Shown one piece after another: positions 1-57,596 of a stretch of DNA of 57,596 bases. Location: positions 1 through 57,596 of the forward strand of contig CAIWMU010000013.1 of assembly GCA_903913865.1 (NCBI GenBank). The letters are read 5' to 3'. This DNA is from an uncultured Verrucomicrobia subdivision 3 bacterium. Its GTDB lineage: Bacteria > Verrucomicrobiota > Verrucomicrobiia > Limisphaerales > UBA8199. A model generated the notes under the pieces. It saw nothing but the letters and a program-made list of their open reading frames with translations. It ran no database searches and was not told where the DNA came from. Each line of letters opens with the position of its first letter. Position 1 is the stretch's first letter. The translations under genes and the position numbers were made by a program.

Positions 1-60
1 GATCTCATCTTGGAGGGCCAGTATCATTGTTTGTGCATCGGCTATCGTCAGTGGTTTCAT
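1..60 (-). CDS. N-terminal fragment of a probable IS630-like transposase or helix-turn-helix protein
   Basis: Reading leftward from an ATG at 58-60, the frame stays open for 20 codons to the window edge and gives a peptide beginning MKPLTIADAQ and ending LALQDEI. From memory, an N-terminus ending in 'LALQDEI' resembles IS630-type helix-turn-helix/DDE proteins, which continue with an RRS-like segment; that continuation lies outside the window. The 41 bases between this start and the end of the rhamnosidase gene show no obvious inverted repeat. If right, an insertion sequence abuts the 3' end of the GH78 gene. With only 20 residues the call is weak. Confidence 0.35.
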   Translation of the reverse strand, partial: MKPLTIADAQTMILALQDEI

Positions 61-101
61 ATCCCCCGACTATAACCCGGCCAAAATCTATGCGCAATTA
101 C

Positions 102-3100
102 TTATGTCGCTGTGTTTAGTTCGGGCTTCATGATGATGTGTTTGAAGCCGGGGTGCTCCGGGTCTGCCTTGATACCGGCCAGAGATTCGTAAAACCATAT
201 CACGAGGTCGCCCACGAGCATGACGTGGTTTCCCGAGTTCATCGCCGGATCGGCGGTGTCTCCGTTCCACAATTCCCAGATCGTGGTGGCACCCTTGTCC
301 GCCATATAACCCCAGCTTGGGTAGCTGCGGTTGGTTGAGAATGTGTAGGAGAGGTCGGGTCGACCGCCGGCGGTGAGGACCCGGTTCAGCCACTGCCCGC
401 CGATCAGCCCTGTGCCGACGTGTCCGTGGGTTTCCTGGGTGATTTTGGTGACCAACCGGTCAAAGACGCGTCCGCGTTCGGATGCCGGAACGAGGTCGAA
501 GGCAAGGGGAAGGACGCAGGCGGTCTGGGTGCCATTGTCATAGTAGCCAAGGTCCTTTTTGTAGAACCGTTCGTTGAACGCAGATCGCATCTCTTTGGCT
601 CGTTGTGCGAAACGCTCCTGATCTGCGGATTTGTCCAGGAGTTTGGCATACCGGGTCATCTGGTCCAGGCAATGGATGAAGTAGCTGGTGGCCAGAATCG
701 GGGCGGCGGTTTTGCGGTTGGGATCGTTGGAGTGGATGAGTTTGGGGTCCTCTGGCGGAACACACCAGTCGCCGTAGTTGTCCTTTTCGATGATGCCATC
801 CTTGATGTAGGTCGCCATGTGGTCCATCCACTTCACCATGGCAGGGTAGTGGCGGGCGATGAGCGCGGTGTCAGCATAGTGATCGAGGAGTGCGCCGGGG
901 ATGATGACGGCACTGGCTGGCCAGGTCACATTGTCGTTGTAGAGTGCCCAGTAGCTGGGGCATACATCGGAGATGCTGCCGTTATCCTTCTGGCCATCGG
1001 CCATGTCCCTGAGCCACTTGGCATAAAGGGAGGAGGTGTCGAAAATGAGCGATTCCCCCCGGGCTTCGGCGGAGCGGTCCCCGAGCCAACCCTGACGTTC
1101 ATCCCGCTGGGGGCAGTCGGTCGGTATACTGCGATAGTTACCCCGGGTCCCCCAGACGATGTTCGTGTAATTGCGGTTCAGGACAGGCTGGGAGGTGGTG
1201 AAAGAGCCTGCCGTCTGCAAGTCGTCATTCACCACACGGCCCTCGATAGTGGCAAGCGTGGGTTTGCCGGGGAAACCGGTCACCTCGACATAGCGGAAGC
1301 CGTGGTAGGTGAAACGGGGTTCGTAGATTTCCTGGCCCTTTCCCTTCAGGGTGTAATGGTCGGTAACTTTTGCCCCACGCAGGTTGTCCATGTAGAGGGA
1401 CCCGTCATCCTTGAGTCGTTCCGCATGGCGCAGCGAGACCACTGTGCCTGCGGGTCCGCTAACCTTGATCCGGCACCATCCGACCATGTTCTGGCCGAGA
1501 TCGTAGATGAACACTCCGGGCTTGATTTCATTCAGGGAGAGCGGCTTGAGGGTGGCGGTGACGCGGATCGGGTTTGCCATTTCGGCGCTCAGAATTCCGC
1601 CCGGGCCGGAGACAATCCGGGCGGGTTGCCAGTTGGAATCGTCGTAGCCGGGGTTGTTCCAGCCGGGCATTTCCTTGCAGGCATCGTAGTCTTCTCCATC
1701 ATACTCGTTATTTGCGGTGATGGGTCCGTTCGTCGAGAGTTTCCACGAGGGATCGCTCGTGAGGTTTGAGACGGAGCCGTCCGTGAATTGGAGGCGGAGT
1801 TGAAGGCGGAGTTTGGGGTAGCCGTAGGTTTCCGTGCTGGTGGGGGACTTGGCGCGCGGCGAGTGGAACCGGCCATTCCCGAGGAGGACTCCGATGGCGT
1901 TGGCTCCGGGCTTCAGGTAGCCGGCCACCTCGTGTGTGACGTATAGGGCACGTTTTGGATATTCGGTGAGGCCGGGGGATAGGACACTGTCGCCGATCCT
2001 TTGCCCGTTTAGATACAGCTCGGAAAGGCCGAGCCCGGAGTAGGAAACTGTAGCCCGCAGGAGGCGCTTTTCCAGATGGAATTCCCGGCGCAGCAAACGG
2101 GCGGGCAGAACCCGGTTCTCGGGTCCGAACACTTCACCCCAGGGTTGCATCCCAACTGGTCCAAGAATCCGGGCGGCAACCCATGTGGAATCATCATGTT
2201 CGAGGGCGGTCCATGGGCCGTTCTCCTTGTTAGTGGTTTTCCAGCTGGCATCGGTCGGGATGATCATTGGTTCGCCCGACTCGAATTCAATTCTAAGCAA
2301 TCCCAGCAACCCCGCCGGATTTGGCCCCTCGCCGACGTTCTTGACCCATCCGGCAACCACATTTTTGCCCGGCCTCAGACTATGGGCGACATCCATCGGG
2401 GTCACAGCCCTGAAGTCCGATCCACTCCCCGCGTGTTGTGCGTTCACGGCGAAGGCGAACTCGTTGTCTCCTGAGATTTGCAGTTCCGCTTTCTTCACAG
2501 TCCGTCCGGCGGGAATTTCAAAGGTGCGGCGGAAGTAGCGTGTTGCCAGCGGGGCATCCCGTTCGGGTTGCCCCTCGGGGAACCAAATCCAGGAACAGCC
2601 TTTGAGCATCTGGGCAGCGGCATCCTCGTTTCGTCCGATCCACTGAGCTTCCCATTCAGTCTGGGAGAGAATGCCCATCGTCCAAAGAGCTGGTTCGCTC
2701 CACCGGGACACCCGGCCCGCAGCATCCCAGTAGCGAACCTTCCAAAAGCACTGCTGGTGGGAGGTGAGCGCCTGGCCTGAGTAGGGGACTTGGATGGACT
2801 GGTCGGAGTCCACCCTGCCGCTGTCCCACAAGTCTCCCTTGTCTGCAACGAGTTTCTTTGAGGAGCTTGCCACCATGATCTGATAAGCGGTTTGTGCCTC
2901 CCCACGCTTTGAGGATGTGATCTGCCAGCTGAGGCGAGGGTGGACAATATCCACGCCGAGGGGATTCTCCAGATATTCGCAACGCAGATGTCCCAAGGAG
3001 CCTGCCAGGAGGGTAAGGGAAGCATGGAAGGTGATGAGAGCGAGCAGGGCTGCTTTGAACCGGTTTGGCCGGGTCGCGATGGGGAGTTTCTTGGTCGTGA

Positions 3101-3104
3101 ACAT
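102..3104 (-). CDS. Secreted alpha-L-rhamnosidase, GH78
   Basis: Predicted to release terminal alpha-L-rhamnose from glycosides or rhamnose-containing polysaccharides outside the cytoplasm. The ATG at 3104 is chosen, giving 1000 aa, because it puts a basic stretch (KK, R, R) and a hydrophobic core ending LTLLAG at the N-terminus; the frame is open 34 codons further upstream but those codons look non-coding. The N-terminal region has the GH78 fibronectin-like start (LRCEYLENPLGVD, PRLSWQI), followed by beta-sandwich domains and a C-terminal (alpha/alpha)6 barrel. The family motif DCPQRDERQGWLGD carries the acidic residues around the active site, and a later TIWELWNGD holds another conserved Glu. 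It stands alone, with no rhamnose catabolic genes nearby. The family call is firm; the exact substrate is unknown. Confidence 0.93.
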   Translation of the reverse strand: MFTTKKLPIATRPNRFKAALLALITFHASLTLLAGSLGHLRCEYLENPLGVDIVHPRLSWQITSSKRGEAQTAYQIMVASSSKKLVADKGDLWDSGRVDSDQSIQVPYSGQALTSHQQCFWKVRYWDAAGRVSRWSEPALWTMGILSQTEWEAQWIGRNEDAAAQMLKGCSWIWFPEGQPERDAPLATRYFRRTFEIPAGRTVKKAELQISGDNEFAFAVNAQHAGSGSDFRAVTPMDVAHSLRPGKNVVAGWVKNVGEGPNPAGLLGLLRIEFESGEPMIIPTDASWKTTNKENGPWTALEHDDSTWVAARILGPVGMQPWGEVFGPENRVLPARLLRREFHLEKRLLRATVSYSGLGLSELYLNGQRIGDSVLSPGLTEYPKRALYVTHEVAGYLKPGANAIGVLLGNGRFHSPRAKSPTSTETYGYPKLRLQLRLQFTDGSVSNLTSDPSWKLSTNGPITANNEYDGEDYDACKEMPGWNNPGYDDSNWQPARIVSGPGGILSAEMANPIRVTATLKPLSLNEIKPGVFIYDLGQNMVGWCRIKVSGPAGTVVSLRHAERLKDDGSLYMDNLRGAKVTDHYTLKGKGQEIYEPRFTYHGFRYVEVTGFPGKPTLATIEGRVVNDDLQTAGSFTTSQPVLNRNYTNIVWGTRGNYRSIPTDCPQRDERQGWLGDRSAEARGESLIFDTSSLYAKWLRDMADGQKDNGSISDVCPSYWALYNDNVTWPASAVIIPGALLDHYADTALIARHYPAMVKWMDHMATYIKDGIIEKDNYGDWCVPPEDPKLIHSNDPNRKTAAPILATSYFIHCLDQMTRYAKLLDKSADQERFAQRAKEMRSAFNERFYKKDLGYYDNGTQTACVLPLAFDLVPASERGRVFDRLVTKITQETHGHVGTGLIGGQWLNRVLTAGGRPDLSYTFSTNRSYPSWGYMADKGATTIWELWNGDTADPAMNSGNHVMLVGDLVIWFYESLAGIKADPEHPGFKHIIMKPELNTAT

Positions 3105-3199
3105 GCCTTGTGAAGTTATCGAAATTGGAGCGGGTTGCAATGACTGAGAATCGCCGTTTGAATGAGCGTTCGTTTGGAGCCGATGGTTGTGCAGCAGGA

Positions 3200-3235
3200 G
3201 AAACAAAAAGGGCCCGGAAATCGCTTTCCGGGCCC
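3200..3235 (-). terminator. Rho-independent terminator between ppi and the GH78 gene
   Basis: Perfect 11-bp stem (GGGCCCGGAAA at 3210-3220, TTTCCGGGCCC at 3225-3235) with a 4-base loop. On the minus strand the stem is followed by TTTTTGTTT. It lies 20 bases beyond the prolyl isomerase stop codon, so it should end the serA-ppi transcript before the rhamnosidase gene. Confidence 0.9.
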
Positions 3236-3255
3236 TGTAGCAATTGGGAGATGGA

Positions 3256-4338
3256 TTATTTCTCAGCCTTGTCAGCCTTTTTCTCCTCCGGGGGAGCGGC
3301 AGGAGTTTCCTTCGGCTTCAGCTTCTCGTCGAGAATTTCAACCCCTGCCTCCTTGCGGAGTTTGTCGAGGTAGGGGGGCAGGATCTTTTGTAGCGCACCC
3401 TGCTTCAGATAGTCGCGAATGTCGGTCGAAGCTTCGGAGAGATCCACTTTCTTGGCTGGGATTTTCTCGCTCAGCTTGATGATGTGGTAACCAAACTGGG
3501 TGGTGACGATTTCGCTCACTTCGTTGGTCTTCAGACCAAAGGCAGCGGCTTCAAACTCGGGCACCATGGCCCCCTTGCCGAAGGTGTATTCACCGCCCTT
3601 TTCCTTGGATCCGGGATCGTCGGATAGTTCCCTGGCGAGCTTGGCGAAATTCTCGCCGGCTTTGGCCCGCTTCAGGACGGATTCTGCGAGGGTCTTTTTC
3701 TCTTTCTTCTTCTCCTCAGAGAGATCGGTTCCTGCCGCATCCTTGGTTCCAATGAGCACATGGCTCGCGCGGACCTGCTCCGGTTGCTCAAATTTGGAGG
3801 GGTTTTCGTCGTAGAACTTCTTGACCTCTTCATCCGTGACCTTGACGGTCAGTTCACGCTCGACGGTGGTCTCGGCCACAGCCTCATCCGTGACCTTCTT
3901 GATGAGGTCATCAGACGTCATTCCAACAGACTTGAGCTGGCGGTTGAGCGTTTCATCAGAGCCGGCGCGCTTCTTGATGGCATCCAGGCGTTTGGTGGCC
4001 AGAGCTTTGCCGGTGGTCCTGTCCGCATCGTTGGAGTGGGCGAGGATCAGCTGCAGGCGAATCAGCTGGTCGAGCATCTGCTGCTCGAACATTGCCATCT
4101 GTTCAGGGGGGACATTCTGGCCCCGGGCTGCCAGGTTGGCCTTGAAGCTGATCAGGGCCTCGTCAAGCTTCGTGCGCTTGATTTCGAACCCCTTGCCCTT
4201 CGCGACGACCGCATCGGGGAACAGGTCGGCGATTTTCGTGGCCGGGGGATTGGTTTGGGCCTGGGCGATGCCTGTGCCGCCAACGCACGCTGCGGCGAGC
4301 ATCACGGCGAGGGCCCGTTTCAAATGATCTTTAGACAT
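3256..4338 (-). CDS. Exported peptidyl-prolyl cis-trans isomerase, SurA/PpiC (parvulin) type
   Basis: A folding helper for exported proteins, 360 aa, predicted periplasmic. A signal peptide (basic MSKDHLKR start, hydrophobic core, cleavage near GIAQAQA) is followed by a SurA-like N-terminal helical region at about 35-170 and a parvulin domain at about 180-300 with typical motifs RASHVLIG, FAKLARELSDDPGSKEKGG and FGYHIIKL. The C-terminus is Lys/Glu/Pro rich and probably disordered. The gene starts 22 bases after serA stops, so the two may be co-transcribed; a strong terminator follows it. No clear Shine-Dalgarno site precedes the ATG. In this family the chaperone role often matters as much as isomerase activity, so the client proteins cannot be predicted. 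Confidence 0.92.
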   Translation of the reverse strand: MSKDHLKRALAVMLAAACVGGTGIAQAQTNPPATKIADLFPDAVVAKGKGFEIKRTKLDEALISFKANLAARGQNVPPEQMAMFEQQMLDQLIRLQLILAHSNDADRTTGKALATKRLDAIKKRAGSDETLNRQLKSVGMTSDDLIKKVTDEAVAETTVERELTVKVTDEEVKKFYDENPSKFEQPEQVRASHVLIGTKDAAGTDLSEEKKKEKKTLAESVLKRAKAGENFAKLARELSDDPGSKEKGGEYTFGKGAMVPEFEAAAFGLKTNEVSEIVTTQFGYHIIKLSEKIPAKKVDLSEASTDIRDYLKQGALQKILPPYLDKLRKEAGVEILDEKLKPKETPAAPPEEKKADKAEK

Positions 4339-4360
4339 AGTAATTTATTTTATAACAGGT

Positions 4361-5959
4361 TTACAATTTTACCACATGGACATTGTTGATATCAGGATCT
4401 CGGTGAATTTCGTCGAGCACCTCCGCGGGCGGCACACTGTCCAGATTGAGGACCGTCAGTGCCTGGCCTCCGGCCGTGTCGCGGCTGAGGCTCATGCTGG
4501 CGATGTTGACGTTGTGGCGGCTCATGAGGGTTCCAAGGTAACCGACGATTCCCGGCCGGTCTTTGTTCTTGAGCAGCAGAACGACTCCTGAGGGGACGAT
4601 TTCTGTGGGCTGGCTGAAGACCCTGACGATGCGGGGGTTTTCAGGTGATCCGAAGAAGGTGCCTCCTGCTGATGCGATTTTTTCGCCGTTCCGGAAAACC
4701 TGCACATGAAGCCACTCGTTGAACGTGACCGGTTCGCTGGACCGCTTCTCCTCAACGCTCAATCCGAGCGTGGAAGCGATGCTGCGGACATTCACGTTGT
4801 TCAGATCCTTTACCGAGGCCCTGGAGAGGAATCCGAGGAGGATGGCGCGCGTGATCGGATCAATGTTCTGAAGTTCCTGCGCTTTTCCGCCGTAGGTGAT
4901 ATGGAGCCGGTCTGCAGGGGAGGATGAAACCTGGGCAAGCAGTTTCCCGAGCTTTTCACCCAGAGTCAGATAGGGTTTGACCTGCTCATAGGTCTTGCTG
5001 TCGAGGTAGGGGAGGTTGACAGCGTTGCGCACCTCGCCGGTGACGAGATAGCCTGCAATCACCTCTGCGACTTCGATGCCGCACTTTTCCTGCGCTTCCT
5101 GGGTGCTGGCACCCAGATGGGGGGTCAAAATAATATTGGGATGCTTTCTGAACGGATGCTCCGCCGGGAGCGGCTCCTGAGAAAATACGTCGAGGGCGGC
5201 GCCGGCCACCTTGCCGGAATCAAGAGCGGCTATCAGATCGGCCTCGACGATGATCTCACCCCGGGCGCAGTTGACGATCGCGACTTTCGGCTTCATCCGG
5301 GCGAACGCAGCCGTGTTGAGCATCCCCCGGGTGTGCTCCGTCACCGGCATGTGGACCGTGATGAAGTCCGAGTCCCTGTAGAGGTTGTCCAGATCAGCAA
5401 TCAGTTCCACACCCAGACTGCGGGCCCGGGCCTCAGTCAGGAAGGGATCGTATGCGAGCACCGTCATTCCGAAGGCGAGAGCCCTTCTGGCGACCTCGCC
5501 GCCAATCCGTCCCATCCCAAGCACGCCGAGCGTTTTGCCCGAGAGTTCGGTGCCCTGAAATTGTTTTCGGTCCCATTTCCCGGCCGCCATGGAGAGGTGG
5601 GCCTGGGGGACTTTTCTCGCAAGACTCAGCAGCATGGTGAAGCTGAGTTCGGCGGTGGAAATGGTGTTTCCACCCGGAGTGTTCATGACAACGACACCGC
5701 GCTGGGTGGCGGCTTCAACATCGACGTTGTCCACACCGACACCAGCCCGGCCCACCACCCTCAGGAGGGGGGCACCGGCGATCACCTTCTCAGACACCTT
5801 TGTCTCAGATCGGACGACCATGGCGACCACATCCCCGACGATGGGGAGCAGTTCGGCTTCCGTGAGGCGTTTAGGCAGCACCACCACCTCGAATTCGGGG
5901 CGCTGTCGCAACAACTCAATTCCCCTTGGACTTATGGGGTCGCAAACCAGAATTTTCAT
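4361..5959 (-). CDS. serA: D-3-phosphoglycerate dehydrogenase, long form with ACT domain
   Basis: Cytoplasmic enzyme for the first step of serine synthesis, 3-phosphoglycerate + NAD+ to 3-phosphohydroxypyruvate. At 532 aa it is the long type: substrate/NAD+ core (about 1-310), intervening ASB domain (about 315-450) and C-terminal ACT domain (about 460-532), where serine feedback usually acts. Visible landmarks are the Rossmann motif GMGRIG at 148-153, Arg233 in CARGE, Glu262 in SQEPL and His281 in TPHLGAST, which match the family's catalytic Arg-Glu-His set. The start is a plain ATG with residues MKILVCDPIS typical of the family. The downstream ppi gene is 22 bases away, so a serA-ppi transcript is likely, but no functional link is known. 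Confidence 0.96.
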   Translation of the reverse strand: MKILVCDPISPRGIELLRQRPEFEVVVLPKRLTEAELLPIVGDVVAMVVRSETKVSEKVIAGAPLLRVVGRAGVGVDNVDVEAATQRGVVVMNTPGGNTISTAELSFTMLLSLARKVPQAHLSMAAGKWDRKQFQGTELSGKTLGVLGMGRIGGEVARRALAFGMTVLAYDPFLTEARARSLGVELIADLDNLYRDSDFITVHMPVTEHTRGMLNTAAFARMKPKVAIVNCARGEIIVEADLIAALDSGKVAGAALDVFSQEPLPAEHPFRKHPNIILTPHLGASTQEAQEKCGIEVAEVIAGYLVTGEVRNAVNLPYLDSKTYEQVKPYLTLGEKLGKLLAQVSSSPADRLHITYGGKAQELQNIDPITRAILLGFLSRASVKDLNNVNVRSIASTLGLSVEEKRSSEPVTFNEWLHVQVFRNGEKIASAGGTFFGSPENPRIVRVFSQPTEIVPSGVVLLLKNKDRPGIVGYLGTLMSRHNVNIASMSLSRDTAGGQALTVLNLDSVPPAEVLDEIHRDPDINNVHVVKL

Positions 5960-5989
5960 AAAGAACGACTACTGTAGCCAATCACCCCC

Positions 5990-6006
5990 TGCGGGTCAAA
6001 CCCGCA
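5990..6006. other. Small perfect hairpin between the debranching enzyme gene and serA
   Basis: Seven-base arms TGCGGGT and ACCCGCA around a CAA loop. On the transcribed minus strand the T-run lies before the stem, so it is not a standard rho-independent terminator. It may slow transcription or stabilise an RNA end between the two genes; no role is assigned. Confidence 0.4.
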
Positions 6007-6053
6007 AAAAAAGTTTGGAAGCATCGGTTTTTGCCGGCACATGGGGGGAGACA

Positions 6054-9000
6054 TCAGGCTGGGTTGGCCTTTTGGGAGGGCGTTTTCGATGGGTTGAGGA
6101 GTTGCCAGACGCGGAGGGCCTCTGTGGCAGACCATGCCTGAGCATCACATCCCCGCTGGGCATGGGGGGCATCCCCATCGAGAATTTCAGGAAACTGGCC
6201 GAGACAGCCCTCGTTCATGACGGTGGACATCGAGCCCAGCAGAGCGCGGGCGGCATCAACGGCCTCAGGGTCCATATCCCATGCCACAGCCATGGCCTCA
6301 CAAAGGGATGGGAAGGTCCAAGTCCAGGCCGTGCCATTATGGTAGGCGGGTTTGCGCCGCGTATCCTCATCTCCGGAGTATTGCCCCCAATAAGGATTGG
6401 CCGGGTCGTTCAGCGCAGTTCCGCCGGAACCGAAGAGGGGGAGTGGGAGGTTCACGGGCAGGGGAGCGAGTGAACGCAAGGCTCCGGGCACCACAAGGTG
6501 CCTGAGAGCAGCAGAGACTGTTCGCCGGGCCCGGTCTTTATCGCAAAGCCCGAAAGCGATTGGGATCAGGCAGTTGCTTCGCAGGCTGTCATCAATCGGG
6601 GCGCTTGCAGCCGGCACTCCGGCGGGACACCGGAGAACGTCGGCATACCAACCGGTCTTTGCAGACCAGAAATGCTTTTCCAGGGAGGTGGAAGCCTGGG
6701 CTGCGAGCGATGACCACGGTTGGGACTCATCCGGAGCCGAGAGTAGGGCCAATTGGCGGAGCAGTCGGATCCAGAGAGCCTGTATCTCAATGGGATAGCC
6801 CTCCCTTGGGGTGCAGGCCGGGTGGTTGGTATCCATCCAGGTAAAGTGGCTGGGGCTCCAGATTAGCGCGGAGGTGGGATCCATCCGGATACCATTTGGA
6901 GTGCCCGAGCAGTAGTTTGTGGCAACGCTGCGGAGCACATCGTGCAGGGTTCTGCCCTCATTATCGACGGGCATGCCATATATGGAGGCGGGATCCTCCT
7001 CCTGAGTTGCGGCTTCCTCGCAGAGGGTGCCGAACCAGAGCGGCGCATCGGTGGTGTCCCGGTTGGATGCGTCATTTCCATGGATGCTGTTGGGCAGGGT
7101 GCCATTCTTTTCAAAACGGGCGAAAACAGCGAGAATCTGGTGGACATCCTCCCGCCAGCCTGCAGCAAGGAGACCGCGGGCGGCAATGAATGTGTCGCGT
7201 CCCCAATCGAGGAACCAGGGGTATCCTGCGATGACAGTCCGGCCTTCGTTGCGCCGAACGACGAAAGCGCGGATTGCCTGTAGCAACCGCTCCCCAAAAT
7301 CCGCCCCCGGGAGGGAATCTTGTTTCGGGCGGGCTTCTACATAGGGTGGGCCTGTTTCCGCATCCAAGGTGAGGCATGCGGCAGCCCCCTTTGGCAGGAG
7401 GATTTCAAACCAGCCTGGACTGTAGGCATCGCCCGATCCGGGTTGCCCGCGGCTTTGCTCAATTGGATGGGGGATTCCGCTGGACCATTCGGGCTGGGAA
7501 TAATAAGAGCCGTGATCCAAACTCACCCTCAACTGGCGGTCGACTGTAGGAGTGAAGATGAAGCCGTGAAGGTTTGCGACTCCAGAAACAGGACTGCCGG
7601 GTTCGGAAGGATGGTCTCCTCTGGTATGAGATTCCTCCAATGGTAACTCCCTGCAATGGCATGCAAAGTGATGTTCAGCTCCGGGATTGCGCTGGGTTTC
7701 CCAGTGAAAACTGCGGTCCTCGATGTCCACGCGGACTGTGAGGGAGACCTGGGCGTTTGGCGGAAGCTGTCTTCCCGTGGCGTGGGCGGCTGTGGGGCGG
7801 GTAAAACTGAATTGAACTGTATTCCGCATCGGAACCATCCAGGCCTCGATTGCCACCTCCACTGTTCGCCCATCCCCTGCGTTTGCCACGAATTCCCAGC
7901 GGGTTGTGGATCCCGCCCGGAAGCTCGAGAGCACACCAAAATCCAGAGGTGAGATGAACCCATCCGCATTGATCCATGCGCGGAGGCGTTTTGCAAAAAC
8001 GTGCCTGTCCACCGGGATTTCCGGATGGAGATTGGCGCCCAGAACGCAGTCGTATTTCGACTGGATGCGCCCCAAATCCACCGCCAGGCGGGCCATGGCC
8101 CCCCGTCCGTTCGTGAGGAGAGCGATATCGGTCGGTTGGGGTAGCCCGTTTCCTGGCATCGGTTCCGCGCCCAGAAATCGGATGTGGGCGTGGGTGGGGC
8201 AGGGTGGCGTGATAAAGCGCTCCAGAGACAAGGTCGCATCAATCGGAGCGTCAAGTGGCGGGAAGCATGCGATGTACGCCCCATCGGCCGGAATGGATTG
8301 GCGGGTTTGCGCCGGTTGGCCATCTTTCGTGTTCAGGGTGGCCCGGAAAGGAACCGAGTCACGCAAGAGGAGCCAAAACCCGGGAGGGACAATGGTGACG
8401 CGCCTGCTGTCCTGCCAGTTCCACTCAATGACCCTGGGAAACGGTCCGGTAGCGATGGCCGACTGAAGACTCTCCATCACTGTGCCTTGGCGGGGGTGGT
8501 TTTTGAGCCAGGCAACAGCAGCCAGAAAGTCTCTTGGGGACCTGTCCACAGACCTGGCCACGGCAGGCCACTCGAATGCCCCAAACTCCTCAAGGGGAAC
8601 CGTCTTTGCGAGAGCATCGAGCCCCCAGGCGGCGCGGGCCCGTGCCTTCCTGTAGGCATCACCGGAGAGGCCCGCGGGCTGGAGACGGGGAGCCAGACAG
8701 TAGGCGGCCCCGGCATCAAGGCTGATCTCGAGGGTCTTGTTGAGGGCCTCAACATGGGGAGGTTTCTGCCCCAGCAGGTCAACCCATGTCGCAAATTCTG
8801 CTGCCGTGAGTTGTTTTGAGCCCGGGGCCTGTGAAAGTCGGGGGAGGGTCAGACGGAGATTCTGTTGCTGATCCGGGTCGGTGTTTAGGAGCACCAGCAG
8901 GTGGTCGGCACCCTCGGCAGACTCCCTGAGGAGTGCGTAGATGGGGCTATCCCCGGTGCTGATACGGGTGAGCTTCGCACCGTCGAAAAAGCATGGGTGA

Positions 9001-10484
9001 TCCGCCAGAACGCGGTTGAGGATGGACAGTTCCGGAACCAGATTATCCTGACTGCCCCATGCAAGGCCGCTGCAGCCGTGGACATTGATCTTTTCTGCAG
9101 CCAGCCACTCGACGCCGCCTGTGAAGCCAAAGGCCCCGCATGTGGACGTCAGAGCCGAGAGCCGGTTGCGGAGGAGGGACCAGACCCGCCCCCGGTGGGC
9201 AAGCCGCTGGTTGTCGTGGGTTTCGCTGAAGTGGGCGAGCACGCCGACCTGTGCTGACTTGTTGTTGCTGTGCTCCAAATAGCCGGCGACTTCGGTGCCT
9301 GAGTAGTTTTGGAACAGCTCCGAGTAGGCCCACTGCATCCCGCCCTCGGTGAGCAATGTTTCTGTGGCATCCCAGGCCCCTCCCAGACCCTCGAGCAGGA
9401 AGATGGTTTCGGGATACTCCTGCTGAACTTTGGCCACGATATATTGCCAGGCATTCAGGGGGACCTTGTAACCGGCATCGCACCGGAAGCCGTCCACGCC
9501 ACGACGGCACCATGTGAGGAACGCTGCCGCCAGATTGTCCCACAAGGCGACCCGGTCATGCTTCAGTTCCACCAGATCCTCCCAGGTGTTGCCCCAGGCG
9601 CCGGGGCTGGCAAATGCCCCGCTGGACTCCCGAAGGAACCAGTCCGGGTGGTTTTCCTGAAGGCGGGATCCCCAGCCAGTATGATTGATGACAATGTCGA
9701 GAAACACCCGGGCACCGAGCCGGTGGGCGGCGAAGGTCAGTTCGCGGAACTGGTCCACCCCGGTGGTGTGCTTGTCAAAAACAACGAGGGCGGGGTCGAT
9801 CCCTTCAAGGTCCAGGGCTGCATAGGGGCTTCCATACCTGCCAAACCGGGCGTAGGTGGTTGGGGTGGGGTTGATGGGGAGCAGTTGGAGGATGCGGCAG
9901 CCGAGAGTATCCACGATGTGTGGCAGCTGGGCTGTCAGATCCCTGAGGGTTCCCGAGGGAGGGAGCACGGCGAAACCGGCCTGATCCAGGGGGGCTAGCG
10001 TCTCGGCCAGCCCCGGATCGCGGGTGGAGGATTGGAACCGGGTGGCCCCATGCAAACGGGTGAAGGCGCAGTAAATCGTGTTGGCGGTCCGGCAGGAATC
10101 CGGATGGACGGTGATGCCCGCATCGGGCCCATCCGGCCAGTGCTGCCATCCCTGAGGATCCACGAGGTATGCCTTGGCTTTGAAATATCCGGGCTCCACA
10201 GCGGGGATTTCGATCGACCATCCCTGGGAGGTTTCCTGCATTGGCAGGTCCCGCCAGGAGCATCCGGCGAGCGGCAGCCCGCGGGTGTGGGCCTCCAGTA
10301 TTTCCTTCCTCAGTAGATCGGCCCTACCTAGGTTGGTTCGCAACAGAGCCTTCCATCCGGGTGCTGGGCGCTGTTCAGACCCATGCGTCAGTTCAAACCG
10401 GACCCGGTCCCCCACGAACCGCAGTAGGCGGTCTCCGGTGCGGGGAGTCATGATCGGTGACAAGTTGGTTGTTTTGGTGGCCAT
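6054..10484 (-). CDS. Two-domain glycogen debranching enzyme (GH13-type alpha-amylase plus GH133 amylo-1,6-glucosidase)
   Basis: Predicted to debranch glycogen in one polypeptide, moving short branches and then hydrolysing the remaining alpha-1,6 glucose. The chosen ATG at 10484 gives 1476 aa starting MATKTTNLSP, without a signal peptide, so it should be cytoplasmic. The N-terminal half has an amylase barrel with INHT, GFRCDAGY (Asp336), FLLEG (Glu365) and ETHDNQR (Asp424), the three GH13 catalytic positions. The C-terminal third has GYPWFLDWGRDTF and an (alpha/alpha)6 region with NGTAWTWTF, typical of bacterial and eukaryotic GDE C-terminal domains. The order amylase then glucosidase is that of eukaryotic debranching enzymes and differs from the common bacterial GlgX. 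No other glycogen gene is in the window. Confidence 0.9.
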   Translation of the reverse strand: MATKTTNLSPIMTPRTGDRLLRFVGDRVRFELTHGSEQRPAPGWKALLRTNLGRADLLRKEILEAHTRGLPLAGCSWRDLPMQETSQGWSIEIPAVEPGYFKAKAYLVDPQGWQHWPDGPDAGITVHPDSCRTANTIYCAFTRLHGATRFQSSTRDPGLAETLAPLDQAGFAVLPPSGTLRDLTAQLPHIVDTLGCRILQLLPINPTPTTYARFGRYGSPYAALDLEGIDPALVVFDKHTTGVDQFRELTFAAHRLGARVFLDIVINHTGWGSRLQENHPDWFLRESSGAFASPGAWGNTWEDLVELKHDRVALWDNLAAAFLTWCRRGVDGFRCDAGYKVPLNAWQYIVAKVQQEYPETIFLLEGLGGAWDATETLLTEGGMQWAYSELFQNYSGTEVAGYLEHSNNKSAQVGVLAHFSETHDNQRLAHRGRVWSLLRNRLSALTSTCGAFGFTGGVEWLAAEKINVHGCSGLAWGSQDNLVPELSILNRVLADHPCFFDGAKLTRISTGDSPIYALLRESAEGADHLLVLLNTDPDQQQNLRLTLPRLSQAPGSKQLTAAEFATWVDLLGQKPPHVEALNKTLEISLDAGAAYCLAPRLQPAGLSGDAYRKARARAAWGLDALAKTVPLEEFGAFEWPAVARSVDRSPRDFLAAVAWLKNHPRQGTVMESLQSAIATGPFPRVIEWNWQDSRRVTIVPPGFWLLLRDSVPFRATLNTKDGQPAQTRQSIPADGAYIACFPPLDAPIDATLSLERFITPPCPTHAHIRFLGAEPMPGNGLPQPTDIALLTNGRGAMARLAVDLGRIQSKYDCVLGANLHPEIPVDRHVFAKRLRAWINADGFISPLDFGVLSSFRAGSTTRWEFVANAGDGRTVEVAIEAWMVPMRNTVQFSFTRPTAAHATGRQLPPNAQVSLTVRVDIEDRSFHWETQRNPGAEHHFACHCRELPLEESHTRGDHPSEPGSPVSGVANLHGFIFTPTVDRQLRVSLDHGSYYSQPEWSSGIPHPIEQSRGQPGSGDAYSPGWFEILLPKGAAACLTLDAETGPPYVEARPKQDSLPGADFGERLLQAIRAFVVRRNEGRTVIAGYPWFLDWGRDTFIAARGLLAAGWREDVHQILAVFARFEKNGTLPNSIHGNDASNRDTTDAPLWFGTLCEEAATQEEDPASIYGMPVDNEGRTLHDVLRSVATNYCSGTPNGIRMDPTSALIWSPSHFTWMDTNHPACTPREGYPIEIQALWIRLLRQLALLSAPDESQPWSSLAAQASTSLEKHFWSAKTGWYADVLRCPAGVPAASAPIDDSLRSNCLIPIAFGLCDKDRARRTVSAALRHLVVPGALRSLAPLPVNLPLPLFGSGGTALNDPANPYWGQYSGDEDTRRKPAYHNGTAWTWTFPSLCEAMAVAWDMDPEAVDAARALLGSMSTVMNEGCLGQFPEILDGDAPHAQRGCDAQAWSATEALRVWQLLNPSKTPSQKANPA

Positions 10485-10952
10485 TGTGTGCCTGAAGTGG
10501 ATTACAATGTCCAACATCTGTCACAAAATCAAACGCTGGCAGAATATATTTGGCAGTGTCGATTGGATCTCGGGGAGAGGGTCATGCCCATTTGGGGTGG
10601 TTTGACTCGTTTTTGGACATTTGCAGCCGTTTAGCCTTGGGTTTTGACGTTGAATGAGCCGAAATGTGGCTGGTGTGAACTCTGGCCGGAAGATTGCTAT
10701 CAAAGACTGATAGACAACCAGCAGGACAGGATTCCTGTGCCATCCAATGTGATGACACTGGGATGTTCTGTGCTGGTATTAAGGCTGAAGACCGGTTTCC
10801 GGGCTGGTAGTGCATGACCGGGGATGCGGGGGACGGAATTGCTGGACCCAGGCGGGGTGGAAATATTAACGTCTGGAACTTGGCCGGCGCTGCCGGGCCG
10901 ATCGATTGAAACCGGGGTAATCCCCCCGAGCGGGTTGCGTTTACGGACACAA
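10485..10952. other. 468-bp divergent intergenic region with no recognised gene
   Basis: Separates the debranching enzyme gene (minus) from the TPR/PilB pair (plus) and must hold both promoters. The frame of the plus gene is open upstream to 10824 but lacks coding character. I see AT-rich stretches such as AGAATATATTTGG near 10540 and GGAAATATTAACG near 10860 that could be -10 regions, but no convincing -35/-10 pair, riboswitch or small RNA. Confidence 0.5.
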
Positions 10953-11804
10953 ATGGCACTGACGACCATAACACCAGACGAAGAGGAACAGTTGGGACAG
11001 ACGATTGAGATGTTCGAGGTGATCACTCAATCGCAGCCCAACGACTTTCAGTCGCTCGAAATCCTGAAGGAGGCTTACTCAAAGCTGGGGCGTGAAGGGG
11101 ATGCCCTGAGTGCGTCAAAGCGCATCGCCAAGGCCTATCTTGAAATGGGCCAGATGTCGGCCGCCATTCAGGAATACGAGACCATTCTTCAGAGGGCTCC
11201 ACAGGATCCGGATGTTCAGGCAGCGTTGAAGCGGCTTGAGTCCAAGGCCGGTCCGAACGGTGTGGGTGATCCACCCCCATCACCACCAGGTGGATTCCGA
11301 ATGGCTGGATCCTCCACAACAGTCCCCCCGCTGAGGGTAGATCCGGGCGGACCTCAGGACGATGGTGCAAAGATGATGCGCAAGTATTTTGTGGACACAA
11401 AGCTTGTGACTCAGGCTGATTTTAACCAGTGCTGGCCTGAGGCGAATGTTTTCACCGCGCCATCGAAGGTGCAGGAGCCGTTCGTGGCCATGCTCCATGA
11501 CAAGGGGATCATGACAGTTGAGAAGGCTCTTAAGCTAATCTCCGACAAGTCCAGATGCGCCTTCCTTTCCCTGAGCACCTACGATCTTGATATGGATCTG
11601 GCACGGACATTTTCGGCGGAAACCTGCAGGCGCTGGTGTGTGATGCCATTTGACCGGATGAGCAAAACGGTTCTGGTCGCCACGGCAAATCCATTCAACC
11701 AGCTGGCGGCGAGGGAATTGGGGGCTCAAACCCACAGCCGGCTGCTCTGGTATTTGACCACTCCGGCGGATCTTACGAAGAACATCAACAAGGCTTTTCG
11801 CTGA
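10953..11804 (+). CDS. TPR protein with C-terminal GspE/PilB N-domain (MshEN-like)
   Basis: Predicted cytoplasmic accessory protein of a type IV pilus or type II secretion motor, 283 aa. Residues 13-95 look like two or three TPR helical pairs (EAYSKLGREGDALSASKR, AYLEMGQMSAAIQEYETIL). Residues 100-135 are a Pro/Gly linker. Residues 140-283 align with the N-terminal domain of secretion ATPases (YDLDMDLARTFSAETCRRWCV, VATANPFNQLAARELG). The ATG at 10953 is chosen because the 43 codons upstream lack coding character. It ends 4 bases before the PilB gene, so the pair is surely one operon. It may act as a scaffold or adaptor for PilB; this is inference. No ATPase domain is present. Confidence 0.8.
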   Translation: MALTTITPDEEEQLGQTIEMFEVITQSQPNDFQSLEILKEAYSKLGREGDALSASKRIAKAYLEMGQMSAAIQEYETILQRAPQDPDVQAALKRLESKAGPNGVGDPPPSPPGGFRMAGSSTTVPPLRVDPGGPQDDGAKMMRKYFVDTKLVTQADFNQCWPEANVFTAPSKVQEPFVAMLHDKGIMTVEKALKLISDKSRCAFLSLSTYDLDMDLARTFSAETCRRWCVMPFDRMSKTVLVATANPFNQLAARELGAQTHSRLLWYLTTPADLTKNINKAFR

Positions 11805-11808
11805 CCGC

Positions 11809-13536
11809 ATGGCTCCCATCAAATCATTTGGAGAACGGATTGCCGATGCCCTCGTCGAGGATGGGCTGCTGACCACCCAGCAACTGGCGGAACTGCTGGA
11901 GCACCAAAAGAAGGATGGCACGCGCCTGCTGAAACTGGTCACCGAGCGTGGTCTTGTCACCGAGCTGGACATGGCCGTCTCCATGGGGCGGGTGCTTAAC
12001 ACACCCCCGGTCAATCTTTCCCGAACCGTCATCCCTGCCGAAATTGCCGAGATTGTTCCCCGGGACATGGCCCACAACTACAAGGTGGTTCCAGTCTCCC
12101 GCCTGGAGAACAAGTTGTTTCTGGCCATGGCCGATCCGCTCAACGTCCTCGCATTGGACGATGTGCGGCGGACAACCCGGATGGAGGTCGCCCCATTGAT
12201 CGCCGGGGAAAAAGCCATCACCGACAAGCTCAACAGCATCGAGTCTGCGAAGAGCGGCAGCATGGAGGACATCATCCAGGAAGCTCAGGGGGAGGATGAT
12301 GCTACCAGCCTGGAAGTGGCACGGGAGGCCGTCGAGGAGGTGAATCTGGACCAGTTGGCCGCCTCCAGCGAGGAGGCACCGGTGATCAAACTGGCGAACC
12401 TCATCCTCATTCAGGCTGTCAAGGATCGCGCCAGTGACATCCATCTGGAGCCATTTGAGAAGTCCGTCCGCCTCCGCTACCGCATTGACGGTGTGATGCT
12501 GGATGCCACTCCCCCACCGAAGCAGATGCAACTGGCTCTGGCATCCAGATACAAGGTGATGAGCAGCCTGGACATCGCCGAGCGGCGCCTGCCTCAGGAC
12601 GGCCGCATGCGCATCCGTGTTGCCGGGAAGGACTATGATATCCGTGTCTCGATCATGCCCACCGTCCATGGGGAAAAGATCGTGCTCCGGATCCTCGACA
12701 AGTCGAACCTGTCCGCCAGTATCGACAAGCTGGGGTTGGACCCGGACACTTTTGGCCGTTTCAAATCTGCAGTCGATGCCCCCCATGGCCTGATCCTCGT
12801 CACAGGTCCGACCGGTTCCGGCAAGACCACCACCCTTTATTCGGCGTTGAACGAGCTGAACAGCCCCATATACAACATTGTCACGGTGGAGGACCCTGTC
12901 GAGTTCCAGGTGCCGGGCATTAATCAGGTGCCTGTCAAGAAGGAGATAGGACTCACCTTTGCGAACGCACTCCGATCAATACTTCGCCAGGATCCCGACA
13001 TCATCATGATCGGCGAAATCCGGGACACTGAGACAGCAGAGATCGCCGTCGAGGCCGCCCTTACGGGGCATCAGGTGCTCAGCACGATGCACTGTAATGA
13101 CGCTCCTGGTGCGATCGCCCGTCTGGATGACATGGGCATAGCCCCGTTCCTGATCTCCTCCTCTGTGATCCTGACCTGTGCCCAGCGGCTTATGCGCCGC
13201 ATTTGTTCCCATTGCAAGGAGGTCGTGGACTACCCGGAAAAGATTTATCAGGATCTGGGGGTTGATCCGGAACAGTATGCCGGGGTCAAATTCTACCGCG
13301 GGAGAGGCTGCGAACGGTGCAAGAACAGCGGTTACTCGGGTCGGCTTGCCATTATTGAGGCGATGACTGTCACCGATGAAATTCGCAAGCTGGTCATCTC
13401 GCATGCCAGCACACGCGAGATGGGCAGGGTTGCCATCGGGCAGGGGATGCGCACGCTTCGCATGGTGGCCATCGACCGTGCGCGTGATGGGGTGTCAACG
13501 ATTGAGCAGGTTCTTGTGCTCACCCCTTCTCATTAA
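11809..13536 (+). CDS. pilB: Type IV pilus/type II secretion assembly ATPase, PilB/GspE family
   Basis: Cytoplasmic hexameric ATPase that powers pilus extension or pseudopilus assembly, 575 aa. An MshEN-type N-domain (about 5-145) is followed by the N2 and ATPase domains: Walker A GPTGSGKT at 333-340, Walker B region DPDIIMIGEIRD at 395-406, His box LTGHQVLSTMH at 418-428, and a four-cysteine zinc site (Cys466, 469, 501, 504) in the usual place. The nucleotide-binding PilB rather than PilT identity follows from the zinc site and N-domain. The N-domain motif that binds c-di-GMP in relatives starts RLG; here it reads SFGERI and later RLLKLV, so binding may be lost. Pilin, PilC and PilT genes are not in the window, so pilus versus secretion cannot be decided. 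Confidence 0.92.
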   Translation: MAPIKSFGERIADALVEDGLLTTQQLAELLEHQKKDGTRLLKLVTERGLVTELDMAVSMGRVLNTPPVNLSRTVIPAEIAEIVPRDMAHNYKVVPVSRLENKLFLAMADPLNVLALDDVRRTTRMEVAPLIAGEKAITDKLNSIESAKSGSMEDIIQEAQGEDDATSLEVAREAVEEVNLDQLAASSEEAPVIKLANLILIQAVKDRASDIHLEPFEKSVRLRYRIDGVMLDATPPPKQMQLALASRYKVMSSLDIAERRLPQDGRMRIRVAGKDYDIRVSIMPTVHGEKIVLRILDKSNLSASIDKLGLDPDTFGRFKSAVDAPHGLILVTGPTGSGKTTTLYSALNELNSPIYNIVTVEDPVEFQVPGINQVPVKKEIGLTFANALRSILRQDPDIIMIGEIRDTETAEIAVEAALTGHQVLSTMHCNDAPGAIARLDDMGIAPFLISSSVILTCAQRLMRRICSHCKEVVDYPEKIYQDLGVDPEQYAGVKFYRGRGCERCKNSGYSGRLAIIEAMTVTDEIRKLVISHASTREMGRVAIGQGMRTLRMVAIDRARDGVSTIEQVLVLTPSH

Positions 13537-13705
13537 ACCTTGTATGGGTGGGCGTTGACCGATCTCCTGATCCATCAGGAAGCCCAAGGATATTGCGCTT
13601 CAGGGCACAACTGGCGGCCTCCTCGACAAAGGGAAACTCCGGTTGACCGAAGCAGTCGCTCCGGGGGGCAAAACGGTTGAACAACACCTGATCCGAACGG
13701 AGGGG

Positions 13706-14971
13706 TCAATCCCCCTGACGCACCCAGGCTTCGGTAAAGTGGGCATGTTTGATGGATTCGGTTGCCGGTTTGCCGTCCACCCCCGGTTTTGTCTCGCTCG
13801 CTTTCTGGTGGAAGCTATAGGTGGCATGGATTGATCCATCCCTGGCCTGAATGATGGACGGATAATGGTAGGATCCAGCTCCGGCTTTGGCCTCGGCGGC
13901 AGTGTCTCTTTCCAGATGTCGCACCACTTTCCATGTCTTTCCTTCGTCATCCGACAGTGAAACGGCGAGGCTGTGGCGTTCGTGTTCGAGGTCGTTATTG
14001 ATGAGGAGCCAGGTTCCGCTCGCAAGCACGATGGCTTCCACACCCGCGCCCGGGTCCGGTCTGTCGGAACTGACCACCCGGCTCCAGGTTTCTCCGCGGT
14101 CGGAGGACTGGCTGAGTTGAACCCGGTGAATTGCCGAGCCGTCATCCCTCATAAAGGCGACCAGGGAACCATCCGCCTTGCGGATAACACTCGGCTGGGA
14201 TGCAATCATTCCGAAGATCGGTGTGCTGATGGACCAGTTTTGTCCCCAATCATCGGTGATGGCCATAAGGCAGCATTCAAGCCCATCGGAGTAGATGGGC
14301 ACGAGGAGTCGCCTTCCGTCCAGAACGGTGGGATGCGCCCGGGTCATCCAACCCAGCCGACAGGATATCTTTTCCGCCAGACCTGCCTTTTTTTCTTTGA
14401 CCCACTTTGTGACCTCGTCCGGTTTCATCTCCGGAGGGGGGCCATCGGCGAGGTTGTCCAGCTTCATCTCGACGGCTTGCTGAAAGTTTGTTCCCGGTTT
14501 GAGGTGCATGATTTCTCCGGCAGCCCATTGGGGAGCCCCCGGTTTCTCGTAGCGGGAGGAGATCCTGTATTTCATCAGGGCGGATTCCCATCGGTTGTCG
14601 ATGATGGTTGACCAGAACAGCCAGAGCCTTTTTTGGGGGTCAATGAACATGGCGGGGTTGGTATCAGGAAACCCCGGAGTATCGGCCATCACGAAGGGCG
14701 GGCTCCATTGCCGGGAGCCTTTCCGCAGGCGTGCCCCCAGCACACGGACATCATCCGCAGTCCGTTCCCCTGAGCCGTTGTACCAGCACACCAGAAGGTC
14801 TCCATTCGGGCATTCGACAACACAAGAACCGTGGTTGTGCCAGTGCTCAAGCGGGAAAATAAGTTCTGAAGAATGGAAGCTTTGCCGGGTGTCGACACTG
14901 CCAGCGACGGCCGGGGGGACGGGGGAAAGAAGTGTTAGGCAGATCAGGGTCAGAATTAGTTTGGATTTCAT
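13706..14971 (-). CDS. Exported sialidase-like BNR-repeat glycosidase
   Basis: Predicted six-bladed propeller hydrolase (sialidase superfamily, GH33-like) acting outside the cytoplasm, 421 aa. A signal peptide (MKSKLILTLICLTLLS, cleavage near AVAG) leads into repeats with Asp-box motifs TDDWGQNW (239-246), SSDRGETW (289-296) and SDDEGKTW (340-347). A charged Lys/Glu-rich helical insertion lies at about 171-205. Proteins of this kind are very common in Planctomycetes and Verrucomicrobia, and most have no tested substrate, so sialic acid release is only one option. It is transcribed divergently from the fatty-acid cluster and does not look linked to it. Confidence 0.82.
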   Translation of the reverse strand: MKSKLILTLICLTLLSPVPPAVAGSVDTRQSFHSSELIFPLEHWHNHGSCVVECPNGDLLVCWYNGSGERTADDVRVLGARLRKGSRQWSPPFVMADTPGFPDTNPAMFIDPQKRLWLFWSTIIDNRWESALMKYRISSRYEKPGAPQWAAGEIMHLKPGTNFQQAVEMKLDNLADGPPPEMKPDEVTKWVKEKKAGLAEKISCRLGWMTRAHPTVLDGRRLLVPIYSDGLECCLMAITDDWGQNWSISTPIFGMIASQPSVIRKADGSLVAFMRDDGSAIHRVQLSQSSDRGETWSRVVSSDRPDPGAGVEAIVLASGTWLLINNDLEHERHSLAVSLSDDEGKTWKVVRHLERDTAAEAKAGAGSYHYPSIIQARDGSIHATYSFHQKASETKPGVDGKPATESIKHAHFTEAWVRQGD

Positions 14972-15109
14972 AATCAGTGCTGCGGTCCGTTGACCGGATT
15001 TTCGGCGCAGGATGGAATGGATCGTAATGATGGGAGGGCTGATGATACAGAGAAAACCGAGGTGAATTTCTGGTGATGAAAATAATTAGCCGCGTAACTC
15101 CGAATCTAG

Positions 15110-15139
15110 TTGTCAACCGGAATGAGGCTCGTAAATAAT
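15110..15139 (+). promoter_or_regulatory. Possible promoter for the fad cluster
   Basis: TTGTCA at 15110-15115 and AATAAT at 15134-15139, spaced by 18 bases, each one or two mismatches from the sigma-70 consensus. Transcription would start close to the chosen ATG at 15149, implying a very short or absent leader. The 11-bp palindrome TGACAATGTCA at 15144-15154 surrounds that start codon. Both could be chance. Confidence 0.3.
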
Positions 15140-15148
15140 TCGCTGACA

Positions 15149-16981
15149 ATGTCATTATCCAAGGTGTGTTTGTCCTCGCTCGTCGGGGGGAATTTTCTGC
15201 TCGTTGAGACGGATTCCAATGCCATTTTCACACCCGAGGACATTAGCAGCGACCAGCGGATGATGGCCGATACGGCAGCCCGGTTCATGGACAAGGAGGT
15301 CCTTCCCAACATCGAGGCTCTGGAGCAGCAGGATGAGGGTGTCACGCCGAGATTGTTCCAAATGGCAGGGGAACTCGGACTGCTTGGAATGGATGTTCCT
15401 CCGGAGTTTGGGGGCCTTGGCGTGGGCAAGACCAGCCTTTTGGGGGTGGAGGAGCAGTTTACGCGATTGGGGGGATTTGGGGTGACGTGCGGGGCTCATT
15501 CCGGGATTGGGACACTGCCTCTTCTATACTTCGGGACGGAGGCCCAAAAGGAGAAATACCTCAGCAAACTGGCGAGCGGGGAATGGATGGGGGCCTATGC
15601 GTTGACCGAAACCGGATCCGGTTCCGATGCTCTGGCGATGAGGACCAAGGCCACGCTGTCTGCTGATGGCACACATTACCTCCTCAACGGAACCAAGATG
15701 TGGATTTCGAACACGGCCTGGGCGGAGCTGTTTACAGTTTTTGCGAAAGTGGATGGGGAGCACGTCACGGCTTTCCTTGTGGAGCGTCGTTTTCCGGGTG
15801 TTTCTTTCGGGAAGGAGGAGCACAAGTTGGGGATCAAATCATCCTCGACACGCCGTGTCACCCTTGAGGATGCGAGGGTGCCTGTCGAGAACCTGCTCGG
15901 GGGAATTGGAAAGGGAGCCTACATCGCCTTCAATATTCTGAACGCCGGGAGATTCAAACTCGGGGCTGGTGCACTGGGGGCTGCCAGAGAGTCGATCAAG
16001 GGCGCTGCCCGTTATGCGATGGAGCGTCAGCAATTCGGGCGGCCGCTTGCCGGCTTTGGTTTGATTCAGGAGAAGCTGGGGGAGATGGCGGTCCGCCTGT
16101 TTGCCGGTGAAAGCGCTGTCTATCGTACTGCGGGCATGATGGAAGCGGTGTTTGAGACCGGGGAACTTGTGGACTCAACGACACCCCCATTTCCGCGAGG
16201 ACTGGAGGAGTTTGCCCTCGAATGCTCCATCATCAAGGTCTCCTGCAGCGAGATTCTGGATGACGTGGCGGATGAGGCACTCCAAATTCACGGCGGTTAC
16301 GGGTATACCGAAGAATTTCCCCCGGCCCGGGTATGCCGGGATTCCCGGATCAACCGGATTTTTGAGGGCACGAACGAGATCAACCGGCTGTTCATCCCGG
16401 GACTGCTGCTGCGGAGGGCGCAGCGGGGGCGATTGGCGTTAGTGGAGGCGATCTCCCGGGTTGAGGGAGAATTGCGTGAAATTTCGGCACGGCCTTCAGA
16501 CTTTGAGCATAGGGGATCCGCAGGGAGTGGTGGAGTTGGTTCTGATCTCGGGCAGGCCCGTTCGCTGGTTGAGAATGCCAAGCGGCTCGTGCTCCATCTT
16601 TTCGGCCTGATTCACAAGAAATACGGGGAGAAATTCAGTGAGGAGCAGGAAGTTGTGGCGATTCTCAGCGACATGATCATTGATATTTACCTTGCCGAGA
16701 GTGCACTGCTGCGCACAGCCAAGGCTCTGGGCAGGGGGAAATCCGCCGGGGTTATGGCCGACCTTGCCATGGCATTTGTAAATGATGCCGCAGGGCGTTG
16801 GGAGGGGCTTGCACGAAAGGCTTTTGCTGTCATTTCGGAGGGGGATCAGTTGTCACAGCATCTCGCAACACTCCGCTCGTTGATGCGATGGACACCGCTG
16901 AACGGGGTTTCGATCAGGCGGCGGATCGCGAACAGACTTTGTGAGGTTGGCAGCTATCCGGCCCTGGTGTGTTTGAAATGA
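15149..16981 (+). CDS. fadE: Acyl-CoA dehydrogenase (FadE-like)
   Basis: FAD enzyme for the first oxidative step of beta-oxidation, acyl-CoA to trans-2-enoyl-CoA, handing electrons to ETF. The start at 15149 gives 610 aa beginning MSLSKVCLSS; this lines up with the N-terminal GGxFL...FTPED pattern of Bacillus FadE. ATG at 15122 and TTG at 15110 are alternatives. Landmarks are ALTETGSGSDA (FAD/substrate loop), KMWISN, QFGRPL and IFEGTNEINR, whose Glu is in the catalytic-base position. A C-terminal extension of about 170 residues beyond the core fits the long FadE-type family, though it includes a short Gly/Ser-rich stretch near RGSAGSGGVGSD. It is the first of seven plus-strand genes that together form a full beta-oxidation route. 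Confidence 0.93.
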   Translation: MSLSKVCLSSLVGGNFLLVETDSNAIFTPEDISSDQRMMADTAARFMDKEVLPNIEALEQQDEGVTPRLFQMAGELGLLGMDVPPEFGGLGVGKTSLLGVEEQFTRLGGFGVTCGAHSGIGTLPLLYFGTEAQKEKYLSKLASGEWMGAYALTETGSGSDALAMRTKATLSADGTHYLLNGTKMWISNTAWAELFTVFAKVDGEHVTAFLVERRFPGVSFGKEEHKLGIKSSSTRRVTLEDARVPVENLLGGIGKGAYIAFNILNAGRFKLGAGALGAARESIKGAARYAMERQQFGRPLAGFGLIQEKLGEMAVRLFAGESAVYRTAGMMEAVFETGELVDSTTPPFPRGLEEFALECSIIKVSCSEILDDVADEALQIHGGYGYTEEFPPARVCRDSRINRIFEGTNEINRLFIPGLLLRRAQRGRLALVEAISRVEGELREISARPSDFEHRGSAGSGGVGSDLGQARSLVENAKRLVLHLFGLIHKKYGEKFSEEQEVVAILSDMIIDIYLAESALLRTAKALGRGKSAGVMADLAMAFVNDAAGRWEGLARKAFAVISEGDQLSQHLATLRSLMRWTPLNGVSIRRRIANRLCEVGSYPALVCLK

Positions 16982-17014
16982 GCGCGGGTGTTCACCCTGG
17001 ATTGTTAATTGGCA

Positions 17015-17052
17015 TAGAAGCCCTTGTCCCATTGGGTTCTTTTTCCTGTTTT
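17015..17052 (+). terminator. Weak possible terminator between fadE and fadD
   Basis: Five-base arms AGCCC and GGGTT around a 10-base loop, followed by CTTTTTCCTGTTTTT. The stem includes a G-T pair and is short. It could reduce read-through from fadE into fadD. Confidence 0.25.
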
Positions 17053-17108
17053 TATGTTTCGGGCGCTTGCGTGGTTGACAATTGCCTCATTCGGGGCGAG
17101 CGGTTCAC

Positions 17109-18803
17109 ATGAGCAACCTGACCCCCACCATCGGCGCATTGCCACAAATTCTGGAGGCCACTGCAGCAAGGGTTCCTGATTCGACAGCCCTGATCTATTT
17201 TGGCACCAGAATTGACTACTCCACCTTACAGTTGCATGCGGGAAGGCTGGCGGCGGGGCTACAGGCCATGGGGGTGGCAAAGGGGGACCGGGTGGGACTT
17301 CTACTGGGGAACTGCCCACAATTTTTCATCGGCTACTTCGGAGCCTTGAGGGCAGGTGCAATTGTGACCGCCACCAGCACAATGTACACCCCGCGGGAGA
17401 TTGGACACCAGTGGAACGATGCGGGGGTGAAGGTGGTTATTATAGATCGCAGCTTCCTGCCGACTGTGAAGGCCACACTTCCGTTGCTGGCTTCGGCCCC
17501 GAAAATCGTTATCACCGGCCTCAGGCAGTATTGTCCCCGGCCTTACGCGAATCTTCGCAACTCCCTGAATTCTTCCGGCCCCCCTCCTACGAACCAATCC
17601 TCCAGACCCCCGGATTTGGATGGAATCGGCGGGAGGGATGCCCTGGGGGCTGTCGCGCCCGCCGAGTTTGGTTCGCGTCACGGGACCGTCTATCGTTGGG
17701 CTGAAGTATTGCGGCTCAGGGCGATTCCCCACCCGGTGGAGGTTGCGGGGGATGACATTGCGTGCCTCCAATACACCGGGGGCACCACAGGCAGGTCCAA
17801 GGGGGCGATGTTGAGCCATGGAAATCTGATTTGTAACGCTGTTCAGGCCAGCGAACGCTTGCGGCTGGGGAAGGATCAATCGGACATGATGGTCGCCGCG
17901 CTGCCACTCTTCCATATTTACGCGATGACGTGTGTGATGAACTCCTCCGTGCAAATTGGTGCCTGTGTGGTGGTTCTGCCCAGGTTTGAATTGAAGGCGG
18001 CCCTGAAAGTGATCCGAAAATACCGCCCCACCATTTTTCATGGGGTTCCAACGATGTATGTGGCCTTTAACAATGCGCCGCACGTCGAGCGATACGGATT
18101 CAATTCTCTTCGCATCTGCATGAGCGGCGGGGCACCGCTGCCTGTGGATGTCCGCGAGAAGTTTGAGGCCTTGACCGGAGGGCATCTGCTGGAAGGGTAT
18201 GGCTTGACTGAGACCTCCCCGGTAACCCACATCAACCCTCCCACGGGCTCACCCAGAGTGGGCAGCATTGGTCTGCCGGTGCAGGATACGGACGCGCGGA
18301 TCATGGATCTGGAAACCGGGGAGCAGGAGATGCCGATCGGGGAGGTTGGGGAAATCGTCATCCGGGGTCCGCAGGTGATGCAGGGATATTGGAACAGGCC
18401 AGGAGAGACAAGCATGGTCCTCCGCAACGGATGGCTTTACACGGGGGATGTGGCGAGAAAGGACGCGGATGGTTACTTTTATATTGTGGACCGGAAGAAG
18501 GACCTGATCATTGCAGGGGGGTATAATATTTATCCCCGGGAGGTTGAGGAGGTGCTTTTTGAGTGTCCAAAAGTTCGGGAGGCCGGGGTGATTGGAGTGC
18601 CCGATTCCTACCGGGGGGAGACCGTCAAAGCGTTCGTTGTGCTCAAGGCGGGTGTCGTTGCGGACAGTGGTGAGATCATCGACTTTTGCCGGGAGCGGCT
18701 GGCTTCCTACAAGGTGCCCCGCCACGTTGTGTTCATTGATGCACTTCCCAGATCAGCCGTGGGAAAATACCTTCGGCGGGAATTGAGGAATTTATCGGCA
18801 TGA
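17109..18803 (+). CDS. fadD: Long-chain fatty-acid-CoA ligase
   Basis: ATP-dependent activation of a fatty acid to acyl-CoA through an acyl-adenylate; cytoplasmic or membrane-associated, 564 aa. ATP-binding motif YTGGTTGRSKG at 222-232, EGYGLTETSP for the adenylate, RKKDLIIAGGYNIYPREVEE at the domain hinge and the C-terminal catalytic Lys in PRSAVGKYLRREL all fit the ANL superfamily. The ATG at 17109 follows a GGGGCGAG stretch and is preferred over the TTG at 17082. A Pro/Ser-rich loop at about 140-200 is longer than usual and may be a linker. Its place between the dehydrogenase and the hydratase genes makes it the feeder of this pathway; chain length preference is unknown. Confidence 0.92.
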   Translation: MSNLTPTIGALPQILEATAARVPDSTALIYFGTRIDYSTLQLHAGRLAAGLQAMGVAKGDRVGLLLGNCPQFFIGYFGALRAGAIVTATSTMYTPREIGHQWNDAGVKVVIIDRSFLPTVKATLPLLASAPKIVITGLRQYCPRPYANLRNSLNSSGPPPTNQSSRPPDLDGIGGRDALGAVAPAEFGSRHGTVYRWAEVLRLRAIPHPVEVAGDDIACLQYTGGTTGRSKGAMLSHGNLICNAVQASERLRLGKDQSDMMVAALPLFHIYAMTCVMNSSVQIGACVVVLPRFELKAALKVIRKYRPTIFHGVPTMYVAFNNAPHVERYGFNSLRICMSGGAPLPVDVREKFEALTGGHLLEGYGLTETSPVTHINPPTGSPRVGSIGLPVQDTDARIMDLETGEQEMPIGEVGEIVIRGPQVMQGYWNRPGETSMVLRNGWLYTGDVARKDADGYFYIVDRKKDLIIAGGYNIYPREVEEVLFECPKVREAGVIGVPDSYRGETVKAFVVLKAGVVADSGEIIDFCRERLASYKVPRHVVFIDALPRSAVGKYLRRELRNLSA

Positions 18804-18888
18804 GGGTTGGCTTTGTATCATTTGAAGTTTCAGGCCCGACGGAGGGGATCAAACCTTTCAGGGCGGATCTATTGCTTTGTATTTGCAA

Positions 18889-21342
18889 ATGAAAACACTA
18901 AACATCAGGAAGGCTGCTGTCATAGGGGCGGGCAACATGGGGGCGCAGATTGCGGCACATCTTGCGAACGTTGGGATTCCCTCCCTGCTACTGGATGTGG
19001 TTCCGGTCGAGTTGCTCCCCGAGGAGATGAAGCAAGGATTGACCCTGCAATCGCCCCAGGTGCGGAACCGGGTCACCAAAGGCCTTTTTGACCGGTCAAA
19101 GAAACTCTCCCCGTCCCCCTTCTTCACTCCTGAGACTGCCGGGTTGATCCGGGTCGGGAACGTGGAGGATCACCTCAGTGAAATTGCGGAGGCGGATTGG
19201 GTCGTGGAAGCCGTTCTGGAGCGGATGGATCTGAAGCTGGCACTCCATGCGAAAATCGCCGCTTGTGTCAGAAAGGATGCCCTCGTCACCACCAACACTT
19301 CGGGGCTGTCGATCGCAGGAATGACGGAGGGGCTGCCTCTGGATTATCGTCGGCGCTTTTTCGGCACCCATTTTTTCAATCCGCCCCGCTACATGCGGCT
19401 GTTGGAATTGATCCCCACACCCGATACGGATCGCGGCTTGATGGATTCCTTCGCGGGATTCGCTGAGTCGATCCTGGGCAAGGGGATTGTGCAGGCGAAG
19501 GACACTCCCGGATTCGTTGCCAACCGGATCGGTTGTTTCGACATCCAACAGGTGATTCTCCTCATGATCGAACAGGGATTGAGCATTGACGAGGTGGATG
19601 CCATTACCGGCCCGGTCATTGGCCGACCCAAGAGTGCGACCTTCCGGCTTGGGGATATCGTGGGAGTGGATCTGCTGGCCCAGATGGGTAGGAACCTTTG
19701 TGGATCGTTGGGGCACGATCCGTCTGTCGGGGTTTTCAAGCCGATTCCACTGCTTGATGACATGGTCAGGCGAGGGTGGTGGGGCGAAAAGAAAGGGCAG
19801 GGGTTTTATCATCGTGTTAAAACCGCCCAGGGGCGGGAATTGCTCACTCTGGATTATCAATCGATGGAATATCGTCCCCAGCAGAAAGTGAAGTTTGCAT
19901 CGGTCGAGGCCGTAGCGCGGTTGGGGAATCCCGGTGCGAGCATTCCTGCACTCTGTGCGAGTTCAGACCGGGCAGGAGTTTTTGCGTGGAGGCACTTGAG
20001 TTCGGTTATTTGCTACGCAGCGGATCGCCTGAGTGAGATCGCCGACGATGTGGCTACTGTGGATAACGCGATGAAGTGGGGCTACAACTGGGAGTTGGGG
20101 CCGTTTGAGATTTGGGACGCATTGGGGTTGGCTGAAACGGCGGATCGCCTGAAAAGCGAGGGACGGGAGGTTCCTCCTTTGGTGTGTGAAATGCTGGCCG
20201 GCGGACGGAACTCTTTCTACGAAAAGCATGAGTTGCAACGGTGGTTTTTTGCTCCAGGCAAGGCAGTTGAATCCCCCGGAATCAAGGCCGGAGAGACGGG
20301 CCTGGGATATCTGCCGGAGGTTGAATCGTCGAAGTCGATCCGTCTGCCCCGGCTGCATGAGGGGAACAAGGTGGTCAGAAGCAATCCGGGCGCAAGCCTG
20401 GTGGATCTGGGTGATGGGGTCGCCTGTCTGGAATTCCACGCCAAGATGAACGTGATCGGGGAGGACCAGCTGGGGATGCTGCGGCAGTCGCTTGAGGAGG
20501 TAAGACGTGGTTTTTCAGGCCTGGTGATTGGCAACCAGGGCCCACATTTTTCTGCGGGCGCCAATCTGTTGCTTTTGACGGGGCAGATTGAGAACAACGA
20601 TTGGGATGCGATTGATCTGATGATCCGGACTTTCCAGCACGCCACCAGCACGCTGCGTCAGTTTGAGAAACCGGTTGTGGCCGCCTGTCATGGCTACACA
20701 CTCGGGGGGGGATGCGAGCTTTCGTTGGGCTGTGACCACGTTGTGATTGCGGCGGAAACATATATGGGACTCCCGGAAGTCGGGGTGGGGCTGATCCCGG
20801 GCGCACATGGCACCAAGGAGATGCTCATTCGCTGCACCGAGCAGATCATCCGGGTTGAGGATGCTGACTATTTTGCCGGTGTCCGGCACGCATGGGAAAC
20901 CATCGGGTTGGCAAAAATTTCCACCAGTGCGGTTGAGGCACTCAAGTTCCGCTACCTGCGCGGGAGTGAAACGACTGTCGTGATGAACCGGGAGTGGTTG
21001 ATCGGCGATGCGAAGGCGCAGGTTCTCCAGATGGTGTCACGGGGTTACCGACCCCGTCCCCAGCGCACGGACATCCCTGCGATCGGCGAAGGTGGCCTCG
21101 CGATGTTCAAATTGATCCTGCAACAGATGCGGGGGGGAGGGCAGATCAGTGAGCACGACGAGAAGGTCTGCACGAAGCTGGCCTACATCCTGTGCGGGGG
21201 TGATTTGAGTTCCCTGCATTTTGTTTCCGAACAATACCTGATGGATTTGGAGCGTGAGGTGTTTTTGAGCCTGTGCGGCGAACCGCGCACGTTGGAGCGC
21301 ATCAAACACACCCTGAAGACCGGAAAACCTCTGAGAAATTAA
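18889..21342 (+). CDS. fadN: Bifunctional 3-hydroxyacyl-CoA dehydrogenase/enoyl-CoA hydratase (FadN-like)
   Basis: Catalyses hydration of enoyl-CoA and NAD+-dependent oxidation of the hydroxyacyl-CoA, 817 aa. The order is dehydrogenase first (NAD motif GAGNMG at 13-18; HFFNPPRYMRLLELIP), a second C-terminal dehydrogenase lobe (MKWGYNWELGPFEIWD), then a crotonase domain with SAGANLLLL and HGYTLGGGCELSLGCD. This is the order of Bacillus FadN and the reverse of proteobacterial FadB. The ATG at 18889 is preferred over the TTG at 18877. The thiolase gene begins four bases after its stop, so translation is probably coupled and the two likely form the fatty-acid oxidation complex. Confidence 0.94.
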   Translation: MKTLNIRKAAVIGAGNMGAQIAAHLANVGIPSLLLDVVPVELLPEEMKQGLTLQSPQVRNRVTKGLFDRSKKLSPSPFFTPETAGLIRVGNVEDHLSEIAEADWVVEAVLERMDLKLALHAKIAACVRKDALVTTNTSGLSIAGMTEGLPLDYRRRFFGTHFFNPPRYMRLLELIPTPDTDRGLMDSFAGFAESILGKGIVQAKDTPGFVANRIGCFDIQQVILLMIEQGLSIDEVDAITGPVIGRPKSATFRLGDIVGVDLLAQMGRNLCGSLGHDPSVGVFKPIPLLDDMVRRGWWGEKKGQGFYHRVKTAQGRELLTLDYQSMEYRPQQKVKFASVEAVARLGNPGASIPALCASSDRAGVFAWRHLSSVICYAADRLSEIADDVATVDNAMKWGYNWELGPFEIWDALGLAETADRLKSEGREVPPLVCEMLAGGRNSFYEKHELQRWFFAPGKAVESPGIKAGETGLGYLPEVESSKSIRLPRLHEGNKVVRSNPGASLVDLGDGVACLEFHAKMNVIGEDQLGMLRQSLEEVRRGFSGLVIGNQGPHFSAGANLLLLTGQIENNDWDAIDLMIRTFQHATSTLRQFEKPVVAACHGYTLGGGCELSLGCDHVVIAAETYMGLPEVGVGLIPGAHGTKEMLIRCTEQIIRVEDADYFAGVRHAWETIGLAKISTSAVEALKFRYLRGSETTVVMNREWLIGDAKAQVLQMVSRGYRPRPQRTDIPAIGEGGLAMFKLILQQMRGGGQISEHDEKVCTKLAYILCGGDLSSLHFVSEQYLMDLEREVFLSLCGEPRTLERIKHTLKTGKPLRN

Positions 21343-21346
21343 CGAC

Positions 21347-22528
21347 ATGAGAGAAGTGTTTATTGTGGCGGCGGTCCGCACTCCGGTTGGCAAGGCGCCA
21401 AATGGAAAAATCCGGACTGTCCGTCCCGACGATCTGGCAGCCATCGCGATCAAAGGGGCCCTTGCCCGGGTGCCCGGGATGAACCCCGAGTTGATCGACG
21501 ATGTGATCCTCGGGTGTGCCATGCCGGAGGGGGCCCAGGGGATGAATATTGCCCGTATCGCGTGCCAGAGGGCCGGACTGCCCGATAGTGTCCCCGGGGT
21601 CACGATCAATCGATTTTGCGCCTCCGGGCTTGAGTCCATCGCGATGGGGGCCCAGAGAATCCTGAGCGGGATGGGGGAAGTGATTGTGGCTGGCGGGACG
21701 GAGAGCATGAGCCATGTGCCGCTGGGTGGCTACAAGATGTCCCCCAACCCAAGGCTGGTCGAGGAGATGCCGGACGCATACCTTTCCATGGGTTTGACCG
21801 CCGAGAACGTCGCGTGCCGTTATTCGATCTCGAGGCTGGACGCGGACACCTTCGCCTACCAAAGCCATCAAAAGGCCATCGCCGCGTTGGATGCGGGGCG
21901 GTTCAAGACCGAATGTGTTCCTGTCCCGGTTCGTGAAGTCAGTTTGGGTGCGGATGGCAGGAGGAGTGTGAGGGAATACGTTTTTGAAGTTGATGAGGGG
22001 CCGCGACGGGACACCTCAATCGAACGGCTTTCAACCCTTAAACCGGCTTTCAATCAGAAAGGAACGGTTACTGCGGGCAATGCCTCCCAACGAAGCGATG
22101 GGGCGGCGGCGGTGGTCTTGATGTCCGGTGAACGGGTAAGGGAACTGGGAATCAGGCCCCTTGCGCGATTCGTGACGTATGCCGTTGCGGGGGTGCCTCC
22201 CGGGCTCATGGGGATTGGTCCGGTCCAGGCGATTCCCAAGGCTTTGAAGCAGGCAGGATTGAAGATCGATGAGATTGATCTGGTTGAACTGAACGAAGCG
22301 TTCGCCTGTCAGGCATTGGCTGTGATCCGGGAATCCGGATTGCCTTGCGACCTGGTGAATGTGAATGGTGGGGCGCTGGCTTTGGGACATCCGCTCGGGG
22401 CGACTGGTGCGAGACTTTCTGTGTCGATTTTGTCAGAGTTGGAGCGACGAAAGGGGCGTCATGGTTTGGTGACCATGTGTGTCGGGGGAGGTATGGGGGC
22501 CGCAGGGATTTTTGAGTGGCTGGGGTGA
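21347..22528 (+). CDS. fadA: Acetyl-CoA C-acyltransferase (3-ketoacyl-CoA thiolase)
   Basis: Thiolytic cleavage of 3-ketoacyl-CoA to acetyl-CoA and a shortened acyl-CoA, 393 aa, the usual size. Nucleophilic Cys91 sits in [10 protein letters not shown], the [17 protein letters not shown] motif provides the His and the C-terminal [10 protein letters not shown] the second catalytic Cys. All three residues are intact. The gene starts 4 bases after fadN and is followed within 33 bases by etfB, so it is inside the same transcript. The company of fadN supports a degradative rather than biosynthetic thiolase. Confidence 0.95.
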
Positions 22529-22561
22529 GGCAGCAAAGCGATTTACCGCAGGAACACGAAC

Positions 22562-23314
22562 ATGATGAAAATATTGGTAGCGTTAAAGCGGGTTCCCGAT
22601 CCGGATACCAGAATCCGGGTGAAGGAGGGTGTATTGGATCTGGACGGTGTGAAATTCGCTGTCAACCCATTCGACGCGATTGCGCTTGAGCAGGCGATCC
22701 GGATGAGGGAGCAGCTTGGCGACGTCGAGGTGGTGGTGGTTTCGATAGGCACCGGGGATTGCGTGGAACAGTTGCGTCTCGGCCTGGCCATGGGGGCGGA
22801 TCGTGCGCTGTTAATCAGTGGTGCAGAGGCCCCGGATTCCCTCTCCGTGGCGAGGATTCTTGCTGATGTTTACCGGCGGGAGCGCCCTGATCTGGTGCTC
22901 ATGGGGAAGCAGGCCATTGATGATGATTCGAATCAAGCCGGTCAGATGCTGGCCGCCCTGCTTGGGATCGGGCAGGCGACATTTGTCTCGAAAATTGAGC
23001 TCGTTGATGGGCGTTCAAGTGCCTGCTGTGCCCGTGAGACCGATGGCGGCATAGAAACCATCACAGTCCGGCTGCCCGCGGTCGTTACTACCGACCTCCG
23101 TCTCAACGAACCCCGTTATGTTTCGCTTCCCGGCATCATGAAGGCCAGGAAAAAGCCCCTTGAGGAGATCCAACTCACAGATCCCACCCTCAAAGCGCCG
23201 GCACGCACCCGGGTGCTGAAACTCGAGTCGCCGCCACCCCGCAAGGCGGGCATCCGGGTCCGGACGGTTGATGAACTGGTGGAAAAACTCAGGAACGAGG
23301 CAAAAGTCATTTAA
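22562..23314 (+). CDS. etfB: Electron transfer flavoprotein beta subunit
   Basis: Small subunit of the heterodimeric ETF that accepts electrons from acyl-CoA dehydrogenase, 250 aa. It starts with MMKILVALKRVPDP and keeps the hallmark segments NPFDAIALEQAIRMRE (35-50) and GKQAIDDDSNQAGQML (115-130), which bind AMP and contact the alpha subunit. ATG at 22565 is an equal alternative start; AGGA at 22548 is the only ribosome-site candidate. It is 11 bases from etfA and within the fad cluster, so its physiological donor is probably the FadE encoded 6 kb upstream. Compare the aberrant paralogue at 33235. Confidence 0.95.
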   Translation: MMKILVALKRVPDPDTRIRVKEGVLDLDGVKFAVNPFDAIALEQAIRMREQLGDVEVVVVSIGTGDCVEQLRLGLAMGADRALLISGAEAPDSLSVARILADVYRRERPDLVLMGKQAIDDDSNQAGQMLAALLGIGQATFVSKIELVDGRSSACCARETDGGIETITVRLPAVVTTDLRLNEPRYVSLPGIMKARKKPLEEIQLTDPTLKAPARTRVLKLESPPPRKAGIRVRTVDELVEKLRNEAKVI

Positions 23315-23325
23315 GACAGCCGACT

Positions 23326-24300
23326 ATGGAAAAAGTACTGGTTATTTCTGAACATGAGGGCGGCAGGTTGAGGCGGCACACGCTTTCCGCTGTTGCCTTC
23401 GCCGCCAAAGTGGCCGCCGAATCGGGCGGCCGATTTGAGATCCTCGTTTTGGGAGAGGGCATGGGGGAGGTTGCCGGGGAGCTGCGTTCGTATGGTGCGG
23501 CAGCCATTCTGGTTGGAGACCACGCGGACCTTCGGCATCCGGTGGCGGACAAGCATGGCTGGATGATCGCCAGGATTGCCCGCGAGCGTGGGGCGACGAT
23601 GGTGGTCGCGGCAGCTTCGACGTTTTCCAAGGACATCCTGCCGCGCAGTGCGGCGTTGATGGACGCAGGGATGCTGAGTGATGTCGTTGGCATCTCCATG
23701 ACTGGAGGGGAGGCTGAGTTCAAGCGGATCATGTTTGCAGGAAATGTGATTGCCACCGTGAAACTGGATGGTGCGGTGAGGTTTTTAACCGTCCGCTCCG
23801 CAGCCTTTGTGCACCCGGTTCCCGGAGCCGATGTTTCACCGGTTGTGGAGCTGTCAGTTCCGGTCAGTGAACTGCCCTCCCTCATCGAATACGGTTCGCG
23901 TGAAGTGCGGGTCACCGGCAGACCGGATCCCACCGAGGCCCGGGTTGTGGTTTCCGGGGGACGTGGAGTGAAAAATGCCGAGGATTTTGAGCGGTTGATT
24001 GGCGGATTGGCGGATGCGTTCGGCGGTGCTGCTGGCTCCTCCCGCGCTCTGGTGGATGCGGGGATCGTTCCGAACTCACTGCAGGTGGGTCAGACCGGGA
24101 AGATCGTGGCTCCTGACCTTTATGTTGCGGTCGGGATTTCCGGGGCAATCCAGCATATGGCTGGAATGAAGGACACGAAGGTGATTGTCGCGATCAACAA
24201 GGATCCGGATGCCCCCATATTCGAGGTGGCTGATTTTGGGATTGTGGGGGATGCCTACCAGTTGGTGCCCGAATTGATCGAGAAGGTGAAGGCAAAATAG
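23326..24300 (+). CDS. etfA: Electron transfer flavoprotein alpha subunit
   Basis: FAD-carrying subunit of the ETF, 324 aa. The C-terminal FAD domain is canonical: [18 protein letters not shown] (QVGQTGK at 253-259), GISGAIQH at 270-277 and [21 protein letters not shown]. The N-terminal domain starts [13 protein letters not shown]. It sits between etfB and the membrane Fe-S oxidoreductase gene, so the likely electron path is FadE to ETF to that oxidoreductase to quinone. An inverted repeat (GGATTCA at 24322, TGAATCC at 24342) lies just after the stop codon and might tune expression of the next gene. Confidence 0.95.
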
Positions 24301-24375
24301 GGCACCATTGGAGTTGGAACGGGATTCAATCGTCGTTGTTCTGAATCCTGTCCACAACAACTCCTGAGACCATCG

Positions 24376-26442
24376 ATGATTCCGACTCGCGAAACATTCG
24401 GCAATATTCCACCTGCCTCGGTGGTGGCCTTCTACGGTCTGGCGGTTGTGTCGATGGTGGTGTTTGGGGTGGGCGTCTGGCGTCGCTTCAGGCTCTGGCG
24501 TCAGGGAGTTCCGGTCTCAACCGGGCAACTCGTCGCGGGGGGATTCTCGCAACTCTCCAACAAATGGAAGTCGGCGCTTTGCCGGGTGCTGAAGGAGGGG
24601 GTGGGGCAGGCCCGTGTTCGCGGTCGGGGAATGGTCAGTTGTGCCCACATCACCCTGTTCCTTGGTTTCATGGTGCTTCTTCTTGGCACCACGTTGCTTG
24701 AGGTGGATCATCTTGCCTCGGGAATCTCTGCCGGACTCAAATTCCATCAGGGGTTGTTCTACGTTGGGTATGAATTCACGATGGATGTCTTCGGGGTGCT
24801 GTTTCTGGGGGGATGCCTCTTTTTTCTGGGGCGACGGATTCGTCGGCCATCCTCCGTCGGCCATCGTGCCACCGACTGGTATGTGCTGATGTCCTTTTTG
24901 GCAATCGGGGTGACCGGATACCTTGTCGAGGGATTGCGTCTCGTTTGGCAACACCCGATGGGAATCGGGGCCAGCGCATCCCCCATCGGTCTGCTGGTTG
25001 CAGGATGGTTTGGATCAATGACTGTTGCGGGCGCCCGTTCGGCGCATCTCTGGATCTGGTGGTTTCATTCATTATTGGTTTTTGGGTTCATCGCTTCGCT
25101 TCCGTTTACGCGCCTGATTCATGCCATCGTGGGTCCATTGAATCTGTTGCTCGCGCAACCTACGCTTGGGAAGATGGTTCCGGTGACGGTCGAGGATGTG
25201 GAGCGGACCGAGCGTATCGGGGTCGCATCCATACCCCATTTCAATCGGCAACAGCTGCTGAGTTTGGATGCGTGCATGGAGTGTGGGAGATGCGAGGAGG
25301 CCTGTCCGGCTTTTGCGACGGGCAAGCCACTCTCTCCCAAAGCGCTTGTTCAAGCTTTGAAGGGGGCGATGTCCACCAGCCCGGGTGCGGTCCCCGCCGG
25401 CGGGAATGGTGCATGCCCCGTTCCGGGCCTGCATGAGGGAGTGATCGCCGCGGACACCCTGTGGTCCTGCACGGCCTGCAGCGCCTGCGTGCGGGTCTGC
25501 CCTGTGCGAGTGGATCCTCTGACCTTGTTGACAGACATGCGCCGGAACCGTGTGGGGGAAAGCGAACTGAGTGGCACTGCGGCAACGGCCTTGCGCCGGA
25601 TGCAATCGAGTGGAAATCCGTGGGGATTGCCTGCCGCTGACCGTGCGAATTGGGCGGAAGGGTTGGATATTCCACTGGCGAAAGACCATCCGGACTTCGA
25701 CGTGCTCTACTGGGTGGGTTGTGCAGGTTCTTATGACCGCAGAGCGCAGCGTGTGGCGCGTGCGTTTGCCAAATTGCTGAAGAAGGCAGGGGTGAATTTT
25801 GCGATTCTTGGCCGCGAGGAAAAGTGCACGGGAGATTCCGCCCGCCGTCTGGGGGATGAGTTTCTGTTTCAGGAACTGGCCCAGGAAAACATGGCGACCT
25901 TTGCTCGCTACAAAGTGCGCAAAATTGTCACCCATTGTCCGCACTGCCTTAACTCACTGGTTGCGGATTATCCCCAGTTTGGCGGAAATTACGAGGTGGT
26001 TCACCACACCCAGTTCCTCCAGCAATTAATTGCCGGGGGAAGGCTCAAACTGGAAGATGGAAAGGGGCTCGCAGAGCCCACAACGTATCATGATCCCTGC
26101 TACCTGGCCCGCGTGAATGGCATCCATCAGGCTCCCAGAGAGCTCCTGATGGGAGTCGCTGCTGGCTCCGGATCACATCTGAACGGACTGCGCGAAATGG
26201 CCCGCCGGCGTGAAACCACTTTTTGCTGTGGTGCGGGAGGTGGTCGTATGTGGATGGAGGAGGAGGCCGGGCAGCGGGTGTGCTCGCTCCGCGCGAAGGA
26301 GGCGCTGGCGACGGGTGCAAAAACCGTTGCCGTGGGTTGTCCCTTCTGTCTCACTATGATGACGGATGGGGTGGCAACGCAGAGCGACTCAGTTCAGGTG
26401 AAGGATGTGGCGGAGATTCTGGCTGATCGGCTCAATCTGTGA
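24376..26442 (+). CDS. fadF: Membrane Fe-S oxidoreductase, FadF/EMO type (ETF:quinone electron transfer)
   Basis: Predicted to move electrons from reduced ETF to the membrane quinone pool, 688 aa. The N-terminal half (about 15-255) has five or six membrane segments with histidines typical of a NarI-like cytochrome b domain. Two 4Fe-4S motifs follow (Cys300, 303, 306, 310 and Cys365, 368, 371, 375), then two CCG-type cysteine-rich regions (CTGDSARRLG, THCPHCLNS; DPCYLAR, FCCGAGGGRMW). This architecture matches Bacillus FadF (YwjF) and the ETF:methylmenaquinone oxidoreductase described in syntrophs. The first CCG region reads EKCTG rather than CCG. Being last in the fad cluster directly after etfBA supports the role; it replaces the animal-type ETF-QO, which is absent here. 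Confidence 0.88.
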   Translation: MIPTRETFGNIPPASVVAFYGLAVVSMVVFGVGVWRRFRLWRQGVPVSTGQLVAGGFSQLSNKWKSALCRVLKEGVGQARVRGRGMVSCAHITLFLGFMVLLLGTTLLEVDHLASGISAGLKFHQGLFYVGYEFTMDVFGVLFLGGCLFFLGRRIRRPSSVGHRATDWYVLMSFLAIGVTGYLVEGLRLVWQHPMGIGASASPIGLLVAGWFGSMTVAGARSAHLWIWWFHSLLVFGFIASLPFTRLIHAIVGPLNLLLAQPTLGKMVPVTVEDVERTERIGVASIPHFNRQQLLSLDACMECGRCEEACPAFATGKPLSPKALVQALKGAMSTSPGAVPAGGNGACPVPGLHEGVIAADTLWSCTACSACVRVCPVRVDPLTLLTDMRRNRVGESELSGTAATALRRMQSSGNPWGLPAADRANWAEGLDIPLAKDHPDFDVLYWVGCAGSYDRRAQRVARAFAKLLKKAGVNFAILGREEKCTGDSARRLGDEFLFQELAQENMATFARYKVRKIVTHCPHCLNSLVADYPQFGGNYEVVHHTQFLQQLIAGGRLKLEDGKGLAEPTTYHDPCYLARVNGIHQAPRELLMGVAAGSGSHLNGLREMARRRETTFCCGAGGGRMWMEEEAGQRVCSLRAKEALATGAKTVAVGCPFCLTMMTDGVATQSDSVQVKDVAEILADRLNL

Positions 26443-26540
26443 CGAGCAGGGTGCCATGCCCCGTTCCTGTGTGGTCGGGTTTTTCCCATCCTCCCGCCTT
26501 GTGCGTGCCGGATTAGGGATGTGCTTTTCTGGCGTTTGGA

Positions 26541-29225
26541 TCAATGCTGCAGAACCCTGTTCTCACCCTTTTGAAGCCTGAACTTCAGAATGGGTCCTTT
26601 TCCGAGTGATTCACCGGTCATGGCATCATGGAATGTGCTTCTGCTGCCGGTGTCGATCGATACCTCTCCATCCTGGGAAGCGTGGAGTGCGATAACCGGG
26701 CCGTTTGCATAGACGTTGCAATCGACATCCGAATAGAGATGAACACCGGCCTTGCGCGCGGCGATCCGGAGCAGATCTGACGTCAACCCCGGTGGCCCCA
26801 CAAACATGGACCATCCATCCGGCGTCTTGCGCAAGGCGACTGCCGCAGAGCCATCAGGGTAGGTGGCGAGCGTTTCTGCGGCCGTGGCATCAGAGGCGCA
26901 GAAGAGCGGGGTGATTGGGGCCTCGACACCAAAGGGGGCTTTCAGGCCCAGTTGGTTGCCGAGGGCGGTGGGGGTGGCCCAGGCCCGGTTTGAGGAGGCG
27001 GGGGTCAGCCGGAATCCGGTGAGTTCCCGCATGGCTTCCGGGGAGGTTTTGTTCCCGTCATGGATGCCCGGGGCATAGCACCAGATGCGGCTGGTTCCAC
27101 GTGTCTGGCGGAGCAGGGTTTTCCTGTCGCTTTCAGAGAGCTGCCATGGATTCAGGAACACATAGAGCTTCGAATGAACACGCCCCTTGAGAACATCATC
27201 CAGCAGGTATTGGCCATAGGGGGCCCCCATGCGCGCGAGCGGGCGGCGCACCTGGTAAATTCCAGGTTCGGTCATGTTCCAGGCCGTGGCGGAGGTCTCG
27301 AGCATGGAATGCTCGTCGAGGACCGCTGCAACCTCAGGCCGGTAGGGAATCGGCTTCTTGAGAAAGACCTGATCCAGTTGCTCGAAGCGTTTCATGTCCT
27401 CCCAGAGCCGCGGGTCATCAAACCATCCGGTCATTCCCAGATCCATCCACCAGGTGGCGATGTTGCGCACGGCAACCTCGGCGACGTTTCGCTGGAGCAT
27501 CAATTTCGTTCCGGCCAGATTGGTTGCCCCATCGAACTGTCCCGGAAAATTCCCGCTGCCGAGATAGGTTCGGGTGTCGTCCTCAAAAAGCCACATCTTG
27601 CCAGCAAGCGCGACGCTCTCGGCTGCCGTCATGGCCGGTGCGCTGCCGCCGATGCCACGGTCAAAGTAGGAGATGGGAGAGCAGAGCACATCAACATCCG
27701 GACTGTCGAGCACACGCCGGAGGGCGTAATGTCCACAGGTGGAGGGTCCCAGTCGAATGGGGCCAAACTCGAAGCCGTAGCCATAGAAAAAGACCACCAG
27801 TTTGTTTCCGTGGGAGGCCTGGCGGACTGCTTTTGCAAGTGTGCAAACCAGGTCCGCCATGGCCTGCTGTTGAAATTCGGCAAAATCGATCAGGGATTTT
27901 TCAGATGCCGGGTCACGCAGGATCCCCCCCTTCGATGATCGGCGCAGGGCAGGGGTGGGGACTTTGGCTGTGTCGATGTGGGCAACCTGATCCCGCCATG
28001 CCGATTGAAGCGCGGCATCGTTCCCATACCTGGCTCGCAGCCAGATGCGCCATTGGGCGGTATCCGCCGGGGCATAGCCATTCAAGCGGTTCTCCCACGT
28101 GTCCTGGTAAAACCATTCACCGGTGTTCTGTCCGCACGGGTGGTAGCCGGCCATGTTACGGGGGAATGTTTTATCAAGGTGCTCGACGAGGGTGGCAACC
28201 CTGGCCGCGGCATCCTGACGGTAAACAGGGGATGCCACAACTGCGTGGTTTTGCTGGGATCCATCCTCCCATGTCATTACATCGTCCGGATGGGCTTTGC
28301 GCCACCATTCCGGTGGATCAGCCCCTAATCTTGGGATCAGCAGAGCATCAGGGTTGGCCTTGATCACCTGTGCACAGGCGTTGTCCACGGAACTCCAATC
28401 GGTTGCGATCCCCGGGGCGGGCCAGGGCATTTCAATGGGGAACGTGACGAAGTTTGCTCCTGCTGAGCCCGCCATCCGGATTTGTGACTCATAGGCTCCG
28501 GGTGGGCCTCCCAGACGGACATAGGTATCCCCGGGGCGGTATAGGGCTGTGATCAGGTCCCGGGCTGGTTCGGCTCTGGCCCAGAGGGTGATACGGTAGT
28601 TGTGGCCTCGAATGATCGGCAGATTCGGGGCATGATAGATGTGCCAGTCCGGCCATTGGCCTGTGGCTGGCTGCCGGATCTGGATGTGCATCCCCGCTGT
28701 TCCGCCCGCACCTGTCCGGGGTTCAATAATCACCTTTCCCACGGTGTTTGCGGGTTCAGGCGGCCAATAGCACCAATCACGCGCAAAGGATTCAGGCCCG
28801 CTCTCAAAGTCGCTTACGGGCGAGATGTCCTGACCGGTGGATGTGTCAACGATGCGGATGTCATCCAAAAACACATCGCCGGGAAGCTGCCCAAACCGGA
28901 AGTGCAGGGTGCCTTTGTCGAGGGAATTATCCTCCGCGATGAACTCGAATTGAATGGCCTGTCCCTTGGGGTCGATATGAATTGGCGTGGATGCCGGGCC
29001 TCCGAAAAACATCCGGGCCCGCACCGGGCGATCATCCACAGTCAACCGGGGGGCGCCGGATCGGGATTCAACACGAACCGCGATGCCTTCGACCGGCTTG
29101 GGTGCCCCGATGGCGGCCATGCAAAGGCTCAGGGCCAGGGAGGCAATCACCAGAGTGGAGCACACCGAGTCCTTGAACAGCCGGGGCGCATGGGGAGTTC
29201 GGTTTGTGGGCGGATGCTTTTTCAA
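26541..29225 (-). CDS. Exported putative beta-galactosidase-like (GH42/clan A) protein
   Basis: Large exported protein, 894 aa, with a basic N-terminus and hydrophobic segment ending near LCMAAIGA. Residues about 50-220 look like a carbohydrate-binding beta-sandwich (FRFGQLPGDVFLDDIRIVD, VSDFESGPESFARDW). The centre (about 230-640) reads as a TIM barrel with GANFVTFPIEMPWP at the start, GQNTGEWFY as a candidate acid/base Glu and MWLFEDDTRTYL as a candidate nucleophile Glu, followed by a flavodoxin-like region (LARMGAPYGQYLLDDVLKG). This is the layout of GH42 and related families, but identity looks low, so the substrate is unknown. It is convergent with fadF and divergent from the next gene. 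Confidence 0.68.
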   Translation of the reverse strand: MKKHPPTNRTPHAPRLFKDSVCSTLVIASLALSLCMAAIGAPKPVEGIAVRVESRSGAPRLTVDDRPVRARMFFGGPASTPIHIDPKGQAIQFEFIAEDNSLDKGTLHFRFGQLPGDVFLDDIRIVDTSTGQDISPVSDFESGPESFARDWCYWPPEPANTVGKVIIEPRTGAGGTAGMHIQIRQPATGQWPDWHIYHAPNLPIIRGHNYRITLWARAEPARDLITALYRPGDTYVRLGGPPGAYESQIRMAGSAGANFVTFPIEMPWPAPGIATDWSSVDNACAQVIKANPDALLIPRLGADPPEWWRKAHPDDVMTWEDGSQQNHAVVASPVYRQDAAARVATLVEHLDKTFPRNMAGYHPCGQNTGEWFYQDTWENRLNGYAPADTAQWRIWLRARYGNDAALQSAWRDQVAHIDTAKVPTPALRRSSKGGILRDPASEKSLIDFAEFQQQAMADLVCTLAKAVRQASHGNKLVVFFYGYGFEFGPIRLGPSTCGHYALRRVLDSPDVDVLCSPISYFDRGIGGSAPAMTAAESVALAGKMWLFEDDTRTYLGSGNFPGQFDGATNLAGTKLMLQRNVAEVAVRNIATWWMDLGMTGWFDDPRLWEDMKRFEQLDQVFLKKPIPYRPEVAAVLDEHSMLETSATAWNMTEPGIYQVRRPLARMGAPYGQYLLDDVLKGRVHSKLYVFLNPWQLSESDRKTLLRQTRGTSRIWCYAPGIHDGNKTSPEAMRELTGFRLTPASSNRAWATPTALGNQLGLKAPFGVEAPITPLFCASDATAAETLATYPDGSAAVALRKTPDGWSMFVGPPGLTSDLLRIAARKAGVHLYSDVDCNVYANGPVIALHASQDGEVSIDTGSRSTFHDAMTGESLGKGPILKFRLQKGENRVLQH

Positions 29226-29405
29226 TGGGGCCGAATATGCAGGATCGGATGCGGATCAGCAAGCGTCGCTGACTTCCGGTTTTCATTCATTCCCGGGTTG
29301 TTGGTTGGGGAGACAAAGATCGTTTGCCAGTTTGAGTTTCCTCCTCCACAACATCCTTGACCCGTGGAGGGGCATCGGGGAATGTGGCGTCGAACTATTC
29401 CACCA

Positions 29406-30734
29406 ATGAAGACCACCGTCACCTTCAGAAATTTGTTCGGGCTGCCCCCCCGGTTCTGGGTCGTCTGTTCCACTCTGCTTCTGGGATTCGGAGCCCTGGC
29501 AACCGCCGGTGCTGAGAGTATTGGGAATCATCCGGCAACGTTTGATTCCCACGGGGTTCTCCTGCCATGGACATCCTGGGGGGATGCCATGGATCGGGAG
29601 GTGAACTGGTATCGGCACTGCCCGGTGGAGAGTGGTTATCCGCGGTTTGTTTACACGACATTCATGGATGGAAATTACGAACCGATGCCCAAGCGGCCCA
29701 GCTTCATCCCGGCAACACAGAACGGCATGGGGATCATCTCCTACTTGAAGTATCACGCCTACAAGCATAGGCGGGATGGTTGGGCGTTGAAGGTCGCGTG
29801 CTACATGGGGGATTACCTGGTGAAGGAGGCGTCCACTCCGGATGAGGGGTTTTATCCCCGGTTTACAAGGTCCACGGGTTGGAGGGCCAAGTTTCCCCAG
29901 CCCCCCGATTGTGGCTCACAGGATGACAGACCTTACGAGGTGGAGCCGGACAAGGGAGGGATTGCCGGATACGCCCTGGTGCTGCTGTGGGAGGAAACAA
30001 AAGAGGACCGATATCTGGCCCAGGCACTTCAAAATGCCCGGGTTCTTGCCACCAACATGGTGCCCGCCACTGCCACAAATTCCCCGTGGCCCTTCCGGGT
30101 TGATTACCGGACCGGCGCGGGGCGTGGAGATGTTTCTGGAAACATGTCTTTTATTTTGCGCTTGTTCGATCGGTTAATCGGGCACGGTTACAAAGAGTTT
30201 GAAGGACCGCGCGAGAAGGTTTGGAGGTGGGTCAAGGATGTGCAAATTCCAAACTTGGCGAAGGACGGGATGCTTTGGGTCCAATTCTTTGAGGATCATC
30301 AGGAGGCGAACAACCAGACCGCCTGGGCACCGCTGAATCTCGCGCGTTACCTTCTGGAGAGCCGGGAGAAGCTGGATCCGGATTGGCGTCAGGACGCCCA
30401 TGCGTTGATCGATTTTACGAACGCCCGATTCACCAGTGTCAGGAATGGGCTGTTGCTATGCGGGGAACAAACGCACGATCTTGAGCCTTGGGGCGGAATC
30501 CTTTCCACCTATGGCGCTGTGCTCGCCATGTATGCCCGGGCAACGGCGACAAGCGAATTCAAGGCAGTCGCATATCAGGCCTTGAACTACAGCCTTTATG
30601 CGGTGAGCGACGATGGGTGCCCCGGGCACCGGGCATCCGATGCCTGCAGGGGTGGATGGCAGGAGGATGCGCATACTGACAAGCTCCACAATGTTCTGGA
30701 TGCCCTGGAAGCCTTCCCGGATTGGGGAAAGTGA
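29406..30734 (+). CDS. Exported protein with probable (alpha/alpha)6 barrel, function unknown
   Basis: 442 aa from the ATG at 29406, chosen because it begins an N-terminal signal (MKTTVTF..., hydrophobic VVCSTLLLGFGALATAGA). The rest is helical with repeated aromatic patterns (NGMGIISYLKYHAYKHRRDG, GIAGYALVLLWEETKEDRYLAQALQNARVLAT, AWAPLNLARYLLE), resembling the toroid barrels of GH88/GH105, AGE epimerases and some lyases. No catalytic signature is certain; conserved-looking acids occur in RPYEVEPDKGG and GGWQEDAHTDK. The neighbours on both sides are exported glycan-active enzymes, which favours a role in glycan breakdown. Upstream codons to 29364 are not needed. Confidence 0.6.
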   Translation: MKTTVTFRNLFGLPPRFWVVCSTLLLGFGALATAGAESIGNHPATFDSHGVLLPWTSWGDAMDREVNWYRHCPVESGYPRFVYTTFMDGNYEPMPKRPSFIPATQNGMGIISYLKYHAYKHRRDGWALKVACYMGDYLVKEASTPDEGFYPRFTRSTGWRAKFPQPPDCGSQDDRPYEVEPDKGGIAGYALVLLWEETKEDRYLAQALQNARVLATNMVPATATNSPWPFRVDYRTGAGRGDVSGNMSFILRLFDRLIGHGYKEFEGPREKVWRWVKDVQIPNLAKDGMLWVQFFEDHQEANNQTAWAPLNLARYLLESREKLDPDWRQDAHALIDFTNARFTSVRNGLLLCGEQTHDLEPWGGILSTYGAVLAMYARATATSEFKAVAYQALNYSLYAVSDDGCPGHRASDACRGGWQEDAHTDKLHNVLDALEAFPDWGK

Positions 30735-30810
30735 GGGGCTCCACAGCATTGAATGGGCAGCCTGTTCAAGGTCCATCACGGGTCCGGGAACCGAAGCCGT
30801 CCATCAGCGA

Positions 30811-32970
30811 TCAGTTCTTTGGCCAGGCGGAGGCGAGCTTGTGGACCTGGAGTTTTGTGAACGTCGCGGTCCCATGCTTCATCTGAATGCTTAGCGTCAG
30901 GTTTTCGGGTTTTGGAATGAACGGCATGGGCACATACGTCAGTCCGTCACTTGCGAAAATCTCCAACCCGGTGCGGTCGCAGAAGATAGTGATCCGCTGC
31001 CTTCCCTGACGGAGCGGGGCGGGGGCCTTGTGACCGTTTACCGACAACTCCTGCTTTGCTGCGTCGTAGATGATGGTGGCGCCACGAACGGTGAGAGTGG
31101 TCTCGCTTGCTGCGCCCGGCTCGAATTCGGCCTGCAGTTCAACCAATTCCGCTGCCATGCCGGAGAGTGGGTTGCCACTTTCGGGATCGAGGGTGCCGGG
31201 CTTGAAGCTTTTTGATGTGGTGTGCAGGGAGTTTAGCTCCCGGACCGGTGTCCAGGTTAGGCGCGGGCCTTCCTGCGTGGTCAGCAGCCGCAGTTCCAGC
31301 GGGATGCTCATGCTTTGGTTGAACGGCATTCCCCGGGTCTCGGTCTGGAACCAGCCAATCTGGATGCGGCGGCCATCGCTTTTGGGGATGTCGCTAAAGG
31401 TTTGGGCGGCGTAGAAGCCCTGTCCTCGGTGCCCGGGAAGTTTTGCGGTTTCAGGGGTGAACGTGGTGCCGTCAAACCGCCCGACCATGTATTCGCTACT
31501 CGCTGCCGTCAGCACCCATTTTTTACGGGTGGCATCGCCATCAACCGGGAGTTCAAAAAAGTCAGGGCACTCGAAAAAGCCATCGGTGCGGCTCATGAGG
31601 GTCCATTGGGTCAGATTCGTGGAGGAGAAGAAATGGATGGTGTGGACTTTGTCCTTTTCGACGTAGAGGGTCATGACCCACTTTTTCGTGGGTGCATGCC
31701 AGATCACTTTGGGGTCCCGGTTGCCGCGGGTGATCTGTCTGACCACGGGGTTGCCATTGTATTTTTTGAAGGCCCGTCCATCCGTGCTGGATGCGATGCA
31801 CTGCACGGTTGGATCACCCTCAGCGGTGTACATCAGCACCAGCGGGGGGTGTTGGGGTGTGCCGAGTCCGCTCGTATTCCTGGCATCGACCACGGCACTT
31901 CCGCTGAACATGAGGCCGAATTTATCCGGGGCGAGCACATCTCCAAGTTCCTTCCAGTGGACCATGTCTCTGCTCACGGCGTGTCCCCAGTGCATATTGC
32001 CCCAGGGCCAGCCGTAGGGGTTGTGCTGGTAGTGGAGGTGATATTCCCCCTTGTAGAACACAAGGCCGTTGGGATCGTTGTTCCAGCCGCGTTTGGATGA
32101 AAAGTGGAACTGGCCCCGGAGTGGCTCCTTATAGAGGTTCTCTGATCCTTGGATGGAATCGCTCTCGTAGATGGAACTCAGCCATTTGGAGTCCTCGCGG
32201 AGCTTATCCACCTGAAGGGTGACCTTTTTGCCGCGCCACTCCCCCATATCCATGAAGGCCCACCAATCTGGTTCGGCGTTGGCGAGTTCGATGTCATTCA
32301 TCACCACCGTGCGCCCATCAATGATGGTTGAAACGGAGCGCCTGGGGGCCCCGTTTTTGATGGGCAGGTTGAGGTAGCGTTTCTGGATCAGGAACTCCCT
32401 GCCGGCACTGGCAACCACTTTTGCCGTCTTGGTGTCGGTCTGGACAATCTGGTCCACGTTGATGTGTCCCCAGCCACCCGTGGCGCTGTCCAGGATTTCA
32501 ATCACGGCCATCTGCCCCGAGAATTCAGCCACATCCCAGGCCTCGGGCCCCAGTGCCTCGCTCCCTCCGGAGCGGTCGTTGGGACCGGTGGCCTGGCGGA
32601 CAACCTTCCCATCAATCAGCAGATTCAGGCACGTCTTTTTGAGGTCCATCCCGCCGCCAATCAGAAAGGAGATGAACCGCCGCTCGATTTTGAAGGGAGG
32701 CGACGTGAGTGTGCCTGTCGTTCCATCCCCACCGTGGAAGGAGTTGACCAGGCCTCGCCCCAAAAACCCATCAACCACCATCTGTCCGGTCAGGGTGCCG
32801 TGGGCCGGTCCCGGGCCGAAAGCCTCGCCGGTGGCCGTCCAGCTACCCCACGAATCCCCCTCAAAGTCATTGATCAGCAAATCGCCACCCGCCCCCCGGC
32901 ACGGTGAGGCGAGTAGAAGGGCCGAGAGCATGGCCAAGGGTTTGAGGATGGTTCCAAACGTAATTTGCAT
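30811..32970 (-). CDS. Exported GH32 fructan hydrolase (levanase/inulinase-like)
   Basis: Predicted exo-acting beta-fructosidase releasing fructose from levan, inulin or sucrose-type linkages, 719 aa. After a signal peptide (cleavage near CRGAGG) there is a beta-sandwich module (about 30-180) seen in some levanases. The GH32 five-bladed propeller starts near 285 and shows all three catalytic sites: nucleophile Asp299 in GWNNDPNG, Asp419 in NRDP and acid/base Glu467 in FECPDFF. A C-terminal beta-sandwich follows. It stands alone, with no fructokinase or transporter near. It is divergent from the second etf pair across 264 bases. Confidence 0.93.
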   Translation of the reverse strand: MQITFGTILKPLAMLSALLLASPCRGAGGDLLINDFEGDSWGSWTATGEAFGPGPAHGTLTGQMVVDGFLGRGLVNSFHGGDGTTGTLTSPPFKIERRFISFLIGGGMDLKKTCLNLLIDGKVVRQATGPNDRSGGSEALGPEAWDVAEFSGQMAVIEILDSATGGWGHINVDQIVQTDTKTAKVVASAGREFLIQKRYLNLPIKNGAPRRSVSTIIDGRTVVMNDIELANAEPDWWAFMDMGEWRGKKVTLQVDKLREDSKWLSSIYESDSIQGSENLYKEPLRGQFHFSSKRGWNNDPNGLVFYKGEYHLHYQHNPYGWPWGNMHWGHAVSRDMVHWKELGDVLAPDKFGLMFSGSAVVDARNTSGLGTPQHPPLVLMYTAEGDPTVQCIASSTDGRAFKKYNGNPVVRQITRGNRDPKVIWHAPTKKWVMTLYVEKDKVHTIHFFSSTNLTQWTLMSRTDGFFECPDFFELPVDGDATRKKWVLTAASSEYMVGRFDGTTFTPETAKLPGHRGQGFYAAQTFSDIPKSDGRRIQIGWFQTETRGMPFNQSMSIPLELRLLTTQEGPRLTWTPVRELNSLHTTSKSFKPGTLDPESGNPLSGMAAELVELQAEFEPGAASETTLTVRGATIIYDAAKQELSVNGHKAPAPLRQGRQRITIFCDRTGLEIFASDGLTYVPMPFIPKPENLTLSIQMKHGTATFTKLQVHKLASAWPKN

Positions 32971-33202
32971 GTAAAACCTTTGATGACATTTGTCCCGGGG
33001 TCAATCCTACGTTTCGCAGGGCAGCCAGTCATGGAAAGGTTCGGTCAGATTGGGAGGCTTGAAAAGGGCTGTGGCCGCGCACCCGACTCACCAAACCGAT
33101 TTCGGTCCGGAAAAATCAGGGAAATCTTGAGAGATTGATGCGCGACAAGAGGTGCCTGGTGTGATGACTTGCAGGAGTCCGACCTACGGAGGAGTGAACA
33201 GG

Positions 33203-33235
33203 ATGATTGACCCGGGGCAGGTGCCTGGGCTTTAA
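33203..33235 (+). CDS. Possible 10-codon leader ORF overlapping the etfB-like start
   Basis: ATG at 33203, preceded by GGAGGAG at 33189-33195, encodes MIDPGQVPGL and its TAA shares one base with the ATG at 33235 (TAATG). The ribosome site is among the best in the window, while the downstream gene has none of its own. Translation coupling from this leader into the etfB-like gene is a reasonable reading; a chance overlap is also possible. Confidence 0.35.
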   Translation: MIDPGQVPGL

Positions 33236-34056
33236 TGGCCGCGCTTATGAGCATATCGTTTCAGATCGTGGTTTGTGGCAGCATCGTTCCCGACCCATTG
33301 CAGACGCTGGAGCCCGTGACGACTCCGGCGGGGCCGGGGTTGAAGAACGAGATGATGCTGCCTGCCGTTCTGGATCCCTGGGCGAGCCACAGCCTCTACG
33401 AGGCGGCAAATCTTGCGAAACAGCATCCGGGATCCAAGGTTTGGCTGGTCAGTCTTGGGCCCAAGGCGAAACTGCAACAGGTGATGATGACTGTGGCGCA
33501 GAAGGCGGCTTTTGAACTTGTGGCCGTGGATGGCAGTGCGAGCGGCTTCTCCGATTCGGCCCAGACGGCCGCCGCCCTGGCGGAGGCAATTCAGGGGATA
33601 CCCGGCCTCGACAAGTCGCGGCTTTTGGTTTTCGGAGGATGGGAGTCCGCCTCAAGGGGAGCCGGTGTGACGATGCAGATGGTGGGGGAGCGGTTGGGCA
33701 TTCAGGACCAGTTCCAGGGAGTGGACCAAATCAAAGTGGAGGCCGATGGCAGCTTTGAAGTGATGGAGCGCGTGGAGGGGGGGCAGCACCAGCTGTCGCG
33801 TTGTGCAGGTGCGCCAGCCCTGCTCGGCTGGGCCACTGGAAATCTGCCGGAGCCCAAGAACAATCCCCAGATCGGAATGATGAACATGCGGACGGTGGCC
33901 CCGGCCTTGCAGAAGGCGAAACCTTTCAAACCGGCCTCCAACGATCTCACTTTCAACTCCATTTCCCTCCCGAAACAGGTGCGCGAGACAAAAATTGTAA
34001 AGGACAAGAGTGCGGATGAAATCGCACGGGAACTGTTGGAGTGGATTCAGCAATAA
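33235..34056 (+). CDS. Divergent electron transfer flavoprotein beta-like protein
   Basis: 273 aa with the ETF adenine-nucleotide fold (FQIVVCGSIVPDPLQTLEP; DPWASHSLYEAANLAKQ; KVWLVSLG). The position that in true EtfB reads GKQAIDDDSNQ is here GGWESASRGAG, so the acidic AMP-binding loop is gone. ATG at 33247 is an alternative start; 33235 is favoured by the TAATG overlap with a small upstream ORF. The C-terminus (SADEIARELLEWIQQ) keeps the arm that wraps around the alpha subunit in ETFs. The alpha-like gene follows after 20 bases and the pair precedes cysHDN. Partner dehydrogenase and cofactor are unknown. Confidence 0.78.
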   Translation: MAALMSISFQIVVCGSIVPDPLQTLEPVTTPAGPGLKNEMMLPAVLDPWASHSLYEAANLAKQHPGSKVWLVSLGPKAKLQQVMMTVAQKAAFELVAVDGSASGFSDSAQTAAALAEAIQGIPGLDKSRLLVFGGWESASRGAGVTMQMVGERLGIQDQFQGVDQIKVEADGSFEVMERVEGGQHQLSRCAGAPALLGWATGNLPEPKNNPQIGMMNMRTVAPALQKAKPFKPASNDLTFNSISLPKQVRETKIVKDKSADEIARELLEWIQQ

Positions 34057-34076
34057 CGGAGCGATTGGAGCAAATC

Positions 34077-35111
34077 ATGGAAAAGATTCTTTTTTTGGCA
34101 TACACACAGGAGGATGGGCTGCTGCCTTCCGCGGCGCTCGAGGCGCTCAGTGCGGCACTTTCCCTCAAATCGGTTTTAGGATCTGCGGAGTTGGTCGTGG
34201 GGCTGGTCGGCGGGGCCGTCCAATCTGCTGCTGACCAGATTGCAGGCTGTGGGGCATCGCGTGTTCTGGGGGTCACGGGGCCGGAGTTCGCCGTATCCCG
34301 TTATTCAACCGATGCCGTGGCTGCGGCGGCGATCTGCAAGGTCGCAGGTGCAACCCTGGTAATCGCGCCGGGGACATCCCGGTGGCAAAGAGTTCTGCCT
34401 GGTGTGGCTCAACGTCTTGGGGGAGTCGCTGACACACATCTGACTCAGGTGGAGGGTGCGGATGGATCCCTCAAGGTGACCAGGTGGTATTACCGCCAGC
34501 GGATGGAAGGGGTCATTCAGCGGCAACAGCGTCCGTGGTTCCTGCTGGTCGATCCCGGCAGTCAACCCGCCTACGCCAAACCGGGTGCAACCGCCGTGGT
34601 GGAACCGGTTGCGGTCGAGTTAAGCCCTGCCCAGATGCGGACTGATTTTAAAGGCTGCCGGGGTGCCGGACAGGATGTGCAGACCATCCGGCCTGAGGCG
34701 AAGCTGCTCTTCGTGGCGGGTGCCGGTTGGACGAAGAAACAGGCCGATGGCCAGCCACATGTGAAGGATGCCGAGGGATTGATTTTGAATTTTCTCAAGG
34801 CTTCCCGGGCCTCACTGGGCAGCAGCAAGTCCCTGGTGGATCTCGGGGGAGAGGGAGAGGCTGTTCTCTCATTTCTCACCCATCTGAACCAGATCGGTCA
34901 AACCGGATCGACTCCACGGCATGCCAAGGGGCTTTCAACCTGCTGCCACGGGGAGGAACCCCATGCAGTCGGGTGGCGCTTCATCAATGAGCGGCGGGCG
35001 ATCAACCTTGATGCCAATTGCGGGTGGGCCAGAGGCAAGGCGGACGTGCTTTATGTGGCCGATGCGTTTGCAGTAGTCAGCAAGTTGAATGCTCTGCTGA
35101 CTGCTGGTTGA
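34077..35111 (+). CDS. Divergent electron transfer flavoprotein alpha-like protein
   Basis: 344 aa from the ATG at 34077 (preceded by GGAGC), giving the family-like start MEKILFLAYTQEDG. The C-terminal FAD domain is recognisable: KSLVDLG, QIGQTG at 272-277, then INLDAN and ADVLYVADAFAVVSKL. However the segment that in EtfA reads GISGAIQH is replaced by STCCHGEEPHAVGW, with Cys289-Cys290, and the API motif after the Asp is replaced by CGWARG (Cys315). FAD binding is therefore uncertain or altered. It is co-transcribed with the beta-like gene. A link to sulfur metabolism is suggested only by the neighbouring cysHDN genes. Confidence 0.78.
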   Translation: MEKILFLAYTQEDGLLPSAALEALSAALSLKSVLGSAELVVGLVGGAVQSAADQIAGCGASRVLGVTGPEFAVSRYSTDAVAAAAICKVAGATLVIAPGTSRWQRVLPGVAQRLGGVADTHLTQVEGADGSLKVTRWYYRQRMEGVIQRQQRPWFLLVDPGSQPAYAKPGATAVVEPVAVELSPAQMRTDFKGCRGAGQDVQTIRPEAKLLFVAGAGWTKKQADGQPHVKDAEGLILNFLKASRASLGSSKSLVDLGGEGEAVLSFLTHLNQIGQTGSTPRHAKGLSTCCHGEEPHAVGWRFINERRAINLDANCGWARGKADVLYVADAFAVVSKLNALLTAG

Positions 35112-35325
35112 TGGCCGACGGTGCAATTGAAGCCCAGGGGAGGGAGACTCCTTGGGCATCCCCGGGGGGATATCTCGACTCCATGCCCTGCGGCAGCGCT
35201 GTTGCTTCAGGAATCCCTACCTTTGTCATGTCCATTCGTGTCCTGTTCAGGCGGATGAAACTCCCGGAGTGGACACCGAATGTTGGTGTGGGGGGACGCA
35301 TGCGTTGCGGCAGGATCGGGTTTAT

Positions 35326-35354
35326 TTGACAAGGGGATCAGGCGGGGATAAAAT
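35326..35354 (+). promoter_or_regulatory. Strong sigma-70-type promoter of cysHDN
   Basis: Perfect -35 TTGACA at 35326-35331, 17-base spacer, -10 TAAAAT at 35349-35354. Transcription would start about 35361, 18 bases before the cysH ATG. This separates the sulfate genes from the etf-like pair. It is the best-scoring promoter I found in the window. Confidence 0.75.
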
Positions 35355-35357
35355 GTA

Positions 35358-35369
35358 ACTAAGATTAGT
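35358..35369 (+). promoter_or_regulatory. Inverted repeat at the cysHDN transcription start
   Basis: ACTAA-GA-TTAGT, five-base arms with a two-base spacer, placed four bases after the -10 box and over the expected start of transcription. Such a position suits a repressor responding to sulfur supply. The regulator is not in the window, and a 5-bp arm could be chance. Confidence 0.35.
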
Positions 35370-35378
35370 AGGTAACTT

Positions 35379-36161
35379 ATGATTAAGTCGGAACAAGCCT
35401 TTGAATCATCGGCAGATAACGGTGGGAAGTCTGTTTTGGAGCCTCAAGGGAGTGCTTCATCGCAGAGTTCGACCGGGGGCTTGGAATTTTTCACCGCGGA
35501 GGAGGTGGCCCGCTTGAATGATCAGCTGCGCGGGATGAGTCCGATTGAGATCACCCGCTGGGCCATCGGGCAGGGCGATGGACGGGCCATTGTTTCGACG
35601 AATTTTCGACCTTACGAGGCGGTGGTGTTGCATCTGTGTGCGACCGTTCAGCCGACGATCCCGGTGCTTTGGGTGGATCACGGCTACAACCGGGTGGCGA
35701 CCTACCGGCATGCGGAGCAACTGCGCCAGATGCTGGGGTTGGAGATCAGATCCTACCTGCCGCGCATATCAGCCGCCCATCGGGATGCGATTTCAGGACC
35801 GGTGCCCACCACGGAAGATGAGCAGGGACTGAAGGCGTTCAGCGCTGTGATGAAACTTGAGCCGTTTCAACGCGGGATGAGGGAACTCGCTCCCAAGGTT
35901 TGGATCACCGCCCTGAGAAAAGTGCAGAACCCGAACCGGGCCGGATTGGATATTTTGACCCTGGACCGGAACTTCGGTGCCCTGAAGGTGAGCCCTGTAT
36001 TTTACCTGTCGGACTCCGAGATGGAGGCCTATCTGGCGGAGCACAAGCTTCCGAACGAGTGGGACTATTTTGATCCGGCGAAGGCCGATGAAAAGCGGGA
36101 GTGCGGGCTTCATGCAGCCTGGGGGGCGGAGGCACTTGGAAAAGGCGCCAGCGCCGCCTAA
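35379..36161 (+). CDS. cysH: Phosphoadenylyl-sulfate/adenylyl-sulfate reductase family protein
   Basis: Predicted to reduce (phospho)adenylyl sulfate to sulfite, 260 aa. A Ser/Gly-rich N-terminal tail (1-35) precedes the PP-loop type fold. The catalytic Cys242 lies in the hallmark ECGLH. The paired cysteines that bind a 4Fe-4S cluster in APS reductases are absent, so a PAPS-type, thioredoxin-dependent enzyme is expected. The protein departs from E. coli CysH: the substrate loop TGYLFPETY is HGYNRVATYRH, and the SVGDTHTT segment before the catalytic Cys is missing. It starts the cysH-cysD-cysN operon 18 bases after the likely transcription start. Confidence 0.8.
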   Translation: MIKSEQAFESSADNGGKSVLEPQGSASSQSSTGGLEFFTAEEVARLNDQLRGMSPIEITRWAIGQGDGRAIVSTNFRPYEAVVLHLCATVQPTIPVLWVDHGYNRVATYRHAEQLRQMLGLEIRSYLPRISAAHRDAISGPVPTTEDEQGLKAFSAVMKLEPFQRGMRELAPKVWITALRKVQNPNRAGLDILTLDRNFGALKVSPVFYLSDSEMEAYLAEHKLPNEWDYFDPAKADEKRECGLHAAWGAEALGKGASAA

Positions 36162-36196
36162 GGCCTGTCATTTAGGGCCGATTAGAATCACCTGAT

Positions 36197-37162
36197 ATGA
36201 GCAAAGATATTTCATCCACGACTGTGAGTGCCACCGGAGAGGTTTCCCGCGCCCATACCGGGCGAAGTTACCATATTGACCATCTTCAGTTTCTGGAGAC
36301 GGAGGCCATTCACATCATGCGGGAGGTGGCGGCGGAATTTGAGAAGCCGTGCCTGATGTTTTCGGGAGGGAAGGATTCGATCTGCCTGCTGCGGCTGGCT
36401 GAAAAGGCATTCCGGCCCTCCGACATTCCGCTGCCGTTCCTGAACGTGGATACCGGGCACCACTTTCCTGAGTTGAACGAGTTTCGGGACCGTCGAGCGG
36501 TGGAGTTGGGTGGCAAACTCATTATCCGGAAAGTCGAGGATGCGATAGCAAAAGGGATTGCGGTTCCCACGCCGGGGGAGATCAGCCGCAACCGCCTGCA
36601 GATTCCGACACTGCTGGCGGCGATTGAGGAATTTCGTTTTGATTGCTGCATAGGTGGCGCCCGACGGGATGAGGAGAAAAGCCGTGCCAAGGAGCGCTTT
36701 TTCAGCTTCCGGGACAGCTTTGGTCAGTGGGATCCCAAAAATCAGCGTCCGGAGATCTGGAACCTGTATAATGCCCGGGTGAATCCGGGTGAACACATGC
36801 GGGTGTTTCCCCTCAGCAACTGGACGGAGATGGATGTCTGGGAATATATCGAACGCGAGAAACTGGAGGTGCCGAGCATCTATTTCAGCCACAAGCGGAA
36901 GTGTGTGCGGCGCGGCGGGCAATGGCTGCCCGTGAGCGATCTGTTGCCGCTCAAGCCCGGCGAACCCACGCACGATCTGGTGGTGCGTGTGAGGACAATC
37001 GGGGACATCATCAGCACAGGCTTGGTGGAATCCCCTGCCAACACTGTGCAGGACATCATCGGGGAGATCGGCGCCGCCCGGGTGACGGAGCGGGGGAGCC
37101 GGGCGGACGACAAGACATCCGAGGCGGCCATGGAAGACCGCAAGAAGCAGGGGTATTTCTAA
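36197..37162 (+). CDS. cysD: Sulfate adenylyltransferase subunit 2
   Basis: Catalytic subunit of heterodimeric ATP sulfurylase, sulfate + ATP to adenylyl sulfate + pyrophosphate; cytoplasmic, 321 aa. The PP-loop SGGKDS is at 56-61 (MFSGGKDSICLL), with GGARRDEEKSRAKER and FPLSNWTEMDVWEYI typical of CysD. The N-terminus is about 20 residues longer than in E. coli. It lies 35 bases after cysH and 24 before cysN, in the usual order, so the three form one transcription unit. Confidence 0.96.
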   Translation: MSKDISSTTVSATGEVSRAHTGRSYHIDHLQFLETEAIHIMREVAAEFEKPCLMFSGGKDSICLLRLAEKAFRPSDIPLPFLNVDTGHHFPELNEFRDRRAVELGGKLIIRKVEDAIAKGIAVPTPGEISRNRLQIPTLLAAIEEFRFDCCIGGARRDEEKSRAKERFFSFRDSFGQWDPKNQRPEIWNLYNARVNPGEHMRVFPLSNWTEMDVWEYIEREKLEVPSIYFSHKRKCVRRGGQWLPVSDLLPLKPGEPTHDLVVRVRTIGDIISTGLVESPANTVQDIIGEIGAARVTERGSRADDKTSEAAMEDRKKQGYF

Positions 37163-37186
37163 ACCGACTCAACAGATTTTTGACCC

Positions 37187-38569
37187 ATGACAGAACAAAC
37201 TGTGACAAGCGCGAGCGTTGAAAACCTCCGCGCAGGCGAGGGTGAGTGGACTGCAACGGGGCATCCCCATCCGGTGGAGATTCTCCGCCTGAACACCTGC
37301 GGATCCGTGGACGATGGAAAGTCCACGTTGATCGGGCGGCTGCTTTACGATTCAAAGTCGTTGATGGAGGATCAACTTGAGGCGCTGGAGCGCTCAGCCG
37401 ACATTACTGGCGGAGGGCAGATCAATCTGGCGAACCTGACCGATGGCCTCAGGGCGGAGCGGGAGCAGGGGATCACGATTGACGTGGCCTACAGGTATTT
37501 TGCGACGCCCCGCCGGAAGTTCATCATGGCGGACACCCCCGGACATGTGCAATACACGCGCAACATGGTGACCGGGGCATCCACGGCCAATCTTGCCATT
37601 ATCCTGGTGGATGCGCGCACAGGAGTGATCGAGCAAAGCCGACGGCACACCTGTCTGGCATCGTTGTTGCGCATTCCGCACCTGATTGTTGCGGTGAACA
37701 AGATGGATCTGGTGGATTGGAGCGAGGAACGGTTTCTCGAGATCCGGGATGAGTTTGAGGGGTTTCTGCCCCGGTTGGACATCAAGGATGTGAAGTTCAT
37801 CCCGATGAGCGCCCTGAATGGGGATAACGTGGTTTCGACATCGCCCTCCACCCCCTGGTATCAGGGACCGGCACTGCTGGGACATCTGGAGACTGTTCAT
37901 ATCGCGAGCGACTGGAATCTGAACGGCTTCAGGTTGCCCGTTCAATGGGTGAACCGGCCGAACAGTCCCACAGATCCGCGGTTGCATGATTTTCGCGGAT
38001 TCAGCGGCCAGATCGCTGGCGGCATCGTCCGGGTCGGGCAAAAGGTCATGGTCCTGCCGAGCGGTTTGAAGAGCACCGTCAAAGACATCTGGACCTATGA
38101 TGGATCCGTGTCCGAGGCCTTTTGTCCTCAATCGATCACCCTTGTGCTGGAGGATGACATCGACATCAGCCGCGGCGACATGATTGTGGGGTTGGATTCG
38201 CTTCCCGGCATGAGCTCAGAACTGCGGGCGAAGGTCTGCTGGATGCACTCCAGGCCCCTCACGGCAGGGAGAAAGTTCTTCATCAAGCACACTTCCGTCA
38301 CGGCTCAGGCTATTGTAACCACGATCGAGAACCGGTTGAACATCCATACGTTCGAAAATGAGCCGGCGCCAGCCGAACTGGTTGCGAACGACCTGGGCGA
38401 AATCCGGCTGCGGACTTCCCGGCAGCTGGTTTACGACGGCTATGCGACGAACCGGCTCACCGGCTCGTTCATTCTGGTGGAGCAGGCCACCAATGCGACT
38501 GTGGCCGCCGGCATGCTGCTTCCCCCGATTGAGCTTGTGAAGCCCGAGTATAACGATTTCGCAATCTGA
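37187..38569 (+). CDS. cysN: Sulfate adenylyltransferase subunit 1 (GTPase)
   Basis: GTPase subunit that drives APS synthesis by CysD, 460 aa. G1 motif GSVDDGKS at 39-46, G3 DTPGH at 116-120 and G4 NKMD at 171-174 are intact, followed by EF-Tu-like beta-barrel domains. The protein stops after the GTPase module, so there is no fused APS kinase (CysC). No separate cysC is in the window; if the neighbouring CysH needs PAPS, the kinase must be encoded elsewhere. A six-base hairpin (GCGGGA/TCCCGC at 38574-38591) follows the stop but has no T-run. Confidence 0.95.
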   Translation: MTEQTVTSASVENLRAGEGEWTATGHPHPVEILRLNTCGSVDDGKSTLIGRLLYDSKSLMEDQLEALERSADITGGGQINLANLTDGLRAEREQGITIDVAYRYFATPRRKFIMADTPGHVQYTRNMVTGASTANLAIILVDARTGVIEQSRRHTCLASLLRIPHLIVAVNKMDLVDWSEERFLEIRDEFEGFLPRLDIKDVKFIPMSALNGDNVVSTSPSTPWYQGPALLGHLETVHIASDWNLNGFRLPVQWVNRPNSPTDPRLHDFRGFSGQIAGGIVRVGQKVMVLPSGLKSTVKDIWTYDGSVSEAFCPQSITLVLEDDIDISRGDMIVGLDSLPGMSSELRAKVCWMHSRPLTAGRKFFIKHTSVTAQAIVTTIENRLNIHTFENEPAPAELVANDLGEIRLRTSRQLVYDGYATNRLTGSFILVEQATNATVAAGMLLPPIELVKPEYNDFAI

Positions 38570-38876
38570 TCGGGCGGGAGAGGCATCCCGCTGAAGGGCC
38601 CCCAAACCAAGCCGGATTTTGATCTCGCATCGGGATCAACTCCGGGGGGGGGCGATTTGTCGATTCTTCAAAACTGGCCTTGGAGGCGTCCAGTTCCAGG
38701 GGTGGCGTGGTGATGTCTCCCGCCACCGTTCCGCTGGTTTCCATGGAATGAAAACCCGGTGCGCGATTCTGGAAACTTCATTTTGCCGCTTTCACTCCCC
38801 CTCCGATTCGCTAGGCTCGACACTTGCCATTGGTTGGTGCGGTTGGTCCCGGGCCACGTGGCTGAAAGAGACATTT
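38570..38876. other. 307-bp gap upstream of the GH27 gene with inverted repeats
   Basis: No gene seen, although the GH27 frame is open back to 38619. It holds the cysN hairpin (38574-38591), an inverted repeat with arms GGTGGCG (38701-38707) and CGCCACC (38721-38727), and the perfect 10-bp palindrome TTCCATGGAA (38739-38748). The last two may be regulatory for the GH27 gene; no confident promoter was found. Confidence 0.4.
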
Positions 38877-40850
38877 ATGCGATCATTTTGTTTGTGGGTT
38901 GTCTCCGGCCTTTTGGCCGGGTGCGCGGCGACGCAGGCTGGGGAACTGAAGGTGGAACAGCTGGATTTGCAGGGGATGGAGCAGGGGTGGGCCGAGCCAC
39001 AGGTGAACCGGTCGGTCGATGGACACCCGATCTTTCTGGATGGAAAGAGATACGATCGCGGGCTGGGGACACACGCACAAAGTGTGCTTCGGCTGGGTGT
39101 GGAAGGGGAGGCTGAGCGCTTGACGGCCATTGTGGGTGTCGATGATGAAGTGGGCGAGAAAGGGAGTGTTGTCTTCAAAGTCATGGGGGATAAGAGGGTT
39201 CTTTGGGAGAGCGGGGTGATGAAAGGTGGCGGGGCTTCAAAACCTCTGGACGTGCCACTCGCCGGGGTGAAGAAACTGACACTGATCGTCGAGGATGCGG
39301 GGGACGGCATGAATTATGACCATGCCGACTGGGCTGAGCCGACGATCCAGATGAAGAGCGGGACTGTGACCGCGCTGGCCGCCCCCAGGGAACCGGCGGA
39401 GATTTTGACCCCCGCCCCCTCCGCCAGACCACGCATCAATGGAGCGCGGGTTTTCGGGGTGCGACCCGGATCCCCGTTTCAGTTCCGGATTCCTGCCACG
39501 GGTGAGCGCCCCATGAGTTTCATGGCTGATGGACTGCCGAAGGGACTCCAGTTGGATGCCACCACCGGGATCATCACGGGTCGGCTTGCGGCCAAGGGCA
39601 CTTTCAAGGTTGGGCTGAAGGCGGTGAACCGTTTGGGGACGGAAACCCGTTCCTTCCGGATCGAGTGCGGGGAGAAGATCGCCCTGACGCCGCCGATGGG
39701 GTGGAATAGTTGGAACTGTTTCGGGTGCGATGTGAACGAGGCCAACGTGCGCGGGGCAGCCGACGCGATGGTGGCCAGCGGGCTGGTGGATCATGGATGG
39801 ACCTACGTGAATATTGATGATTGCTGGGAGGCCTCCAGGGATGCCTCCGGGGCGATCCAGTCCAATCAAAAATTTCCTGACATGAAGCGGCTCGCGGACT
39901 ATGTCCATGGCCAGGGTTTGAAGATCGGATTGTATTCCTCACCCGGGACCCTCACCTGCGCCAGCCATGAAGGGAGTTACAAGCATGAGGAGCAGGATGC
40001 CAGATCCTATGCGGAATGGGGCTTCGACTACCTCAAATATGACTGGTGCAGCTACGGACAACTGTTCCCGAGCCCGACTCTGGAACAGATGAAGCATCCC
40101 TACACCGTGATGCGCGGGGCGTTGGACCACGTTCCACGCGACATCGTTTACAGCCTCTGCCAGTATGGGATGGGAAATGTCTGGGAGTGGGGCGCCGCGA
40201 TGGGTGCGAATTGCTGGCGCACCACCGGGGACATCACCGACACATGGCCCAGCATGTCGAGTCTTGGCTTCGGACAGGCGGGGCATGAGTCGTTTGCCGG
40301 ACCCGGGCACTGGAATGATCCGGACATGCTGGTGGTGGGCCAGGTGGGATGGAGCGCAAGGGTGCGTCCCACACGGTTGACGCCGAACGAGCAATATACC
40401 CACATCACCCTCTGGGCGATGCTGTGCTCGCCGCTTTTGATCGGTTGTGACATGACCCGGATGGACGCGTTCACCCTGAGCCTGCTGACGAACGATGAGG
40501 TGATCGAGGTGAATCAGGACCCGCTCGGCCGGGCTGCCGGACGCATTCGCAAGTCCGGGGGCGTGGAGGTTTGGGCCAAGGACATGGAGGATGGTTCCAA
40601 AATCGTGGCGCTGTTCAACCGTGCCGAGGATCCTGAAGCGGTTTCGGTGGAGTGGACGGAGCTTGGGCGGAAGGGGAGTTGCCGGGTTCGTGATGTGTGG
40701 CGGCAAAAAGATCTGGGGTCGTTCAAGAAGGAATACACCGCACAAGTGCCGCGCCATGGCGTGGTGTTGTTGAGGGTCTCGGGAGGAAAACGTCTGGCCG
40801 TGGCTGCTTCCCGGTCAGCGGTTGGAGAAACCAAAGGCGGGCGGAATTGA
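38877..40850 (+). CDS. Exported alpha-galactosidase, GH27, with NPCBM and putative Ig domains
   Basis: Predicted to release terminal alpha-D-galactose from galactosides or galactomannans, 657 aa. The ATG at 38877 is chosen because it starts a lipoprotein-type signal, MRSFCLWVVSGLLAGC, with lipobox LAGC (Cys16); the frame is open 86 codons upstream. Residues about 24-160 are an NPCBM module (RGLGTHAQSVLRL), 186-265 a He_PIG-like Ig domain (GLPKGLQLDATTGIITG), and from 268 the GH27 barrel (LTPPMGWNSWNCFGC). The nucleophile is Asp389 in YLKYDWCSYG. It is in a plus-strand run with recD2, 21 bases apart, but no functional tie is evident. Confidence 0.92.
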   Translation: MRSFCLWVVSGLLAGCAATQAGELKVEQLDLQGMEQGWAEPQVNRSVDGHPIFLDGKRYDRGLGTHAQSVLRLGVEGEAERLTAIVGVDDEVGEKGSVVFKVMGDKRVLWESGVMKGGGASKPLDVPLAGVKKLTLIVEDAGDGMNYDHADWAEPTIQMKSGTVTALAAPREPAEILTPAPSARPRINGARVFGVRPGSPFQFRIPATGERPMSFMADGLPKGLQLDATTGIITGRLAAKGTFKVGLKAVNRLGTETRSFRIECGEKIALTPPMGWNSWNCFGCDVNEANVRGAADAMVASGLVDHGWTYVNIDDCWEASRDASGAIQSNQKFPDMKRLADYVHGQGLKIGLYSSPGTLTCASHEGSYKHEEQDARSYAEWGFDYLKYDWCSYGQLFPSPTLEQMKHPYTVMRGALDHVPRDIVYSLCQYGMGNVWEWGAAMGANCWRTTGDITDTWPSMSSLGFGQAGHESFAGPGHWNDPDMLVVGQVGWSARVRPTRLTPNEQYTHITLWAMLCSPLLIGCDMTRMDAFTLSLLTNDEVIEVNQDPLGRAAGRIRKSGGVEVWAKDMEDGSKIVALFNRAEDPEAVSVEWTELGRKGSCRVRDVWRQKDLGSFKKEYTAQVPRHGVVLLRVSGGKRLAVAASRSAVGETKGGRN

Positions 40851-40871
40851 TTTCAACCTTCGGCAAGGTGC

Positions 40872-43070
40872 ATGCCTGAAGCAGTTCCAGCATCGAAGGC
40901 TCCCCCGGCCCAGGAAACGGTGGCCGGGCTTGTGGAGCGTGTCACGTTTTTCAACGAGGAAAACGGGTTTGCGATTCTCAAGATCAAGGTTCGTGGATCG
41001 CGGGAACTCGCGACAGTGCTCGGCTCCGTGCCGAGCGTTACTCCAGGCGAGTGGCTGACCGCGCAGGGGGCATGGATTCGGGATCGGGAGCACGGCATGC
41101 AGTTCAGGGCGGATTGGATTTCCCTGACACCTCCGGGAACGAAGGAGGGGATTGAGCGGTATCTGGGCAGCGGGATGGTGAAGGGGATCGGGCCGGTCTA
41201 TGCGGGGAAGCTGGTGGAAAGGTTCGGGGAGAAGATTTTTGACATCATCGAACAGCAATCGGCCCGGTTGGAGGAGGTGGAGGGGATCGGGCCGCACCGT
41301 CGGCGGCAGATCAGGCAGGCCTGGCAGGAGCAGAAGGTCATCCGCGAGATCATGGTCTTCCTCCACTCCCACGGGGTGAGCACAAGCCGTGCAGTGCGGA
41401 TCTACAAGACCTATGGGGAGGATGCGGTGGCGGAAGTGCAGGGGAACCCCTATGCGCTCGCAAAGGACATCCCGGGGATCGGATTCAAAACGGCGGACCA
41501 GATCGCCCAAAAACTGGGAATTCCGCATGATTCACTCCTGCGTGCCCGGGCCGGCCTGAGGCATGTGCTACTGGAGGCAACAGGGCAGGGGCATTGCGCC
41601 CTGCCGCTGGAGGTCCTGCGGGAGGAGACGGGCAAGTTGCTGCTCGTTGGGGAGAAAACAGTTCAGGAGGCTTTGGAGGGGGCGTTTGCCCAGCGGGAGA
41701 TCGTCTGGGAGAAACTGGAGGGGGAATCCCTCGTGTTCCTGCCATATCTGCAAAACGCGGAGGAGGGGATTGCGGCGATCCTGAAGCGCCTGGCATCGGC
41801 TGAATCCAACATCCCTCCCGTGGACCTTCCAGCGGCGTTGAAGTGGGTTGAAGGGAAGACCGGCAAGGCATTGGCACCATCCCAGGCGGCAGCGTTGCAG
41901 CAGGCGCTCACCCGGCGGGTGCTCGTGTTGACCGGTGGTCCGGGCGTGGGCAAGACCACCCTAGTGAATGCTCTGCTGATGATCCTGCGGGCAAAGAAGG
42001 TTCGTTGCCAGCTTTGTGCTCCGACTGGACGGGCTGCAAAGCGGCTCTCGGAGGTGACAGGATGTGAGGCGAAGACGATCCACCGGCTGTTGGAGGTTCA
42101 GCAGCGGAAGCCCGGCTTCGCACGGAACGAAGATAATCCACTCGATACAGATTACCTGGTCGTGGATGAGACATCGATGGTGGATGTGCCACTGATGAAC
42201 AGCTTGCTGCGGGCCCTTCCGCCGCACTCCGGTTTGCTGCTGGTCGGGGATATCGACCAACTGCCATCCGTGGGGCCGGGGATGGTTCTGAGGCAAATCG
42301 TTGAGTCCGGCCGCGTGGCCACAGTGCGATTGACGGAGATCTTCCGTCAGGCGGGAGGGAGCAGCATCATTCAAAACGCCCACAGGATCAATGCCGGTGA
42401 ACTGCCATCGAGGGATCCCGGGGAGGATGGCTCCGACTTCTATTTCATCTCCCGGGACAACCCGGATCGAATTGCCGAGACCCTGGTCGAGGTGGTGCGG
42501 GACCGTGTTCCAGCGCGGTTTGGGTTGCACCCGATTCGGGATGTGCAGGTTCTGGCGCCGATGAATCGCGGTTCGCTCGGCGTCTGGGAACTAAACCGGA
42601 GGCTTCAGGAAGTCCTCAACCCAGCAAGGGAGGACCAACCCACTGTGGAAAAGTTCGGCACCCAATTCAGGCTGGGGGACAAGGTGATCCAGACGGAAAA
42701 TGATTACGACAAGGACGTCTTTAATGGCGACATCGGCTGGGTGACCGGGATCAACATCGAGGAGCGGGAATTAAGCGTGCAGTTCGACCTGCGCACCGTT
42801 CTGTATGAGTTCGGCGAACTGGACGAACTATCGCTGGCCTACGCCATCACAATCCACAAGTCGCAGGGCTCGGAATACCCGGTTGTGGTCATGCCATTAT
42901 CCACCCAGCATTACATGCTGCTGCAGAGGAATCTTCTCTACACCGGCGTCACACGGGGTCGAAAGCTGGTGGTGCTGATCGGTCAGGAGAAGGCGCTGGG
43001 CCTGGCTGTCCGGAACCACGAAACGCAGCACCGCCACTCAGGATTGCTCACCCGGTTGCGACGCGACTGA
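40872..43070 (+). CDS. recD2: ATP-dependent DNA helicase RecD2
   Basis: 5'-3' superfamily 1 DNA helicase acting in repair, not part of RecBCD; 732 aa. The N-terminal OB-like domain (GLVERVTFFNEENGFAILKI) and helix-hairpin-helix repeats (SGMVKGIGPVYA, EEVEGIGPHRRR, IPGIGFKTADQIA) define the RecD2 subtype. Walker A GGPGVGKT is at 355-362, Walker B region is DYLVVDETSMVD, and late motifs include LAYAITIHKSQGSEYPVVV and YTGVTRGRKLVVLIG. It follows the GH27 gene by 21 bases and may be co-transcribed by read-through. It ends 37 bases from the convergent GH5 gene. Confidence 0.96.
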   Translation: MPEAVPASKAPPAQETVAGLVERVTFFNEENGFAILKIKVRGSRELATVLGSVPSVTPGEWLTAQGAWIRDREHGMQFRADWISLTPPGTKEGIERYLGSGMVKGIGPVYAGKLVERFGEKIFDIIEQQSARLEEVEGIGPHRRRQIRQAWQEQKVIREIMVFLHSHGVSTSRAVRIYKTYGEDAVAEVQGNPYALAKDIPGIGFKTADQIAQKLGIPHDSLLRARAGLRHVLLEATGQGHCALPLEVLREETGKLLLVGEKTVQEALEGAFAQREIVWEKLEGESLVFLPYLQNAEEGIAAILKRLASAESNIPPVDLPAALKWVEGKTGKALAPSQAAALQQALTRRVLVLTGGPGVGKTTLVNALLMILRAKKVRCQLCAPTGRAAKRLSEVTGCEAKTIHRLLEVQQRKPGFARNEDNPLDTDYLVVDETSMVDVPLMNSLLRALPPHSGLLLVGDIDQLPSVGPGMVLRQIVESGRVATVRLTEIFRQAGGSSIIQNAHRINAGELPSRDPGEDGSDFYFISRDNPDRIAETLVEVVRDRVPARFGLHPIRDVQVLAPMNRGSLGVWELNRRLQEVLNPAREDQPTVEKFGTQFRLGDKVIQTENDYDKDVFNGDIGWVTGINIEERELSVQFDLRTVLYEFGELDELSLAYAITIHKSQGSEYPVVVMPLSTQHYMLLQRNLLYTGVTRGRKLVVLIGQEKALGLAVRNHETQHRHSGLLTRLRRD

Positions 43071-43107
43071 ACGAGACTGCCTTTGAGCGTCAGGGAGTAA
43101 CAAAGGT

Positions 43108-44448
43108 TCAGCGGGATTCCGGCAGCCGGATGTTTCTTTGCAACGCAGGGAGCAGGGGGGACTTTTCCAATCCCGTTCCATAGCTCCAATAGGTATCGCC
43201 GCAGCCGAGCTGGTCGAACTGGGAGACGGCAAACTTCGCCGGTCCCACAGCCCGGGAGTCTTCATAGAAGGCTCCCCACTCCCCCACCAGCATGGGCATG
43301 TTCAAACTGCGGGACTTCTCTCCGTGTCTTCGAAAGATAAGCTCCACGCGCTTGTTGCTGGTCAATTCGATATTGTCGGTGTCGGTTACGAGGTCGTAAC
43401 CATGGGGGGCGTAGGCTTGATGGGGATCCCGCGCTCCGTGTGCATCGGTGACTGGACCAAGGGCGCTGGGGATGCCGATGTTGGAGGACATGGCCGGTTC
43501 GATGAAGAGGATATGGTGCTGGTCCACCGTGCGGATCGCATTTGCCACCCTCTGGTACATGGGCATCAGGCGGCCCCGTTCAAATTCCTGAAAGATCGGG
43601 GCGCCTGCCTCGAGCATTCCCTCGAAAACCCGCATATCGGCCAAACGCTGGATCATAAGCTTTTTGGCTTCCGGCGTCCCCGGCTTTGGGGTTTCGGACG
43701 GGGAGTTGCTGGCTCCCCCGGTGGCGCTGGCAAGTTCAGCCATCCGGCCTATGATCGCATCACGGGCGTGCAGCGCATCCTCCCCGGGGAACGGTTCGTT
43801 CATCAGGTCGTAACCCAGCACCGCAGGTTCATTGGCAAACCGGGCTGCCACGCGCTGCCAGGCATTCGCATAATGGTCCTGCAAGCCAACCCCGTCCGAT
43901 GCCGGGCTGTTCGACCAAAAGTGGTCCAGGGCGGACTGCACAGCCGTGCTCGCGTAGTAGGCATCGCTCCATACAGGCGTGGGGGTGTGGGGATTTCCAT
44001 TATCCAGAGTCGCCCAGGGAGGGGCACCATCACTGAACTTCACACTGTAGAGATCCTGGTGCATATCCAGCATCACCCAGAGCCCCGCCTTTTTGGCCCA
44101 CTGCACCAATTGGGCCACCCGGTCCAGATAGGCAGCGTCAAACTTCCCCGGCTCCGGTTCCAGCCCATCCCAGAAAATGCCGAGGCGCACGCAATTCATG
44201 CCCCAGCTTCGAATGGTGGAAAACTCACGGGGACCAAGACCTCCCGTATAGCCTTCCGCTTTGGATTTGTTGCAGACGTTGATTCCATGGAGGAGGATTG
44301 GATGGCCTGAGGGATCGACAAACTGGCGGCCTGCCACATGGACAAGTCTCGACGGTGCCAGAGTGTGCCCGGTGCGGTCGGCGCAGGCAGGCAGAAGGAG
44401 GGTTGCGAGAACCGTCAGGGTGAGAAGTTTTGTGATCCGGGATGTCAT
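43108..44448 (-). CDS. Exported GH5 glycosidase, endoglycoceramidase-like
   Basis: Predicted retaining beta-glycosidase outside the cytoplasm, 446 aa. The N-terminus has a hydrophobic signal ending LLLPAC, a possible lipobox at Cys22 (Pro at -2 is unusual). The barrel shows RLVHVAGRQFVDPSGHPILLHGINV at its start, acid/base Glu218 in YDLMNEPFPG and nucleophile Glu390 in LVGEWGAFY. The GGLGPREFSTIRSWGMNCVRLG and MLDMHQD motifs resemble endoglycoceramidases and related GH5 subfamilies that cut glycolipids, so a sphingolipid or glycoside substrate is possible but untested. It is divergent from the GH172 gene over 97 bases. Confidence 0.85.
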   Translation of the reverse strand: MTSRITKLLTLTVLATLLLPACADRTGHTLAPSRLVHVAGRQFVDPSGHPILLHGINVCNKSKAEGYTGGLGPREFSTIRSWGMNCVRLGIFWDGLEPEPGKFDAAYLDRVAQLVQWAKKAGLWVMLDMHQDLYSVKFSDGAPPWATLDNGNPHTPTPVWSDAYYASTAVQSALDHFWSNSPASDGVGLQDHYANAWQRVAARFANEPAVLGYDLMNEPFPGEDALHARDAIIGRMAELASATGGASNSPSETPKPGTPEAKKLMIQRLADMRVFEGMLEAGAPIFQEFERGRLMPMYQRVANAIRTVDQHHILFIEPAMSSNIGIPSALGPVTDAHGARDPHQAYAPHGYDLVTDTDNIELTSNKRVELIFRRHGEKSRSLNMPMLVGEWGAFYEDSRAVGPAKFAVSQFDQLGCGDTYWSYGTGLEKSPLLPALQRNIRLPESR

Positions 44449-44491
44449 TTGGTGAGGATCAGGTTTGCAGAGATTTTGAGAAAAAGAAATC

Positions 44492-44507
44492 GGGAAAGCG
44501 AATTCCC
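44492..44507. promoter_or_regulatory. Candidate operator between divergent GH5 and GH172 genes
   Basis: Arms GGGAA and TTCCC separated by AGCGAA, so the core GGGAAAGCG resembles a LacI-family half site. It lies between the two divergent starts. A TAGAAT hexamer at 44534-44539, seven bases before the GH172 ATG, is a possible -10. All weak. Confidence 0.25.
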
Positions 44508-44545
44508 ACTTTCAAAAATGAGGTGCGCCCCTTTAGAATGGGATT

Positions 44546-45679
44546 ATGAAAAAGCTCATAACCCTTCTAACTACAGTCTTAACCGGCGGACTCGCGTGCC
44601 TGGGGACGGTGCGTGCAGCCGATCTCTCCGTCCTTGATACGAGCCTTGGAAGTCTTTATCGCGTTTCCAACGCAAAGTCGCGATCCATCAGCCCCGAGAA
44701 TTTCACGGGTGAAAAGGGAAAAGCCGGGATGGCGACTGAGGGAACCGGCAAGGGAGCCGCCCGGGAACTCGGTGCGCCATGGAAAATCTCCCCCTCGGTG
44801 GTTGTCAAGGCGGGCACGACATTCACGCTGGGTGAAATCAAGGGACCCGGTTCGATCCAGCAGATTTGGATGACTCCCACAGGCAACTGGCGGAAGTCGA
44901 TCATTCGCTTTTACTGGGATGGTGAAAAGGAACCCTCCGTGGAGTGTCCGGTCGGTGATTTCTTCGCCTGCGGTTGGGGAAAATACTGCCAGATCAATTC
45001 GATGGCCGTCTGTGTCAACCCCGGCAGCGCCTTCAACTGCTATTGGCCGATGCCCTTCCGCAAATCGGCACGGATCACCATGCAGAACATCGACAGCAAG
45101 GACATGGTGGTTTACTACCAGATCAATTACCAACTGGCACCAGTGCCCAAAAGCGCCGGCTATTTCCACGCGCAATTCCGGCAGGAGACCCCCCTCAAGG
45201 AAAAGGGGACCTATACGATTCTGGATGGTTTGAAGGGGCAGGGACAGTATGTGGGAACCTACCTGGCGTGGGAAGTTCACAGCCCGGGCTGGTGGGGTGA
45301 AGGGGAAATCAAGTTCTTCATGGATGGAGACAAGGAATACCCGACCATCTGCGGCACCGGCACTGAGGATTATTTCTGCGGCTCCTACAACTTCGAGAAC
45401 CATGAGACCCGGAAGTATCAGGTGTTCTCAACTCCGTATGCGGGTCTGGCTCAGGTCCTTCCGCCGGACAAGACCTACGAGGTTGGCCAGCAGTTTGGCC
45501 TTTACCGGTGGCACATTCAGGATCCTGTGCGATTTGACAAGGATCTGCGCGTGACGATCCAGGCGCTGGGATGGAAGTCGGAGGGGCGTTATTTGAAATT
45601 GGAGGACAACATTTCCTCCGTGGGATACTGGTATCAGAAAGAGCCGCACGGAAAGTTTCCTGCGCTGAACTTGAAGTAG
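44546..45679 (+). CDS. Exported DUF2961 protein, GH172 family
   Basis: Predicted glycoside hydrolase of family 172, whose studied members act on furanosides (difructose dianhydride, arabinofuranosides, galactofuranosides); 377 aa. Signal peptide MKKLITLLTTVLTGG... ends near VRAAD. Family features are the paired jelly-roll pattern (GSIQQIWMTPTGNWR, RFYWDGEKEPSVECPVGDFF, NCYWPMPFRKSARI) and GTGTEDYF at 270-277, where Glu274 matches a conserved catalytic acid. A strong terminator follows within 20 bases of the stop. A neighbouring GH127 gene also belongs to a furanosidase family, which hints at a shared furanoside substrate. Confidence 0.88.
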   Translation: MKKLITLLTTVLTGGLACLGTVRAADLSVLDTSLGSLYRVSNAKSRSISPENFTGEKGKAGMATEGTGKGAARELGAPWKISPSVVVKAGTTFTLGEIKGPGSIQQIWMTPTGNWRKSIIRFYWDGEKEPSVECPVGDFFACGWGKYCQINSMAVCVNPGSAFNCYWPMPFRKSARITMQNIDSKDMVVYYQINYQLAPVPKSAGYFHAQFRQETPLKEKGTYTILDGLKGQGQYVGTYLAWEVHSPGWWGEGEIKFFMDGDKEYPTICGTGTEDYFCGSYNFENHETRKYQVFSTPYAGLAQVLPPDKTYEVGQQFGLYRWHIQDPVRFDKDLRVTIQALGWKSEGRYLKLEDNISSVGYWYQKEPHGKFPALNLK

Positions 45680-45699
45680 ATTATCCTGAAAACATCGAA

Positions 45700-45732
45700 G
45701 GGGCAGGGGCTGGAAGTGCCCCCGCCCCTTTT
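45700..45732 (+). terminator. Rho-independent terminator after the GH172 gene
   Basis: Eleven-base GC-rich arms (GGGGCAGGGGC at 45700-45710, GCCCCCGCCCC at 45718-45728, one mismatch) around a 7-base loop, followed by TTTTCCTTTT. It sits 21 bases after the stop codon and directly before the convergent aminotransferase gene. Confidence 0.9.
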
Positions 45733-45743
45733 CCTTTTCCGGT

Positions 45744-47075
45744 TCAGGAATGGCCGAGTTCGCTTCGATGGGCCCAGACTTTCTGAAACGCCTTTGCATA
45801 TTGCTCCACCACATCGGGGGCCGGTTCGTAGAGAGCGGGGAGGAAGATGTGATTGGCGTTCACGAAGTCGTTTCCGGGCATTTCTGCCGGTATTGTGGGC
45901 GGGTGGTGCCACCATTTTGCCTCGGCGTAAATTTTCAGTTTGTGTTGCTCCGGATAATCCCAGAACCGGGCCTGAACACCTTCAGCCACCAGGGCCTTGA
46001 CCAGGGCATCGCGTGAGAAGCCGAGCTTTTTGAAGTCCAGAAACAGCATGTTGCCGTTGTAATAAACCCGTTTTTGATCCTGACGGCAGACCGGCTCAGT
46101 GATCCCTTCCAAATGGGTGAGGTGCCCGTTCAGGGTCCTGACGTTCTCGTTCACAATCGCGTTCTGCCGGTCGAGGGTTTTCAGCTGTTCCCGCGCCAGA
46201 GCCGCTGCAAGGGGATGCATCCGGTATTTTTGGCCGAAACCGGTTCCCTCGTATTGGTGGATGGGGCTTTCCTTCGGAAATCGGCCGGGATCGAGGTATT
46301 CCCCGAATGCGGCCGCCCGCTCGTAATGCTCCCGCTGTTGATACATCCCCATCCCCCCTTCGACGCAGGGGAGAACTTTTGAGGCCTGAAAGCTGAAGAT
46401 TCCCATCAGCCCCCAGCTCCCCATCATGCGACCCTGCATGGAGGCACCCTGGGCATGGGCTGCGTCCTCCAGCAGGATCAACCCTTTTTCTTTGGCCCAG
46501 GCTTCAAGGTGGTCCATTTCACACGGGAGCCCCCAAGAATGCATGGCGACGATTGCTTTGGTACGGGGAGTAAGTTTGCGCTTGGCATCCTCGAGATCGA
46601 ACGTGGCCGTTTTGGGATTGATATCGATGAAGATCGGGACATGGCCGAAGAATCGCATGGCCAGACAGGTGGAGACGAATGTGTAGGAGGGCACCATGAT
46701 CTCGCTGCCCGGGGGCAGGTCGAGGGCGAAGAACATGCTCGTGAGAGCACTTGAGCCGTTCACATGGGCCTTTACGAAGGGGGACTTCGTGTAGCCCTGC
46801 CATTCCTTCTCGAAGTGGGTGAGTTCGGGATAAAACTGGTTGTTGTCCAGCAGGGCGCAGAGAGCCTTCTTCTCCGCATCCCCATATCTGGGCCATCGGG
46901 TGAGTGCTGCCATGCGCGAGGCGGGAATGTTGACTGCTTTCCCTCCCCCCGAGACCGCCAGAGTCTCACCGGAGGACCCTGCTGCGCGCCCGGCGATCGA
47001 CAATCCGACCGCTGCCACGCTGCCAGTTTTGATGAACTGCCGCCGGGATACTCTGCTGCCTGAGTTCGTTTTCAT
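45744..47075 (-). CDS. Tat-exported DegT/DnrJ/EryC1/StrS-type PLP aminotransferase
   Basis: Sugar-aminotransferase fold protein with a twin-arginine signal, 443 aa from the ATG at 47075. The start is chosen because it yields SRRQFIKTGSVAAVGLSIAG (Arg11-Arg12), a textbook Tat signal. The PLP site is intact: DAAHAQGA at 204-211 and Lys233 in SFQASKVLP. Cytoplasmic members aminate nucleotide sugars; a periplasmic location means the protein is exported folded, presumably with PLP, and must act on another substrate. Similar Tat-bearing DegT proteins occur in Planctomycetes and Verrucomicrobia without an assigned role. It lies 100 bases downstream of the GH127 gene on the same strand, so co-expression is likely. 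Confidence 0.85.
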   Translation of the reverse strand: MKTNSGSRVSRRQFIKTGSVAAVGLSIAGRAAGSSGETLAVSGGGKAVNIPASRMAALTRWPRYGDAEKKALCALLDNNQFYPELTHFEKEWQGYTKSPFVKAHVNGSSALTSMFFALDLPPGSEIMVPSYTFVSTCLAMRFFGHVPIFIDINPKTATFDLEDAKRKLTPRTKAIVAMHSWGLPCEMDHLEAWAKEKGLILLEDAAHAQGASMQGRMMGSWGLMGIFSFQASKVLPCVEGGMGMYQQREHYERAAAFGEYLDPGRFPKESPIHQYEGTGFGQKYRMHPLAAALAREQLKTLDRQNAIVNENVRTLNGHLTHLEGITEPVCRQDQKRVYYNGNMLFLDFKKLGFSRDALVKALVAEGVQARFWDYPEQHKLKIYAEAKWWHHPPTIPAEMPGNDFVNANHIFLPALYEPAPDVVEQYAKAFQKVWAHRSELGHS

Positions 47076-47174
47076 AATCTCATGCTTTGTTGTCAACCCT
47101 GCCGGGTTCGCCTGCACCCGGGAGGAATCTGAACGGGATCCGGGAGGGCTCACCACGGTGCCCCCGGGGCTTGG

Positions 47175-49544
47175 TCAGTGCCGCACGGAGCGGGCACCGA
47201 AGATACCTCCAGCCATGTTGTCGGGATGAGCTTGAAGCTTCACCACAACGGATTCCCGTCCTTTTGTGAGGTTCTCCGGAATGGGGAGGACGACGTCGAA
47301 AAACTGACCGGGCTTGTTGTTCTGCAAGGTCACCGTGGTTAGCTTCACGTTGTCTGCCAGGATGTCGAATGTGCGCTTTCCGCCGTCCTCGCCCCAGAAA
47401 GTGAGTTGCACATCGGAGGGCTTATCGGCATCAACCTTCAGTTTGAAGCTGAACCATCCACCATCGGTGGCATGCCTCCACTTGCGGCCGAAAGCCTCCC
47501 CGGCGGCAGTTTTCTCGCCCTGCAGGTCGTGATCCCGTTCCGGCTGCATCTCGCCGATGCGGAGGTTGTCGATGGTGCGGGCGGCAAGGGCGAGTTCCTC
47601 CTCCTGGCGGGTGCGGATTTCGGTCTCGCGCTGCGACCATTCTGCGGGGGTGTATTTGTCGATGTAAACGGTGTAACGATGGTCCTGGAGTGCGTGGAAT
47701 GGCACGAGTTTGAAGTCCTGGGGATGCCCTATGCGAGAGCTTGCGAAGTTGCCCGGCTCACCCGGCACCGGCTGCAGCATGTGCGTGACATCCGCATCTG
47801 AACTGACAATGGCCGGGACGTAAAAGGGCAGGTCGGCCCCAAGATCGTCAATGCCGCCGAGTTCGGCAGCCAAAAGAGTGGGGCCGTTGAAGAACGCGAT
47901 GCGGTTGGGGTTGTCCGGCATGGCCTCGGTGCGAAGGCCCATGGGGAACTCGACATCAATGTGGTCCCCCTTCTTCCACTTCCGCTTGAGGGAGACATAG
48001 CTCGAGGGGGCAGATGTGGTCTTTTCGAGGCGGCCGTTGACCCGGACGGAAAAGCCCTTCGTGGCCCAGTAGGGATGGCGGATCAACACCGTGAATTCGG
48101 ACGATTTCTGGAGGTTCAGAGTGATATGGCTGGAATCACTATTGGGCCACCCTGTTTCCTGACGAAGCTTCAGGCCTCGCTCTGGCCAGTTGAGGTCCGA
48201 GGGGATGAAGAGGTTCACCCAGATATCCTGTGCGTTATGAAAGTAGATGGCCTCCCCGTATTTGACGTGGTTTTCCATGCCGGTGCCTACACAGCAGGTA
48301 AAACCGTCATCCAGTGACTGGTATTCCTTGAAGTGCCCCGGGTGGAGGGAGAGGTAATAAATGACCCGTCCGTCCGGATGCTGGGTGGCCCGGATGTGGT
48401 TGAGGAGGGCCCGCTCGTAGAAATCGGCAACGGCCGCGTTCGGGTTCCATCCAAAGACGTGGCGGGTCAGTTTGAGCATGTTGTAGACGTTGCACGACTC
48501 CGTGGTCATGGTGCTCAGGCGGTCATTCAACTTGTCGGCAGGCCCGAAGTGCTCATGGTCGGAGTGGCCACCGGTCACGTAGGAGTGGTGATTCACAACA
48601 CGATCCCAGAAGAAGCTGGCGGTCTCACGGTCCGATTCCATACCGGCGAGTTCGTAGCGGGTTGCGAGGCCTATCAATTTGGGAATCTGGGTATTGCCGT
48701 GCTTGCCCGGGAGGATGTCCTCCCCGTGAGAAAGTGGATCAAGGATGGCGCGGTGGTGGAAACGGCGCGAGAGGGTCAGGTAGCGGACGTCCCCGGTATC
48801 GGCATAGAGATCGGCGAGAACTTCGTTCATTCCGCCATGCTCTGCGGCCAGAACGGCCTGCATCTGGTTCTCGTTCAGGCCGCTCAGTGTTTTTTCGAAC
48901 CAGTCGCCGAGCTTTCTTGAGATTTCGAGTGCCTGATTGTTGCCGCAAAGGCGGTAGGCGTCCCGCAGTCCTGCCAGAAGCTTGTGGAGAGTATAGTTTG
49001 GAACCCAGATGCCGTTAAGATCAAACCCGCTGGACTTGATCTTTCCGGATGCGACCTCCTCGTAAGTTTTCATGCCGTTCGGGATGGCTGCAACGTAGCC
49101 GTTCCCATTTGCGGCCTGGCAGACTGCCAGTTCCTTCACGAAATAGTTGACCCGCTCCAACAGCCGGGACTCGCCGGTTGCCGCGTAGGCAATGGCGCAA
49201 CCGCTGAGGTAGTGTCCACCTGTGTGACCTGAGACACCCTGGGATTCCCATCCGCCATACTGCTTTGCCTTGGGCTCAAGTCCTGCCTCCTTACGAAAGT
49301 TGGCTAAAAAGCGGTCCGGTTCAAGGTCGAGCAGATACTTGACCCCGATATCCTGGCCCGCCTTGAATGGGCTGACCAGAAGGCGGACATCTGACAAGGG
49401 AAACGTGGCAGCTTTTGGGGGGGCTGCCGGCTTGATTTTTGCCGGGACGGGACTGGAGCTGAGGGATTCAGCCCCGGCGCCAATAAGGCCGAGCCAGAGG
49501 CCAAATGCGGAACCCAGAAGGATGCTAACTTTTGATTTCACCAT
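47175..49544 (-). CDS. Exported beta-L-arabinofuranosidase-like GH127 (DUF1680) protein
   Basis: Predicted zinc-dependent retaining glycosidase using a cysteine nucleophile, 789 aa. A signal peptide (cleavage near GAGAES) precedes an (alpha/alpha)6 barrel. The family metal/nucleophile set is visible: Glu349 and Cys351 in TTESCNVYNM, and Cys417-Cys418 in FTCCVGTGMENH; Glu331 in DHEHFG is a candidate acid/base. The C-terminal part has beta-sandwich modules (HATDGGWFSFKLKVD). Beta-L-arabinofuranose from plant hydroxyproline-rich glycoproteins or pectin is the classic substrate, but many DUF1680 relatives differ. It is probably transcribed together with the Tat-DegT gene, and is divergent from GH36. 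Confidence 0.92.
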   Translation of the reverse strand: MVKSKVSILLGSAFGLWLGLIGAGAESLSSSPVPAKIKPAAPPKAATFPLSDVRLLVSPFKAGQDIGVKYLLDLEPDRFLANFRKEAGLEPKAKQYGGWESQGVSGHTGGHYLSGCAIAYAATGESRLLERVNYFVKELAVCQAANGNGYVAAIPNGMKTYEEVASGKIKSSGFDLNGIWVPNYTLHKLLAGLRDAYRLCGNNQALEISRKLGDWFEKTLSGLNENQMQAVLAAEHGGMNEVLADLYADTGDVRYLTLSRRFHHRAILDPLSHGEDILPGKHGNTQIPKLIGLATRYELAGMESDRETASFFWDRVVNHHSYVTGGHSDHEHFGPADKLNDRLSTMTTESCNVYNMLKLTRHVFGWNPNAAVADFYERALLNHIRATQHPDGRVIYYLSLHPGHFKEYQSLDDGFTCCVGTGMENHVKYGEAIYFHNAQDIWVNLFIPSDLNWPERGLKLRQETGWPNSDSSHITLNLQKSSEFTVLIRHPYWATKGFSVRVNGRLEKTTSAPSSYVSLKRKWKKGDHIDVEFPMGLRTEAMPDNPNRIAFFNGPTLLAAELGGIDDLGADLPFYVPAIVSSDADVTHMLQPVPGEPGNFASSRIGHPQDFKLVPFHALQDHRYTVYIDKYTPAEWSQRETEIRTRQEEELALAARTIDNLRIGEMQPERDHDLQGEKTAAGEAFGRKWRHATDGGWFSFKLKVDADKPSDVQLTFWGEDGGKRTFDILADNVKLTTVTLQNNKPGQFFDVVLPIPENLTKGRESVVVKLQAHPDNMAGGIFGARSVRH

Positions 49545-49564
49545 GGCTTAATTGTCATCACTCG

Positions 49565-49592
49565 CCGGGAAACTGCAATCCTGTTTTCCCGG
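49565..49592. repeat. 8-bp-arm perfect inverted repeat between GH127 and GH36 genes
   Basis: CCGGGAAA at 49565-49572 and TTTCCCGG at 49585-49592, 12-base spacer. It lies 21 bases upstream of the GH127 start. It may be a shared operator for the two divergent genes, or a leader hairpin of the GH127 transcript. There is no T-run on either side, so it is not a terminator. Confidence 0.6.
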
Positions 49593-49928
49593 TTGAACGA
49601 TTCCAAATCGAAATGGAGCGAAACCCTGAATACCGGTATTCTGTCCGGGGGCAGGTTGGTGGGAATTTCATCCGAGACCCCTGCCGTTTCGGGCGTTGAG
49701 GGAAGCATAACAAGCGGAATGGGTTTCGATCTGGTTCATGGCGCGGATGTGTTGGTGGATAACTGTAGAAAGCGGATGCGCTCCTTGCCATGGGGTGGGG
49801 CAATGGATACCTTGAACGTACATTCACAAACCGATACCCAAATGCATCCCAATCAAACCACCAGCTGTGAGGGGGATCATCCCCAAGGATTAAGCACTTC
49901 CACGCGTTTTAACCTGTCTGCCTTGTTG
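49593..49928 (+). other. Region before the GH36 start, open frame without coding character
   Basis: The GH36 frame is open from a TTG at 49593, with ATGs at 49803 and 49842, but the encoded residues have no signal or domain resemblance. I treat it as 5' untranslated or promoter sequence. If 49842 is the true start, the protein gains 29 residues before the signal core. No clear promoter hexamers were found. Confidence 0.45.
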
Positions 49929-52475
49929 ATGGGCAGGTCGTGGGTCATGCCCGCGCTTCTGGCCGGGGCCTGTCTTTTGTCCGCGCAAGCGGGTGCGGCA
50001 CCCACCACAGAACGGGACCTGCCCGTGGAGTTTGCAGATGATGCGGTCATGGCATCTCCGCAGGAGGTGCGCCAGTTGCATGATTGGGTTGCAAAGTCGT
50101 TTGGTCTGGCGAAATCCTCCGGTGGCGCCGACCGGATCGGCCTCGAAGTGAGGCGGCAGGATTACAATGTGCTGCGCTTCGGGCAGTCCTGCATGGAAAC
50201 GCCCCTTCGCATTGGATCCAAGTCGTTCCAGCACGGGCTGGGGACGCATGCCCAGAGCGAAATCGTGGTGGCCATCCCCAAGGGTGCGATCACGTTCAAG
50301 TGCTTTGTGGGGGTCGATAACAATTATGACACGCGGGGGACGAGCGGGTCTGTCCAGTTCTCAGTGGGGTTCGATGGCACCCAAGTTTACCAGAGCGGGG
50401 TTAGGACGGGGGCGGATGAACCGGTTCCTGTCGATATCGATGTGCCCTGGGGTGCGCGGGAGATGCTCCTGAAGGTGACGGATGGGGGGAATGGACCGGC
50501 ATGTGACCAGGCGGATTGGGCCGATGCAAAATTCAAGATCAACGGCGGGAAGGATCGGTGGCTGGATGTAAATCAGTCGAACGGGTTCCTCCAGGATGGG
50601 GGGGCTCCGTTTTCGTTCGTTTATGGTGGGGCCAGTTCCGCGGACCTGCTGAAGGTCTGGAAGCGCTCCGTGGAGACGCGCGACCTGCCGGACCGGGTTG
50701 AGCAGGATATCCGATGGCAGGATCCGAAAACGGGATTGTCGGTGACCGCTGTGGTGAAGAGTTTCAAGCGTTATCCTGCAGTCGATTGGTTGTTGTATTT
50801 TGAAAATGGAGGGGAGCAGGATTCCCCGATTCTTGAGAACGTTCAGACCGCCGATTTTTCACTGACAACGGGTGCGGCGAGGAATGTCGGGTCGTTGCAC
50901 CAATTAAGGGGTGATTCATGCGGCGAGGAGAGTTTCACTCCCTTCACGACATCCCTGCCTTCCCCGAAGCGCATTCGACTGGCTCCCACGGCCGGAAGAC
51001 CCTCAGCAGTGAGCGCCTTTCCGTTTTTCGATCTGGAGTATGAGGGCAAGGGGTTTGTCGCCGCTGTGGGATGGTCCGGTCAGTGGGCAGCCTCCTTTGA
51101 CCGCACCGAGCGTGGCCCCACCCGTTTTCAGGTTGGCATGGAACGGACCCATCTGGTTCTGCATCCAGGTGAGAAGATCCGGACGCCCCGGGTTTTGGTG
51201 ATGCCCTGGCAGGGGGAGCGGGGTTTGGCACTGAACCGGTTCCGCCGACTGATGCTGTTCCACTATGTCCCGCAGAATCAGGGAAAACCGGTGCTTCTGC
51301 CGGTGGCCCTGCAGTGTTTTGATCGCTATGTGGGAACCCGCAAGGAATGGGCCACCGAGGCCGGTCAGATCGCAGCTGTGCGGTCGGGCAAGGATCTGGG
51401 TGTGGATACGCATTGGCTGGACGCAGCCTGGTTTCCGGTCGGCTTTCCAAACGGGGTGGGCAGCTGGTATGCCGATCCGAAGTCATTCCCGAACGGGCTG
51501 AAGCCGGTAAGCGATGAATGCCATCGCATGGGGATGAAATTCGTCCTTTGGTTTGAGCCGGAGCGCGTGGCAGCCGGTTCCCAGCTGGCGCGTGAACATC
51601 CGGAATTCGTCATGGGTGGGGAGAAGGGGGGGCTCTTCAAGTTGAACGACCCTGCTGCGCGAAGGCACCTCACCGATCTGCTCTCAAAACGGATCTCTGA
51701 ATACGGGATCGACATCTACCGCAACGACTTCAACATCGATCCCCTGGGCTTCTGGCAGCAGGCCGACTCAGCGGACCGGCAGGGCATGACCGAGATCCGG
51801 TATGTGGAGGGACATTATGCCATGTGGGATGAACTTCTGGCCCGTCACAAGGGGTTGGTCATCGACAACTGTGCGAGCGGAGGGCGGCGGATTGATCTGG
51901 AAACCTGCTCAAGGTCGGTGCCACTGTGGCGCAGTGATACGAGTTGCTCCCCGGGACATCCGGAGTGGAACCAATTGCAGACGGCCGGGCTTTCACAATA
52001 CATCCCGCTGCATACGGCCTGTGTCTGGATTCCTGAGGCTTACGATGTGCGGAGTGCGGGCACCGGTGGATTGATCGCCCAGATGGATTATCTCGATCCC
52101 AAGTTTCCCAAATCAGCAGCGGCAGCCATGATTGCTGAAATTCGCGAGAATCAAAAGTATCACTATGGCGATTTCTATCCCCTTTCCAGCCCTTCGATCT
52201 CCCCGGATCAATTCGTGGCCTACCAGTTCCATCGGCCTGATTTGAACGCCGGCATCGTCCTCGGGTTCCGGCATGCACAGTGCGGTTTTGTAGGAGTCAC
52301 CGTGGGCCTCCACGGCTTGAATCCGAAGGAGAAGTACATGGTCGAAGTGATCGATGATAAACTCGTTACAGTGCGCAGGAAGGCCACAGGCAGGGAGTTG
52401 CTCGATGGGTTGGACATCCGCGCCGGGAAGCCCGGTTCGAGCGTGGTCGTGCGATATCGACCGGTTGGCACATGA
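49929..52475 (+). CDS. Exported alpha-galactosidase, GH36/melibiase, with NPCBM module
   Basis: Predicted to release alpha-galactose or a related sugar outside the cytoplasm, 848 aa from the ATG at 49929. That start gives MGRSWVMPALLAGACLLSAQAGAA, in effect a complete signal peptide. An NPCBM module (about 65-205) contains FQHGLGTHAQS, almost the same motif as in the GH27 enzyme upstream. The GH36 barrel follows with WFEPERVA, nucleophile Asp in IYRNDFNIDP and acid/base region CASGGRRIDLET...WRSDTSC. The usual KxD pattern of the nucleophile loop is RND here. C-terminal beta-sandwich residues close the protein. It is divergent from GH127 across a marked inverted repeat. Confidence 0.9.
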   Translation: MGRSWVMPALLAGACLLSAQAGAAPTTERDLPVEFADDAVMASPQEVRQLHDWVAKSFGLAKSSGGADRIGLEVRRQDYNVLRFGQSCMETPLRIGSKSFQHGLGTHAQSEIVVAIPKGAITFKCFVGVDNNYDTRGTSGSVQFSVGFDGTQVYQSGVRTGADEPVPVDIDVPWGAREMLLKVTDGGNGPACDQADWADAKFKINGGKDRWLDVNQSNGFLQDGGAPFSFVYGGASSADLLKVWKRSVETRDLPDRVEQDIRWQDPKTGLSVTAVVKSFKRYPAVDWLLYFENGGEQDSPILENVQTADFSLTTGAARNVGSLHQLRGDSCGEESFTPFTTSLPSPKRIRLAPTAGRPSAVSAFPFFDLEYEGKGFVAAVGWSGQWAASFDRTERGPTRFQVGMERTHLVLHPGEKIRTPRVLVMPWQGERGLALNRFRRLMLFHYVPQNQGKPVLLPVALQCFDRYVGTRKEWATEAGQIAAVRSGKDLGVDTHWLDAAWFPVGFPNGVGSWYADPKSFPNGLKPVSDECHRMGMKFVLWFEPERVAAGSQLAREHPEFVMGGEKGGLFKLNDPAARRHLTDLLSKRISEYGIDIYRNDFNIDPLGFWQQADSADRQGMTEIRYVEGHYAMWDELLARHKGLVIDNCASGGRRIDLETCSRSVPLWRSDTSCSPGHPEWNQLQTAGLSQYIPLHTACVWIPEAYDVRSAGTGGLIAQMDYLDPKFPKSAAAAMIAEIRENQKYHYGDFYPLSSPSISPDQFVAYQFHRPDLNAGIVLGFRHAQCGFVGVTVGLHGLNPKEKYMVEVIDDKLVTVRRKATGRELLDGLDIRAGKPGSSVVVRYRPVGT

Positions 52476-52567
52476 TCCGGGTTGGCCCCGCGCCATCTGG
52501 AGGCACCATCTCGGGCGGTGCGCGCCAGAGGGGGGAGGATTGTCGGGTTCCCTCTCCGGCCGTCGGA

Positions 52568-55234
52568 TCATTCATCCCCCAGCAGGTTCTCCAGGGGAAC
52601 TGGCCTTCTCGAGGGGGCGAGTAGGGGAGGTGGGTATCCGAGGCCTCCCTGCCAATAGCAAAGGCCGCCATCTGCTGACAGGGAGATCACCCCTTCGTAG
52701 GTGGTGGTCATTGCGAGCCAATCATTGTGCCTTCCCAAGCGGGTTGGATTGGATCCGCCCATTTGAAAGATAGAGCCCATACCATTCTGATAGTTGCGCC
52801 ACAGCCACAGTGATCCGTCCGTTTTCAAGGCGGAGAGAAAGCCCCAGTTGCCGCAAACAACCGCCCAGTCCTTGTCTGCCTGCAGTCGGCTCGGTTTCGT
52901 GGGGTTTTGATGCACATTCGGCCAGAATTGCCAGCACCATAGCGTCCCGTCTGCACGGATTCCCACTTCACAACCCATGGTGGAGGTAACGCATCGCCAC
53001 GTCGTGCGATCGAAATCAGGGAACCGCACAAGGAACAGGCCCGGCTCCAGTTCAACACTCCTTTTGTTGGATTCAGCCCTGTCAGTATGGAGCATCCAGG
53101 CCTCACCATTGGTTTTCCAGAGGTAAATAAACCGGTCGCTCGCAACGGATGTGGCCCAATCCGAGGAGATGCCGAGTTGCCGGGGTTGTCTGCTTGCGAG
53201 TGCCGGACCCTTGTCGGCTGTCTGGCTGTTTGTTCCCCAGCGCCAGAGAGATCCATCGGTGCTCAGGAGCACAACAGAATGGAGCCCGATCTGCCGGGCA
53301 ATTTTGCTCCAGTTGGTTGTGTTGCCGAACTGACTGAGTGCTGGGAAGTCAGAGTCTCCCAGATCCCTTTTCTGTGTTTGTGATTTCGATGCTGCCTTCT
53401 CGGAAAACCATAATGACCCGTCTGACCGGATGGCCACGAGTTTGGTGGGCAACACCAGGGCATCACTCCAGTTGGATCCGCCCATGAGCTGATGGTGTGC
53501 GTTCATCCAGTAAGTGACTCCATCCGACCCCTCCAACCGGACAGATTTTATTCTGGCGCCCGCTGCTTGAACACTCAGTCGTGTTGCGATCACTCTTCCA
53601 TCCGGCAGGAGGGAAACGCAGGAGTTGGCAACATTTTCCATCTTGATCGCGGGCGGTTCGGAATGCTTCAACCGCACCGGCCCGCGGGGTGGTTCCATTT
53701 CCATGCAAAGTTCCCAGGCTCGTTGGTAAAGGCTGAAAGTGATGATGCCGATGATTCCGAGTGCCGAGAGGATCGTCAGGAGGTTGCGACGCCAGAGGGC
53801 GAAATCAGGAGCGAGTCGGCCGAAGTTGTGGCAAGTCAGGGCAAGGACTGTGAGGATCAGGATCGGCCATGCAATCCAATGGAAGATGCGTCCCTGCCAG
53901 AGGGGGATGTTGATCAGGTTGTGGATGGCTGGTCCGGTGGCAACAAGAAAGAAGAGACAGGCCGCGAATCCAACCGCAAGTCCGAGGGCTTGCAGCAGGT
54001 TGCGGGAGAGGCTGGATGCGTAGAATGCCAGTAATGAAAGGGCCAAAAGACAGCAGAAGATGACGGCGAAGGTGGTTCCGGACTCGAAGATGCCTATGGC
54101 GGCCGGGGCACCCAGAACCACACCGAAGGCTTCAACGACCACCAGCAGCAGGAAGCTTAGAAGGGCTCCGAGGCAGATGACAGAAAGGAGTTTGATCAGG
54201 AATTGGATCCGTCTTCTGACGGGCATCCCGAGGTGTGCCTCCATGGTTCCCAGCCTCCTCTCTTCAGCAATGCTCAGGCTGCCTACGAGCAGGGGGACAA
54301 AGAGCCATATGAATGGGTAGAAATTCAGAATTCCCTCCAACATCCCTTCGATTTGATGTCCCCGCAGCAGCCAGCGGATGAGGACCACCCCCACATGGAG
54401 CAGAGCCAACGCTGCGATCCCTGCAAGACTCACCTGGTGAAAGTGGAGTTCCTTCGAAATCAGTGCCCGGACGGGGCGGCAGGGGCGGTCAGCAGCCCGG
54501 GAGGGCTGTCCTGCGACCATACGGGGGGTATTGAACGCTGTATGTGTGTGCCCCGGCGTAATCGGGCTTTCACCGCTGCTACTACCGGACTTCCTTGTGG
54601 GGAACAGGTCTGACAGGGTGACTGCATCCCCGGTCCACATGACTTCCTGTGCCCGGAGGAACAGCCACCAGGCCAGAAGAAAGCCGGCGATGGCATACAC
54701 AACAAGGCCGGCGCAAACCCAGGGCAGGGGAGTTTCCATTCGCAGCGCGGCGATGAGGACAGCGATGCTGGCCGGGAGGAGAATTGTGACAAGGAATGCC
54801 CCGGCAACCTGACGGAGCAGCAGAGTGCTCCAGAGTCCTCCAGAAAGCAGCGCGAGCGCCATTGGAACTCCCAGCAGGGTTGTTTCGAGAGTATCCGAGG
54901 GCGTTGTTCCCGTGAAACCGTAAATGGACCAGGAGGCCCACCAAACCGCCAATACCACGGCGGAGGCTGCGGCAAGAACGCGGACTTTGGTCCACCAGAT
55001 GCGGGATCTTGCGATGGGCTGGGCGAGCAGAAGCGGAAAGGTTGAAAGGGCCATCTCACGCCCGAACGATCCGAGTGCCATCAGGGCGATTCCGAATGCA
55101 AACGGGTAGAGAGTCATTTCCGACGATGTCCATGGATTCCGTGGTAGGAACCACACCGGAACGATCGCCAGGATGAGTGCTGCGAGGGTGGCGGGGAGAA
55201 GAAGGCGTAGCTCTTTTAGCGTTAGGGTGTTCAT
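52568..55234 (-). CDS. ABC-2-type permease fused to an RCC1-like beta-propeller
   Basis: Membrane half of an ABC transporter, 888 aa. Two related six-helix modules occupy about 5-195 and 257-470; their repeat is visible in GREMALSTFPLLLAQPIARS (58-77) and EERRLGTMEAHLGMPVRRR. A thirteenth helix (484-503) preceded by WRRN would put the remaining 385 residues outside the membrane. That region has six repeats of about 50 residues, each with an [ND]W and then a [D/N]G-x-LW-x-W motif (604, 659, 708, 761, 805, 854), the pattern of RCC1-type propellers. The gene follows the ATPase by 3 bases and is controlled with it by the gntR gene. Substrate unknown; drug, lipid or envelope-stress export is typical for YtrA-type systems. 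Confidence 0.8.
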   Translation of the reverse strand: MNTLTLKELRLLLPATLAALILAIVPVWFLPRNPWTSSEMTLYPFAFGIALMALGSFGREMALSTFPLLLAQPIARSRIWWTKVRVLAAASAVVLAVWWASWSIYGFTGTTPSDTLETTLLGVPMALALLSGGLWSTLLLRQVAGAFLVTILLPASIAVLIAALRMETPLPWVCAGLVVYAIAGFLLAWWLFLRAQEVMWTGDAVTLSDLFPTRKSGSSSGESPITPGHTHTAFNTPRMVAGQPSRAADRPCRPVRALISKELHFHQVSLAGIAALALLHVGVVLIRWLLRGHQIEGMLEGILNFYPFIWLFVPLLVGSLSIAEERRLGTMEAHLGMPVRRRIQFLIKLLSVICLGALLSFLLLVVVEAFGVVLGAPAAIGIFESGTTFAVIFCCLLALSLLAFYASSLSRNLLQALGLAVGFAACLFFLVATGPAIHNLINIPLWQGRIFHWIAWPILILTVLALTCHNFGRLAPDFALWRRNLLTILSALGIIGIITFSLYQRAWELCMEMEPPRGPVRLKHSEPPAIKMENVANSCVSLLPDGRVIATRLSVQAAGARIKSVRLEGSDGVTYWMNAHHQLMGGSNWSDALVLPTKLVAIRSDGSLWFSEKAASKSQTQKRDLGDSDFPALSQFGNTTNWSKIARQIGLHSVVLLSTDGSLWRWGTNSQTADKGPALASRQPRQLGISSDWATSVASDRFIYLWKTNGEAWMLHTDRAESNKRSVELEPGLFLVRFPDFDRTTWRCVTSTMGCEVGIRADGTLWCWQFWPNVHQNPTKPSRLQADKDWAVVCGNWGFLSALKTDGSLWLWRNYQNGMGSIFQMGGSNPTRLGRHNDWLAMTTTYEGVISLSADGGLCYWQGGLGYPPPLLAPSRRPVPLENLLGDE

Positions 55235-55237
55235 GGT

Positions 55238-56140
55238 TCAAGGCTTGCTCAGGGTTCTGGCGGCAACGAACACCTCCTCAAGGCTCAGTGACACACACTT
55301 CATTTCCACAGGGTTCAAGGTCCTGAGTCGCTCCAGCAGTTCGGTGCTGTTTCCATTGGACAGTATCTCCAGTTCACGACCGGATTGGCGCACCTGCACT
55401 GCTCCGGGTAGGTTGAGCGATGCCGGGGGTTCGGTGAAACGGGCCTGAATCTTTTGGAACCGCTGACGGGCATCATCGGCCTGCATGGTCATGATCTCAC
55501 GACCCTGATCGATGATGGTGAACTGGTCGATGAGCCCCTCAAATTCCGAGATCAGATGTGTGGAAACGAAGACCGTCCGCTCGTCGGGTGCGCTGGCATG
55601 GTAGGCTCCTATTACCGCCTGGATGAACTCGCGACGGACGATTGGATCCAGTCCGGAGGTGGGTTCGTCCAGCAGCAGCAGCTCCGGTTCGGGACAGACC
55701 GCGCCTATCAGGGCGAGTTGTGTCTTCTGGCCTTTGGAGAGGTGGGTTGCTTTCTGGCCTGGATCGAGTCTGAACCGCTCCAGAAGATCCGCCTCCATCC
55801 CGCTGTTCCAGTGGCTGCGGAAGGATGCCAGATACCGCAGTGTTTCACCCACTGTCATCCAGGGGTAAAACGCCACGGTGTCCGGCACATACGAGAGGCG
55901 CGACTTCACCCCCACCTCATCCCGTTGCGGGTCGAGCCCGAAGACCCGGACGGCGCCCGAGGTTGGTTGCAGCAAGTTCAGGAGGCACTTGATCGTGGTG
56001 GTCTTTCCAGCCCCATTGCGGCCGAAAAATCCGTAACATCGCCCGCGTGCAACCTTCAGGCTGAGCCCGTTGACGGCATCCAACTTGCCGTAGCTGCGGA
56101 CGAGATTGTTGATTTCCAGGACTGGTGTGTCGGTGTTCAT
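55238..56140 (-). CDS. ABC transporter ATP-binding protein
   Basis: Cytoplasmic ATPase partner of the adjacent permease, 300 aa. Walker A GRNGAGKTT at 40-48, signature LSKGQ at 134-138 (a relaxed form of LSGGQ), Walker B LLLLDEP at 154-160 and the D-loop SGLDP are present. The C-terminal 70 residues (RFQKIQARFTEPPASL...LSLEEVFVA) are the accessory domain seen in ABC-2 exporter ATPases such as YtrB and CcmA-like proteins. It starts 5 bases after gntR and ends 3 bases before the permease, so the three are translated as a tight operon. Confidence 0.92.
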   Translation of the reverse strand: MNTDTPVLEINNLVRSYGKLDAVNGLSLKVARGRCYGFFGRNGAGKTTTIKCLLNLLQPTSGAVRVFGLDPQRDEVGVKSRLSYVPDTVAFYPWMTVGETLRYLASFRSHWNSGMEADLLERFRLDPGQKATHLSKGQKTQLALIGAVCPEPELLLLDEPTSGLDPIVRREFIQAVIGAYHASAPDERTVFVSTHLISEFEGLIDQFTIIDQGREIMTMQADDARQRFQKIQARFTEPPASLNLPGAVQVRQSGRELEILSNGNSTELLERLRTLNPVEMKCVSLSLEEVFVAARTLSKP

Positions 56141-56145
56141 GGGGG

Positions 56146-56562
56146 TTATCTCCTTGGGTTGTCGTTGCTGGCCTGTGCGGGCTTGAGTTCGAAATGGTCG
56201 GCACGTTCCTCAACGGTCTTTAAAAACGCGGCCCGATCAATCTGCAGGTGATGGGCCATCACCACCGCCTCATCGATTTCGGCGATGAGAAGCCGGTTAC
56301 GTTCCTGCTGCGAAAAGGGGGTTGCGGTTCCCTTCAGGAAGAATCCCTTTCCGGGAACCGTTTCAATGATGCCCTGAGCTTCGAGCTCCGAGTAGGCCTT
56401 GGCGATGGTATTACGGTTGACGCGAAGTTCCTCAGCGAGGGGGCGGAGGGCGGGAAGGGGGTCCCCCTCCCGGAGACGGCCCGAAGCAGCGGCGTAGCGG
56501 ATCTGATCGGCCAGTTGAAGGTAAACTGGCTTTCCGGCCTGAAAATCGATTTGGAAGATCAT
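56146..56562 (-). CDS. GntR-family regulator, YtrA type
   Basis: Short winged helix-turn-helix repressor of 138 aa. The DNA-binding domain spans about 10-78 (PVYLQLADQIRYAAASGRL, LRPLAEELRVNRNTIAKAYSELEAQGIIETVPGKGFF). The tail of about 55 residues is a helical dimer domain, too short for a metabolite pocket, which is the YtrA subgroup pattern. That group usually controls the ABC operon it heads. A perfect inverted repeat over its own -10 box supports autorepression. Confidence 0.92.
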   Translation of the reverse strand: MIFQIDFQAGKPVYLQLADQIRYAAASGRLREGDPLPALRPLAEELRVNRNTIAKAYSELEAQGIIETVPGKGFFLKGTATPFSQQERNRLLIAEIDEAVVMAHHLQIDRAAFLKTVEERADHFELKPAQASNDNPRR

Positions 56563-56569
56563 GGCGATT

Positions 56570-56609
56570 ACTGTCCTATGACACTAGGACAGTGGAATGC
56601 ATCTGTCAA
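56570..56609 (-). promoter_or_regulatory. Promoter and palindromic operator of the gntR-ABC operon
   Basis: On the minus strand, -35 TTGACA (56609-56604), 17-base spacer, -10 TAGTGT (56586-56581). A perfect inverted repeat with 9-base arms ACTGTCCTA (56570-56578) and TAGGACAGT (56585-56593), spacer 6, covers the -10 box and ends 7 bases before the gntR ATG. The layout fits autorepression by the encoded GntR protein. Confidence 0.75.
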
Positions 56610-56617
56610 CAGATTAT

Positions 56618-56642
56618 TAGGGCTATGCACTTGACGCTTGTT
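56618..56642 (+). repeat. Left terminal inverted repeat of the IS1595-type element
   Basis: 25 bases starting TAGGGCTATGCACTT, an exact reverse complement of 57572-57596. Its inner two bases overlap the transposase stop codon (TTA at 56641-56643). Confidence 0.9.
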
Positions 56643-57549
56643 AATCTTTGCTCGGTTCGATGTCCAGAACAGGTTCCAAATGGACTGCCTGCGTGATCAA
56701 CCGGTAAAAGAGCAACCCGCGGGACTTCGATGTCCGGCGGTTAAATCGAAAAGTGTATTCATCCAAATAGTAGTCCAGGTGCGAAGGCTGAACCGCTCCC
56801 TGGTGAGTTCCCAGAAGCCAGCGCTTCAAGAGAGATGCGACTCGGTTGGCCAAGGGCAAGAGGTTGTTACCCAGATCCGGAGTTTGGCGAATGACCTGGT
56901 GCCGGTAGCCCAATCCCAGCAGTCCGTTGTAACCACCCCAGCCATCCGTATGGACTTCCGATCCAGGCTCAACCATTTCACCTACCGCCGATTCGAGACT
57001 CTCGCCAGCGGCGTTGGCAACCCGCCTCAAGCGAATTCGGCCGATCCCTTTTTCTGCCTGTTGTGCCGCAATGACGACCAACGTCTTGCCCGCAGCCCCA
57101 CGGCCCCGCTTTCCCGACCGCTCTCCTCCAATAAAGATTTCATCCACCTCGACTACCCCGGCAAGCCGATCACGTCCGGGACGGACCATGGCCAGACGCA
57201 GTTTGTGGAGCCACTTCCACGCGGTGTGATAGCTGCCCAACCCTAAAACGCGTTGCAGACCCAACGCACTCACACCGTTTTTCTGACTGGTCACATACCA
57301 CATGGCTTCAAACCAAAGGCGAAGTGGTTTGTGGGTGTCGTGAAACAAGGTGCCCGCAGTCTCCGAAACCTGGTAACCACACTGGATGCACCAGAACTTT
57401 GCGCGCCCCATCCTCCAGGCCTTGGTGGTTTGGCAGCGCGGGCAAACAAATCCGTCCGGCCACCGCTGCTTGGCCATGTAGTCTCGGCACGCTTGTTCCG
57501 TCGCAAACCACTCGCGGAATTCGATAATCGTCTGCGGATATGCTTCCAC
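56641..57549 (-). CDS. IS1595-family transposase
   Basis: DDE-type transposase, 302 aa from the GTG at 57549, which gives the family-like start VEAYPQTIIEFREWFA; a TTG at 57576 inside the terminal repeat is the alternative. An N-terminal zinc ribbon (CPRC, later CIQC at about 45-70) is followed by the catalytic core with VEVDEIFIGG (first Asp), HTDGWGGYN (second Asp) and the late FNRR region. No frameshift or stop interrupts it, so the element may be active. Transcription points toward the gntR operon. Confidence 0.92.
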   Translation of the reverse strand: MEAYPQTIIEFREWFATEQACRDYMAKQRWPDGFVCPRCQTTKAWRMGRAKFWCIQCGYQVSETAGTLFHDTHKPLRLWFEAMWYVTSQKNGVSALGLQRVLGLGSYHTAWKWLHKLRLAMVRPGRDRLAGVVEVDEIFIGGERSGKRGRGAAGKTLVVIAAQQAEKGIGRIRLRRVANAAGESLESAVGEMVEPGSEVHTDGWGGYNGLLGLGYRHQVIRQTPDLGNNLLPLANRVASLLKRWLLGTHQGAVQPSHLDYYLDEYTFRFNRRTSKSRGLLFYRLITQAVHLEPVLDIEPSKD

Positions 57550-57571
57550 AGCCGAATTCTGTCGAAAAAAC

Positions 57572-57596
57572 AACAAGCGTCAAGTGCATAGCCCTA
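57572..57596 (-). repeat. Right terminal inverted repeat of the IS1595-type element
   Basis: 25 bases, exact reverse complement of the left end, finishing at the window boundary. A TTG in frame with the transposase gene lies just inside it at 57574-57576. Confidence 0.9.

Follow-up and report, generated by a model that had tools for sequence, protein, structure and literature searches.

An ABC-2 permease fused to an RCC1-like propeller in a putatively self-regulated three-gene operon of the Limisphaerales

Exporters of double-membraned bacteria often have separate periplasmic proteins at their exit. A fusion of an ABC-2 permease to an M1 aminopeptidase is known as an annotation, and our literature search found no paper on it. 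The Pmt exporter of Staphylococcus aureus is encoded by more than one ATPase gene and more than one permease gene. According to the portion of PMC5080381 on which we draw, the Pmt operon is headed by PmtR, a small GntR repressor of the YtrA subfamily; PmtR binds over the promoter, represses this operon and almost nothing else, and is displaced by the exported peptides. The YtrGABCDEF system of Bacillus subtilis, as presented in part of PMC12772383, combines the GntR repressor YtrA and ABC transporter genes with an extracytoplasmic component, which in the model given there is a separate lipoprotein, YtrF, alongside two ATPases. Propellers of the RCC1/BLIP-II type have been described as a group (PMC9218822, in the section consulted). 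Here we describe an operon in which a GntR regulator and an ABC ATPase are encoded with an ABC-2 permease that is fused to a propeller of the RCC1-like kind. The operon was found in a stretch of 57,596 nucleotides, referred to herein as the window, from an uncultured Verrucomicrobia subdivision 3 bacterium of the order Limisphaerales (GenBank assembly GCA_903913865.1, contig CAIWMU010000013.1).

The three genes lie on the minus strand, as do all operon features for which window coordinates are given below, in the order gntR (56146-56562), ATPase (55238-56140) and permease-propeller (52568-55234), with spacers of 5 and 3 bases. The first encodes a small YtrA-like regulator of 138 amino acids with a DNA-binding domain at residues 14-75 (Pfam GntR, 3.3e-16); Pfam matched no effector domain in this protein, and in the PDB it is matched best by GntR chains of 121-134 amino acids (3by6, 4ham, 3neu and 6sbs). 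These features suggest the YtrA subfamily, whose members are very small and have a single short helical region besides the DNA-binding domain. The ATPase (300 amino acids; Pfam ABC_tran, 6.7e-25) has intact Walker A (GRNGAGKT), signature (LSKGQ) and Walker B (LLLLDE) motifs. A small, YtrA-like candidate repressor of the GntR family at the head of a predicted ABC exporter operon, with a putative binding site over the promoter and a probable reach of little more than its own operon, has its parallel in Pmt, which differs in having no propeller. The Pmt equivalog scores were not reached, as the window GntR protein obtained 51.5 of 200 bits against NCBIfam PmtR and the ATPase 145.4 of 350 bits against PmtA; the match of the ATPase to NCBIfam drrA was also below its cut-off. 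Relative to YtrGABCDEF, the predicted extracytoplasmic part is fused to the permease rather than encoded separately. The preliminary description had been unable to match this three-gene set to a described system, and among the matches listed from the open-access literature we likewise found no paper describing an ABC-2/RCC1-like fusion. The parts are of known kinds, and the combination seems to be undescribed.

The fused gene begins with ATG and forms one frame of 888 amino acids with no internal stops. A hydropathy profile (window 19, with adjacent peaks merged by the author) gave 13 segments, starting near residues 12, 40, 84, 120, 146, 173, 268, 305, 349, 388, 413, 450 and 485, in keeping with the two six-helix ABC-2 modules and thirteenth helix of the preliminary description. 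The first half spans residues 1-208 (54611-55234) and the second residues 254-476 (53807-54475). Pfam ABC2_membrane_3 matched residues 296-500 above its cut-off (6.7e-9). For comparisons across the family we used an alignment of 45 proteins from 42 sources, the window protein included, from which truncated or broken frames, one duplicate (L032) and later-fetched loci were left out. A profile comparison based on these 45 members found the two halves to be homologous (96.7% probability, P 5.3e-10); the strongest Pfam matches fall within the second half, and the first is recognised through its homology to the second. Two six-helix ABC-2 domains with a partner ATPase carrying intact Walker and signature motifs are sequence features of the ABC-2 (type V) exporters, to which the system probably belongs. 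Similarity to GldF-type permeases is weak (residues 257-429; 1.6e-5, 25 of 288.5 bits), and the window protein differs from these in having both halves in one polypeptide, followed by helix 13 and the propeller. A PDB sequence search with the membrane part gave no match at E 1.

Helix 13 (residues 485-503; 53726-53782) is predicted to run from inside to outside and to anchor the propeller. Net charge before this helix is +1 to +5 in all 45 members of the alignment, and after it the charge is zero or negative in 43 of the 45. By the positive-inside rule the propeller is thus predicted to sit outside the cytoplasmic membrane, as had been proposed from the hydropathy and the WRRN stretch preceding helix 13 in the window protein alone. 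The full-length structure prediction, made from two sequences, was unusable (pLDDT 35.8), so its location over the exporter exit is an inferred one. The predicted layout, with a C-terminal extracytoplasmic domain, is that of the ABC-2/M1 aminopeptidase fusion, which has an enzyme domain where the window protein has its propeller.

The propeller occupies residues from about 530 to 877 (52604-53647) and is RCC1-like and seven-bladed. Seven DG..W blade motifs have their glycines at residues 546, 606, 661, 710, 763, 807 and 856; each glycine is conserved in 42-45 of the 45 members, with an aromatic residue at +3 in 35-45. The RCC1-like character of the W-rich repeats noted at the outset has been borne out, while the count of six was discarded for seven on the basis of motif conservation in the 45 members. 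An eighth candidate blade, at residue 572, is present in just 6 of the 45. Profile evidence from Pfam, clear for the ABC-2 part, was weaker for this domain: in the window protein WD40_RLD matched residues 642-813 (5.1e-4) with 19.9 of 150 bits and RCC1_2 obtained 8.3 of 22 bits. As these scores are below the gathering scores of the Pfam RCC1 families, we call the domain RCC1-like only. At E 0.01 across the 45 members, WD40_RLD matched 33 (best 3.9e-31), RCC1_2 matched 13 and RCC1 matched 3. When a profile of the propeller domain was compared with the PDB, the RCC1 domain of HERC1 (1.1e-16) and UVR8 (3.9e-14) were retrieved; the sequence of the window protein's propeller by itself gave only a chance-level match (E 0.85). 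A structure model of the propeller, built from two sequences, was of modest confidence (pLDDT 52.4). In a Foldseek search of this model RCC1 and UVR8 took the top rows at TM about 0.45, within a range of 0.36-0.50 for all matches, so structure prediction upheld the propeller at that modest confidence. The blade motif, the number of blades and the best sequence-profile matches are therefore shared with the propellers of RCC1, UVR8 and HERC1/2, from which the window propeller differs in being fused to a membrane permease and in falling under the Pfam cut-offs. In VIA-align the PLL lectins of Photorhabdus came out on top (Z 15.7, rmsd 3.9, 280 aligned), above RCC1-type rows at Z about 14. This ranking is a weak hint that the modelled propeller might bind glycans; no lectin of this kind occurs among the 32 sequence-profile matches of the domain.

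An assembly error or a missed stop between two genes, raised in the preliminary description as a possible source of the fusion, was ruled out by its recurrence in dozens of other genomes. A family profile at E 1e-60 or better matched 71 of 293 genomes of the order, and 60 of the 293 (about a fifth) gave a single alignment over permease and propeller, defined as running from model position 230 or below to at least 600 (57 of the 60 reach 750); G082 and G214, where the two parts are adjacent matches in one frame, were excluded from this count. By hand count the 60 genomes fall into 20 of the family codes, with uneven sampling (genus g52 alone contributes 20 of them). The window genome, about 95% complete in 267 contigs, has a single match to the whole fused protein. 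Class and phylum samples of 384 and 387 genomes were searched at E 1e-30 with at most two candidates scored per genome, the profile search being confined to this phylum. Among the matches listed from these samples none outside the order was a fusion: those covering both parts all came from the same order, and those from elsewhere covered the propeller only. A scan of genome contigs, sensitive to close relatives only, yielded one locus (L031), and a plasmid search gave nothing beyond RCC1-like stretches, which lie in four Hymenobacter records and in no case reach 80% query coverage.

The neighbourhood of the fused gene is conserved as well. We fetched 58 loci with a fused frame. Both gntR and the ATPase gene are present within 800 bases upstream in 45 of them; in 7 others the ATPase gene is present and the contig ends before gntR, and 5 lie at a contig end. 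In the remaining locus, L063, the permease frame is broken and still follows gntR and the ATPase gene. Tandem pairs of fused permeases occur in four loci; in L042, L044 and L069 the pair follows one ATPase gene and one gntR, and the contig of L059 starts within the first permease.

Eight bases before the gntR start lies an operator-like palindrome of 22 bases, CTGTCCTAGTGTCATAGGACAG (56571-56592), and a putative -35 element, TTGACA, is found at 56604-56609; a matching -10 element would fall inside the palindrome. An IS1595-family element (56618-57596), bounded by perfect 23-base terminal inverted repeats and with its transposase encoded on the minus strand at 56641-57576, terminates 8 bases upstream of this putative -35, its outer repeat being the exact contig end, and it could influence expression of the operon. 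Across the family the palindrome has the consensus CTGTCMTA-N6-TAKGACAG over the promoter region. Allowing 3 of 14 mismatches, it was present in all 42 fused operons and in 14 of 16 others, against 24 of 5800 shuffled upstream regions, a count that is descriptive as the consensus was drawn from the same sequences. These 58 operons exclude L032 (duplicate), L060 (wrong upstream cut), L106-L111 and loci with weak or absent gntR. The 14 comprise 5 of the 6 operons without a tail on the permease and 9 of the 10 whose permease ends in another tail; the two exceptions at this tolerance are L093 and L101, where no palindrome precedes gntR. In 45 of the 58 operons TTGAC begins 16-19 bases ahead of the palindrome. 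When whole genomes were scanned with at most one mismatch, the window genome had one site, and a single site was found in 7 of 8 genomes (the window genome and seven chosen by the author). The eighth, G192, from the genus of the window, carries two such operons and has two sites, each operon being preceded by one. A reversed-pattern control gave no site in any of the 8. With a single palindrome in seven of the eight genomes, the putative GntR repressor probably serves this operon alone. This and the palindrome's presence in all 42 fused operons put the proposed self-regulated three-gene unit of the preliminary description on firmer ground than was claimed for it.

We put at about even the chance that the operon encodes a self-regulated exporter or flippase with the propeller as an extracytoplasmic receptor or docking module; ABC-2 permeases may also have roles other than transport. 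The three genes would then make up one self-contained, autorepressed export module. The repressor would occupy its own promoter until the exported compound, or a stress linked to it, frees the promoter, and the pump would be produced on demand only. Such logic has its nearest described counterparts in PmtR, displaced by the peptides that its operon exports, and in YtrA of Bacillus. The ATPase would dimerise on the twelve-helix core and power the export or flipping of an amphiphilic compound such as an antimicrobial, a lipid or a peptide. Helix 13 would hold the propeller at the exit. There, as a receptor or adaptor, the propeller could accept the cargo, respond to a ligand or bind a partner in the envelope, much as the preliminary description had suggested.

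The YtrA-like repressor and its one palindrome per genome in seven of the eight scanned genomes would also suit a pump of the envelope-stress or antibiotic response like YtrGABCDEF, with the propeller sensing an extracellular signal and gating the pump accordingly rather than accepting cargo, and inhibitors of the lipid II cycle are inducers of the ytr operon (PMC12772383, in the part cited above). We regard this as possible and rather unlikely, as the GntR protein acts in the cytoplasm with no visible signal path to it from the propeller, and the neighbourhoods and families examined contain no link to antibiotics.

The exporter reading with a receptor propeller can also be set against operons that manage without one. 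The GntR-ATPase-permease set occurs without a propeller in L071, L073, L074, L101-L103 and L106, and in L072, where the gntR side is cut off; in L091-L100 the permease carries other tails. Pfam, run on 6 of these 10 tails, found nothing beyond ABC-2 except DUF1707 in L091 (E 0.027). L093 (3457-6474), which lacks the conserved palindrome, has a tail of about 480 residues with a repeated stretch discernible by eye and no Pfam match. Because propeller-free operons keep the same palindrome, this three-gene chassis does not need the propeller, and the variety of chassis, some propeller-free and some with another tail, suggests that the tail confers specificity and can be exchanged. Propeller-free operons with the same regulator and ATPase also speak for a propeller that is a structural lid or a dimerisation part and binds no ligand; we consider this improbable, given that a juxtamembrane R.WE motif has been preserved, as have the seven blade motifs, at a mean pairwise identity of only about 31% in the domain.

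How the propeller came to the permease was approached through an unrooted tree of the ATPases (64 rows), in which 46 of the 47 propeller operons lie together to one side of a single branch with a support of 93 (not starred). The distribution needs two changes, against a mean of 15.1 for shuffled labels, and none of 500 shuffles was equally low. Distances between propellers correlate with those between permeases at 0.75 (best of 999 permutations, 0.27). These sequence comparisons fit one main gain of the propeller followed by joint inheritance; in an unrooted tree a loss may take the place of the gain. The exception in the tree is L087 (344-3270), at a contig end, where a fused permease is followed by an ATPase that groups with those of propeller-free operons, and this locus may represent a second, independent fusion.

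Flanking genes indicated no substrate. In 74 loci, with operon genes and frames antisense to them excluded, the largest shared family was found in 7, all from genus g52; it is a heptosyltransferase-II-like gene adjoining the operon and belongs to a group of LPS genes. In the vicinity of the operon, 5 loci have an lpxK homologue and 3 have a gene for an LpxL-like acyltransferase, these families being named from L041 only. In L041 (1729-4924) genes for LpxK, the LpxL-like acyltransferase and heptosyltransferase II lie directly upstream on the same strand. Beside the operon in the window (47175-52475) are two further genes, one resembling those for GH127 beta-L-arabinofuranosidases and the other melibiase-like with an NPCBM domain. 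That the module moves an envelope lipid or an LPS-related molecule, as these LPS genes might suggest, has little probability, since the heptosyltransferase-II-like neighbour is confined to one genus, the LpxL-like match is under its cut-offs and the window neighbours are of the GH127 and melibiase-like kinds.

Returning to the self-regulated exporter with an extracytoplasmic receptor or docking module, we propose more tentatively that the propeller is an exchangeable receptor within an ABC-2 exporter, which would choose the cargo or its recipient, and that three genes with a single operator would form a new, lineage-specific module for sensing and export. Here permease and propeller share one polypeptide and a common inheritance, and their operon comes with a repressor for which a single binding site is likely, so it would offer a compact system for studying how an ABC-2 exporter recognises its cargo and hands it over. 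It would also provide one group of RCC1-like propellers in bacteria with a role.
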